Assembly (NCBI GenBank): GCA_030141605.1
Contig: JAQGDQ010000279.1
Location: 186,001 to 250,000, forward strand
DNA length: 64,000 nucleotides
DNA from: Tubiluchus corallicola
Lineage: Eukaryota; Priapulida; Priapulimorpha; Priapulimorphida; Tubiluchidae
Direction of reading: 5' to 3'
Below, in pieces: positions 1-64,000 of this stretch. Every line of letters starts with the position of its first letter. Positions within the stretch are counted from its first letter, which is position 1. Made by a program: the position numbers and the translations under genes. The notes below the pieces were generated by a model. That model ran no database searches. It was not told the origin of the DNA and worked only from the letters and a program-made list of their open reading frames with translations.

Positions 1-714
1 ATATAATACTATGAACTAGAAACTGCACGCAGTAAGTAAAACATCATATATTAAAATTTTTCCACTTACAACACACCCAAGTTGAAAATAAACTCCCAAA
101 TAATCTAAACCAATTACTATTTAACTGAGTGGCAGTTTCTTTGTTTTATTCAAGCAGTCTAGTCACAAGTTTCACTGTCATGCCATTGTAAACACCAAAA
201 TACTGACATCCTGATTTAAGTAGATCTAATAGTGCATAATCTTGTAAACACTGATATATATATCAAAGCAACCAAAGTACAACCTGAGTCAAGAAGCTTG
301 TTTACCATGTTGTAACTCCTTACCATGTATTATTTGTTTGTGTCTGGGACAGACGGTTTGGTCTTTAGAACAGACTGTGTAGTTCCAACAAATGATACCA
401 ATCGGAATATCTTAACCAAAGAGAGGGCCTAGCCTTGAGACATTTCCGGACTATTACTGTTTATAATGAGTGTCAACGGCTAGTGTGTACCGGGGAACGA
501 TGTCCGGCAAAAGAAAAGGCATCTGGAATGGCAATTTTGGTGGGAAAATGTGAACGTGGTTTAAACGGGTTCGAAACCTCAAAGCAATGAGCTTTGTTTT
601 TTCAATGCAAACTTTGCCTGGTAGAACAGTCACACTTTGTGTCTAGAGCAGCAGCCCTGTTTTCTCTTGATCTGTGTTACTCTGGTGACCCATATTATAG
701 TTATAGTCTTAGAA
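1..714. other. unique AT-rich sequence, no gene seen
   Basis: No coding signal, RNA gene or clear repeat was recognised. Open frames are short and lack recognisable motifs. Confidence 0.5.
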
Positions 715-830
715 AAAAGTCAGAATTAGTTTTGACTAGGGTTAGGGTTTTTTTCTTTTTTTCCTGTGACCTCTTTACCTTTGACTTTTTTACCTGGATT
801 AGAAATCACACGTAAAAAAGTTACAGGTAA
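715..830 (+). repeat. TTAGGG-dimer plus TTTTTTCCTGTGAC module (copy 1)
   Basis: Contains AGGGTTAGGG followed by T-rich units of the form TTTCCTGTGACC, TTTACCTTTGAC and TTTTTTACCTGG. The same order, inverted, recurs at about 49175-49240. A related palindromic form lies at 27415-27510. Class unknown; it resembles a short dispersed minisatellite-like element. Confidence 0.5.
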
Positions 831-908
831 TATATATTGTATATATATATATATATATAGATAGATAGATAGATACATAGATAGATAGAGAGATAGATAG
901 ATAGATAA
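831..908. repeat. (TA)n then (GATA)n microsatellite
   Basis: A run of TA dinucleotides changes directly into GATA tetranucleotides with a few interruptions (ATAC, GAGA). Confidence 0.95.
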
Positions 909-1029
909 GTTCTAAGAGATGAATATTTTTAACAATGAACATTAGAAACCGGTAATTAAATAAATTTTGATGCATACCAATGTAACCCCTCCACAGAAAG
1001 ACGGGAAAAGCAAAAAAAATGGGATACAA

Positions 1030-1330
1030 CGTGGAATTGAAGCAGGGGCTTTCTGCTTACATTGTAGGTATCTTAGATCACTGTGCCACCACCCCTGTGA
1101 TCAAGGCAGTCCAAAGTTCATCACTTATTCTAAAAATTAATTTACTAATTTAATTAATTTAATTAATTAATTGGGATCATTCTCGTGAGAGAAACCTAAC
1201 ATCGAAATGATCAATTTGTTTGTCCAGCTCTAAAGGATAAACTTTGGACTGCCTTGACCAATGCAGCGGCATAGTAGTCTACGGCCTCTGCAATGTAAGA
1301 ACAACGTATCTGGTTCAATCCAGCCAGTAT
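1030..1330. mobile_element. head-to-head pair of tRNA-derived SINE-like modules
   Basis: The plus-strand module (about 1263-1330) has an A-box-like GGCATAGTAGTCTACGG at 1268-1284 and a B-box-like GGTTCAATCC at 1312-1321, spaced as in tRNA-derived SINEs. An inverted partner (1030-1122) has an A-box-like GGTGGCACAGTGATCT and a B-box-like GCTTCAATTCC on the minus strand. Each module is preceded by the same 20-mer: 1103-1122 pairs with 1236-1255 at 19 of 20 positions. About 113 bp of AT-rich DNA with TTAAT tracts separates them. The arms are diverged, so this is an old insertion pair or a fold-back SINE. Neither half looks like a functional tRNA. Confidence 0.6.
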
Positions 1331-3300
1331 CCTAATTTTTTCTCGTTTCCTGTCTTTCAAGTTTGCTATAAAAATTTAACTAATTGTCGGTAGGTAATAT
1401 CAGTGTAATTTAAACTATACCAAGAACAGTAATATACACAACAATCTAGCAAAAATAAATTTTAATTACAAATGTAGATTGTTTACCATCATTTATTCAA
1501 ACAAGTTCTCCGACATGTAGCAAAACGTTACTTTTTGAATCTCGGGTAACAACACTAACTTGTAAACCACACAAAGTTCTAGTGTGCAGGAAGAAAAAAT
1601 CTGGCAAACATAACGCTAACTAATACAGCATCTTACTACCTATAATTCCAATCAACAAAACGATGCTGCAAGGTAAAAGTAAAGGGTTACAGTTACTACG
1701 CGCTTAGTCTTGCAAAGATAAAGGTAACGTGTTACAGTTACTGTACACTAACCTGTGTACAAGAAAACCGCCAACGTGAAAAGCCCTTTTCGCAGTTTTT
1801 ACCGTCTTCTATGGAATATGGTAATTACAATATAACAAACACGCGGTGTTATTTACTCTAAGACTACCTTGCTACATACAAAGCGCGTTTTTCTGCGTTC
1901 TGACCCCCGCCACAACACAGACAGCCTCGCCAACGCATTCACTAGAACAGGCGAAAGTAGGTCGACTGTCTGGAAATGCCTGTAAATATTACCAGAGTGG
2001 CAGAGACCTGCAGTGAGTGTGTGAGTTGTTGCCCAGACGTCTGGTCGATAATAAACGACCATGACTGTGGTTAGGAAAGAGAAAGTGCCATTGCTGGGTC
2101 AATCGATAAAGCAAAAATTTATACAACAGTGTGCGATTCCTAGAAACGCTAGGTCAGGCGACAGCAGCGCACAGACGTAAGATGAAGGTTTTTTACGATA
2201 ATGTAAAAGTATACCACTAAAAAAGCTATTCGACAGATTTGACCAAACAATGATTAAGACGAAAACGGGTAGAAAGAGAGAGGTGGAAGGAGAATAACCG
2301 GATGTTAATCGTGCACGTGTGTACTATGCTTCAAAACACATCAGCACTGTTGAGCCTGTTAGCAAATAGATAAGTGACCAGGAGAAAAAACGATTTTGAG
2401 AGTTTCATCCGCCACAGCTTCATCCTGCCATTTCTCTCTAAGAAGGATATCGCTAAATCACTGTCTCATCTCAGAGGACTGATGTTGATAATTAAACAGA
2501 TTCCAGTCAAGCCACACCTATGTATAATAAGTAGACTCTGCCACAGCATGTTACACACCCACTTGCAGAGGAAGAACTGCATAAAAAGTGAAATATCTAG
2601 ACTAACACTAACATAACAACAAAAGCTGAAAACCTTAATTAATAACTCATAAGTAAACACAAAGTTGATTTGTGATATCTTTGTGATAACGGGAAATTGT
2701 GAAATATTAAAGTGTTTTTGGTTGCAGCCCTAGTGCACACTCACTGAATTCTTGCAACTTTGCGAGGGGTCAAATAACGTCTCATAACTTAACATTTATA
2801 TGACGTACATACAAAGCACAATCATTATTTGCCTTCAACAAACTTACGTTACAACATAAAAATTCTAAACGTAAAAGCGGAAAACAAACAGAAAACAAGT
2901 GAACATCTTTATTCGTCAATGCTCATGTAGAAGAGGCGTTCTGAAATACTCAGCTAATCAACTACCTAGATGACATGTGAAGAAATGCAATAGAAATGTG
3001 TATATAAATTTTTTCATACTGAAACGCGAATTAGTACATTAGATGCATGTATCATTGTCACTCGAGGCGGGAGTGTCCTGCATGTATGATCAATAACGTT
3101 TTTAGTAATACCAGTTAGCAAAATGAAGAATCGGTTGAAATTCGCCTGTCTGTGTTATGTAATGGTAGTTTTAGGTCACCCGGTAGTTAGGCTTAGCGAC
3201 GAAGGACTGCAGAAGCGGAAAATCTTACAAATGTCCCTGGGACTAAAAGTAGGCGTCCCAATGATGGACCGAGCCCAAAGATTTTGATAGATTCGAGGTA
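1331..3300. other. no gene seen; one short direct duplication
   Basis: Mostly unique sequence. Around 1675-1745 a roughly 45-bp unit is duplicated; both copies end GTTACAGTTACT after an AAAG-rich stretch. No coding motif was seen. Confidence 0.5.
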
Positions 3301-4149
3301 GTTGCGGGGGGGGGGGAGGTGTTGCAGCGAAGGGCAACAGAGCCCCACGAAGATTTCAATATATAGTCTTCTAAAATGTCAATTTTATTAAAATTTTCAC
3401 CACTTACATGTATTCCCATTGGTAATACGGCTACTACCTTCAAACATTATTTTACTCATTGTTACACACTCACTTGCAGCATTAATTAGTAGTCTTATAT
3501 GCACATCAAGCCCACATGGTGCCAAGTGATTTAAAACTGTGGTGCTTAACAAGATAATTTTGCCTTACGTACTGTTCCACAAAACTTCTTAGATTTTATT
3601 TGGCTCACGGTTTCTATCCCTTTGCCAGGGCACAACTTGAAATAATAACAGAACTATTCTGTAAAACATCTCATCCATCCAGGCACAAGTCTGATGCTGC
3701 TTAACTACTAAAGGAAGTATTTTTGAGTATCATAGAGGAATTAGATAGTGAAGCTTTAAGATGTTAGCACATGACTTGTACTGGTTGATGCCTAGGTAGA
3801 AAATGTTATGTTTTATGTCTCTCTTCAACTGTGGCTATTTCTATCATTTTTATCATGCAAAGTTGGTACCAAGTCACATCAACGGGTAAAAACCTCAGGA
3901 AAGTGATAGTAACATTGAAAGTTATTTCAACTCGCTAATTTCAGTTTCTGTGTAAAACATCTCCAGTTTTAAACAAATTCTGAGCAAAATTTTGGCTTTT
4001 GGCTAGAATACGGGTGTTATTACGCAGACAATAGCAAGCAACACGCCACAAGGTAGCGTCCAGATTCAGTTACCAGAAAAAGAACTCGCATGTGAATGGA
4101 AGGCTGACTAATTGGGCAATGGTGCTAAAGCTTTACAAACAAAAGTTCG
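3301..4149. other. no gene seen; short poly-G tract
   Basis: A G homopolymer lies at 3306-3316. The rest has no recognisable feature up to the retroelement remnant that follows. Confidence 0.5.
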
Positions 4150-4152
4150 ACA

Positions 4153-4560
4153 ATGGAGCTTACAGAGATTAGTTTGAGTGATGCGGAAGTGTTACACGAG
4201 GTACAGCTCTTTGACAGGGCAGCTACAATTGACAGGTTTAAACATAAAGACGGTACGGCGATGTCTATGATGAAGATAAAATTCAGTTCTCAGCATCTGT
4301 TGGAGAAAGCCATTGACGAAGGTATATAGGCCAACTCACACCCAACGTGGAACATTTCGAAAATAGGCAGAAGTTACTCGGGTGCTGTTAGTGCCAGTCT
4401 TACTGACATGTGACAAAATGGTGCAGAAAGAATGTAGTCTGTAGTAAGTGTGCTGAGAACCATAAGACATCGGACTGCAACTCGAGTGTCAAAAACTGTG
4501 TCAGCAGCACCTATCCAACGCACATCGTTGACATGAAAAGAGTAAATTCTGCATGATGGG
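4153..4560 (+). pseudogene. LINE ORF1 (gag-like) remnant with zinc knuckle
   Basis: A 58-codon frame opens at 4153 (MELTEISLSDAEVLHE...) and stops at 4327-4329. It carries a segment resembling the RNA-binding domain of LINE ORF1 (IDRFKHKDGTAMSMMKIKF). After a frameshift and stops, a different frame reads CSKCAENHKTSDC, a CX2CX3HX4C zinc knuckle with Cys codons at 4440, 4449 and 4476 and His at 4461. That spacing matches the distal knuckle of Jockey-like gag proteins. The upstream knuckle is not legible. Frame changes and stops make it non-functional. Confidence 0.65.
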
Positions 4561-4899
4561 CAACTCAGAAAGGTTTTTAAGCATATCTCAAATTAACATT
4601 AATACTTTTTCTCATAGATCCAAGTTATCTCCAGATAACTGTAATAATACGAAATGTCTAGATTTAGAAAATGTGCAAGAAATGAAAAGAATGTGCAAGA
4701 AAAGTTAAAAACCCAAGCCCTAGGGGCTGTTCAGTATTTGTCAGAAACGATTTAATAACTTGTCGTCTTGGTGGTTTTGAGCACGACAATACCGACTCAA
4801 TCTGAATAATATTAGTCAAAAGTTTATCATGTATCAGGTTATGTACGACCCAAACAATGCCATGCACGCACACGTCCATTAAAAAGCCTGTCAACATGC

Positions 4900-5160
4900 T
4901 GGTAATAATAGTCTGGCTGGTTTAATTGTGACAGGCGCTTTTAACGCGAAAGGTTTCTTTGGGGATAATACAACAAACGCTCGTGGTTATCATTAACAAC
5001 TTAATTTCGTCTGTCTCGTACCCGATATTACCTGTTACTCCATTGTCCGAAACCTTTCGCTAAGTTCAAGGCAAAAGTATAACTGACATCATAATGGTAA
5101 CGCATATACACTAACAATTTCTGGGTCACTTTCCTGTTATTTCCAAATGTTCTCTATTCT
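4900..5160 (+). pseudogene. LINE APE-type endonuclease domain fragment
   Basis: The frame beginning at 4922 reads LIVTGAFNAKGFFGDNTTNARG before a stop at 4994. This matches the GDFNAK...WG...N.RG region of APE-like LINE endonucleases, with the catalytic Asp of GDFN replaced by Ala (GAFN). Further downstream, after a frame change, a TF...QGKSITDII-like stretch can be read near 5050-5095, as expected before the terminal Asp-His motif. The missing Asp and the stops mean it cannot be active. Confidence 0.65.
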
Positions 5161-5810
5161 GACAGGTGAGGCTATAAACAAAAGCAGGGTGTTTGACTTG
5201 AGAAGTGGCAATTGGTTTAACTGGTCCAGGTATTTAGAGTACTTAATACGGGAACATCTTCCACGAGCATAGATTTTGTTGCTCAAAAAACCTCATAGCA
5301 CTCTGGGAGCTACTGAAATAACTCACTAACAACACAAATAATGCAATATCACCGAAAAAGGCGATACGTAAACACCCAAACCATTTTGGAATCAATCTTT
5401 ATTTCAATTTATCACGTAGACTCCATGGTGCAAAGACAAATCGACATTTGGCTGAAAAAGAGATCTTTGATAAAGAGTTACGCAAGCGGCCGATGAGTGT
5501 GCGCCCAATTAAAAGTTCGACTTCTGGAAAGCCTAAAGAAAACGACATTGCACTACATAAATCCAGTGGTGCTGACTACATGCCATAAATTCAAACTTTG
5601 ACAATGAGTTCAAATTCATTCACTCCAGAATGAATTTTATTTCAGGCAATAAGCCTATCTCGATTAACAGTAGCTTCACCAAGGATGAATTAATTAAATC
5701 TATGCATTGATGGAGATGGTTATCATCTGCTAGGTTTCTGGGCCAGGGCAGTATTTCTGATTATAATGTGCAAGTTATGCCCTGGCCAGAACTAGTAAAT
5801 GGGTATGGCT

Positions 5811-5843
5811 TCTCTCTCTTGCTCTCTCTCCCTCACTCCCTCC

Positions 5844-5877
<34 letters not shown>

Positions 5878-5888
5878 TTCTCTCTTTT
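5811..5888. repeat. (TC)n microsatellite with CCCTC/TTTC interruptions
   Basis: A pyrimidine-only tract within the retroelement remnant. Its translation on the opposite strand gives a spurious Arg/Glu-rich frame. Confidence 0.95.
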
Positions 5889-5959
5889 ATCTCACTTCTA
5901 AAGAGGCCAACCTGTGTGTTAGAGATGTTGTGTGAAAAAAACTTGAAACTAACAACTTG

Positions 5960-6250
5960 TGAATTTTCAGATTGGTGACATATACAAAATGGTGTTCGGC
6001 AAGACACAATTCTGGGACTTTTATAGTTTAATGTATATGTAAATGGAATCCCAACTGTAATTAATAATTGCTCCATAAGTCAATATGCTGATGATACAAA
6101 TGTAACTACTCATGATTCTAATCCTAATTTAGCAGCAAATATTTTATGTAGGAAAATTGAAAGAAATAAAATTAATCCTTGATTATCATCATTTGAAACT
6201 TATCCCAATCTTTTTATTACAAACCCCCAGAGAAAGCCTAGAAAGTATTT
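5960..6250 (+). pseudogene. LINE reverse transcriptase core fragment (YADD box)
   Basis: The frame at 5991 reads GVRQDTILG, two codons, a stop, then FNVYVNGIP and SQYADDTNV. This is the canonical order GVPQGSILGPLLF-(Y/I)ND(I)P-QYADDT of LINE reverse transcriptases. The YADD catalytic box is encoded at 6084-6095. The preceding QIGDIYK (about 5968-5988) is in another frame, so there is a frameshift of one or two bases near 5988. Stops lie within the LGP block and after KINP. The Gly of PQG is changed to Asp. The catalytic Asp pair is intact but the copy is not translatable. Confidence 0.85.
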
Positions 6251-6429
6251 ATACTTTTGCTAATACAAACCATATATACTTGGAATGAAACTATACAGCA
6301 ATCTAACACCACAACATTTTTAGAAATGGAACTAAAAAATAAACTTACATCGAACATGCCAGTAAACAGCATAATGCAGAAAATGGAAATAGTATGTAAT
6401 TTTTAAGGCAAGTCAAAGGGCAATTGAAT

Positions 6430-6620
6430 ATTGAAGCTAAACTATTTGTAAAACATTAGTTTTTCCTTATTTAACATGTGGCTGCCAGCTATTAACAAAG
6501 GTAACAAAAAACTCTTTTGGCAGGCTTTAGTGAATACAAAACTATGTGCTAAACTAGTTCTTGGATACTTAGGTAAATGCAGTATTTACTCCGCAAGAGC
6601 AAATAGAGAAAAATTAAAAG
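6430..6620 (+). pseudogene. LINE post-RT (thumb/connection) remnant
   Basis: Alternating frames give SFSLFNMWLPAINKGNKKLFWQ-like and LVLGYLGKCSIYSARAN-like stretches. These resemble the conserved PYLTYG...W......L...QNKALR.ILGY region that follows the polymerase domain in Jockey/CR1-like elements. Stops and frame changes are frequent. No C-terminal zinc motif was found, so the 3' end is missing or unrecognisable. Confidence 0.5.
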
Positions 6621-6829
6621 TCCAATAATCGAAGTATACCTTCAGGTTTACAGCTTAATCTTACATAAATATTTAAATAATTTGAGTCCAGCATTTTACA
6701 ATAACAGAATCCTTTTTATTAAAGAACAGTAAACAAATAAACGAAAGTTCGATGTTAAACAGATGTAAACGAATAAAAAATACGGACATTATGCAGTTTC
6801 AAAAATCACTATTAGACCACTGATAAATT

Positions 6830-6950
6830 ATACATTATTATATATACTATATTATATTATAATACTGATTATAATATATCATATATTAAAAATTATATAT
6901 GTGTATAATATATATAATATAATATATATTATATATTATTAATTTTTAAT
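6830..6950. repeat. AT-only palindromic low-complexity tract
   Basis: A block rich in TATAATATATTA-type palindromes on both strands. It may be decayed (TA)n; no other function is visible. Confidence 0.8.
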
Positions 6951-7020
6951 TGTTTACATAGAATAACATGTACTACTGTGTTGAAACGTAGTCATACAAG
7001 TTACAGTGTATAATATGTAT

Positions 7021-7633
7021 ACTTTGAAGTATGAAAAGATAAAACGTTTTGCCAAAGTATGCTTTAGCAAAATTAAATTTATTTTTACTACACTATATTA
7101 GGTGCATTTCGGTATGTATAAGGTTATGTGAAACTAAAACAGCCGACTTGAAACCCAAGGATTGAGTACTATGTTACCAATGTATGCATCAAAAAAAAAT
7201 TGTATATAATAATATATATCTATCTCTCTCGTGTATTTTCTAAAATTTTTCTTTTTTCTGCTCAATTTTTCTTGCTTGCTGTTAGATTAGGGCAAAGCCT
7301 TTACAAAACACGCCTTTTAGTTATTAATAATCAATCAGACAAAAGACTGTCAAATACCCAGAAGCAAATAAAACAAAATCAAATACATTAAAAACACATT
7401 CAGAAGACATATCACATCAAATTTTGCACATCCTAATAATAACACAGCTTTACTTTATAAAAGTGGAGCTATGTTCTCAAACTGATGGACAAGTTATTTT
7501 AAGGTGGACGTATATTAAAAACTATCAATATAGCAGCGGTAAACAAATCAATGCAGCAGCAATAACGGTGCAATATCAACTATTTAGTTTATGATACTTT
7601 GGCAAAACGTTTTATCTTTTCATACTTCAAAGT
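7021..7633. mobile_element. 613-bp element with perfect 40-bp terminal inverted repeats
   Basis: Positions 7021-7060 (ACTTTGAAGTATG... to ...GCCAAAGTAT) are the exact reverse complement of 7594-7633, 40 of 40. Outside these limits similarity stops at once. The interior has no transposase-like coding signal, consistent with a non-autonomous DNA transposon. No convincing target-site duplication is seen next to the ends, so the superfamily is open. Perfect arms suggest it is younger than the surrounding debris. Confidence 0.7.
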
Positions 7634-9723
7634 GATGGTAACAGCTACACAGTCACAGTGTGTGCCAGACTGTGAAAGTTCAGCAGCACTGTGCTTGGTT
7701 AGTAAATGGACTAAAGACCATCAGAAAAACTGCTTCCAAATGATTAAATACGCCATCTGCTCCAGCTAATTCTCTTGTTCAGAAAGGTTGTACAAATATC
7801 CAAATACAGTTAAGACACCTCTGCTGATCCAACGTCTCCTTTTAGAGGATTGGTTTTTGTAATGACCAAAGTTCCGGGTCTGCCACACCTATATGTGGTA
7901 TCCTCTGTCATTAAGTGCCTAATTTTAGCTTTTAGTGTGTTGAAACGTACAAAAAAGCAAGAATTTTAATTGTATTTTTTGCACGCATTTGTAAATAAAA
8001 AAATGCTTTTAGCTAAATATTAAATTAAATGAATAATAAACAGAAATAAAATTACATTGCGCGATTTTTTTTGTCAAGATTGAATAATCGAAACATGGTC
8101 ATATATGCTCAAACAGAGGGAATAATGATATGCATGACGTACGCAGTAAACACACTAAAGTCAAATTTGCTTTTGTATATTTTCACAACATTTTTATTCT
8201 TGGAATTTATGTTTATTATGTGTTTATATTTTCTGATTTTTCAGAAACGATTGGCAGAAATTACCAACTATTTATCAAAAAAAAAATTACAGGGACATAT
8301 AAAAGAACATAAAATTGCAAATTAATAAATCAATTAAAATTATCATTATTGAATGACTAATTTAATTACATCAACGGCTACATTTTATCCTGGAATGTTA
8401 AGATTCATGATATCACAATGAAATATTGTTTTAGTATCCTTGTCTTTAACATTGTTGCACCATTTAAAGGTTATAAATTCAATATTTCATAATATACCTT
8501 GTAACATCTTTAAAAAAATCTTTTTTCACGCTTCGATATTGACTATCCTCTAATTTCAATTTCAGTTTATTTCACTCAGTAGCACACCATATTAGCATAC
8601 ATATACTACATCATTACATGATTAGCAGATAAAATTTAAACACTAATAATCATAATGATATCCATTAATATTATTTATGACAATACTACTGGAGCAGTTC
8701 AAGAAGCTTATTTTAGCTTGAAGGAACTGCTGAATGTGAAATAGCAATAAGCAGGTAGTATGTACAGGGTAGTATACATCTGTGTACAAGGGTAAAGTAC
8801 AGAAAAGGGTTAAGCAAAAATGTTATAGTTAAAAATTGGAATAGAAAGAACACAAGAATGACCACATTTTTTGCTTTTAAATTCACGTATTATTAAATCT
8901 TTCAAATCAGTGAGCAGTTTCTAACTAATTAACTATAATCGATAATGTAGCAATTAGGCTGTAAGGGTTTCAACAGAGTCTGTGCTAATATTTTGATTTT
9001 TACGTTTTGGCGCATTTGGTGGCGAATATATCAGATCAAATCACTATTATAATAACGTTTAACAACCTAACAGTAGGTAACAATTAATTATAAATATCAG
9101 TCAAATACTTATTAGTTACGCGACTTACGCCCACCGATAGTATTCTAGTCTAGACTATAAACACCAAGCCACTAGCATACTTACTGCTAGGGACCACACA
9201 GGTGCTTAAAAAGATATTTTTCAATTAACATGCGTCATAAATTACCAGCAGTCAGAAATATTAATGGATAATAAAATGCAAATGTTGTCATTAATGATTA
9301 AAAAACACAGCTTTCGAAAACAATGCATGCAATGAGAACGAAATCATAAAATGAAATACAATCTAATATAATGTTTATACATAACAAAGTTTGACTTTCT
9401 AATCTGATGACGGAATCTAATTTCAATAGCTGTAGTTTGTAAAGAGTGATAAAACGGAAAAAGCAACGCGCGACAAATGCTAATTTTTGGGCGCTTGAAA
9501 CGGGGTAAAATATGGAAGATTTTCTCTCTCATTTAGGGCGAGATTTCTGACGAAATATTTAGTAAAAACTGAAAGTACTCACATGTTAATGAAAACGATC
9601 GAAGCTGTGTCACTGTGGTACTATAGGCCTACACAAACCATCGACTGTCCTCACGTCTTGTTGCTTTTGATATCGATTGAGTCCTAGCACTAAACTGCCA
9701 ACGTTTCTTTTCGCCCTAGATAT
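7634..9723. other. no gene seen
   Basis: AT-rich unique sequence. A short imperfect hairpin (GAGCAGTTC...GAACTGCTG) sits near 8693-8734. The frame at 8071-8325 is AT-biased and shows no motif. Confidence 0.5.
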
Positions 9724-9790
9724 GTCACGTGACCGTCTGACTGAGGGCTCTGCATCCTATAAAAACTGTACCATACCGGTTTTTTTCTGA
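9724..9790 (+). promoter_or_regulatory. possible TATA promoter with CACGTG box
   Basis: A perfect 10-bp palindrome GTCACGTGAC (E-box, USF/MITF type) at 9724-9733 is followed by TATAAAAA at 9758-9765, which would place a start near 9790. The first ATG downstream (about 9808) gives only ten codons before a stop, so no product can be assigned. In AT-rich DNA a TATA match alone is weak evidence. Confidence 0.25.
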
Positions 9791-12482
9791 GACGAGAGAG
9801 TTAAAAAAATGCTACGCGCAGCTAGGGTTAGCCCAGTTTAACTTGATCCGTCTGCAAATATATCGAATTCTGGCGAGTGAACGTACGGGGAAAGAAAAAT
9901 GCGCAAGGGTTGAAGGCCACAAAGAGAAAGTGTTGGGGATGGAGATTGGCTGCTATTTCTGCACACAGCTGGCTCAAGTACTGAAGATTTCTAAACTGAT
10001 TGTTGCTAGATTTCTAAACGCATAGCACCAGCAAAACCTTAAATTCAGACGGAATTACAATTTTACCGACTAAAGCTAACTAAAAATTTACTAAAAAAAA
10101 CTGAAATACGGCTCAGCAATTTTTCAGTCTAATCAATAACCCTCGAAGAGATGCAAGTAATCGTCCCTGTTTCAATGGGTTAGTTCTGACATCACATTAA
10201 TATGAATATGCATAGTACTCCTATTTGGCAGTCAAATAATAGCTAGGCAATTTTATTTCAAGTTACCATAGTTTTAACAAATATGCCATGCAATTACCTG
10301 AACATTTTAGGCAAACTTTTACATTTTGCAAAATTTTACCTCTGAATTTAATGAAACTACATTAGAACCAAAATTGGGAAACAATTAAATTAATATTAAA
10401 GCTAGCAGACAACCACTGATATCAAAACTAGTAAACCAGTTATAGTAACTGGTGCTTCTTTAGCGCTGGTCGGTTGGAATAAAAAATGTCTCGTGGAAAC
10501 TGCCAGAAAGGATATGGATCTGTAGATCATATCTTTCCCGGCTTCAGAAAAGCACTTTTCAGGTAAAACTAAACAATTTCTTGGTTATCATAACAGTATG
10601 TACTTGTAGATTGTTGTCACTATACGCAGAATTTTTACATTAATTCTGCTCTTTCTTTAGACAAATCGCCACAGACAAGGCCAGTGGCCATGCAAGTTAA
10701 CAAGCTACGTTAGAGATGAAGATATACAGTTTCAGGATACAAAATCCGTCTACTGTTTTGCTAGGATTAAAAGATATCTGTGGATGGTCTTGAATCTGGC
10801 GAGATCAGAGAGTTTCCGCTGAAATCAAACAGCGAAAAATTCTGATTTCCGAAATGATGTCACTACAGAGACAGTCAGAATCCTAACCACTACGTTTTTG
10901 CTGTTTCTGTAGAGTGTCACTTTACAGACGAATATTGAAGAATTTAAATGATTTAACTTCTTTAGACATCATGAGACAAGACAAAACACACGATTACAAA
11001 CTAAAGTACCTAGCTTAAAATTGTGCAGAAACTGTTGACGACTCGACGGGCGTTCAGCTTGTGATTGTAGAACGCGCTCTAAAGAACAAATGCTCTAGTC
11101 TACGATCACCGTGACTGTTAAATGACGTCACTTCCGCTCCCACATTCGCGAGAAAACATTCTGGGATTGTAGCGTAGCTTCTCTATTGCTGGTTTCAGTG
11201 AAGCAATTTCCTAGGACAGCATTCCACAGATATGAACCCGAGGAAAAAACTTTACGTAAAGAAGCTGTTCTACATGTGGGAATGTCTAAAATGAGGATTA
11301 CGAAAAGCTGTAGGAAAATGAGTTCTACAAACAAACTGATGACATTTAACAACCAGTGATAAGAAGTCCTGAGAGCTTCTTTCACAGAGGCAGAGGATGC
11401 CAAGTGAAAAGTCTGATCAGGAAGAGAACAAACGCTCCTATTCTTAGTTTAGTAGCACAGCACTGCAACACTTTTGGCGAGAAAATTTAATTAGAAGAGA
11501 AAAAAGTGCCATGTCAACAACAATAAAAACCCAACACCTACTGTAGAAAATAGTAAATTGGCGAGACAATTATAAAAGCTTTGACTTATTCGAGTTAAAG
11601 GCAACAAGCCAGTTTCGGTCCCAGGTCCAAACCGACATAAGATATCTTCCAAACTTCCCAGACGTTTCCAGTCGGGTGCTGTCAGTTAGGACACTTGTAA
11701 GTGTTGTCATTAGAAAACAGTATCATCACCATATATAAAAAACTTAGAAGTTGTAAGGACTTGCAGACCATTGGTGAAAAGCAGAGACAATGTAGGGGCA
11801 ATTACAGAACCTTGAGGAACACCAGCGTTGGTTTCATAGACAGCAGACTGTTCTTCACAAACAACTTGCAATCTGCGATTGTTGGGGTAGTATGATACAA
11901 CACAAAGTAAATATCGCCACCAATGCCGGATGATTGAAGACTGAGGAGTAGGCCTCTGGATACTTGAGGAGCCAGGGTGTGCTTAGAAATTAGCAACACA
12001 AGGTTAAGAAGTGTTACACCTAGTTAAAATGGATTAGTGATGGTAAAAAAAACTGCTTTTAGCTATGTTAAATGTCACACTGCCCTATTAATTCTGGGAG
12101 TATCATCCAGACTGAGTGAGAAGCCACAACAAAATCCATATTAGTAGTACTCCTTGCCTTAGTGTATGATGGGGGGGGGGGAGTACTGACTGGTGCTAAA
12201 CTGTATACAAGTAACTGATGCAAGTCTCATACGAAAAGGCAAGACATTAAAAATGCAGTTCTAACCTTTTAAGAAACTTTGTTAAATTTGATTAATTCGT
12301 TTTTTTTTTGTTGCGACATACTTCAACATACTGATGTTGTGAAATAAACATCACTTGCACTGCTTCTGCCAAAAATTGACAGGATTTTGATTGCTAAGTT
12401 GGTGATTACACATACTGTAAGTTACAAAAAGAAAATTTATTCAGTAGATTGTTAAATAGATATTCAGTAGATATTTAACATC
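9791..12482. other. no gene seen; poly-G tract at 12171-12181
   Basis: Mostly unique sequence. The minus-strand frame at 11128-11403 contains an SSGSYLWNAVLGN-like stretch slightly reminiscent of LINE C-terminal LWNSLP motifs, too weak to call. Confidence 0.45.
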
Positions 12483-12700
12483 TGACCTTCAATAAGCGGT
12501 AGTTCTCTATACATATATGTTTGACTTTTAACCTTAATTCACAGTAATGTTTTACAACTTTGACATTCGACATTCGACATTCAAGACTTCAACTCACAGC
12601 AGTGTTCTATACCTTTGACATTTGACTTTTTGACCTTCAATACACCAGGTACTAGTCTGCAAATTAGGCATTTGATGTTTTAACCATTAATACACAGTTG
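12483..12700. repeat. degenerate minisatellite, about 55-bp unit
   Basis: Units contain TTTGACATT(C/T)GAC, a CTTCAA(T/C) stretch and a CACAG(C/T)A(A/G)TGTT stretch, repeated about four times with heavy decay. GACATTC is itself tripled near 12561-12583. Confidence 0.6.
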
Positions 12701-14194
12701 TGTCAGCCATTGTAAAGGACAAATCTTCTGTGGAATATACACAGCACATTACTGGCAGGAAGGCAGCTTAGGTTAGGCTTTGTGCGGCCATCTTTGTGCA
12801 TGCATTTACTTTCAGCATATTAAGGATGTCAGTTTTATCAGTCTTTTGTCTGTAACTTGGCTACATTCGAACAATCAAACTTCCAAACGGCAATTAGTAC
12901 AAAAAAATGTTAAACAAAATACTTGTGTTGAATTTATAGAGCATGTAGTTGAAATATTTTATTATTTAAGAAGGCTTTGGCTATCACAAACCTGAAACAG
13001 GCATTAAGCACTTGTACCAAAGCATCAAAAGAACTTTAATTATTTGAAAAAGTGCAATCCTTACCTCAGCTTGTGGATACGCAGCTTTAATAAATCACTG
13101 TAATTCAGTTGTAATTTTTTACGTTTTTGCACCTGTAAAATATACTGAAAACATACAGGTGTATGTGCAAAAGGAAATGGTGATGCATTAATTTGCTTAA
13201 GGAATTTACTGTATCCAGAATGAAAGGTGGGAAGCAAGTTTGTCTTAGAACATCTCAAGTGACATGCTTTCTTCAAAAAATGCTCACTGGATTTCATACA
13301 TATCCTCCTACATTATTTTCGCCATACTATAAAATATTTTCACATATTTGAACGTTCTTCTTGTTTGACACAGTCATGAAAAATTTTTATTTAACTTTTT
13401 AATTAATTAATAAAAACTTGAATGTTATTAACATTTTAATTTATGGGAAAAAGATGGAGAGGGCATCCCAGCTAGAGGAGTACATACTATGTATAATCTA
13501 GCCTAGCCTGTTAATTTTATACCAGAGAGAATGAAATGTCCTACGTATAAACTATATGTAGTGTGTAAAACAGCCTAGCCTAGAATAACCACAAGTGTGA
13601 ATGGAACTGCAGCGAAGCTATCTACACACAAAATTGACAAATAATTGATTATCTCATACCCATAAAGGGTAGACTGAGATGTAAAAGCACCATGTTAGAT
13701 ATGTACCTGATACGGGCAACACGTTGAAGATCTTCACTTTTGCTGGAGGTAGTCACCAGCAGTTTTCAGCACAACGGTCAGCCCGATGAACATTTACAAC
13801 TTGTGTTTACTAGTTGCAATGTTGAAAGTCTTTGAAAGTTTTGTTCTTTCAAAATTATTAAGAGAACGTTTAGTAAGTTTGCGGACCTTGTAAGAAGTTC
13901 TTATCCAATATAAGTTGCTGCCATCCTGCCTTGCTGAGATAATGATTTGTGTCTCAAGTCATTTTCATTTGTCAATTTCAATCCATTATTTCAGCGTGGA
14001 CTGCGAGACATGGAAAAAAGGGCAAAACATACAAAAATATATACATTAATTACATTATTGTATTATTTCAAGTGCGTAATAGTCACAAAATTTATAGTGC
14101 AGCTACTGCAACACCTTATATAAAACCACTCGGTTTCAAATTTCTGCATTACATAATAAGAGACAATCTTCAAATTTGATCTTCAAAATCGCAC
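12701..14194. other. no gene seen
   Basis: Unique AT-rich sequence. GCCTAGCCT occurs twice (around 13501 and 13574) without further structure. Confidence 0.5.
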
Positions 14195-14470
14195 ACTACG
14201 TGGGACATTCGTACTTACTAGACATCCTAGCATACGGGCATTACTGCCTCTCTGTTCCAATATGGCCAACCTCAAAAAGACAGTTTGGGCCTCACCTTGT
14301 ACCCCTTGCTGTGCATTGCATCGCCACATGCACTGTCCATGTAGTACCTCGCCATGTACTGCAGCGCCACGTATCACAAGCCGGTACAACGCATGGTACC
14401 GTAACAAGTGTTACGGTATATAGGCTACAGCGAGCTGGTACAGCTAAGGGGGTACGCCGCACTGCTATAC
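14195..14470 (+). repeat. GC-rich dispersed family with about 15-bp internal units (copy A)
   Basis: A GC-rich island in AT-rich DNA. It begins with a GTGGGACAT stretch, continues through ACCTTGTACCCCTTGCT, then a series of short units (GCATCGCCACATG, TACCTCGCCATGTAC, GCAGCGCCACGTA, and a GGTAC-rich unit). The same order is found inverted at 17620-17865 and in part at 16835-16980. Open frames across it differ between copies, so it is not a conserved gene. Confidence 0.65.
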
Positions 14471-14964
14471 TAACGAAAGTCCAGCAATGCCGAATGTCAC
14501 ATGTGGTACACTGTTAGCTGTTACACCAGCATCCGTAAAAATCAGAAGCTGAGAATTTAAGAAAGTGAACTCTGACAATAGTATGTCAAAGAAATAACTC
14601 AAAGAAAGATGCAATAAAATAAGTACTCTAAATAAGCAAATTCTTACCTTCAACCTTTTACGATAAATTGTGCGACGAATTCCTTGCCGAAACGGCGAAG
14701 CTTAAAACGATTTATTTTGGTAACATAAGTTTCAGAACAATCAATAAAAGAAATCTTTTTTCGACAACCTTTTCTTCCTGTTTCAACGTTATCTATAGTT
14801 TCCACTGTGATTTCAACTTTCAAACGACCACTTTCCTAGTGGACGAGTTTTATGACCAAGCTTAATTTTTAACTTTTGGTATTATATGTTGTCACTTGCA
14901 GTGGCAGAAATATATGAAAAAATTAACACACATTGCTTCACTTTGATTTGGGCACAATGAACTA
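14471..14964. other. no gene seen
   Basis: Unique AT-rich spacer between two mobile-element copies. Confidence 0.5.
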
Positions 14965-14972
14965 GTGGACAT

Positions 14973-15335
14973 TAGGGGTGAGATCGAATGTTAAAACTCG
15001 ATTTGAACGAATTCGATTCAAACCTACAATTAGGGATTCGAATAAATCAGCAATTTAGCCACATACATTCTTTATCATTAAAATGTTTGAAACAGCATAT
15101 ACAATTAGCACTATTTAGCTGCAATTTCTGTGCAAAATTTTTAATAAACTAATAATGGTTTTGCTACAGAATAAAATCAAATGCATGATCTTTGTAAAAC
15201 CACTTTTTACTAATGATTCGAAAACTTGTTCGAAAGTCTTTCAAACTCAATTCGAATTTGATTCAGATTTGAAATACTGAAATTCGGTTCAATACGAATT
15301 CGAATTCGCTTTCTGACAGAGAATGCTCACCCCTA
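14973..15335. mobile_element. hAT-like MITE, 363 bp
   Basis: The ends are TAGGGGTGAG and CTCACCCCTA, perfect 10-bp terminal inverted repeats. Imperfect inverted homology continues inward through GATTCGAATTCG-type sequence. The flanks are GTGGACAT (14965-14972) and GTGTACAT (15336-15343), an 8-bp target duplication with one mismatch. The (C/T)AGGGGTG terminus and 8-bp duplication are hAT hallmarks. The interior is non-coding. Confidence 0.8.
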
Positions 15336-15379
15336 GTGTACATTGGAGTTACGCCAATGGTCTTTGCGAGTTGTGAGAG

Positions 15380-15505
15380 CTTTTTTTAATTATTCAAAAA
15401 TCTTTAAAACTGAATTGGAATTCTCATAATTTAGTTTGATTCAAGTTTGAAGGTTGCAGATTCTATGCGAATTGTATTTCTAGCAGTAAATGCTCACCCC
15501 CTAGT
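15380..15505. mobile_element. partial hAT-like MITE end (second copy)
   Basis: Ends ATGCTCACCCCCTAGTG, matching the right end of the element at 14973-15335 with one extra C, and is preceded by similar diverged GAATT-rich sequence. The left end is missing. Confidence 0.6.
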
Positions 15506-15999
15506 GTGCTGAATTATTTGAATATGTAATTTTTCAAATCTAAAATTTTGTGTTTAAATCAAAATGGAACTAAAAAAACTCATTCGAATGGAATTTGATA
15601 ATGATAATGTACATGATAATAAATGTGCCGGCAAAAACTATGACATTATTGTCTCCTTTATATTACTAAGTTAAAAAATAATATAAAATAGTTAAACATA
15701 CCAGCTAACCTGTTGTCCAAGGATATCCTCAACAAGGAGCTGGAAGGAAGCACGGCACATGGTGTTCTATTATTTTAACACAAATCACAAAGGATTGAAC
15801 AGTGAACACAAACTTTTTAGAGGAAGATTATTAAAGTCAGCATAATTGGATAATTACACCGGCAATTGGGCATAATGCCAAATGCTCCTTATCCTACAGT
15901 TTTGCATCTTCATTCATAAATCTGTTTTCCAGGACAGATCAAGGCAAACAGGGTAAACATGTATAAATACTAGAACTAGAGATATGCCATATTGGCATA

Positions 16000-16215
16000 T
16001 TTCTTGACACCCCTATTCAACACAATGTTTTTTTATCATTAAAGCATTTTACACATCAGACAATTAGCAGTTTAGTTGCGATTCCTGTGCACAATTTTTT
16101 AACAAGTTTCTAATCATTAATTTTTACTGTATCAATCAAGTAATATGCACGATCTTTGTGATGCTGCTTTTAATAAGTGATTCGAAAATTTTAAAAACTG
16201 AATTCGAATCAGAAT
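16000..16215. mobile_element. internal fragment of the same hAT-like MITE (third copy)
   Basis: Begins near GACACCCCTA and runs parallel to 15060-15250: TTATCATTAAA, CAATTAGCA, ATTCCTGTGCA, GCACGATCTTTGT and AGTGATTCGAAAA occur in the same order and spacing. The right terminus is lost. Confidence 0.65.
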
Positions 16216-16834
16216 CCATCTAAGTAAGTAAAATCGAGTTATACGTGATAAGTGTAGGTCTTTCACGTGCTTTATTAGCAACATCACAAATGGGATTGTA
16301 TTTTTACGCATTTTGTCAGCAATGATGCCTATGTAATTTTTTGTTCTGGTTTTCATTTTCTATTGTATAGATATAGTTGTCCAGGTATTCAGTGCAGGTC
16401 ATAACTCTTTATGTTTCCTTGAAACATTCTCACTGCTCACTGCCTTGCACATTATTTTCTACAGAAAACAACCATCTTTTGTAATGAAAAGGGCGTAAAG
16501 AAGACAGCGAAAAGTGAAGACCCACACGACGGGCTCACAGGTGATATCCCTGATTGCTTAGATGTTATGTATGGAAACTTGCAAAGTTTAATTATTAGCG
16601 TGTTAAGAAATTTTAAGCTTTTCTGAAAGTTCTGCTAATAGCATTTCAACATTTTTGGTGGGTCGAGCAACACTGGAAATCCTCAAATTTCGATTGAGGT
16701 AAAAAGCCATTAAAAATTCATACCTGAATTAGAGTAGCGTTTGGCTTTGTATAAATTAATAATTAACACAGTGCTATAACTTTTTAAGTTATATTATTAT
16801 TAAGTATAATAAAGTTTTGGCTTTGAGTCTGACG

Positions 16835-16980
16835 TTGCCGCTTGCTTGCCGTGTGCCGCATACCGCATTGGCTTGTACCACTGCTGTGTTCGGTAGCACC
16901 ATGTCCATGTGCTGTCTTGGGCGCTATTACACTTTCGCACCGCCTAGTTTTTTGTAGGTTATTACTCGTTTCTAGGCTCG
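16835..16980 (+). repeat. GC-rich dispersed family (copy B, partial)
   Basis: Shares GGCGCTATTACACTTTCGCA and CCGCCTAGTTTTT with the inverted copy at 17620-17865, plus GTACC/GTGCCG-type short units. It is oriented head-on to that copy, about 640 bp away. Confidence 0.65.
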
Positions 16981-17400
16981 TACGTCATTATTCTATTATT
17001 CTTACGTCATCAGTGAATGTTTCCGCTAATCTAATTGTAATTTAATCATATATTTAGGTATAATTACCAATAATTACGCTGTATTCACAGTTCTACACCT
17101 ATAGTTATACAGTTCGTATCGCCATCTTGTTTGTGTGTGTAGTCACGTAACGAATTTCGTACTAGTTTATGCATTATCAGGGCCTAGCTTAAAAGCACGT
17201 GACACACTTTCATCTTCACCGCATTTACGAAATAAAGAAAAAACCTTTACTTTTTTATAATCTAATAGTAATAATACTACAGTAATAAATAAAATTAATG
17301 ATAAATAACTGTAGTCGTCTAAAATAATTTTCTCGTATATGCCAGCTTGGATCCCGTGCCGGCAACCCTAATAATCATAAATTATGCAAAGAAACTGAAA
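16981..17400. other. spacer between inverted repeat copies, no gene seen
   Basis: AT-rich, with TAATAATA stretches. Nothing coding is recognised. Confidence 0.5.
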
Positions 17401-17504
17401 ATACATGTTAAGGGCCACATCGTCACTGCGCGAGAGCGATTGCGCTTTAGTGGTGTAAACACGGTTATTCACGTGGAGCTTTTTGCATAATGGCGTCGGT
17501 AAGT
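17401..17504 (+). other. candidate 5' exon: short leader, ATG GCG TCG, GTAAGT donor
   Basis: An ATG at 17490-17492 is followed by GCG TCG and then GTAAGT (17499-17504), a perfect match to the animal splice-donor consensus. If used, the exon would encode Met-Ala-Ser before the intron. The upstream 90 bp is richer in CpG (CTGCGCGAGAGCGATTGCGC, then CACGTG) than its surroundings, as promoter-proximal DNA often is. No continuation exon was identified in the window. The context (N-terminal MAS, strong donor, local CpG) is suggestive only; a chance match is quite possible. Confidence 0.3.
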
Positions 17505-17619
17505 AATGTATGATTTTAATCTGGAATTATAAAGCCTAAAAACCAATAATATTATGGGAATATGGTGTATATTACGCCTGTTGGTCTGCTTTCTGGTCTG
17601 CAGGCGTGAAAACAACCAA

Positions 17620-17865
17620 TAGGCCAGGAAAAACTAGGCGGTGCGAAAGTGTAATAGCGCCCTGTCTTGTTGTGTACGGTGTACCGCCTCGTGGTACTTG
17701 GCGAGAGTACATGACGAGGTGTTGCGTGGCACCAGAGAACATGGCGATGCAGTACAGAGCAAGGGGCACAAGGTAAAGCCCCAATTGTCAAGTTGAGATT
17801 GGCTGATATTAGAACAAGTGGGCAGTATGCTAGGGCGCCGAGTAAGTGCCCATGTCCCACTTAGT
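17620..17865 (-). repeat. GC-rich dispersed family (copy C, inverted)
   Basis: Read on the minus strand it starts with GTGGGACATGGGCACTTACT, contains ACCTTGTGCCCCTTGCT and GTACTGCATCGCCATG, and ends with GCGCTATTACACTTTCGCA. It therefore joins the blocks seen separately in copies A and B, and is the most complete copy here. Confidence 0.7.
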
Positions 17866-19407
17866 ATTTTTGAAGATGTAACCTGAAAATTTGATCATTA
17901 TCATGCAATGCCAAATGATTTGATCTGAGTGGTTTTATTAGGCACTGCAGTAGCTACACTATGTATTCCATGGGATTTGTGCATATCATGCTCTTGCAAT
18001 GAATGTATATTTGTGTATTTTCCTCTTTTTTCAGTGTCTTGTGCTTTTAGGCCCATTGCACACAGGGGACATGTGGGTTTTCACATTTTGACCTTGTGAC
18101 TTTCCTCACAGAAATGGAACACATTGCTTTCCATGGCGTATTTCACACAGATGCCTCTTGAAGTTTTTTCAGTTCACATTTGGTCATATTTTTTAATGCC
18201 ACACGGTTGGTCATGCAGCTGGTTGCGCAGTTTGCCACACAGTTTTAAGCTTCTTCAAAATGCCAGTTTGGTCTCTCCTGTTTTGGTCATTCTGTTCATT
18301 TTTAGCTTGTGAATTCATCTTGAACAGTATTCATACTTTGCGTGTCATCTAGTCTATTTGATACTCCAATAGATATTTATTTGATGTTTAGCTTTGTGTG
18401 GGTCTACCGCAAATAATGCCTGACTTGTTAAAACTTGTAAAATATTGTTATCATTGATTAGTTGTAAGTAAAGATAACTTATAAAAACAATAAATAAACA
18501 TTTTTAGAGTGATGCTTTTTGGTCATCCATATTTTAGTCCCAATTGTACTATTCTAAGTTGGTATCACCAACAAACTTCGTCACTAATACTTTTTTCTCT
18601 AGGCATTTCAAAATTTAATTTGCTTAATCATTTTGTAAATCATGCCAGTCAGATCATAATTGAGAAGTTGAAATTGAAGTCTCATATTTTGGGCATTCTA
18701 GTGTGGGACTCTTGCAGGAGAAGCAGAATTTCTTGTGTTCCTTAATACGAGAGAGGGTAAATGCCTCCTTGTCTAACCTATATAGCTAGCCTCACAGCTA
18801 GGACAAATATATGTATAGATCACAAAAGAAGAGCGCAAGTCATCACATACTTTACGGTGTTTAGAATGATATGTAGTTTAAACAATATGAGGTTGTAAGT
18901 AATCATCAGAATTAGCTGTCACATTCTCAGATTCATTACCCATATACTTCTTATTCATAAAGATGAAGGTCACGTTATTCACAAATGACTGTGAGTAACC
19001 ATTATGCATGCACCGTTTGTTTAGGGAACCCTAAAAAGTGTTGATGGTGTTATTGTGTAGGTTCTGGCATCTTCGTGTATATTGAAGAGTGAAAAAAGAA
19101 CTCGTTGAAACGCAGTGCTATTCAGATGCATTCAGATAAAGCCTCCTTACTATTCCACCTCTTTTGTTGTCTCATACGTTCACAAGCGCTTGTTCCAGCC
19201 TAATTGAGATTAAAGTCCCAAAGTCATAGATTTTTGTTTATCACTATTCGTAACAAATTTTTAGTTGCTGTTTGTGTATTTATTTTATATATTTCTAGTA
19301 ATTTGTTTAGAAGACTCGCATGTTTTGTGCAATAGCTTGCTTAGGAACCTGGCTCCTAGGTAAGGCTAGTTAAATTCAAATAATACAAATCTTTTTATGT
19401 CTTAAAG
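17866..19407. other. no gene seen
   Basis: Unique AT-rich sequence. GGCCCATTGCACACAGGG near 18050 resembles a DNA-transposon terminus, but no partner was found. Confidence 0.45.
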
Positions 19408-19556
19408 CAAAAGCCAAGTCTCTCGGGAAGTTGAACTTATTCTAATAGTTGAGAAAAATGTTAGAAAGTTTCAGGTTGTGATGAGCGCCTCGTGTAATTA
19501 ATAATTTCAATTTAAAATCGTGATCATTTCATGCTTGGGCGTGCTCGTTTTGGTGA
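19408..19556 (+). repeat. dispersed repeat family R1, 5' part (copy 1)
   Basis: Shares, in order, GCCAAG(C/T)CT-CTGGG, AAAAATGTTAGAA, GCGCCTCGTGTAATTA, AAAATCGTGATCATTTCA and TGCTTG with the copies at 31138 and 49990. Similarity ends near 19556. Confidence 0.65.
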
Positions 19557-22542
19557 AAAATGGCATCATCTGGTTACCGTGCAGTATAAACAGTTATTCT
19601 GCCAAGTGCTTCAGCAGTCATTTTTTGACTTATATAACCAACTCTATAAACTAAGTAACCCACCCGGTACCTACTGTATGCTCGCAAGTTTACATGTGTC
19701 TCTGAAGGTCAACAAAAGTCTGTAAATTAATTACATTTATGCAATTAATGTATACTACTTACACATTTTACGGTAATATCCTGTAGGTTAGAGCTATGTA
19801 ACCACTTTAATCTTGGTCATAATTGATCAAATGACTAATTTTTACATAAACGAGTTAAACACAACGCTAGAATAACTGAACTTCTGAGTGAACTGTAGAA
19901 ATTTTGCAACGTGTACCTTCATCACTGTTTACCTTCACAGCATTCACGTTGCCCAGCAGTCACCAACTTACGTCATTTTTACAAATATGCCGGCAGCAAT
20001 GTTCGTTTGGCGGGAGATAAAAAATATTTAAATTCCTTTTACATTTTTAAGCAAAGCATTCTTTGCGCATATATTGTGTGGTGATTTCAATATTTTTAAT
20101 TGTATATTACAATGCAATAAATGTTGTTCGAAGGTTGGTTCTTCTTTTAAGTAGAGTCAGTTAGAACACTATGACAATTTTGTAGGCCATTGTACACCAG
20201 TTAGGGGTTAATTTCTATGCTGCAAGTATTATTTGTGCAGCTGTCAAGTTTTTACATTATGACAACAAGGCATCAATAAGCTACAGTAGTTTTCATAATG
20301 ATCCATCCATAAATGCTTGTGATTGTCTTCTGATGATTTTTAATTCATTTCGTAAAAATGGCTTTGGTTTAAAATGGTACTGTGCTTTTTGAACTACCGA
20401 CTTATCATTTAACACACTTGCCTTAGTTGATTGCAAGCTATCGCCCATCTGCCTGCACTGCGTGTATGTTGAGGGCTGCAGGAGAAACTAAATTCCTGGG
20501 TAATTAAAATGTCTGCAGTTTCACGTACTGAACAGGAATAAATGACCCAAACCCGAGCGATCGAATTGGCATTTTCATAAAGCTTAAATTGGGTGGAGGT
20601 CCTGACGGACTGTGGTCGTGTCGACTGTTGAATAAGGCATTTACTTGTTTCTTGTTAGTTAGCGCTTTAAAAATTTCTGTTTCAGTTAAAAAATGTGTTG
20701 CAGTCATATCATATTATGGGGCAGAGTGGTTATGTCATATAATGGTGGCAGACTGGCAGAAGGATTATGAGAGAATGTTAAAGGATTTCTGCTTACATAT
20801 CCTGGTAAGTTTTCGTTGAGTATAGTATGTTTTGCTTGCACCAGATGGCACCAGTGGCAAGTAGTAGTCAACAAATGTGCAGTGTTTATCCAGCTTGAGA
20901 ATAATCAGCTGGAAACTGTCCTGAAATCTTGGTCTCATTATTGTAGGTCGTTTATGCACAAAAATCATTTAAGATGTGTACAAAACCACAATTTGTATGA
21001 TATGCAGTGATGGGCAAATGAACATGCTCAAGTTCTAATTTTTTATGAGCAAAATGAATGTAGTTGTTGAAGTTCCTGTCAACCAGAATGAAATTCAAAT
21101 TTTGGCAAAGTTGCAAAGTTCAAGTTTAAAGTTGGTAGTAACAACCTTAATGGTGCTACTAATGAATTAGACATGTAGGTCTGTACATGTAGTTTTTAAA
21201 CTTGCATTCTTGAAGTCGTTTTTCAATTTTTTACGAATTTAGCTCATTTTTTTTATTTTTGCACTTCAATTTGACTGAATTTGGTTGCGTTTGGCTTGAT
21301 TTTATCAAGAAATTGGATTACAAATGACTTCCATAATTAGCAACCTTACCTGACGATCTTGCACATTGAATACTGGGATAAATTAATTTCTTGGGAATGA
21401 ATTAACAGAAATTATTTGTTCTTTCACTTTTTTTCATTTCTAGTTTTGATAGATGGAACTCGTTCATGGTCAAGTTCAGGTTACTTTTCTAATGATTGCG
21501 AAGATACAAGAAAACACTCTCTTCTTATATAAAGCTTAAAAAATTTGTATAAAAAATTTTGTCACTTACATACTGTCTTATTGTATACGGAGCTTGAGAA
21601 ACTCTTGTGATAGTTGTTAGGCGCAGCCATTTTGAGTGCAAGTCGTTTGGAATAAGTTTAAATAACATTGCGTAAAGTTTGAAAAAGTAATCAGGACATT
21701 CGTAGCGCACACTCTTTGCTAACTTAGCAAAAGTTTAAATTACTTTATATAGCCAATGAGATCAATAATATGTTTTTTGGTGTATCAGTGGTGCACACTG
21801 GGATGGCGATGCAATGCTATTTTACGAGGTAGCGTGAATATTTTAAATTATTAAGAATTTTCTTTTCTGATTACATAAGTCTTTCAAGCAGGTGAGCATA
21901 ATGCTAAGTAATATAACTTTGTGTGGGAAGTCTTTGGGGTGTATTTTCAATTCCCTTGTCTTCCCTTTTAAGTTCCTAAGTCTACAAAAAAGTGAACGAG
22001 TCCCATCATTTGGCACTCAACAAGCTGAGATCGAGTTCTCAGTGGCAGGGCCTACTTACTGTAGGTGGTTTTGTGGCAGGTCCAGAACTGTGTTCATTAT
22101 CATTCTCCTCTAGAATGAGACACTGAACTGGAAGTGGCATCTTTGTCATGTTCAGATGTGTACACATCATTCCTCAGTCAGGTATTTGTTTATGGGCGGA
22201 TTGGCATTTTACCATTACAAAAAAGTTGTTCGGGATGAATCGGACTGTTGAACACTTGTTATGTGTATTAATTTCATTTAATGGTATATCGTCATACAGT
22301 AGTTTCTAACATTATTTGCAAACCTCTCTTCAGATATTTTGCTTTTAGCTCATAGCATTTACTGTGGCAGAGATATGGCTTTTTTATCAAAATTGCATGT
22401 TTTGGAAAATATATTCTTGCAAAAAAGTATCTTTGTTAGCTCTCTAGTATACAGATGACTTTGCGCATAAAGTGTGTCAATTTGGTCGAATTATTTGATT
22501 TTGTAAGCCGCCTCGTAAGTTGTTGTTAGTGAATGTAAGTAA
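19557..22542. other. no gene seen; weak promoter-like and MITE-like fragments
   Basis: CTTACGTCATT (CRE-like, about 19969) lies 35 bp upstream of TTTGGCGGGA (E2F-like, 20006-20015). AGTGATGGGCAAATGAAC near 21007 resembles a hAT-type terminus, but a matching right end was not found. No coding motif was recognised. Confidence 0.4.
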
Positions 22543-22675
22543 AAGTGGCACAGGAAAAAGTGGCACAGTAAAGATGGCGTCGAAAAATTGGCGCTGGAAA
22601 AAATGACACAAATGGAAAAGCAGGTGAAAATGACATAGGTAAAAATGGTACAAGAAAATATGACACACTTTGCCT
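22543..22675. repeat. (GGCACAGGAAAAAGT)n degenerate minisatellite
   Basis: About eight imperfect units of 15-17 bp (GTGGCACAGGAAAAA, TGGCGCTGGAAAAAA, TGACATAGGTAAAAA, GGTACAAGAAAATA). The unit is the reverse complement of the TTTTTTCCTGTGAC motif seen at 715-830, 27415-27510 and 49175-49520. Confidence 0.75.
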
Positions 22676-23204
22676 TTTTTAATGCACACCATCGCTAGTA
22701 CACCTGTCCGTTGAATCAAATTGCTAAACTGATGAAGTCTAACATATTTTATTAATATAATTTACACAGAGTTCAAAATAAACAGTACATTACCATCTAA
22801 AGCAAGCAGCATCAGTGAAAATTGTTACAGTGACCCATAACTCATTACTGTTGATTCAAAACTTTAATTGGTAACTGAAGAAAGTTGAGCTTACACATTC
22901 TCGTCAGAAATATTTTGTTAGTAGCAAAGAACAGACATTCCATTCGTGTATTAAGTATTTTACAGTATAAACTAGTTTTAATTTAGCTTAATAAAATACA
23001 TCATTAATATCATCGTTATTGATTACAATATAGTTATATCTGGTTAATCCATAATTTGTGCAACTACACATGTTATTTACATATGCAGATATATGTAATA
23101 CGCAGCTAAGAACATATCATAATTACCTGTGCTATAAACAGTAATGCAAAGAAAAATGGTTTCTTGCTCATAGCGATAGAAAGTGTCAAAGATTGTCAAG
23201 AATG
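22676..23204. other. no gene seen
   Basis: AT-rich unique spacer. Confidence 0.5.
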
Positions 23205-23545
23205 CTCACTATTCAGCAATGAAAATAACTGAATAAAATGCTGACAGCAATATAATGACTTTGTGCATCAAATATACAGAACTTCCTGAATGCTTGCTGT
23301 TGAGAAATAAAAAAAATCTGAATAAAAAACTGACAACAATGTAATGATTTTGTGCATCAACATACAGAGCTTCCTGAATGCTTGCTGTTGAGAAATGAAA
23401 AAAGAAATCTGAATTAAATGCTGACAACAATGCACAGACTTTATGCATCAAACATACAGAATGCCGTGAATGCTTGCTACTGAGAAATGAAAAAATATGA
23501 ATTGAGTGCTGACAACATTGTAGTGACATGTGCATCTGTCTGTTA
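23205..23545. repeat. minisatellite, four units of 88-91 bp
   Basis: CTGACA(G/A)CAA recurs at 23241, 23330, 23421 and 23509. Each unit carries TGCATCAA(A)-ATACAGA, then GAATGCTTGCTGTTGAGAAAT. Unit length is not a constant multiple of three. The 130-codon minus-strand frame over it is a by-product of the repeat. Confidence 0.9.
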
Positions 23546-24340
23546 TAGATACTAACGTTTGATCTGGCAGTAATAATTTGACCTCTAATTGTGCAGGTCA
23601 TTGAAAGAGTTAAAATGTTAATTATAGTTAAAAATATTCAGCGATTTGTTGAAGTATTTCTGTTTCCTTTCGACAAACATGTTAATCCTTCAACATTGTT
23701 GATCATACATGCTTGCTACTAATTCTTTTTGCGTGGTTGTTAAGCCCAATAGCTGTAGATGAAACAGATGTAAATTGGATGGATGTGCCAATCAGGAATT
23801 AACTTACAAGTTCCAAGGTTGAGTTTTGACAGAAAACTGCTGTATTTTGAATTGTAATTATTGCCATCCTATTAGGGTTGTATTACCCTATAGGCTAGTA
23901 TAGGCTGCAGCCTTTGGCCCTCAAGTTTGGGGGGGGGGGCATGTTTTGCATTGCTGAATTAAAGTTACTCCTCATTTAAGAGAAAGGACCCCTGTTTGAG
24001 GCCTTTTATTTGAGACAAAGGGCCTTTGTTTGAGGCCCTTTACTTGAGATAAGGGACCCTCTTTGAAGAACTTTATTTGAAATATGGGGAACCCAGCTAT
24101 GCAAATATTGCTAAAATACATCACAAATAAAAGATGTTCAAGTTGAATATGAGCAAATTAGAGGTTGACTCCGTTTGTGAGGGCATTGTAATTTAATTAG
24201 CGTAGGGGCCCCAAAAGGTCATAATCTGGCCTTGCGCCCTGTAAATGATATATTGTTACAGTAAATAAAGCAATCCACCTTTCAGAGTTTGGAATTTTTT
24301 AGTTTCTTATTAGAATTAGTTAAATGCTTTGCAAATGCCC
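23546..24340. other. no gene seen; degenerate GGCCCTTTATTTGAGA-type short repeats
   Basis: Around 23985-24090 a roughly 30-bp unit (GAGGCC(T/C)TTTA(T/C)TTGAGA) occurs three times. A poly-G tract lies at about 23930. Nothing else is recognised. Confidence 0.5.
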
Positions 24341-24890
24341 GTTGCTAAAGGACGATTGGGTAATGTCTTGTCAAAACGAAGGGTGACAGTTGCTATAGTA
24401 ACCGAATTGAAGTAATTGAGTAATTTGCGTGATTGTGCAGTATTTGTCTAATTTGAAATTGCAGAACATGTGATTGATGTGAAGAGTGAAATTGTTTTCA
24501 CAGTTGCTATGGGGCACCTGTACTGTGAGTTAGCAGCAAGCAAGTATGAACTTCTAACAGTAAGGTGTGGTTCTTTTAGAACCCTTAGCACTAAGCCATT
24601 ACATATCCATGTTACTTAAGATCTCCTCCATCCCAAATTTAAAAGGAGAAATTATCAGTCATTTTGAAATGCTTGAGTCTGTCCGCAGTTGCCTAGCAAC
24701 AGGCAAAGGTCATCCACAGGCTAGTTTGAAGTAAGAAAACAATAAGAAGCATAAGTTCGCCGGTCATTGTGTAAGAATGTAGTGGTCAGTAATCGCTTAT
24801 TTCCAACTCCTCTGCCCAGGAGACAACTTTTACAGTTAGCTTTTTACAGTCTTAGGTAGAGTAATTGCAACACGTTGCCTAGCAACAAGC
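24341..24890 (+). promoter_or_regulatory. cluster of RFX/X-box-like motifs
   Basis: GTTGCTATAGTAAC at 24389-24402 fits the 14-bp X-box consensus bound by RFX factors. GTTGCCTAGCAAC occurs at 24688-24700 and again at 24874-24886, each a full two-half-site RFX match. Half-matches GTTGCTAAAGGAC (24341) and GTTGCTATGGGGC (24503) complete a roughly regular series. The 24688 and 24874 copies lie in a duplicated block of about 185 bp (both followed by GGCAAA/GCAAA, then CATCCACAG), so at least those two arose together. No gene start is seen nearby. Confidence 0.4.
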
Positions 24891-25284
24891 AAATGCCATC
24901 CACAGTCCAGCTTGTAGGACAAAAACTATAAACAACATCAACTCTCCTGTCATTTCATTCACCTGCAAACAATAAACAAATGAGTGCACTTTTTTGATAG
25001 TCAAAATGTGAATTTTTTGCTATCCAAGAACTTCTCAAATCCCATTCAGATAAACTCTATGTCTAGTAACGCCTTTCCGTGAATTAAAAGCAGTGAGTGA
25101 CTGGTCTTTTCTGATCGTATTATGACTTCCTTGTACAGGCTAACTAGTTGGTTTGATGAATTGTCATTCAACGTTTGTAAGTTGGAGTCTCGCCCTGTCT
25201 ATTCACATTTCATGGCGTCCATTGAACGAAGCGGTATCGTGGTAAACAGGGCAGGGATTCATTAAAATGTTCGTAAGACAAGAA
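24891..25284. other. no gene seen
   Basis: Unique spacer. Confidence 0.5.
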
Positions 25285-25366
25285 AGTAGGTAGGTAGAAT
25301 GGTTGCTCAGTCAATCGGTAGATAGGTAGGTAGTAGACAGACAGACAGATAGATAGACAGACATTA
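25285..25366. repeat. (GTAG)n/(GACA)n tetranucleotide tract
   Basis: TAGGTAGGTAG, GATAGGTAGGTAG and GACAGACAGACAGATAGATAG blocks with a short interruption. Confidence 0.85.
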
Positions 25367-25550
25367 TCAGCCTTTTCCTCTTCCACGAACACACCAGCCA
25401 CAGCCATTTAATTTATTTAAACTGTGCACGACATGCAAAATTATAACGCAAGCTCTAGTGTTACCAAAAAATTTAAGAAGATTTTAGGAAAATGGGCTTT
25501 AGTGAACGGGTGCGTAGCACTAAGAATGTTTCTATGCTTAACGAATAACT

Positions 25551-26885
25551 TTAATGAATCCGGCCCCAGGGTTGCATGACAATTATGGAGTGTACACGAA
25601 TGCCACACAGGCCTAATCTGTATCCAAGCCCTATATTTCGCTATTGTGCGAAAATATGTAACACCTAATTAACAATGATCCAGGCTAGTTGACTTCCAAA
25701 CAGGCTAGCCCCATTGTGCCAGGTGTCAAACAAATTAGCTTCATGCTGCATTAGGCAACCCGAATATTAATGCTGGAAAACTGTCAAAACACGTTAAATC
25801 GCCAAGTTATTGGTTTCCGTGATTATGATTTCAATCTACGTCTGTCATACCTGTGAGACCACGAATAAATATGAACAGAAAATGGTAGCAATAAGTGTTA
25901 ACACTCTGTTTTCCATTTTTCAAGTGCAGCTTGGGCGCCAAAAGACCAAATATTTATAACAGGCTTGTTAGTAATGACTGCGCTCCCCAATACCAATTGT
26001 AGTGCTGAAAATGAGCAGACTTAATTACTAACGTGAAAATATTCTGCGTTATTGTTTACTGCACACTTCTCTCGCCCCGGGTTCATAATGCAACAGTTCA
26101 GTAGTATTGTTAGCCGCCGCAAGAGCTACCTAGTGGTGGACGAACGCCGCCTTTTACTGACTTTTGGAAAGCATGGAGGTTGAATCCAACACTAACCAAT
26201 TAATTAATAGCAAAGGCGGCGTTTGTCCACCGCTAGGTAGCTCTTGCAGTGACTGACAATACTGCTGAGCTGTTGCATTATGTACCGGGGGTGAGAGAGG
26301 TGCGCAGTAGAGAATAACGCAGAATACTTTCGCGTTAGTAATTGAAAGTCTTCTCATTTTCAGCACTACATCCATTTTGTAATTCAGCCATTTGTAACAA
26401 GTGACCTGTTATAAATATTTGACCTTTTGGCACCAAAGTTGCACTTGAAAAATGGACAACAGAATATTAACGCTTATTGTTACCATTTTCTGCTCATATT
26501 TTTTGTGGTCTCACATCTATTCCGGACACACATTGAGCTCATAATCAGGGAAACCAATAACTTGATGAAATTAACGTGCTTTGGCAGTTTTCCGCATTTT
26601 AAGTAATGCGGAGCAGAATTATTAGTGCGAATCTACCCTTTAATGAATATTCCAGTTGCCTAACTCAGCGTGAAGCTCATTTGTTTAACACCTTCCACAA
26701 TAAGGCTAGCCTGTTCCGAAGTCCACTAGCCGCGACCTGTGACTTATTTTTGCACAATAGCGAACAATACGGCTTGCATACGGATAAAACCTGCGTGGCT
26801 TTCGTGTAAACTCCATATTTATTATCAGTTAATTGGTTAGTGGCCGGATTCAACCTGCGCGCTTTCCTGTAAAGTCAGTAAATGT
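25551..26885. mobile_element. nested fold-back element: long diverged inverted repeat
   Basis: The left arm (about 25551-26154) and right arm (about 26211-26845) are diverged reverse complements with a 56-bp centre. For example AAGCCCTATATTTCGCTATTGT pairs with an AAGCCGTATTGTTCGCTATTGT-type stretch, and the innermost GCCGCCTTT pairs with AAAGGCGGC. The centre itself (TTTACTGACTTTTGGAAAGC...GAATCC...ACTAACCAATTAA) is an inverted copy of the outer right end (26821-26885). Thus 26151-26885 alone is a TIR element of about 735 bp, abutted by an inverted relative lacking its outer terminus. No transposase coding was seen. Confidence 0.7.
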
Positions 26886-27414
26886 ATACCCTGAGGTGCC
26901 CAGTGGACAGTGAATGATATTGTCAGCAGTCTCCCCGGCAAAAAGAAATGAACAGGTTAACTGGTCAGGTACACTACATGGAAAGTATGCCCATTATTGG
27001 TTAGTAGTGGCTGGATATCAGGAGTAAAGTTACAGTCACGCAAACGTAAATGAAGCAAAACTATAAAAAGTTTGTTTATTAATTTGTGAAGCCCACTATG
27101 TATAATGCAATATTATAATGGGCTGTACATTATTGCACAATAAATATAAAAGCTGATAATTATAAACTGACAAGTGGCTACAAAATATTAGATCTAAAAG
27201 ATTTGAAATTGGCAAGCTGTTGCCACTTGCTAGTAAAACTGATAAATATTAAAACAATTTTCAAGAAATTTGTTTTAAGCTGCAATCTGAAGGAAGTAAA
27301 AGACGTTTCAGCTTGTGTATGAACTAGCAAAGAGTTCCATAAATCAAATTTACAAGTGATAACATTAAAGTTCATGATCCTGATTTGTATTTACGTGATA
27401 AAATGAGTCTAGCT
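26886..27414. other. no gene seen
   Basis: AT-rich spacer. Confidence 0.5.
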
Positions 27415-27510
27415 AAAGAAAGTCACAGGAAAAAATGGCACTGGAAAAAACAAATAACCCAAACCCTAGCCAAAATTAATTGTGACTTTTTTCCTGTGAC
27501 TTTTGACAGA
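27415..27510. repeat. palindromic TTTTTTCCTGTGAC module (copy 2)
   Basis: AGTCACAGGAAAAAA at the left and TTTTTTCCTGTGACT at the right are perfect reverse complements. They enclose AACCCAAACCCTAGCC, a decayed telomere-like dimer. Related to 715-830, 22543-22675 and 49175-49520. Confidence 0.6.
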
Positions 27511-28924
27511 CAACTTAAGCTGCAAGTTGTAATTTTGGTCAATTTGTTAGATGATTTAGATCGAATGTAAGAAATTTGCTCATTTTTTAACAAGTCTGGC
27601 TAATTTGGGATAATAATAGCGGTAAGAATTTACTGAGTTTTGGAAGAATGTATGGAACTTAGGATTTGAGTATGATTTAATAATTGGTAACTCAGCTAAA
27701 AATCAGTCAAATTTGTAGTCATTCGTGTCTTTATGAACAGTGTGCAAAATGACCAATCAGAATCAATTACTGCGATTCAAAATTTGTATGAAGCAAATGT
27801 GCACAGGAGTTTCAGGGCAGTGCGGTTAATTTTACAGTTTGTCTAAAAATTCCATTTTGAAAGCTAATGTGTTTTAAGCTATTTGCACTGTACCTACAAA
27901 TTAATTCTCTTCTTGTAAATATGTTTATAGTCAATGCTAGTTTTTAATATTCTATTTTATCTTTTTTAATACAGGAGCAGTACTTTTTGTACGAAAGAAA
28001 GTCAATATATAAATAAATTTATTGTCAAACTTAAAATACCAAGTTAATTTAAAGTTCTCATATGTAAAGATGTAATATGTAAAGTTCCTTACACGTGAGC
28101 TCATTTTACTACATTTTTCCTTTCAGACAGTTACAACCCGAAACAGCGAATTTTCTTCAATCGTAGTGTGTTCAATACGTTGCAACAAATGCTATGTGTA
28201 ATTTTTCTTTCGTCACAAATGCTGTAGTAAACATACTATATCCGTAGCAACAGCATAAATTTGTTACATCGGGCTGAGTGTAAGAAATTTGCTCATTTTT
28301 AACTGAATTTATGTAACATCAAATTTGTATAATTGTAACAAATTTGTATTTATTAAAATGATATTTACTATGTATGCCTTTGCTAATCACTTTTGCGCCT
28401 TTTTTGTACAACAATCGATAATGAAATTTTATAGACAAATACAGTCTCTCATTGCCTAAGATGACTTTGTGTTTTCTCATGTTATACGCAAGTGTCTTAT
28501 AAATTGTAACTGTCTCACTACGCGTGAAGAATTTAAATTTTAAAGCATCAGGTTCGTTTAATTTCGAAGCTGTCAGAGTTAGGACAAGTAGAACCGCTGT
28601 TTATCCCTAGAAAAACCACTCGCGATTTTGAAGCTGATCTGTACGCTGACGTGTGAGTTCTTGCGTATGTGGGGAATTTTCGCCTGCACAGGATTTAGCG
28701 AATGCAAATTCATTATTGATATTTGACAAAAACACTTGCAACCGAAGTTTTTCCTGAGTGTTAGTTATAAGTTATCTGTATTAGAATTCTCATGCAGTTT
28801 ATTGCATCTTTTTACGACCGTTCTTATTAAGCTTTGCAAGTGTGGCGTTGGTATTAAACACACTGTTATTGCATTACATTTAGTAACCAAAAAAACTAAT
28901 GTAAATGAATTTTTTTTGAAAGAT
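27511..28924. other. no gene seen
   Basis: Unique AT-rich sequence. GTAAGAAATTTGCTCATTTTT occurs twice, at about 27568 and 28280. Confidence 0.5.
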
Positions 28925-28995
28925 TAAATCTGGATTTGAACCGGGGGTGTTTGGAATAGCGCCCTGTACATGCACAGCAACTATTTCGTCATGTC
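28925..28995 (-). mobile_element. tRNA-like SINE fragment
   Basis: The minus strand reads GGGCGCTATTCCAAA then CACCCCCGGTTCAAATCCAG, with a good B box (GGTTCAAATCC). The A-box region (TAGTTGCTGTGC) is decayed and no cloverleaf closes. Confidence 0.4.
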
Positions 28996-29394
28996 GGAAC
29001 GTTGACTGCCGATAACAACTTTATTCACAAACGATTGCACCATGTGACCAGACTACGGCTTTGATTGAAACCCAGCAGCTCACCAAAGTATCAGCTGACA
29101 GTGCTTTATGTTTTCTATCAATAGATCTCAACACCTTATGCATAATATACTATTAGTAACGCTGCTTACATGTTGGCGTTATTTACTGATATTAACGTGA
29201 AACAACTTAAAGGACAAGAAAACGGGTACCTGAAGTAGGTTTCAGAAAAATCGCCTTAAAAAATTATACTACTTTCCAGCATTTTTATGCGTACATCGTG
29301 CTCGCGTTGAAAGGATTTTTCGTTTGCTTTCATTTTAAATCTCCCGCAATACTGTGTACTGTTCCAAAGTCGCCATTACATGTCGTCACCTACG
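28996..29394. other. no gene seen
   Basis: Unique spacer. Confidence 0.5.
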
Positions 29395-29715
29395 CACAAC
29401 GTAAATCAGAGGAAGAAAAGGCAATGTTAAATTATGTCCCAAAAAACTTTCCATGCAAATCTATATTACTTAGCATTTCGCATACGTACTGGAAAGACTT
29501 ATGTAACTAGAAATAATAATTTAAAAAGTTTGTGCCAATTGGTAACATGTCGCTGACTCAACCTCCACGGTGCGCCACTCACTAACCAAAAACGTATTTT
29601 TAATCTTATTAATAAGATACAGTAATTTAAAATTTTACTTAGCAACATGTATGTTAGGAATGCTCTGATTATTTCTTCAAACTTTACTCAGTTAAACTTG
29701 TTGTTTCAAACAACC
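29395..29715 (+). repeat. dispersed repeat family R2 (copy 1)
   Basis: Parallels 39915-40262: GAGGAAGAAAAGGC, AAA(A)GACTTTCCA, ATATTACTT, TGGAAAGACTTATGTA, CTCACTAACCAAAAACGTATTT, ATCTTATTAATAAG and AATGCTCTGATTAT occur in the same order. The ends share no obvious terminal repeats and the class is unknown. The frame at 29298-29510 overlaps it and is not conserved in the other copy. Confidence 0.7.
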
Positions 29716-30905
29716 TACCATCTAAATGTCTGCGCCTAACGGTCAGCGCGGGAATTTAAATTTACAGGTTCTATACAGCGTTGCGGCCGACGCAAACCCC
29801 TCTGGCAAAAAGGCAGTATGCAAGTGGTATAAAATGTCAAGACGAATTTTTTAAGCTTTACGTAAGAGGAGGGTTTTCTTGTGCTTTAAAGGTGCACTGA
29901 AGACTAAATATGATTGGGTCATAATGTAATTTAGTCATTACTGATCACGATATCATATGTAAAAAGTCATATTTAAAAATTGACGAAAAGACGGCCAAAA
30001 ATATTGGAATAAATAAAGTAAGTAGGCAGTCATGCTGCTTATTAAATGTAGTTGTATGGAAACTATGAGAGACCTATATCCATTGGCCTGTATGAATAAG
30101 AATGTACAGATTGCAAAGTACTGCAAATAAGCTGCTAGCTACAAGACCACAACTTTTTGGGTTAATACGTGCTCAGCGGTTGTATAGATAATAATTAGGC
30201 TAAATTTCGCCAAAACTATATTTAGTCTATGAGAAAACAAATAATGTAACCAGACTACAGCGGAGCACGAGATAGCAGTGACGTCATGCTAAAACTTTTG
30301 CACGCTGTACCTCATTACTAATATTTTTTCGTCTGTCGCATGTACTCGTAACTACATTGAACTAGGTGCGGACATAGCTACGATTTAAGCTTAACATTAA
30401 AAATGCCGTCAGCGCAATTTTAACCTTGAGTACCTTTCATGTGTAATGCTTATTGTCAGTTAAATATTCATTTCAATTCAATTAATTTTCAATGAAATTT
30501 GCACCAAGTTGGTGCGTAATATTTAGCCGAGCAATGCAGGAAATCTTTGTGCACTCGGTTTAGCTATGCAGCTTTCACCCTTCACTTTCTGAACAGAATT
30601 CAGCTCCCCAGGATTTCCCCATGGTAATTTATGCAAATGTCTTGTGAAACTCGCAGAAACCAACAATCAGCCATCGCTCTATGTTAAACAGCTTGTCAAT
30701 TTACATGAGATTTTATATTTTTTGCAGCGGGATGCATCTGAAATGGCTTCATCCGCTGTGGCTTCACATCAGTTATGCTGCTAAATAAACACGTCAATTT
30801 TGATGCTTGAAATGGATGATATGTAAGTTTGCAAATATTGAATTTTGTTTGTGTTCGTGCAAGCTGAATTAATGGCCCTATTTGCCTGGAAAAACTTTGT
30901 GCGTC
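29716..30905. other. no gene seen
   Basis: Includes GCGCGGGAATTT (E2F-like) near 29747 and GCAGTGACGTCATGC near 30274. No product is assigned. Confidence 0.45.
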
Positions 30906-32013
30906 AGTTACTGTACATGTCTGTTTACCCCCTGTGTGAGGTTGTACCAAAATATTGCCTGCGTTTCTGTAAACATAAATATTTTGATCTAAAACGTGGG
31001 AACTAAAGTTACTTCGGTTTTTATTAACCTAAATTATTTAACCCAATTTTTCCAACAATCTACCTGAACTGCCTAACTCCATGTTAAATAGTCTAACTTA
31101 ACCCAGTCTGACATAAACCAAGACCTTACCCAAATCAAGCCTTCTGGGGGAAGTAAGGCCTATTTCAATGTTTGCGGAAAATGTTAGAATGATTTGGTGA
31201 TAAAACTGTTATAAGAGTCTCGTGTAATTAGTAAAATCACTTTAAAGTCGTGATAATTTCACGCTTGTCCCATTATGAATGCTAATTCTTCCAACAATGA
31301 ACGTCTCTGGTCAGCCGAAGTTAAGCAACGAGCTATCAATTTCCATCAAAACTAATAATAATTTTTTACAAAAAAAAATCGATAGCTAATTTTGTGATAT
31401 TTTTGGTTGAATATTAGGTAAGGTGTAGAAGTCCGAATTATTCTGAGCAGTGCACGCTTATGAAAATCCTGCTCAGAATAATTCGGACTTCTACACCTTA
31501 CCTAATATTCAACCAAAAATATCACAAAATTAGCTATCGATTTTTTTTTGTAAAAAATTATTATTAGTTTTGATGGAAATTGATAGCTCGTTGCTTAACT
31601 TCGGCTGACCAGAGACGTTCATTGTTGGAAGAATTAGCATTCATAATGGGACAAGCGTGAAATTATCACGACTTTAAAGTGATTTTACTAATTACACGAG
31701 ACTCTTATAACAGTTTTATCACCAAATCATTCTAACATTTTCCGCAAACATTGAAATAGGCCTTACTTCCCCCAGAAGGCTTGATTTGGGTAAGGTCTTG
31801 GTTTATGTCAGACTGGGTTAAGTTAGACTATTTAACATGGAGTTAGGCAGTTCAGGTAGATTGTTGGAAAAATTGGGTTAAATAATTTAGGTTAATAAAA
31901 ACCGAAGTAACTTTAGTTCCCACGTTTTAGATCAAAATATTTATGTTTACAGAAACGCAGGCAATATTTTGGTACAACCTCACACAGGGGGTAAACAGAC
32001 ATGTACAGTAACT
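30906..32013. repeat. 545-bp-arm palindrome with an 18-bp loop
   Basis: 30906-31450 and 31469-32013 are equal-length reverse complements with no difference seen by eye. The loop is TGCACGCTTATGAAAATC. The 20-mer CTGAGCAGTGCACGCTTATG occurs at 31443-31462 and again at 32014-32033, exactly where normal sequence resumes. So an inverted copy of the preceding 545 bp has been inserted between 20-bp direct repeats, splitting an R1 repeat. Confidence 0.9.
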
Positions 32014-32265
32014 CTGAGCAGTGCACGCTTATGGGAAATCACACTGCGCGTACGAGAATTCACAAAGTCCACCAGTTACGTCATAATTTTCATGTGAATG
32101 GCGGGCTACCACCAAACCTGAAAATTTCTATACAGCCGTAATAAAAATTAACTTTATATTTCATAGACATATATTTGGACATTTCTTTGTTATATTTTTT
32201 TAAGTTTACGTGACAACAGTAAAATAAATCCAACATGCTAAATGACTTGTCATTTTCATTAACGT
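31138..32265 (+). repeat. dispersed repeat family R1 (copy 2), split by the inverted insertion
   Basis: 31138-31462 matches the 5' part of the copy at 49990-50550. 32014-32265 carries on with the 3' part (CAGTTACGTCATAATTTTCA, GTGAATGGCGG, AAATTTCTATACAGC, CAGTAAAATAAATCCAA, ATGCTAAATGACTTGT). The intervening inverted piece is absent from the other copies, which shows the original order. Confidence 0.8.
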
Positions 32266-32324
32266 ACTCAGGGCAACCTGAGCAAGCGCACACCAGACTT
32301 CACTCTTTTGCATGACTCCAATCC
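32266..32324. other. short unique spacer
   Basis: No feature seen. Confidence 0.4.
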
Positions 32325-32475
32325 TATTTCGTCCTGTCCAACCTATCCAGCTCAGTTCCGTCTAATTTAGTGCAGTCCAGCCCAGTGTGGTGCTCTTGTC
32401 TAGTTCAGTTCAAGTCCAGTCCAAATCGCTAATCCAGTTTGTCTCGGTTTTTTCTAGCCCACTCTAGTTCAATGT
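32325..32475. repeat. degenerate (TCCAGTCCAGT)n tract
   Basis: CCAGT/CTAGTTCAGTTC-type pentamers and decamers recur across 150 bp (GTGCAGTCCAGCCCAGTG, AAGTCCAGTCCAAATC). An old simple repeat. Confidence 0.6.
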
Positions 32476-33433
32476 TGTATAACTCATTCGAATCCAGTCG
32501 TCTCAGTCCTTCGAGCTGAGGCTCTGGACGCGGGCACAAGCCACCAAACATTGGTAACCCAGGACCGCCCATGTAGAGCTGCTGCATGCAGCAATTCCGG
32601 TGTTACTGATGGGTTGTTAGGAGTAATGGCATTTAATGTTACTATCCACATTAACCCCCTGGCAAAACTGTTGTAAATATTTGTAATACGGCGGGCAGTG
32701 GTTAATGTGAAATCTTGTGAAACTCTAAATGTTTCTGTGGCTTCGTTTATAGAGCGAATAAACACAGTTTGTTTTTCATGAGTTTAATGCTAAAGGACTC
32801 ACCAGATTTTTCTCTTTCAATTTCGTGTTTTAAAGTCGAAACATCAACGCGTCCTACAAGTATAAGCTAAAAAATAAAATCAAGGCGGGGAAGGGGTTTG
32901 AAAACCTACAATAATTGGCATTTTTAATGTGTTTAGGTAAAACTTGTGCTCCTTATTTTCTCCTTATTTGAGAAATTTGAAAGACCGATAACGTGGTGGG
33001 ATCGAACCAGTACTCATATGACAGCCCGTTGTCTGTGATACTTAATTATTAATACTAATCTCTAGTCTAGGCGGTTCGCTGTTCACTATTTTCAAAATAG
33101 CAGAATTCTATTTCTGTTTGTATTTATGTCGTGTGGCGCAGAAAAATGGGTTGAAGTTAGACTACAATAATATTAGAAGCTAGTAACTTACAAAGTTGAA
33201 ATTTCACATTATGGTATTACAGTACGTTAGCTTTTGGCTGTGAATTTATGGCTTCCGTGATTTCTAAGTTATGGCTGAAAAGCTTTTGCGTATCAAAAAA
33301 ATTAAATGCCGGAACAATGTCAGCTAATAACCATTTGAGCGATAGCCACGTTGATGTATCAACCAGTCTTCATCATACAAAATAAACTACTGGTAAATAT
33401 TTATTGTCAAGAAAAAAAATAGTACAGTTAAAA
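32476..33433. other. no gene seen; B-box-like fragment on the minus strand
   Basis: On the minus strand, CTGGTTCGATCCCACC (33010-32995) is a good tRNA B box, but the A-box side is unrecognisable. The 93-codon minus frame at 32484-32765 has no motif. Confidence 0.4.
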
Positions 33434-33520
33434 CTCTGGATTACAGTATCTGGAAGACTTGATTCTCTGGATTACAGTATCTGGAAGGCTTAATTCTCTG
33501 GATTATAATATCTGGAATTC
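33434..33520. repeat. 31-bp tandem repeat, about 3 units
   Basis: CTCTGGATTACAGTATCTGG starts at 33434 and 33465, with a diverged third unit at 33496. The period is exactly 31. Confidence 0.9.
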
Positions 33521-34800
33521 CCTTAAAGAGAAAGTGTACCATGGGCGCACAGAACTATTTTTTGTATAGAGGAACTAAAGGCAGAAATTGTTGAGTGCTG
33601 AGACCAAATAGCCCAAACTACACATCACCTATTGAAAGAAACGCCTTGGTCTAGCTATAGCCCCCGGACTTGGGCAAACACATTTTTTGGGCAATCACCA
33701 GATTTTTCGAGCACCGGCCAAATGATGAAAAAAAATATTTTTCATAAAAGGAAATCTCGAATTTTCTCCATACCGCCAAATGAAGTGGCCGAAATCCGGG
33801 CATCTTTTGATCATGCGGTGAGTTGAGGTAATTTCCGACAAGAAGTTGACCTGTGCTTTCTCCGAGTTTCAGGAAAATCAGTCAGATCCGCCGATCGGCG
33901 AGTGTTCGAAAACATAAGAATCGAAATGTCATTTTTAGTCATGTACGTGCAGTCATAGTCATCACCGTTTAATGTGAACTTGGTTCCTTCGCTGCATTAT
34001 TACTCACCTAGATGTATGGCCTTGCTAAGAGTTTTTTGTCTCTTCTGATTTGTTGCGATGATTATGTGATGATTGTTTGTATATAGATCTATATGTGCCA
34101 AATCAATCAGTGACAAATCATCGTCACCGTTGGGTGTTCCTTGACCATACATTTTGAGAATAACTAGATGTAGAACCAGGAGCACATATATAATATAGAA
34201 CCTAGAGCATAGTACAGAACATAACAAATCTGTACATAGGACAGTTCTGGATCCAGATTTTTGTGGTAACTATTCCACGTCTATTCTCGCTAGAATGATG
34301 TACATGTGTGTGTGTGATGAATGATGATGACGGCGAATAATACACTGTTTTATATCCGTCTCTGTGCATTTTAGTGTCTTAGAAAATTTATGACGCATTT
34401 ATCTGGTCAAATTTGGCCAGTTCTTTTTTTGGTTTGACCCTGTATTTTTCGGGCAAAAGTGGCTCAGCTCCCCTAGAAAAATAGACCCGAATGCCCATGC
34501 TTGCTGTAATAGTAGCATGGTAATAGTAATGCTTTCAACAATAGTGACGTACGAAATTTTCCCCCATTTATTTTTTTTGATTTGTTGATTTAAAACTTCA
34601 GTTCTTTATTTTTTAGAAATATTTAGGGAATGACCTAAAATTTTAGTGTTTATACGTAACCATATGCAACATCGGCGGGGTACTTTCAAGAAGTTTTGTC
34701 ATTTGCTGCTTATATTATCATAATCAAAACTTCCGCGCATTTTAGCGCCACCTGATATATGTACACTATGCGTATTTATTTTTGTACGCTAATGTTTTTT
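33521..34800. other. no gene seen
   Basis: The frame at 33632-33826 has a balanced composition but no recognisable domain. A (TG)n/(ATG)n patch lies near 34305-34330. Confidence 0.4.
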
Positions 34801-34859
34801 TCGTTCAGTCAGTTTTCTTAACCATGGCGTATTGATGACATCCTGACTCCTGTACCGGC

Positions 34860-35190
34860 CTTATTTAATTTGAGTATACATCTAATGATGATTGGCTTCT
34901 TAATTGCATTAATTATCTTTATAACGTTAAAGAAACTAATAACGCGAAATTATACGTCGTGATTAAAATTACTAGCGCGCGCGTAATAGGCTAATTAGTG
35001 CTGGGATTATAGTTACTATTAACGCAATATAGCATTGCTCGTCCGCTTGCTATTGTCACTCACTTTACGTATTTTCAGAGTTTTGACTTAATTAGGCAAG
35101 TAATTTTTTACAATATGCTTTATAGCTTAACCGTTAGTTAATTATTTATAATCATAATTACCAGATTTTTCTTTAATGATAGAATTAAAC
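34860..35190. promoter_or_regulatory. homeodomain-motif-rich unique block
   Basis: Dense TAATTA/ATTAAT cores (GCATTAATTATC, GGCTAATTAGTGC, CTTAATTAGGCAAG, TTAGTTAATTATT) with intervening CpG-bearing GCGCGCGCG near 34977. Such composition is seen in animal developmental enhancers but also arises by chance in AT-rich DNA. Confidence 0.2.
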
Positions 35191-35460
35191 AACAATTACT
35201 AAATTCCTGAAACCAAACTTAGTCGAAAGAAAGCAAATGTGAAAAAGTTTCCACTTGCGGTTGAAGACATGTTTCACCTCAGTGTTAACATCTCGCCTAA
35301 TCTAGGACTAATCTTATCTGTAAGTCAATTATAAAAACTCTCCAATTAGCTAGTAGTTAGTTTACTATGAGAAAGCTAACATTTGGAGGTGCTAGAACTT
35401 GAACTTGTACTTGAACTACAACTAGATTGTTTGGTTAGATGTTAGGACTGAATCAATGAC

Positions 35461-35530
35461 TACCGAGTCTCTAGTAGTCATGACACTTGACCTGTATTCC
35501 AAATGTTCCTGGTTCGAATCTGGAATTTGT
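35461..35530 (+). mobile_element. tRNA-like SINE head
   Basis: GAGTCTCTAGTAGTCATGACAC (decayed A box and D loop), then TTGACCTGTATTCCAAA (anticodon arm-like, loop containing GTA), then CCTGGTTCGAATCTGG with a near-perfect B box at 35510-35520. The spacing is tRNA-like, but the acceptor stem does not close, so this is a SINE head rather than a tRNA gene. Confidence 0.55.
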
Positions 35531-38271
35531 ACCGAATTTCTTACATTTCCCTTTTCAGCAAATTTTAGTTTTAAAAAGTTAATAGTTGGAGGTTCGTTCC
35601 TTCATGGCGCTAATTTGTTCATTACTATTTTCAAGGGAATCCGTCACAATGAAGCCGTCATAGCAAAGTTCTGCATCATATTTTGCACTAGATGCTGTAT
35701 GAAGCAGCTTATTTTATTGCCCCGTCTCTTGTAATCAGGTCTGTATATATACGGTTAATGCTAACAGCAATCTCTGATTTTTCCTGTTCAGTTTATAGTC
35801 ATTTTATGCACTTACTCAACGACCATGCGTCCTGGCTGTAATAGAAACCTAATCCCGTGCTTCTGCTCAAACCAGAGCGAATACAACCCAGATTATTGTC
35901 TGTAGGATGTAGACAATAAGAATCACAGTAGCAGCGAGCATGTTGGTAATTGCGAGTCATCCACACGGGAGGATTTCACCTGCATTGAAGCAGAATCAGC
36001 GGGGCACGTGAACATCAAAGGGATGAACCGCTGGGAGCCCTAAACGTAATAAACAGAGCAACTAAATTGAAATAAGCAAACCAGGAAGCAGAAATGAAAA
36101 AAAATGAAGATTATAGTGCGTTTTTAGAACGCGTAATTAAACAAAATTATTTCATGCGCATGCACTAGTGTAAAGGATGCAATTTGGATCACTTTTTCAC
36201 CTTAATAGGTTTATTAGAAACTTCTTTTCTTGATTGTAAATTATATTTTTTGTACATTTCGGTGCATTGCAGAGTGCCAACATGCAGCGCTTAACAGTTT
36301 GACCCGCTGGTTCTGATTGGGCTGAAATTTGGCTCATTATCATTGAAATTCCTCAAGCAAAGACGCTAAACCAGTTGAGGCGTCTTCCGTCCCCAAAAAA
36401 AATCGCAGGACGGGGGCCGTGAGTCACGAACCCATTTCCTAACTACTCACATTGCTGCTTAACTTCGTACTCAAGAGCATGCCGTGGCCATGTTAACTAT
36501 CTCATCGCCCTAATGTACGGTTGGGCTAAGTATTTTTTTCCGAGAAAGTTATAAATTACGAGAAACGTTGTAAGATCTCAATTAACGAAAAAAAATAATG
36601 AAAAATTCTTTTAAAAAAGGTCAAGACGAGAGTAACTAAAATTGTGCAGCAAAACCTAAAAGAGCAAATAAGAGAAATAAAATGATAATAAGATCACAAA
36701 TAGATTTCGTAATTGAACTTGTTATTTTGTACCAAATATCTAAGTTTATTTGAAATCAAACAACATTTTAAACCGCTCTTATTTACAGCGCACATGCAGC
36801 GTTAATGGAAATCATAAATAAAAACTGGATTAATAGTTGACTAAAATGTCTTTAGTTTTACAAACGTTTTGCACCACGTAAAGCATTGTCAATATTGTTG
36901 GAAATTAATATTAAAAAACAAACATGCAATATTTTTTATTTCAACTTGTTGTAAGGATGTTGCATGTTTATTTTTTAGACTATTAATTTTCTTCAACTTT
37001 CATCGTGAATTATTTTTCATCAACATTGGCAATGCTGTACTTGGAGCGAAACGTACGTTAAATAAAGATAATTAATATAAATATTAAGAAAATAAATACT
37101 GTTATTTCCTGAAATTATTTGTGATTTATCATTCAACAAAAACAAGTGAGCTTTAGTGCGTTTGGTACTCTGACTTACCTGCGCGATGATAATTGCTAAA
37201 CACTGCCTTCCTGAACTTACCTTTACGACAAGAATATTCTTGTTTCACTTTCAAAGGCTGTGTAAATGGCTAACTTGATTCACGAACGGTAATCTAGTTG
37301 TTTAAATGACGAATAACACTTGTCAGAACAAAGTCAAATCTTTTTTGACTGGCTTTCCGCAGGATAATTACAGTGAAGCCACTATGTAACGCGATCAAAA
37401 GAAGAACCTGTTCTGCGCAGGCGCCCGAAGCAACGTAATCAAATAACGCAGATTTGATGCAATGGGAAAACGGTTGCCAGTTAGATTCGGTTTAATTGAT
37501 GGTAAGCTACGCACCTCACACAGTAGCCGACATCAAAATTTAAAGCATAATCCCCCGGGAATGTTTTCTCTTTTACAAAACAGGTGGCTGCAGTGTTGTG
37601 TAAAGTTAAATCATGTTGCCTTCTACGACCCATTTATTTTGCACCTATTTTCCCGGCTACCGTTCGGAAAGCAGTTATTAAACTGACAGCATATTTACAT
37701 ATGGATCGACTATACAGGGCAAGCTATGCTTGATGCACTTTACTGGATAAATTGGATAATCGTGAAAAGCGTGTTTTTCTGGAAACAGATTTGATTAACA
37801 GTAAGTTTATCTGAGATCTGAATCATAAGTGCAGTGTGATGTATTAGCATTTTTTGCATTGCAGTTTGGCTCATCGCATCTGGGAAGGCGTGATAACCGA
37901 CCAGCAATGGCACGTTGTTGTCGACTCACGGGTTCCGGTTTTTTATCATCTGAGTGAAACTTCTTGGCCAACCTCAATTGACGAGGGATGATAGGCGGCC
38001 CAAGCGGCTTGTTCTCCTTGCGTGTTTAGCTACGAAATTAAATGCTGTAACCATCTCTCCCAACGCCACACTAATGTGGTCTGGTACTAGGCCATATTTC
38101 TTCTTACACACTGCAAGTCAGTTTCCTACATTCACCAGCATTGCTGTTAATGCTGGTAACAAAACTACCATCTAGCGCACGAGGTTCTGAATTTGCGGAG
38201 CTGCAAACTGATAGCTAAAACTTTCCCGGAATAGTTATCCATTTACTAATTAGACTCCTTCCCACTTCCCA
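35531..38271. other. no gene seen; one weak tRNA-like B box
   Basis: On the minus strand at about 36438-36415, GGGTTCGTGACTCACGG resembles a SINE B-box region. Otherwise unique AT-rich DNA. Confidence 0.45.
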
Positions 38272-38406
38272 GTTTTGGTGCAGTGATTCTCATGTGTGAA
38301 GCGTTATCTTTGGTACGAAAATTCTTAGTTCCTTTCCTGCGTAAAGGAGTTGAGAATCTTCGTACCAAAGATGACTCTTTGCACATAAGAATCTTTGCAT
38401 CAAAGT
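38272..38406 (+). ncRNA. long near-perfect hairpin, candidate small-RNA precursor
   Basis: 38272-38335 folds on 38343-38406 with no bulges and a 7-base loop (CCTGCGT). Of 64 positions, 50 are Watson-Crick, 10 are G-U wobble in plus-strand RNA, and 4 mismatch (38320/38358 A-C, 38302/38376 C-U, 38291/38387 C-A, 38284/38394 U-U). On the minus strand the ten wobbles become A-C mismatches, so only plus-strand RNA folds fully. The 5' arm carries UCUUUGGU at 38307-38314, the same first eight bases as miR-9-5p, but the rest differs. Alternatives are an hpRNA/siRNA locus or a small fold-back MITE. Transcription cannot be judged from sequence. Confidence 0.5.
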
Positions 38407-38704
38407 GCGTAAACCATGTTTACAGCTGCCGTTTCTTTGAATTACATATACAAGTGAACAAGTCTTTACTGTGCACACTGCAGCCGCGCAAAGCACTTGT
38501 TTGTGGTTCGCAAGTCTTGCCACTCGGGCGAAGATTAATCTCGTAAATTAAACGAAAGATTTCCCGTCCCTCAGAATGTCTTTCAAATCCAGCTCACGAT
38601 GACTTTAAATCTTTTCTTGTTTTCTCAATAACTCCTCAGTCGTCAATGGTAACAGCGAAGATTTACGGGCAAGCAAGACTTTCTTAGTTGTCTGTGTTTG
38701 CCTG
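38407..38704. other. no gene seen
   Basis: Frames on both strands overlap the hairpin above and mirror each other because of it; none looks like a gene. Confidence 0.5.
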
Positions 38705-39480
38705 TGACATTTTGAATTAGACGGATACTACTGTGTTTTTGGCAATAATAATTATGTAACTTAAATTAGATTAGTGTTACAATATGTTGCCAATAACATA
38801 GTAATGTTTTGAATGTGTGTTCGCTAAGTGTCATTATTTTTAATTAGATGGGTACCACGGTGTTTTCGCCCAATCACATTGCATATTTTGAATTAGATGT
38901 GTAGTAAATTACATTACGTATTTTTAATTTAATGGGTGCCATGGCGTGTTTGGCAAATAGCATTATTTTGAATTAGATGGGTGCCACGGTGTATTTGAAC
39001 AAGAGGGCACTCAGTAGGGCTTTTAAAGTAGAGGGCATTCAATAGGGTCAATAGGGCATTTGAACTAGAGGGCACGCAAAAGGGCAAGAGTGTAGGAGAT
39101 ACTCAAGTGGTCAACAGACCCTATTAACTTTATAGTACAGACCCGCGTCCATTCTTCACATGATGTCATGTGTATCGTATTGTGACCCTCACCGTTCACC
39201 CTGCGCCATGTTTGTTGATTACAGCTTCATCTGTTTTAATTTTGACATTTTTTTATTTTGCCACCGTGACGTTTAACCTTTTGTACCAGAAAGCAGTGGA
39301 TTTATCCCAGTGCGAAGTTTAGTGATTGCACTTCCATCCGTTTTAATTTTTATTGTGCTTACAGGCAGACGGACGTGACTAAACGCACCGAATACTGTCG
39401 CCGTGAGTAATTAGATAGGTGCCACACTAGCCACAGTGTGTTTGTTGATGACATTATTTTGAATTAGATGGGTGCTACAG
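38705..39480. repeat. degenerate minisatellite with TTTTGAATTAGATGGGTGCCAC unit
   Basis: The core (ATTTTGAATTAGA, then GGGTGCCACGGTGT) recurs near 38711, 38838, 38886, 38925, 38965, 39405 and 39450, often followed by TTTGGCAA. Between 38998 and 39095 a second short motif, AGAGGGCA(C/T), is repeated. Unique DNA (about 39100-39400) lies inside the array. Confidence 0.7.
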
Positions 39481-39914
39481 AAAACACGAGCTTGCAGTCG
39501 AAATTTGATTTTTGCGCGCGCAGTTGTATAATCAGATCACGTTTTTGCCCAACTCGATTTCTAATGTTTGCTGTGCAGCTTAAAGAGTTTTGCAAACGTC
39601 CTGTGTGCGACCTGGGTTGGTTAGATAATTTCTTTCGCTTTAAATCGCTTTGATCGATTAGGTATTGTGTTGTAGCTAGGTTGTAGTTAGTCGTATGTCC
39701 TCTGACTACGACTTATTGTTACCTCTGCCAAGGAAGTTGTTTTCCTCGTCATTTGTTTACGCAAAAAGGGCTTAACCATTTTCCACGAAGCTTTGAGGAG
39801 GGTTGTGGCACGAGACAAGCATGAAAGTTTTCAGCAATAAATCGATTAAGAATTGCAAAAGAAAGTCTAAACCTATCCAATATCATAATCGAGAGATTGT
39901 CTTACACCAGGGTG
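39481..39914. other. no gene seen
   Basis: Unique spacer. Confidence 0.5.
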
Positions 39915-40262
39915 AACGTCATTAAAGGAGAAGAAAAGGCTATTTTAATGTATATCCGAAAAGACTTTCCACACAAAATTATATTACTTTGCCTTACACT
40001 TAACTGCTTGAAAGATTTATGTACAGTAATTAGAAAAGAAAATTCTTCGTAATTTAAAATGTTAAATCGCGCCAACTGGTAGAACGTCATTGACTCATCT
40101 TCCCAGTGTGCATTACTGACTCACCAAAAAACGTATTTTTTATCTTATTGATAAGGTATAGTAAATTAAACTTTTATTTGGTTAGTGAAGAGTGTGCTAG
40201 AAATGCTCTGATTATAATTTTTTCAAACTACGCAATGCTCCTAAAGTTGTTTCAAACGACAT
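39915..40262 (+). repeat. dispersed repeat family R2 (copy 2)
   Basis: Same order of blocks as 29395-29715. It ends at GTTGTTTCAAACGAC, immediately before a long (CT)n tract; copy 1 ends at the equivalent GTTGTTTCAAACAAC. Confidence 0.7.
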
Positions 40263-40268
40263 ACTGTG

Positions 40269-40446
<178 letters not shown>

Positions 40447-40887
40447 GATCTGTCTGAGTTCCTCACATCCACACATTTTGTCCCTTTCAGGCTTTCAGCC
40501 AAATTGTATTTCAGAAATTCAGAAATCGCTGGTTTATCATTATCCATATGTTATTGTGAGATTATCTGTGCGTGCGAAAGCGCAACTCTGAGCACAACGT
40601 GGTTAATATCATTTCAAAAATTCAGGGTTTCTGTTAAACACTCCAGGGGATTCATTGCTCAATTCTCAATTTTGTGCATTTCCAATAGTGTCTCTTTTAG
40701 TTGTCATGGTTTCCTCACAATATTGTGACTGCTGACGAAATTAAAATCTTCAACAAAAGCAAGTATCACTTGCACGATCTTATTGAACAGTAATAACTTT
40801 GCATATTGAAATTCTGACGGACATGAAATGAATGCTATTAATTGCACGCGAAATCATAAATGAGAAAAATTGAAAACTATGGCAAGT
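40447..40887. other. no gene seen
   Basis: Unique spacer. Confidence 0.5.
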
Positions 40888-41100
40888 CTTCTAGGAAATT
40901 AGGCTTATTTCAATACGTCATAATTCTCAAGTGAATGGCGGCAACCACCGCTCCTCAGAATTTCTATGCAGCAGTAGTGTAAATGAACTTTATGGTTGCT
41001 AGACAGTGTTTTACAAATTTCTTTTTTTCTAAGCCAATGTAATAACAGTAAAATAAACCCAAAGTGCTAAGTGACTTGTTCTTACCTTTAATAATATTTT
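40888..41100 (+). repeat. dispersed repeat family R1 (copy 3, internal deletion)
   Basis: Begins GGCAAGTCTTCTAGGAAATT (5' end of R1), then jumps to ATACGTCATAATTCTCAAGT and continues to the 3' end (CAGTAAAATAAACCCAAA, GTGCTAAGTGACTTGTTCTT). About 330 bp of the middle is missing compared with 49990-50550. Confidence 0.75.
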
Positions 41101-41640
41101 GCCGCGTACTAGTATATGAAGGTTAGGAAAATTGATTATATTATATTATAATCAGCAGTAGATCTGTCATTCGCATTTATTTGGAGCAGTTATTTGGTCT
41201 TCCTTCGCTGTTTATTTGTAATTATGAACATCCAACGTATTTCTTTACAATCACTATATAAGTTTACCACTCACTGATGCTTGCCTTCAATAAAATAGTG
41301 ATATTCTCTGGGATTTTTAGCTCTTTGTAGCTCTTTTATTTCTGTTGGTTTATACAGTCATTGTAGAGAACTGTATTGTTAATTCTGGTGGCGCTGTAAG
41401 TAGCATCGGAAAAGTTCCCGAAGAGGTCACGCATAATTAGTTGAAATATCGCAGACTGGTTTAAAAATCAAGAAATAGAAGTCCACACAAGCTGGCGACC
41501 CCTTGGCCATCTGTTGATCCTATGAGGTTCCTGATGGTGTAGCAGAAAGCAATCAGAATTAAATAAATATAATTTATGGGGTCTGCATGGCTGACTGAGA
41601 TTAAATTATAGTGAAAATGCAGACATTTTAGGTACTACCT
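41101..41640. other. no gene seen
   Basis: Unique AT-rich spacer. Confidence 0.5.
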
Positions 41641-42070
41641 TGAATACCCCCTTCTGTCATTTGCTCACTCTTTCCTTTCTCTCTATTTCCTTCTTTTCGT
41701 TTTTTTTACTTTCGCTCCTTGATCCCTTGTTCCCTCCCACTTTCTTTTTGTTGTTTTCTTTCTCCCCCTTCTCTTTCGTCTCGTCTTCCACCATGTTTAA
41801 AAGTTGGATGTAAAGCTTCTATTAGCGACGTGTCGTGATGTCTCAAGTCTCTTTCTTTCTTTCTTTCTCTCTCTCTCTCTCTCGCTCTCTCTCTGTCTGT
41901 CTTTTTCATTCACTTATTCATACACTCATACACTCTCTTGCGCACTCACGCTTCTCACCATATGTCTTCTTTCCGCCATATTTCTCACTGTTCTCTCCCT
42001 GCATGTCTCTTCCAGCACCCCGTCACAGATTTCTCTTTCCCCCTCTCTCTTTCTTTCCCTCTCTTCTCTC

Positions 42071-42148
<78 letters not shown>

Positions 42149-42150
42149 TC
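41641..42150. repeat. pyrimidine-rich region with (TTTC)n and (CT)n tracts
   Basis: Pure tracts lie at about 41848-41905 and 42031-42147, joined by C/T-rich DNA. All open frames here (Ser/Leu-rich plus, Arg/Glu-rich minus) are products of the repeat. Confidence 0.95.
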
Positions 42151-42359
42151 TCGCGAATGTGCCACTAGGGTGAAGCTATTTATCAGTTCAGTAATGTGGG
42201 CTTTGGGAGCCCCTGTGGCCTTTGTTTGTATTTTGTTCTAGTTTGTTTGAAAATGCCCCGAAATATGGGGGAATGCGTAACACAACGCGGGTAAACATTA
42301 TCATCTGTTTACTGATGGAGAATAGTGATTTCTTTCCGTTTCAGCGCTTTGAGCAAGTT
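42151..42359. other. no gene seen
   Basis: Unique spacer. Confidence 0.4.
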
Positions 42360-42700
42360 AGACGAATGAAAAATTGAAAACTGACAAAGGTCATGCGTGA
42401 GCACAGCGGTAAATTTGAATTTTTATCTTAAAACTTGCCTAGTTTTAACGCAACACACTGAATATCTTACAGTAGCACTGTACTTCCATTTTCGCTTTCG
42501 CAAACGGGTGTGCAACACGCTCATAGAATATTTTTGCTGTTGAAAATTATGTTACTTTGTGATGTCATCAGTAGTTGGGTTCGCCCGCCGTTAATTAAGT
42601 TTTTAGTCTATTATAATTATCAGAAACGCGTTTGCAATATTGTTTGACTTAAAAGTATATGAAAAATCGTCCTGTCTTCCTTTAAGTATAAGGCTAACAT
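42360..42700 (-). repeat. dispersed repeat family R3 (copy 1, inverted)
   Basis: The reverse complement parallels 46340-46690: GACAGGACGA(T/C)TTTTCAT, GCGTTTCTGATAATTA, CTTAATTAACG(G/A), TGA(T/C)G(T/A)CA(T/C)CAC, ATTTTCAACA and CAGTG(C/T)GCTACTG occur in the same order. Class unknown. Confidence 0.7.
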
Positions 42701-44800
42701 CGTGACAGAAAAGCAGTGAAGCTGAATTGCGTCTTGTGCTGAGCCGTAAAGCGTGTAACCCAAATTGGTTTCGTATCAAGATAGAGCTCATCATGTTTAA
42801 CTCTTTGAGCTAGCGCGTGCAAAGGATCCACAAAGCCGTTTAATACGAAAATAAGGTAGTGCTCTGGGACTTGCAATGGTGGTAGTAATAAAAGGTCAAA
42901 AAGGCAAAATTAGCTGTAATCGATGTAGCTAGATCTTAAAAAATGTTGGCTGTTTTTGTCATACAATCGAATGCAGTTTTTGTATTGTACAACATAGCCC
43001 CCATTGTTTGCCATACAACAGACCATAGAATTTGTATTACAACACGGTACCCATTGTTGACTCACGTTTTGCTCGAGTCCTGCAATATCTCTCTGTGCAC
43101 GCGTGGCATTTAAATCTATGGATCTGTAGTATTTTCGAGATTGTCACCAAAACTGCGGTCACTCAGCCTCAGTGGCAGAATTTACTCAGTCATTCTTCAT
43201 TACATTGACTCTTCGATTACTAGTCTTTGAAACATGCTTGCGTTTACCTTACGCATAATTAAAATGACACGCTGGCTTTCTGATTGTTTCATTATGTGCC
43301 TGCCAGTTGCTGATAATGAAAGCCTTGGAATGATTTCCTCGCGAGAAACTGCTTAGTTTTGCTTAGCTTATTTATTAGGTAATCGTCAGCGGCAATGACT
43401 GGGCAAATTATGTACGTACACATACTTTTGTAAGCCGCATCACTTAGCTAGCCTTTGTTCAAACTTGTAAATAATAAGCTAGTAGCTTTTAACTCGTCGT
43501 GGATTAGTTAGTTTTTCAGTTTTTTATATCAGTGATGATTTTTATTTCCACTTTGCTGAATACAATACCATGATTTCTATAACATGAAAATCATCGTGTA
43601 ACAGTTTCAGAATGTGAATGTGAAACTGTTGCTTTCCAGGTTAAATGATTAAAGTTCTCGAAACAACCGGCGAAAAATAGACATGTTGATGTTGCCTATT
43701 AAATCTTTGCTTGCACTTGTAGCCTTTTCGCAGCAGATATCGACGCTTATAAATTATTTAGTGAAGACCTAGCCTTTTTATTAAGCAGCATAAAATCTTC
43801 TTATTTGTTACAAATAAAAGAAATATGTATATTCCAGTCATTAGACTTTTAATCCAAAAGCAGGAATTACAAAAACTGCATACAGCGTCACACCGACAAA
43901 GCATGTGGTTTGACAAGCAGTAGATGAAAACATATATTTTTATACCTTATGAGGATTATATTAGTCTGGAAGACTATTGCAATACAGATTAAAAAGAATA
44001 TAATTAAGATCGAGTTTTAGGAAAAAAATTCAATATAATTATATGTTGTTTTCAGTATTGTAACAAAATTATATTTCATCTAAAATTATTGCAATGATAA
44101 TATAGTAAAATTAAATTGAGAATTCCCGCCTAAAAACATATACGGGATTAAAAAGGTTGTATGTGCCCACGCAGGTTCGTTTTTGGATTTAAATATAATA
44201 AATGGTGACGCGTTATCTAATTTTGCAGTTTTCTGTTTGAAATCTTCAACTTCGTGTGGTTCGAGTGTGATGCTACAAGTTTATGGAAACCTTTAACCTC
44301 TTTTCATTGGTTTTCGAAATGAACAGGCGACTCCCAATTGCGATTGCAAAATATTGCACATCAACACCGTTTTCTTCAGTATCTGCAATCAAGTGTGCAT
44401 ATAATTTATTCTATTTAAACTGCTTTAAAGTAACGCAATTATAGTTGTGATTTGGAGTTTAGATGCTATGCTTTCAGGCTACATGTACTCAAATTTTGTT
44501 ACGGATTTATTGCTAAGTGGTTTGTGGCACCATCTGTTGGAGTTCGGTGCAACTATTTATAATTACCTAGTGCTGATAGGTTGGTGAAGTCAGAGTTGTT
44601 GATGATGTGATGGCGTCGCTTTCTTTCCGTAAGGATCTAATAATTAGAGGCGTTCAATAAACTTCACTGAACGATTAATTACAGATTAAGCTTAAGTCCG
44701 TACTGTGGTTTGGAAAAACAACTGCTTGTAAAAATAAGCATAGATGTTATCCACTATTTTTGTAAAAGTAGCGAGAGATTTCAGATGGGCCGCTATGTGC
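42701..44800. other. unique sequence, no gene seen
   Basis: 43240-43500 holds several short motifs (CCTTTGTTC, TTGGAATGA, CATTATGTG) and may be regulatory, but nothing is demonstrable. The block 44625-44700 is rich in TAAT cores. Confidence 0.4.
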
Positions 44801-44804
44801 TTGC

Positions 44805-44880
44805 GCTTTTGGCATAGTGGTCTAGGCACTGGCTATACGTGATGTGCTCTAAGGATTCCTCAAATGTTAAATTACAACAG
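44805..44880 (+). mobile_element. decayed tRNA-like SINE head
   Basis: TTGGCATAGTGGTCTAGGCA is an excellent SINE-type A box and D loop. The expected B box about 35 bp on (AAGGATTCCTC) is degraded. Confidence 0.45.
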
Positions 44881-46339
44881 CGATAAGATTATGTTAGGTG
44901 AATCATCTCAAGAGATAAATACATGTTAGCACGTTATGACTTTAATAGTTTACTATATTTCTGTATTGTGAAGTTCAAAAACTAGTCACGACCCAATAAA
45001 CACAAAACGTAGCCCGTAAGCAAGTGCCTATGACTTTCTTGGAGTAAACATTTTCAGACTAGCGATACGTATGAAACATGAATTTATATATTTTCATACA
45101 TAAAAAGTCACTTATTTTTATAAACGTGAATTTAAAATAATTTACGCAGAGGCCAGCCACTCTTATTACATAGGAGAGTTTATTATTAAGGTTTATAACT
45201 AAAATTTGCAACGTGTTTCAAGCTTCATGTCTTTCAGTCAAATCACTCTGTGATAATCACTTCTCATTAGCTATATAGAGATCCACTTGCTTTTTGTGAA
45301 AACTAATCTCGTTTTTTATATCAGCAAGTGATACAGATGACGGCTATATAAGGCTTTTTCAAGCACTGTCTGTTTGTTAGGGTATCATTTTGATTCTTCG
45401 CCGATAGATGGAGGTATGTCCTGTAAATAGTTTATCAAAACGCATCAAAATGAGATATATTCATCTTGTTTTATAGAGGAAACACTTTTTGGAAAATGAA
45501 TGGGTTACTTATGACCTAGGTATAGGTGGTTTAATTTGCCATGTTGTCAGCACATCACCATATGTCGGCTACGACACATCGTCTGGTTCAGTGTCTCGTG
45601 ATTACTGAATTATTCCTGATAGCGAACTAGGTACCTGTTCAGCCACTGCTGCTCGAACTTAATAATTCCACAGTTATGCCGAACTACATAAAAATCAGTG
45701 TAAGCTTCCTGTCTAATCTCTTTTATTTATACGAGTAAAAGCAACCAATTGTCTTCACCCAAAAATGTCAAGTGTTTTGGGGGTTGTGGTGTGTCATGAC
45801 TGTTTATTTTAGGAAATGAATCAATCAAACTCTAACTCAAAACAACAAATTGTAAACTTGTTCTCGTTTGGGTTTAGTTGTGACATAGGCTCTTGTGTAA
45901 CACAAACTGTCAGTGCGATGTTTTTTCGATTTGATAAAGAAAACATGCACCCCGTGGCTGTGTTATTTCACAGTTCGAACTTCTTGAAACAAAACATCAT
46001 CTACCGGAACAGGTGTTTGCGTTTCAAAGTTCAGTCAAGTTCAATTCAATCAGTAAATCATTCCCTCGATAATCGTTTATTCCTGCCAACTAAACCAATA
46101 TTTTGACTAGACGCCCTGTTTTACAAGCTGGCTTAACCTTTAAATTAAAACAGCCGTTACAGGATGACCGTAAAGGCGTATATAACCGTTATATATGTAC
46201 AGGATAAACTGTATATACCCAAACTTTAACTGGTATTATTTGCATTTTAAGCTTCTCTCACATTTTCCGCTAACGGCGTAGTGTAGCTGTCAAGCAGATA
46301 TTTCCTTGCAAAACCGTTTCGTTTTCCTGAAATGCGTAT
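44881..46339. other. no supported gene
   Basis: A frame of 96 codons at 45816-46106 is preceded by TGTTTATTTTAG, which could serve as a splice acceptor. Its residues (MNQSNSNSKQQIVNLF...) show no known domain, so it is not called as a gene. Confidence 0.35.
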
Positions 46340-46690
46340 AACAAATTTACTTTATTAAGGAAAACAGGACGACTTTTCATGTCCTACCCCATTTTCGTAC
46401 ATTTTGGTAAAAAGTGTAGCTTTTGACATCTGTTATAATGCCAAAGCGTTTCTGATAATTACATAATAGATTAAGACTACTTAATTAACGATGGGCACTA
46501 CTAGTGGGTGACGTCACAACTGAATTTAATTTTCAACAACACCAAAAATTCACGAGTGTTTTCCACATTTTTCCGAAAGCACAGTATGAAGTATACTGCT
46601 ACTGCGCAAGATTCAGTGTGATATGCAAAAACTTCACATAAATTTTAAGTTTAAATTTCAAGTTTACAGCATTTGTTTGCGCATAAGCTG
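46340..46690 (+). repeat. dispersed repeat family R3 (copy 2)
   Basis: Direct counterpart of 42360-42700 on the opposite strand, about 4 kb away. Copies are diverged by substitutions and small indels. Confidence 0.7.
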
Positions 46691-49174
46691 TGGAACATAT
46701 GCGCTACATCTTAACTGAACAACACTTGAACTGAGAGGTACGGCACCTGTTTTCGAGCAATGCGTTGCCGATATGTAGGCGCTAGTGTCCGTCTAACTAG
46801 CGAATGACGAAATACGTGTAACAGCGAAGAACTAACCGCGCGAACGCAAAATTACATTTCTGTGGTAATAATTCTTTCACGTAAGTCATTATTGAAAAAA
46901 TAGTAAATTCCCTTTCAGTACTTTAAAGGGGTAGATTGTTTTGACCTATAGTTTAACACTGGGTCTGGTTTTCCTTTAAAGAATTGTGAAATGCCCAGTA
47001 GCCATTTTTGCAGTTGCTGAAAATAATTATCTTTTAATTCAGTGTTCACTCGGTGCTTTGAACGTTCGAACGAACGTGTGAGTCGTATCGATACAATAAG
47101 TGAACTATCACTTAAAATTATTACAATCGTTTTTAATTATTGAGGTCAAATTCATTGTACGTGTGTTTGCAAGAAATAACCGAATACAGAATTATGCAGT
47201 TACGTACAGTCGCCGTTTCGGCCGGTTTATGCGTGTAAACAAGTCTTCGGCTTTATTGTAGCAGAGTTTACTGTGACAGTTCCCCTACTAAGGTATTATT
47301 AGTGTTGTTTTTCGAGAAAAAATGCTTTCAGCTTGATAACGTTCAAAGATGATTCATCAAAAGTAATAACCTATGTACCAACAGTAATGTGATTATATTT
47401 GCTACGAGGTATTTTCATCCAACAAGCTAATAATGGCTCGAATATGTGTTGATAAACTACAATGCGGTCTATAAAATGTAAATTTCTTTTTGTCCGCTTC
47501 ATTTACTCGTATATTTATTATGTTCCTTCATTGTAGCTTCTACGAGTACTTCTTATATTATATGCACTCCAAGCTATATTGCACAAAAAGCGGTGGTATA
47601 CGTTTGTTAATTTTAACACCTTTGCAACACATTATTGCAGCCACTTCTCATTCGTTTCCAGCTATAATTAAGTTAGTTATAAGAGCCGCAGTAAAAAAAT
47701 CAATAAAAAGTTTTCTAACCGAGTCACATAGAGGTTGTTGCCCTGCATACTTGTATAAGTGTAACTTTCATACAATAATTTTTTTAAAATAAGTGCAGGA
47801 TTGGGACAAGATATCAGGCAAAAGTTTTCTCTGCCATGATGTGGTGCCTTCTTCAGCTTCCTCTAATTAAAAGAGCGTTCGTCTGCCATTAATTTCGCTA
47901 AAAAATGAGGAACGGCTGTGGAAACAGTAACAAGGGTCAAGGTTTCTGGCTCCGGGTACCTGTTTCAGACGTGCATGGGGGTTTTCTGTTGAAAGATTCG
48001 CGGAGATAAAACGTCAAAAATGTGGCTTTGATTTTTCGATGTCTCTTTTTATTAACTGATTGATTGATTTTTCGCACTATGTCTGCAGTTTGCATGGATG
48101 TAGTTAGAAAACAACTATGTGACCACCTTTAAGCAAAAACTGCTTGTGCAAATCAAAATTTAGAATTTAGTTTACATAATTATTTTAGTACATTATTACA
48201 TTTTTGGCTATACACGTATACAGTATTCAAAATGAGATCTTCTGCCCGACATGACTGCTAATTGCTCTAATCGCTAACTGTAGAAAATATTTTCTAAAAA
48301 TCAATCTTATCCATTTCCAAGAGTGAAAAGGGCATTTTGGAGAGGCAGGTTTATCGCAGGCATTCATTTTCCTAATCATGCTCACATGTGTGCACCACAG
48401 TGTGGTGTTGCACTGCCTTACAGCTGGGCGGTTTTACATAGCATGCTATAGCAATGTGATTTAACCACCCGGAACACCCCAATGGGGAGACGTTTATGAC
48501 TAACATTCACGAATTTTGGTTGATTCTTGTGCCTCAGTTTACCGCTCGGTTACAGACTGCAGTTTTGTGGCGAGGTTTGTGAAACTTGTTATTTGAGGCT
48601 TTCAGTGATGTGTATTGAATTAATTGAGTATGATTGGTAAGAACTAACATTTAGCTTCACTGGAGATATGGAACTATTTCAACTTGTTTATGAAAGTGAA
48701 TTAATCGACTGGAGCTAGTATGTAAATGGTGGAAAAAGGATCAATTGTACTTTTCACTTGTTCGTCTATGTACATTGTTTTTGCATCGTCTAAACGTATA
48801 CAAATATAAATAATTCTATGCTGATAAAACGAAATCAGTCTAAAGGTCTGTAATCTGTAAATATTTTGTCTCAGGCTGACGGTTTAAAAGAGTGCAGGGG
48901 TGTTAAAATTAGGTGTTGATACATCTAGTGTAGCAGTCGACATTATCATCGCCGTCGCACATGATCGTCTGAAAAGGTATTTTTAAGACGCAAACTTGAT
49001 AAAGTTTGCCAGAAAGTAGTAACTTAAGCAGAAGTTTAGTAAAGTGCAAGGTTTACACGTTCATAATAATTTCTTGGAAGATTGTTATTAAATCGTATTG
49101 AAAAACTTCTGATATGAATTTAGTCAAATGGCTCTAAACAAGAATATTTGTATCTAGGTAATAAAGTTTCAGGT
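46691..49174. other. unique sequence, no gene seen
   Basis: No coding motif was recognised. The frame at 47490-47792 has no homology that I can read. Confidence 0.45.
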
Positions 49175-49520
49175 ATAAAGTCATAGGTAAAAAAATCACA
49201 GGAAAACTTACAAGAAAAAATAAATTACCCTAACCCTAAGTTATTGAACAAAACGTGGTGTTTAAATCACACACATGTAATGCCTCATATATGAATAGTG
49301 CTGTCAATGCATACAAGTCGTGTATTGCCAGTTAATAACTGACTTAAAATATTTTCTGTTTTACTAGTTTAATTTGTTTATGGTACCTGTGACTGACTTG
49401 AATATTTTTGTTTGATTACCTAACTGCCAAAATTGTGACTTTTTTCCAGCTACCATAAATTAATTGTAGTAACTGTGAGTTTCTCCTAGCCAGAATTGTG
49501 GCTTTTTCCTGCGACTTTGT
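49175..49520. repeat. TTAGGG-dimer plus TTTTTTCC(T/A)G modules (copy 3, two parts)
   Basis: 49180-49240: GTCATAGGTAAAAAAATCAC, GGAAAA, then ACCCTAACCCTAAG, the inverse of the module at 715-830. 49435-49520: GTGACTTTTTTCCAGC and GTGGCTTTTTCCTGCGAC on the plus strand. The two parts face each other across about 190 bp. Confidence 0.55.
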
Positions 49521-49989
49521 CACCAAAGTTCACCCATGTTAAACTCTGTTGGTTTTGGACAACTGTAAACGCATTCGTTTCATTAGTTGAAAAGATTCTA
49601 TTACCTGCCGCATTATACGAGTTGAAGGTTTCCGCTAAGGCATTGCAAAAAGAATTAGTGACGTTTTTGATGCCAGTTACTTCGCATTTTTCAGTTTTTT
49701 TGTCACTAAATAAGATTTCGTTGCCAGTACAAGCTTTCTCGTTCTTGTGTAAGACAATCATTACCTTATTGCTAGACGAAGATTTCCACTTTCGAAAAAG
49801 TGTTCTTCAACATCAGTAAATAGAGCAACATCAGACAGTAAAACATCCTGACATGAAAATTAACGACAATTTCACATTTTTGTCTATTGGAAACGAATAC
49901 AGTAAAGATTTCAACCGCCGCTCTATGTGAAATTTTTCATTTCATATTGTTTTCCCCATAAACGAAACAAAACTCATTGTTCTAAAGGA
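49521..49989. other. no supported gene
   Basis: Overlapping frames of about 90-107 codons exist on both strands (49486-49819). Neither shows a domain, signal or splice context. Confidence 0.35.
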
Positions 49990-50550
49990 AATGCCAAGCC
50001 TTCTGGGTAGTTAGGCTTAATTCAATGTTTGTGAAAAATGTTAGAAGGATTTAGTAGTAAAAGTGTAATAAGCACCTCGTATAATTAGTAAAGTTACTTT
50101 AAAGTCGCGACCATTTCACGCTCAGACACTTCCATTTTGAACGCTTATTCTTCCACCAATGAAGTCATTCATCAGCTGAAGAAATGTAGCGCACTGTCAA
50201 TTTCCACCAAAAATATCACGAGTTTTTACAAAAAATAGACCTGACCTAATTTAATGATATTTTTGCATGAACATTAGGTGAGCATGATTTATTTTAAACA
50301 GCGCACGCTTACCGAAAGCCACGATGCGCTTACGAAAAGTCACGATGTTCACCAGTTACATCATAATATTCAAGTGAATGGCGGTTACCACGTGAAATGG
50401 CAGTGAAAATTTCTATACAGCGGTAGGACAAATGAAAACTTAATGCTTTCTAGACAGTGTTTTGTAAATTTTTTTGTTATATTTTTCTAAACTTAAGTAA
50501 AAACAGTAAAATAAATCCAAAATGCTAAGTGACTTGTTCTTTCCTTTAAT
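49990..50550 (+). repeat. dispersed repeat family R1 (copy 4, most complete)
   Basis: About 560 bp, from AAGCCTTCTGGGTAGTTAGG to AAGTGACTTGTTCTTTCC. Neither terminal inverted repeats nor a poly-A tail is obvious, so the class is unknown. Near 50309-50345 a short internal duplication (GCGC(A)CGCTTAC...GCGCTTACG) lies where copy 2 suffered the palindromic insertion. Confidence 0.8.
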
Positions 50551-51584
50551 ACCAGAAGAAAATTTGATGTTTTTTGTCTTTAACGGTCTGTGCAAAGGGT
50601 GAAGGTTTTCACTATTATCAAATTGTATTCAGCTAAACAACCGAGACAAGTAGAGCAGCAGAACTTTCATATGCATCCACAGTGATTGAAATAACTCTTT
50701 TCTTTTGTTGTTTGAAGTAATATCGGTCATTTTTTATTAGGATTAGTCTACTATACATCCGGCTAGTGTAATGTACTTTACTGTAGAGATTAATGCTGAT
50801 TATACTTGTAGACAACAGTTTGCTCATGCTATCTCTTATTATCATAACTGTAGTTTAAGTAGTGCTAAATTAGTTTTACCCCAATGTAGCGGGTGCAGTG
50901 TCCGTACTGCAGTGAGTAGTGAACTTTCGGCTTATTGTGTCAGCAGTCAAATTTACAAAAATCGTGCGCATATTTTCCACCAAACATTGTTGTAGTTTTG
51001 AAGAGCGTAAGCCGATCTTTCACGAAGGAATTTGACAGGTAATTAAGTAGGCCGGTACTCGTGTAAAACTTATTCATGCGCACTAAATATGCGAATACTT
51101 GATTTGTTTACGAATTGTTCACAAGAGGACTTCACAGGTTTTAGCTCTACAGTGAGATGCCTTTCCATTTTGAAAGTAATTTTAGGCAAATTGTCGAAAA
51201 TGTTCGAACTACTAGTAGACGTTGAAAAAACAAGTCGTCGTGAGTAGTAACGGAGAAAACTCAAGTTTTTTTATGATTAGATATCCCAATGATGTGGAAA
51301 TTTCTGTGTCAATGATGTGCAAATTGCTGTATCAACATATATTAGAAGTGGATTAAGGGCAAATTGCCAAAAATCAGAAGAATAGTTAAAAACGAGATTG
51401 GATCGCACCTGCACGCAGCTTCCTTGACTCTTATACTTTGTGCAACTTATGCTAGAGTTATAGTACCCTTTCCCTTATTTTTCCCTTTGTGCAGTGTAGT
51501 ATCCCTCTTTGATAATGAATAATGTGTACACAAGGGTGCGTGCTCGTCGGAAACATCTAATAAGCAGGTTTGAGAGAGTAATTT
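50551..51584. other. no gene seen
   Basis: Unique spacer with short motif-free frames. Confidence 0.45.
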
Positions 51585-51690
51585 GTGTCATACACCTGGT
51601 GGGCATCAACAAAACACATGCCATAATTAGCCTGGTAATTTGCATGAGAAGAATTATTGTTGCGCTGAGCTTATGCATAAATAGAAGAAA
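51585..51690. promoter_or_regulatory. POU/SOX/homeodomain motif cluster, candidate enhancer core
   Basis: Within about 60 bp: TAATTA (51624-51629), the octamer ATTTGCAT (51638-51645), the SOX core ATTGTT (51656-51661) and the palindrome TTATGCATAA (51671-51680), which is POU-like. Just upstream lies a CACCTGGTGGGCAT stretch. Order and density resemble conserved neural or developmental enhancers. No conservation data are available here. Confidence 0.35.
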
Positions 51691-52214
51691 ATGCTGTGTG
51701 TAGCTTTTGTTAAAAACACAACAGCTGATGGTCATTTACTGAACTCTGGCTGATGTCTTGTGGGCCATGACCAGTGTGTCCTGTGTGTCTTGTGTGACCC
51801 CTGTGTGCTCATGGCCCGTAATCTGTTGTCCCCTGAAGGCCCTGATTTACTGTGACCCGTATGTGTCCTGTGCCTGTTTTACTTTTCTACAGGAAATAGC
51901 TGAATGAGGCCAAGTGACAACAATGTCTCTTTCCAAACATTTTCGTGCCCCCGAGGTTTTGTTTTCGTCCAATTTGCTGTATTCAATGAAGAAGGTGAAA
52001 ACTTTGTGATCATGGTGTGGCAATGGCTGTCAAGTTAAGGGATGGATAGTAATTGGGTGGTGACTGTCGGAAAAGTAGTTTTGGGCAGGTTCATATGCAC
52101 CCGATCCTCCAGTGTCTTCAGTGAGGAAAATGTACGCATCCGTGTGAACTTTGCTGTCTGTTGGTTCACTATTTCATTCACTATTTGTCTTTGACAAAAG
52201 AGAGAGAGAAAGAG
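51691..52214. other. no gene seen; GTGTGTCCTGTG-rich patch
   Basis: At 51765-51870 short units of CCTGTGTGTC(T/C)TGTG type recur. The rest is unique, ending in a GAGA patch at 52200. Confidence 0.45.
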
Positions 52215-52802
52215 AGATTATTATTATTATAACTCTTTTATTTAAAAAATACCTCATTTTGCAGGCAGTACATAACATTTTGCATTAAATGCAAATAATT
52301 TTAAAGCAAGTTATAATAATACATGAGTTCAAAGCAGCTCTAGTTAATATATACAAAATATTATGTTTCTTACATGTGAGTTGTCAAATAGACAATTGTG
52401 AAAGATCATCCAAAACCAAATTAAGTATTTTTACATTTATTAGTAATGTAAAAAAGCTTTTAATCTGCGAGTTAATTTGACAAAATCTGTGTATTTACAA
52501 TATATTTGGCACAACTTTTCCAAACAAGTCGCAAGTGTCCCTATCTCTTGCAATGAAGATTGTTCTCAAATTCATAGCTGGCAATTTTCTTATGAGATTA
52601 CTTCTATTTCATTTACTAATGTACATTGAAAAATTAGATGTTCTGGTGTTTGAACATATATATTATCGCAATTACAACAATCTGTATTGCTTTCACCAGC
52701 TATATACTGAAAAGATCGTGTGCCTCTTTTTAACAACAAATTGAGTGCCGTCATTTCTACAGTACAGTTCTGATTAAATGACATCTGCAGATATGCCATC
52801 AA
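52215..52802 (-). pseudogene. 3' end of a second LINE: C-terminal zinc motif, 3' UTR and (TAA)n tail
   Basis: The minus-strand frame 52802-52590 includes LNLLLKRGTRSF, then CCNCDNIYVQTPEHLIFQC. This matches the CxxC...(E/Q)T.EHL(I/L)..C signature after the RNase H/RT region in many LINEs. Stops follow, then about 370 bp of non-coding sequence ending in ATAATAATAATAA (minus strand, 52231-52218), a microsatellite 3' tail typical of such elements. The element is 5'-truncated; a (GA)n tract begins just upstream at 52870. It is oriented opposite to the LINE at 4.15-6.66 kb and preserves the part missing there. Confidence 0.7.
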
Positions 52803-52840
52803 TCTGATTTGAATATTGAATCTTTTTCTTCATTTTTCTT

Positions 52841-53539
<699 letters not shown>

Positions 53540-53590
53540 TATATTCCGGCAGTGATGCGCTGAAGCCAACAGAAGAGCAGACGACTCCTG
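53540..53590. repeat. short dispersed repeat (CCGGCAGTGATGCGCTGAAG)
   Basis: A match to the minus strand of about 62465-62410, which reads CTGGCAGTGATGCGCTGAAG followed by GCAGAC. Only about 50 bp is shared, so the class is unknown. Confidence 0.5.
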
Positions 53591-53600
53591 GCCCTCTTAG

Positions 53601-53626
53601 TTTTTCTCTCTGTGTGTCTCTCTCTC

Positions 53627-53660
<34 letters not shown>

Positions 53661-53735
53661 TTCTCTCTCACTCACTCTCTCTTTCTCTCTGTCACTCACT
53701 TTCTCTCTCTCAGTCTGTCTGTCTTTCTTTCCCTC
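53601..53735. repeat. (CT)n microsatellite with CACTC/TGTC interruptions
   Basis: An impure pyrimidine tract. Confidence 0.93.
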
Positions 53736-54989
53736 TAGCTCCTTGTATCTTTTCATTTTTCTGTCACCTTTTTTTATAAATTTTCATCTTTGTTTTTCTT
53801 ACATAAGTTGTATATGATCGAGCATTGGTGGTGTTGTGTTGATGTTGTGCAGTTGATAGCAACATGTTTCGAAATAAAAATTTTAATCAAACCATCCCTC
53901 TCAAAACACCTCAGCACTGTTTTAATACGTGGACCTCTGTCTCTACAGTAGAATCTATTCTTTCATCACACACCCTTGCTGACCCTACGCTAACTATAAT
54001 CTTCTGAAACTAAGCCGTCCGTTTTTAGTTTCAAGACCTTCAGACGTATTATAAACACCATCACCAAATCATTGGTCACTTCAAGAAATTCTTATACGCC
54101 TCCATTAGCATTCTTTTAATACGCAGTGACAGTTTACGTAGAGTGTAGTGCTTCTTTCCTGCCTCAAACTCGAAGTACTTTTGAGCTTTAAATCAACAAA
54201 ATAAACATTTTTTTTCATTTCTTTTGGCAAGTCGTCTTTCAACAAAACTTGGGTGTCGAACTACTGTAGAAGTGGGCTACCAGGGGTGGTTGCTAATCAG
54301 AAGACCACGCTTTTCAGGGGCATCTCATCAAACATCAGAAAGATATTATTTAAACAAAAGTAATTTACATCTAATAATTCTATAAATTAATCTTTTATTT
54401 AAAATTAAAATTGTTGTTGTTTGCGATTTTGACAATTTATTCAGCCTTCGGGGTGAATGTGACTTTTATTGATACACCCTGTAGCTTGTAACTTAATTAT
54501 GCTAATTAGAGTGTGTTTCTCGCGGTTTATCTAAACTATGTTTATTCAGGTGCGAGTGAAAACATTTCTACAAAATTGAAATGCTGCAGCTATAACCTCG
54601 AGGCTAAACAGTTCAAATTAGCCTGTTGTTCCCAGCTTAGTTTACTAGACCTTGTTCTAATCATGAATGCGGTCTCACAAAATTGCAGGATATAATTATA
54701 TGCTGTTCAAAAGTAAACACTGTTAATAGTACAGCTTTCACTTTTACTTACGTGACTTTATTTTAGGCTTTAAGCAATGCTTGAGAAATCATAAGTAAAA
54801 TTTTACCTTGCGAAGAAAATTAGAAACGCGGTTAAAATTTCCCTCTATTACACAAGCTCTCCTTGATCATCTCATTCTCATTTGTTTCAGAATAATACTA
54901 AGTACTGTTGAACATATTTTAGTTATTAAAATACTGCAAAAGTTCTGAGTTCTGGGAAATGCACAGTCTCTTTATTTTATTTACTGCTA
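53736..54989. other. no gene seen
   Basis: 54480-54720 is unique, with TTAATTATGCTAATTAG at its start. It could be regulatory but is unproven. Confidence 0.4.
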
Positions 54990-55065
54990 CCATTACCACC
55001 GCCACGGCCCCTACCAGCACCACCACCAACCCCCGCATCAACACCACCACCACCACCACTTACTG
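54990..55065. repeat. (CCA)n-rich cryptic trinucleotide repeat
   Basis: ACCACCGCCACGG, then CAGCACCACCACCAAC and CACCACCACCACCACCACT. Confidence 0.85.
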
Positions 55066-55360
55066 AATGTTGTATTTACTGTGTCGGAGACGATCACGGT
55101 TATCCCTGCTTAGCTGGTATTACTGGTTTTATAAAAAGTGTCGGTTAAATGACAAAGGGTGAGACAGAGTGAGCTTCCGGATTATTATTATCTCACGCTT
55201 AACTCAATTGTAACAATTGTTAATGCAGACTTTACTTCCTAGATGTTAGGCAACCTGGCTAATGATCATTATTCAATGCAGGATGATGTTTATTTTAAAA
55301 TACATATTTACATAAATGGGCCTTTATCTGCAGGCAAAGTTTTAACTTCAGTATAGTTCA
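55066..55360. other. no gene seen
   Basis: Unique spacer. Confidence 0.4.
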
Positions 55361-55378
55361 TCTCTCTCTCTCTTTCTC

Positions 55379-55443
<65 letters not shown>
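55361..55443. repeat. (TC)n then (TA)n microsatellite
   Basis: 20 bp of TC is followed by about 60 bp of pure TA. Confidence 0.97.
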
Positions 55444-55445
<2 letters not shown>

Positions 55446-56254
55446 CGCTGATACGTTAGTGACACGTTATTAAATATATAGCTAAAACAAGGTTACTAAG
55501 ACTGTCAAAAATTAGAACCAGAAGAATGCATTTGTGTCGCTATTAAAATTATGACGCACAAGCCAAATCGCTAATTAACGTCGAGGCGATATGTATTATA
55601 GTAATTATAGAGAACATTTGCATCTGTGTGAGCACTTGTATATCTCGTTTGTATATGAGCTATATCATTGAAATTCACTATATCAACAATATGAACCAAT
55701 TTTTTCAAATCAAGTAAACATTTAGATATGACGACATTATGTAAATAATAAAACTTTCTTTTACAATATTTACAATTGCTTCAATTAAAGATTTCTTTCC
55801 TAGAATGTAGATGTTAGAAATGGTCTTTAAGATCAAGCTTTATATTGTTCAAACAGGTACATACCTGATCAATATGTGTATGGCAATATGTGTATCGCAA
55901 TCCTGATTTGAAAATGATGCCAGAATCATTGAGTATGAAATTGACGAATGAACTGACCATTGTTTATTTTGTTGCCATGTTTGTAAACAATTTGCCTAGC
56001 TGTTGGATTTGCGACTATAATCGTATTGTGCGTAGTTGCTTCCTAGCTGGCATGGGGTGAACGTTTCGTGGTCTGTGTAGTTTTTTACCGCTGACTTTGA
56101 TCAACTTTAACACTTTTCAAAATAACGTTGGGTCCGTTTTCTGTCTGTGAAGTTGTGAGTTCGCGACCGGGTCATACGAAAGACTGAAAAGGCTACCTGC
56201 TTTAGTGTACCTGCTACCCCTGCCTGGCACGTGATATTTAGGGTAAAATCGGGG
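55444..56254. other. no gene seen
   Basis: Unique. GACTTTGATCAACTTT near 56094 contains a TCF-like CTTTGAT core. Confidence 0.4.
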
Positions 56255-56368
56255 TAATAATAATCTCTGTTTTGTAGTTGTTCATTGCTATTTACAGTCG
56301 GTGAGAAGCTCTTTGAGCTTATTTTAATTGTTAATACAAAGACCGACTTTAAACAAAGATTATTATTA
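56255..56368. mobile_element. 114-bp nested hairpin element with TAATAATAATCT ends
   Basis: 56255-56272 and 56351-56368 are reverse complements at 17 of 18 positions. Inside, AGTCGGT/ACCGACT (56296/56342) and AAGCTC-TTT-GAGCTT form further stems. Probably a tiny fold-back MITE; the (TAA)n ends resemble the LINE tail at 52218. Confidence 0.5.
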
Positions 56369-58977
56369 TTATAATTACAAAATTACTGTCGACACCTGCA
56401 CGATTTATACTTAGTAAATATTACAAAGTACTGCAGAATATGCCCACACAGTATTGTGTTCGCCTGTCTAGGATCCTAGGCGTAAAAGTTAGCCTGTCTT
56501 GCTTACTTTTTACATCTCGCATATGAAAGTTCTAATGAGTTTACAAATCAGTTAGAAATCCAGACCTGTCGGACTCGACACCTCAATGTGTTTCTTATAG
56601 CTGCAGATAAAACAAGCTGTATCGAGGGAGACTGTCAGTCTGCCAGACACCTATGAGGCTGAACTAATTGTGATAAAAATACCCTTTATCTGTTGTCAAA
56701 ATGTAATGTTTTTGTCTTGCTGTACGTTTTGCATATCTCTGCTTTGAACGTTTATTATTTGAGACGGCTCCTTGTAGGTTTATCTGGCGTGAATAAGTGT
56801 CTAATTACATTATTCTACACTCCATTGCTTGCATGCTCACGCTAATGGGTGTTTAGGCATCCACAATTACATGCTCATAGGATTCATACTTCCATTGATA
56901 TTTTATTCCTCTTTGTTATTATCCCGCAATAACAAAACCCTTGTATGTACACCTCTTAAATGAGTTGCTTTTTCGGTACAGAAAATAATTTAGTCGAGCA
57001 TTTTTACACGCATGTACGTGTAAACACTGCTTTTGCTTATACGTATATAATCTAAATTATACAAGCGTTGTATAGTTTCTTTACAAAAGTTTAAAGAGTT
57101 TCTGTCAATCTGTGTAAAATATGTCGTTCATTCTGACAATTATAAGATTGGGACAAGTGATGCATATTGTGATCAATAATAGCAGTAATTAGTGAGAACT
57201 GACTGAACTTCTACATAAACCATGATATCCGTGGTTGTTGTAGAATTTATCTGCGCTTATGCTTAGGCCACACGGTCTTTCAAAACACCGATATTCAAAA
57301 CACTGAACTCATACGATAAGTTTTTACTGACTTAGCGAAAGCGAAATCAAAGGAAAAAAACTTCGACAAAGAAATGAAACAAAACGTTATTATCAAGAAT
57401 TTCAGGAATTAAAAACAGAAAGCAAATGAATGTTTAAATGTTATTCCGCGTGCATTATTATTGACTGTTCATTCCGAGAAAGACCAACTTGATATCATCA
57501 AACTTGAATGACCTTCAAATTTCACTGTCATTTTCGGCGTTCACACGCTTCTGCAACACTGACAACCTCGAGAATGGACGGCCTATTATATTCTCTTGCG
57601 TGGAATGGAAACTCAATTAATAAGCATTTAAGCAACAGTTAATTATTTAACCATTGACAATTGTGGTAATTATGATCGATTGTTTAATTTGAAAGTCATT
57701 TCGGTCCTTTGTACTTAAAAATTAAATTGTAGAAAATAGATATTCAGTTCTCACTACGGGTAAATTCTTGCCGATTGTAAATGACGATTATTATAGATTT
57801 ATTCTACTATAAACGCTGACGTTGTGCATAATAGCAAACTGCTGCTTGTTGCAGTTGCGCAGTTATAAAAATGGGAAATAAAATGGCGATGATTGCGTAT
57901 CATGCATTTTCCCCTGTCTGCTATTGATCTGACAATACTTGGCTTCCATTACATGTGTGTAAATGACTCACACCAGCACAGGAGAGGAGGCTAAACTATA
58001 GAGTCTCTGCGTGGTCACTGGCTTCATGTATATATATGTTTTATGGGTGAATCATGTCACTGTACAGACACCCTAGTAGTGTGGACAGGCGATTCAGCCA
58101 GGGTTGTCAAAGCTGCTAACCCGCCGTTTGAGGGGAGGTCAATGTTAGGACATGCCCTACTGGAGAGGATACTCGTGTGCCTGCGTTGGAGGGGAGGGTA
58201 TAGTCCGTAAGTAGAATAATCAAAAATTTCTCTTAATAGGTTTGATAACGCATAGGTTTGATTATGCAGCAGAGGTGTAAATTGCGCTTGAGGTGCGAGC
58301 ATTACAGATTTGCTGGGTTCTTCCTGTAATTGTTAATGCCAGATGTAAACACTGTATGTATTGTTATCGGTAGGCTATTTAAAATTAGCTAGATCTCTGT
58401 CATATTTCATTATTTGTAATAGAGATATATCATACATACATAACACGTTTAATGGTTGCACGTTAATGTCTCTGCAGTGTATTTTGGTGAAAACGTTTGG
58501 TGGAGTAATCGATACCTGGGAAAGGTGGAATATTGCATCACGGCGCTGTACATTGATTTACCTGAAGTGCTAATTATTATTGAACAAACGAGCATATGTC
58601 GCAATGCCTGCGTGACAGTCATATTGTAGTCATAGTGACAGTCATAGTGATACACACTTGTATACATAACTAACTACTAGACATTCATTACCTGCGTGCC
58701 TTACTGTGATACTATGATAACATACCTGCATTGACAGGATGTACAGTACACAACCGTGAAGCCATTAAGAAGTACATCAACTTCATGATCCCTTAGCGCC
58801 TAACCCCTAGGTTATAAAGGCAGAGCAGAAATTCGTGGGTAGCAGGTTCGTGTCTTAGTTTGGCGTAATTTTGTTCATTCTGGCAAGCGTTGAACGAATT
58901 TTGTTTTCTTCTCTGCGCGAGAATTGGCGAAAGGTGTTAATAAAAATGTACGGCATATTAATTCAGAAATAATTAAC
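56369..58977. other. unique sequence, no gene seen
   Basis: 57580-57900 contains motif-rich unique DNA (AAAATGGCGATGATTGCG and similar) that may be regulatory. TCTGCCAGAC near 56639 contains two SMAD-type half-sites. A GGTTCGTGTCT at about 58844 is weakly B-box-like. No coding evidence. Confidence 0.4.
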
Positions 58978-59165
58978 TGTGGTGTTGTTGGTGGCGTTGG
59001 CAATAATTGCAGCAGTGATGCTGATGCTGACGATGATGGTGGTGGGTGGTGGTGGTTTTGGCGATGACAATCGTACCGATGGATGTGGTAGTAGTAGTGA
59101 TGCTGATACCAGACTGGTGATGGTAATCGTCATGGTGTAGCGGTGGTGGTAATAATGGAAGTAGT
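58978..59165. repeat. cryptic (GGT)n/(GAT)n trinucleotide-rich tract
   Basis: Mixed GGT, GAT, GCT and TAG triplets. The His-rich and Thr-rich minus-strand frames over it are repeat translations. Confidence 0.8.
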
Positions 59166-60087
59166 GGATGTGATGACGCTTTATTTGTAAGCAACAGACC
59201 TGACTTGAAATTCCAGTTGTAAGACATTTTTTAAAAATTTTGGGGTTTCTTTCTTTATGAAACAAGTACTCTAAACTGCATGCGAATCACACATGCATGC
59301 ATACAGTCAAGATTTTGTAAGATTTATTACCAATAGGAGACAAAACACTTCCTTGTCTAATACAAGCAGAAAACAGCTATAATGTAAAATTTATGGGATC
59401 TAAAGTGCTGAATCATTTTCTTTGGGTGAGTAACATCAGTGTATCATTGGCGTAAACTGTTAAGCGATCAAAATATGCAGTAAAATTCCTCGTAAGTTTT
59501 GTCTGGTCGTCAATTTCTTTGCTGTGAGTTGATTTATTAACTATGCATTGTGAGCATGGCATGCATAGTTGTGTGTTAGGCTTTTAAAAATTTATACACA
59601 CGATTATTCGATACCTAATAGGTATATGTATAACCAGAGGAGCCACTTTCTAACACGTCTGTGTTCTTGATTTTTTTTTGCTCGTGAACATAATTTAACC
59701 ACATCTTGGTAGCTTGAAGTAAACTTATTGCAAATTCTTTAAATAAATTAGAATAGCTATTTATGTTTATAAATAGTCTTTAAGAAATACTTAAAATACT
59801 ACCATTTTATTTGATTGCAAACCAAATTAGTTCCTGAAAAGCAGATTTTTTACTAAATCTTGAAGTAAAATTGACATATTTATTCAGATATACATGTACA
59901 TTTGTGCTAAATCTAAACCTATTTGAATATAATTATCTTTATTATATAGATTAAAATTCTACATGAGCGATTGGGTATATCCTGTTAAACTTTGTATTTC
60001 GATTTGTCGTTAATTTTGATAATCTAATAATTTAATTGTATCACATTTTAATTAATTTTTTTATTTCGATTCGGTTTTTGCCTTCGT
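59166..60087. other. no gene seen
   Basis: AT-rich unique spacer. Confidence 0.5.
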
Positions 60088-60350
60088 CGGTCACATGGTC
60101 ACAGGTCATTCATCACCTAGTTTAGTCCATGGTCAGCCATAATATCCTGCTGACCTAAAAGGTGCTCTAATTAGATAGGTAACAAATTTGGAACGATGGG
60201 TGCTTAAATCACACGGTGCTTATCTGACCTTCTCTAACTCTACATGTGTGAGATAATTGCTGATTGTCTTGTCACCCTTATTGTTTACCTTAATCCATAC
60301 CTGTCAGGTGTACTGGTGTGGCAACAGTCTCACCTGTGTGGCATATTTAT
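60088..60350. promoter_or_regulatory. nuclear-receptor half-site array and E-box/T-box motif cluster
   Basis: CGGTCA-CA-TGGTCA-C-AGGTCA at 60088-60108 is three RGGTCA-like half-sites in direct orientation (spacers 2 and 1). TGGTCA recurs near 60131, with an inverted TGACCT at about 60151. Around 60305-60340, TCAGGTGTAC, TGGTGTGGC and CACCTGTG give E-box and T-box-like cores. TAATTAGATAGG lies between. A candidate enhancer only. Confidence 0.3.
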
Positions 60351-63300
60351 TATTTATTTAGTGCGTGGTAGAACAGCCAGCTTGTTCGTCAGTTGAAATT
60401 ATTTTTATTTTTACAAGCGTTTCGTGCGTGAAGGTTGAAATTTTAACTCGCCTGTTAAATTAATTAATGTTGTTTTGTGCAGCTTCTGTAGGCACTGTAG
60501 TAAGCTTTGTATTACATTTTAATGCATTAAAGCATTATACACAACCGTACTTGTAATGTCGTTTAATTAATGTTAAAGTAATCCAACAGCTTTTTTAATT
60601 TTTGAAAGAAAAATCGTTAAAAGAAGCGGAAAATGGACCTAGATAGATTTGTAAGGACAAAATTAATGTAAGATCGAAATCAGTTTTAAAAATCAATATA
60701 ATTGATTAGTCATTACGTGAGTTTGAGTAAGCTCTTCGACATGATGCAACGATTGGGATACTATTGTTGAACCTGAGTGGTCTAATGATTTTTGAGCTTC
60801 TAACTTCAATGTTTCCTGGATCAAATTTATAACTATAGGTTTTGATTTTTCACGTTTTCTTCCTTTGCCATATATAAGTTGAAAAACTCGACAATAATGT
60901 GTTTTTTTATGTTATCGTTTACTTTAAAATTTAGCTAACACTTCGCGCAGATCTGATTTCTTTACGAGCAATCAAGCATTCTTTACGAGTGACTGCCATG
61001 CTTTTTTGCTTTGTAATCGAGACTTGGAAATACAAATTTCTTTCTCTACAAACAGCGCACTATAGTACAGCAGACTCATATAAATATTATGTAAGTTACA
61101 ATCTTAATGTTAATGTTTTTTGCGTTTTAGAAATGCATTTCTGTCAAAGTATGTACCATTTGACGTTTTTGTTGTTTTTTATCATAACATTTGCTCTGCT
61201 TACTAACGTAAGTGCTAGTGAATCCATAGAAAAACATTATATCGCTTATGTTCGTTATAATTTTTACACTTTAAACGGCACGTGATAGATATGTAAAGTT
61301 TCATATGGTTCCATCTATTTACTTTATTATCTTGTTTAAAAAATGTTGATTTTCTCACAGCAGGGCTACATACGTGTACGTAAGTCGTATAAATGCGTGT
61401 TTAACCGTATCATCGTGCTTTTAATGCTCTGCATCAAGCAAAGATTTCGCTCATATAGCAAGAACTTACATTTGAACTTTGTATCAACACTATCAGCGGT
61501 CTGACGTTGAATAAAGTTAATTAAAATACATTATTCATGCAATATGCTGCAAGCTTGCTGTTCTTGGGTTATAAATGTTCCATAATTCTCGCAGCCACCA
61601 TTAGTTTTTAATGCTACATGAATTGATGCAGTGAACTGGTTGAGCCGACATAAATCGTGCAGATATTATATTAAACGGCTTTATTAATTACCCTGGACCC
61701 TCTGTTATTATGATTCACTTATACAGCTGACGTGATGGTGAAGTTTCGCGACCTCTGAACTTGCCTGCAAGTTTAGAAGAAAATTCTCTCTAAAGTTGGT
61801 TTTAAGGGGGAACATGCTGCAGTGTAATCCAAAGGCTGCTGGCTCAAATGAATCCTACTCCGTCATGACTTTTCACGTTACTTTTTTCAGTTAAATTATA
61901 AACTTAGTAACTGTATGGTATTGGTTACATTTCAATTCTTACCATATATACCATATAAGCAAGGTGTGCTTTTCTGGTTTTTGAACTTTTACTGTACTGT
62001 TCTTAGCGATGTTTTACAATTTATTGATCCTTTTTCGATTTACAACGCAACGTATGCTCGACTTAAGACGCTTTTTAATTTTCTAAAAACTAATATTTTA
62101 CCTAAAATCATTATCAGCAAGGTTTGAGCAACTTTTAGGCTGTTTTTGTCTAGTATCTACTTCATAAAGTGATGGATGAACATAAACTAACAATGCATTG
62201 TACTCTATGTTATCTCTCTGTGTGTGTTGTTAGAACCTTAATTTTTACACATCCGTTTTATTGTGGGCGTTTTCAAGGAAATTGTAGATTTTGGTATTTA
62301 AGGAAAGGTATCTGCTTAGCAACTGCAGATAAGCAACAATAAACTTGATTAGTAAACGGATGAGCGACCACTGTAATTTCAGCTGTATTAAAACACTCAT
62401 CAGCACTATTTCTAGTTGTCTGCCACGTTATAGACTTCAGCGCATCACTGCCAGAAAGCGCCGGCATGGATTTAGCTGGAAAAGAAATATCGTTTTGGTG
62501 AAAATGTAAAGTACATTACATTATCACCTCAATCTCGAACGTTTGATTATCTCTGCTTTTTGCCACTGCTCATTAGATAACTTCAGTGATTCCAATTCAT
62601 TCTATTCACTCAAGTAAGGGAGAAGCACTCGCATTATTGTTTAGTTAAAAATTGATATTTACTGTCCATTCCCAAGTGCTTTAAAAAAACATGTAGCTTG
62701 AATTTTGTGTGTCTACTCTCTAAGGTCTCCGTAAGTTCAAATGCCAGAACTCCTTTGACTTGCTTCCCTGTAACCTGATGTTTTGTAGCGATTTAGCAGC
62801 CCGCCGTAAACACGAATCTCTTATTTATGCAAGCTTTAGTGCGATTGCTACCACATTTCAATTTGGGGGGATTGGGCTAGTAGGATTGGTAGCAGCTGGC
62901 TGGCTGCTGTGTAAGCCCTGCTGTGGTCCTTGTGTTGTTACTGGCTTTTGCAGACACCTATAGAAACGCTACATTCTGGGTCAGCTCTTGTGTTGTGTGC
63001 TGGTCTATTCTCATTTCCTGAAGTGGATACTTGTGGCGGCTTTGCTCAGTCGGCTGTGCTGGAGAACTTTCCTTTTGCAGTTTCTTACACGCAGCTTTGC
63101 GGTTATTCAGCTTAAAAACTGGGAGTTAGTAATTTAGTGGTTTAGCGTGTAACAATGGCTTTGCTATAACGAGGTTATGTGTTATTTGTGACGGAATGAA
63201 AATATTCGGCGCAAATGTTGTTATTTATAAGTTTCGTCAGACAAAGCGGTTGTGAATTTTAGGCGTGGAAGCCTTGACAGTAGTAGGCTTTTGTCTGGGA

Positions 63301-64000
63301 AAATGTTCATTGAACAGTGTGTAATACTTTTGGGAGAACAATTTTACTAAATTAGGTAAATGGGTTGTTTATGCTTGTGCACGCCCGTGAATATAAATTC
63401 CTCGGTTCATGATGATTTGTTCAAAACGTGATAATCAAGTGTTCAAGGCGAAGATTTCCAAGGAAAGGTTTGAATAAGTTTAAATAGGATAATGGCGAAA
63501 AGCTCTGATGCACATTAGTAACTTTCAAAGATTCAGTGCCGGAAATCTTTTCATCTTTTTGGATGTTTCCTGTTTAAATTACCGGCATAGAGTTAAAAAA
63601 TTTCGTTCAGCCTTCTTTCACAGTGCAAAATTTGCTCCCAAAATTCCATACTACGCCAATGTATACCATCTATTGCTGGTATGCAAACAATGACACAGTT
63701 CTGAGCTGTCATTTATTAGACCATTAGACCACTCTACTGTTTATAGTTTAATGCAGTCATTGCCATTTGTTGTTTACTTCGCATAATCGGCATGTTAAAC
63801 GTCTTTTCATTTGAATGTCGTTTTCTAATTTTCGGTCAATACCAACCGTATTTTATCGCTTTGAAATTAAGTTATCTTACCTTTCTCTTGTTGTGCACTA
63901 TACAATAGTGATCTACCTGTTTTGTAATGACTGATGTGGCAGTTATTCTCGAGACTCTAATTTTTTTAGCAGATTTGTATCAGTTAATATTTGTGTGTGC
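60351..64000. other. unique sequence, no gene seen
   Basis: Contains decayed tRNA-like traces (GAGTGGTCTAATGATT near 60774; TGTAATCCAAAGGCTGCTGG near 61824) and the partner of the 53.54-kb short repeat at 62410-62465. Frames of 60-100 codons show no recognisable domain. Confidence 0.4.

Follow-up and report, generated by a model that had tools for sequence, protein, structure and literature searches.

The hairpin at 38272-38406 of the window (the whole 64,000-nucleotide stretch of DNA that was analysed) is probably a local inverted duplication, presumably made by template switching, which has decayed by ordinary substitution and has no selected function. A stretch of some 62-64 bp would have been copied as its reverse complement beside itself, most likely when replication made a short-range template switch (snap-back), and ordinary substitution afterwards would have brought the arms to a divergence of ~20%; the simplest reading would be that this decay was neutral and that the hairpin serves no selected function. 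The divergence, 14 of 64 positions, suggests that the duplication is not recent. The hairpin is a reverse-complement repeat with a short spacer at a single locus, and since a gap-free, short-loop repeat of this kind at one locus is the product of a template switch, such an origin seems the most likely. Template switching is a published source of new microRNA stems, according to the excerpt of PMC8794818. A local duplication is favoured by the one copy found, by the absence of target duplications 4 or more bases long, by a ratio of G-U to A-C mismatches of 8:2 (p=0.11) within identity-only ends and by the presence of a perfect 545-nt inverted duplication in the same window. Counting against neutral decay, 10 of the 14 arm differences are G-U and two are transversions, with no indel in 64 columns, and in simulated neutral decay with a reader-like extension at least 10 G-U together with at most 2 A-C, on either strand, arose in 0.5-1.2% of runs.

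A base-by-base recount reproduced exactly the geometry given in an earlier note on this DNA, with 64 opposed positions, 50 Watson-Crick pairs, 10 G-U pairs, four mismatches and a 7-base loop, free of gaps, in the pairing register i+j=76678 (Table 1). The G-U pairs divide into five G-U and five U-G. Two of the mismatches are A-C/C-A (38291/38387 and 38320/38358) and the remaining ones are one T-T and one C-T. Both outermost pairs, 38272/38406 and 38273/38405, are G-U and are included only when G-U counts in setting the boundary; an identity-only search ends at 38274/38404 and gives the G-U:A-C count of 8:2. The hairpin lies far above chance expectation, with an identity-only fold-back score of 32 against a maximum of 16 in 60 Markov-1 sequences, each 64 kb long. 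The plus-strand RNA of 38262-38416 folds at -75.1 kcal/mol (z -12.2, equalled by 0 of 200 shuffles) and the minus strand of the region at -66.1 kcal/mol (z -9.3). In 3194 sliding 160-nt folds over both strands the hairpin came third among distinct loci, below a palindrome at 31.4 kb and a fold-back at 26 kb. If transcribed, an RNA crossing the hairpin on the plus strand would fold, any use of such a fold being only hypothetical. It is unlikely that the hairpin is an assembly artefact, since its arms differ at 14 positions.

Table 1. Positions of the hairpin and of the neighbouring fold-back in the window.
Feature	Positions	Strand	Remark
5' arm of hairpin	38272..38335	+	identity-only boundary 38274
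7-base loop of hairpin	38336..38342	+	
3' arm of hairpin	38343..38406	+	identity-only boundary 38404
Second fold-back, with indels	36862..37060	+	1.2 kb upstream of hairpin

The search for other genomic copies that had been proposed with the first description of the hairpin was run on the 343.5-Mb assembly of 2344 contigs, in which the window is C2162:186001-250000. The hairpin matched its own locus only, whether at E<=0.001 or at E<=10, in both orientations owing to its symmetry, and the 1.3 kb around it matched nothing beyond itself and the hairpin in reverse complement. A control query, 49995-50549, which is a copy of a large dispersed family, gave 3332 candidates genome-wide (40 of the 3332 scored), showing that the method detects repeats where they are present. 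An absent match does not prove rarity in this search, and strongly diverged copies may escape it, as the fold-back at 36.9 kb did not have its own reverse complement reported. Within the window no further copy of the hairpin was found. The longest match to it among the 20 BLAST matches listed was 29 bases at 90%. Neither viral_contigs nor genome_contigs contained an exact match to a 27-base degenerate pattern of the stem. Matches to a 15-mer were present in 106 viral stretches (80 of the 106 listed), which is ascribed to chance at such a length. When two 12-mers from the stem, each spelled both as RNA and as DNA, were looked for in the literature, one paper came up, PMC8085941, by its title a lung-cancer study. 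Six-frame translation of 31-46 kb gave no Pfam family at E<=0.05 near the hairpin. In ten chosen open frames of the window a reverse-transcriptase fragment is visible at 11713-11982 on the minus strand (RVT_1, E 1.3e-5, under the Pfam cut-off), and there was no other match under E 0.02.

The window holds several other repeats. An identity-only scan, for which the chance level was the largest score of 45.5 in 24 sequences, gave four further closely spaced fold-backs above chance, at 31.3k (perfect), 26k, 36.9k and 1.0k; the comparison omitted two AT-rich fold-backs, close to 6.7k and to 55.3k. The perfect one, at 30906-32013, is a 545-nt inverted repeat with an 18-nt spacer. A copy of a dispersed repeat surrounds it: 49995-50549 matches, in unchanged order, part of its left arm followed by its right flank. 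Twenty bases at its centre are found again at its right end. The inverted repeat would be a snap-back duplication of very recent date or else an artefact of the assembly. The fold-back at 26000-26368 has arms of ~155 nt and folds at -260.8 kcal/mol. These arms stem from a dispersed repeat, two copies of which lie head to head here; the repeat has 119 candidate places (40 of the 119 scored), and among the places listed both arms are spanned only at the fold-back's own locus. In the family of 49995-50549, the last ~56 bases match repeatedly in succession at C1309 and C1156, resembling a tandem array. An 88-bp tandem repeat of 3.8 copies lies at 23200-23536, and long CT/AG microsatellites are found at 40274-40446, 42032-42145, 52861-53005 and 53605-53736, those at 52.9 and 53.6 kb being opposite in orientation.

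The earlier note took as its null that a decaying DNA fold-back gives G-U and A-C mismatches equally, and in sum this holds for ten distant inverted repeat pairs of the window, which have 105 G-U, 101 A-C and 190 transversions; these are pairs at least 1000 bases apart, assumed to be too distant for pairing to be kept. The ten are not independent, with three starting at 21.5-21.6 kb, two using the 31.5-31.8 kb arm and two using 0.7 kb. Individually they are skewed, from 26:15 to 10:23 G-U:A-C, and because of this variation the binomial test is overconfident. The 105:101 of the distant pairs gives no support to the idea that the G-U excess in the hairpin comes from strand-biased mutation of the region. 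From this excess it had been proposed that plus-strand pairing has been kept. The ratio of 10:2 (p=0.039) and the better folding of the plus strand agree with the proposal, but with identity-only ends the ratio becomes 8:2, with p=0.11. An earlier control set consisted of eight inverted repeat pairs of the window, with 105 of 378 differences of the G-U type and a G-U:A-C ratio of 105:96 (96:88 when the 1.0-kb fold-back, one of the eight, is left out). Compared with this set the hairpin's 10 of 14 gives P=0.0009 and the 8 of 12 within identity-only ends P=0.006, both post hoc and both low partly because the hairpin has a higher share of transitions (transitions:transversions 12:2 against 201:177 in the control, Fisher p=0.025). 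In the simulation of neutral decay a G-U share of at least 10/12 was reached in 2.4% of the runs with 11-13 transition mismatches. The G-U excess leans towards kept plus-strand pairing without amounting to proof, being a post hoc result on a feature picked for its look; the mismatches carry no clearly significant strand signature and are weak evidence.

The 8-mer UCUUUGGU, which we take to be the 5' end of miR-9, is present at 38307 in the 5' arm, as first reported, and also on the opposite strand at 38364 as part of a palindrome. The likeness to miR-9 that was drawn from it is nevertheless one of chance, the window holding three occurrences of TCTTTGGT (two of these being the hairpin arms) against 2.8 expected. 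The Rfam mir-9 model is not among the six matches of the hairpin at E<=10. The mir-9 of the same genome lies at C460:348982-349060 (64 bits against a cut-off of 58.6) and folds as a bulged stem at -34.5 kcal/mol (z -3.2). The genome search for mir-9, in which 64 of 67432 candidates were scored so that the count is a lower bound, did not find the hairpin locus among those scored. A relation of the hairpin to mir-9 is rejected on the chance 8-mer, the lack of a match to the model and the mir-9 above the cut-off on another contig. Across 4227 Rfam families the hairpin had no match at the gathering score, its best below the cut-off being MIR8001 (25.4 bits against 90, E 0.019). The perfect palindrome at 31.4 kb draws a stronger below-cut-off match, to MIR7723 (38.5 bits against 200, E 8.7e-6), and the weak matches of the hairpin to microRNA models therefore mean little. 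The canonical animal pri-miRNA, as given in an excerpt of PMC8865264, has a stem of ~35 bp, a terminal loop of 8-38 nt and unpaired flanks, a shape that the hairpin with its 64-bp stem and 7-base loop does not have. Reads of both miRNA and miRNA*, a 2-nt 3' overhang and 75% precision are the marks of a microRNA in the portion of PMC12594335 available.

A possible, though rather unlikely, explanation is that the hairpin belongs to a plus-strand RNA and that its stem is selected. Cleavage of the 64-bp duplex by Dicer would yield two or three siRNA-like duplexes, as in an endo-siRNA hpRNA or a young long-stem miRNA, and the second fold-back could be another hairpin of the same transcript. The plus strand is the better folded at both loci, the second fold-back having -68.4 kcal/mol (z -9.5) on the plus and -55.0 kcal/mol (z -7.0) on the minus strand. 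One copy was found of each, the second fold-back giving a single match in the genome search, and it has no sequence match to the hairpin by BLAST within the window; its Rfam matches are below the cut-off only. Of the points in favour, this second fold-back is the most interesting. Pooled, the two give a G-U:A-C ratio of 17:5 (p=0.017); when the hairpin is bounded on identity only, the ratio is 15:5 (p=0.041). The distant inverted pairs of the window show no overall strand bias (105:101). In addition, 22-nt stretches of the hairpin, sampled every second position, have at most 3 mismatches each, within the limit of 7 stated for animals in the same portion of PMC12594335, and the shape is closer to a Dicer-cut siRNA hairpin than to the canonical pri-miRNA of the PMC8865264 excerpt. 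However, neither fold-back is significant alone (8:2, p=0.11; 7:3, p=0.34), and the count for the second depends on the alignment, with 7:3 accompanied by 5 or 11 transversions and partial local alignments giving 2:1 and 2:1. The choice of the two was post hoc, and compared with the distant pairs the pooled counts give p=0.024 (17:5) or a Fisher p=0.059 (15:5). There is also no Rfam family above the cut-off, no canonical pri-miRNA shape and no second genomic match at E<=10 to serve as a target or parent gene, although short targets would escape the search. The second fold-back is a possible partner of the hairpin if a plus-strand transcript exists. That the two are single-copy hairpins of one unannotated plus-strand RNA, with pairing kept via G-U changes and feeding a Dicer pathway as a small hairpin-RNA cluster specific to its lineage and born of template switching, seems to us quite improbable.

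The close fold-backs of the window also bear on whether DNA processing could bias the mismatches with no role for RNA, if one strand folded more often in replication and mispairs within the hairpin were corrected. All four imperfect ones (38.3k, 36.9k, 26k and 1.0k) lean to G-U on the plus strand, at 8:2, 7:3, 10:5 and 13:10, the last two depending on the alignment (9:4, 10:4 or 10:5 for 26k and 9:8 or 13:10 for 1.0k). Their sum of 38:20 (p=0.025) compares with 105:101 in the distant pairs at a Fisher p=0.054. This is barely significant, post hoc and partly carried by the hairpin itself, and the 26-kb arms, which derive from a dispersed repeat, may already have been divergent when they came to adjoin; we consider strand-specific processing very improbable. 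A transposon origin has somewhat more to recommend it but is still doubtful. The hairpin would then be a relic of a fold-back or palindromic, MITE-like element, the other copies of which are lost, very diverged or unassembled. At ~135 bp with inverted arms it is MITE-sized (100-800 nt in the excerpt of PMC10004981), diverged copies may escape the genome search in the way that the reverse complement of the 36.9-kb fold-back did, and the identity-only ends are flanked by GT/GT. Such two-base repeats are present at 3 of 22 symmetric end positions, however, which is indistinguishable from chance. Within 10 bases of the hairpin ends no target duplication was found, whether of 4-10 bases with exact identity or of 8-10 bases with one mismatch, there is no three-base one at the ends themselves, and no other copy was found in the genome at E<=10 or in the window. 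Many copies with target duplications, the sign of a MITE named by the earlier note, were thus not found, the hairpin having one locus and no duplication of 4 bases or more, and a high-copy MITE is not supported.

The local inverted duplication, decayed in the ordinary way, is our default reading, and the small-RNA interpretation gets a weak lean. If the stem is in truth under selection, the hairpin would represent a young hairpin RNA at a stage intermediate between an inverted duplication and a microRNA; if unselected, it is a decayed fold-back and a warning not to infer selection when the mismatches number about a dozen. As a control, inverted repeats lying far apart in this window provide a local estimate of the G-U:A-C ratio where there is no pairing.

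Among known systems, the hairpin resembles MITEs and fold-back elements, as treated in the excerpt of a plant review (PMC10004981), in its size and inverted arms, and differs from them in being found once and without a target duplication of 4 bases or more. Like the Drosophila hpRNA/endo-siRNA loci in the part of PMC10317233 available, it has inverted-repeat arms able to pair within one transcript. Its arms are however 64 bp, against a target homology of ~200 bp for one hpRNA described there, and in the genome no homologous target or parent gene was found for it at E<=10. With animal microRNA precursors such as the mir-9 of this genome it shares a single stem-loop and 22-nt stretches with few mismatches, while its 64-bp stem is bulge-free with a 7-base loop and has a z of -12.2, compared with -3.2 for mir-9. 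In mammalian genomes, template-switch patterns have been reported where microRNA loci were created, the mismatches following a perfect phase (PMC8794818, in the excerpt). Here the duplication event itself is not visible, the arms being already ~20% diverged, but the hairpin is like those hairpins in consisting, at a single locus, of a reverse-complement repeat closed by a short loop, with mismatches after a perfect phase.
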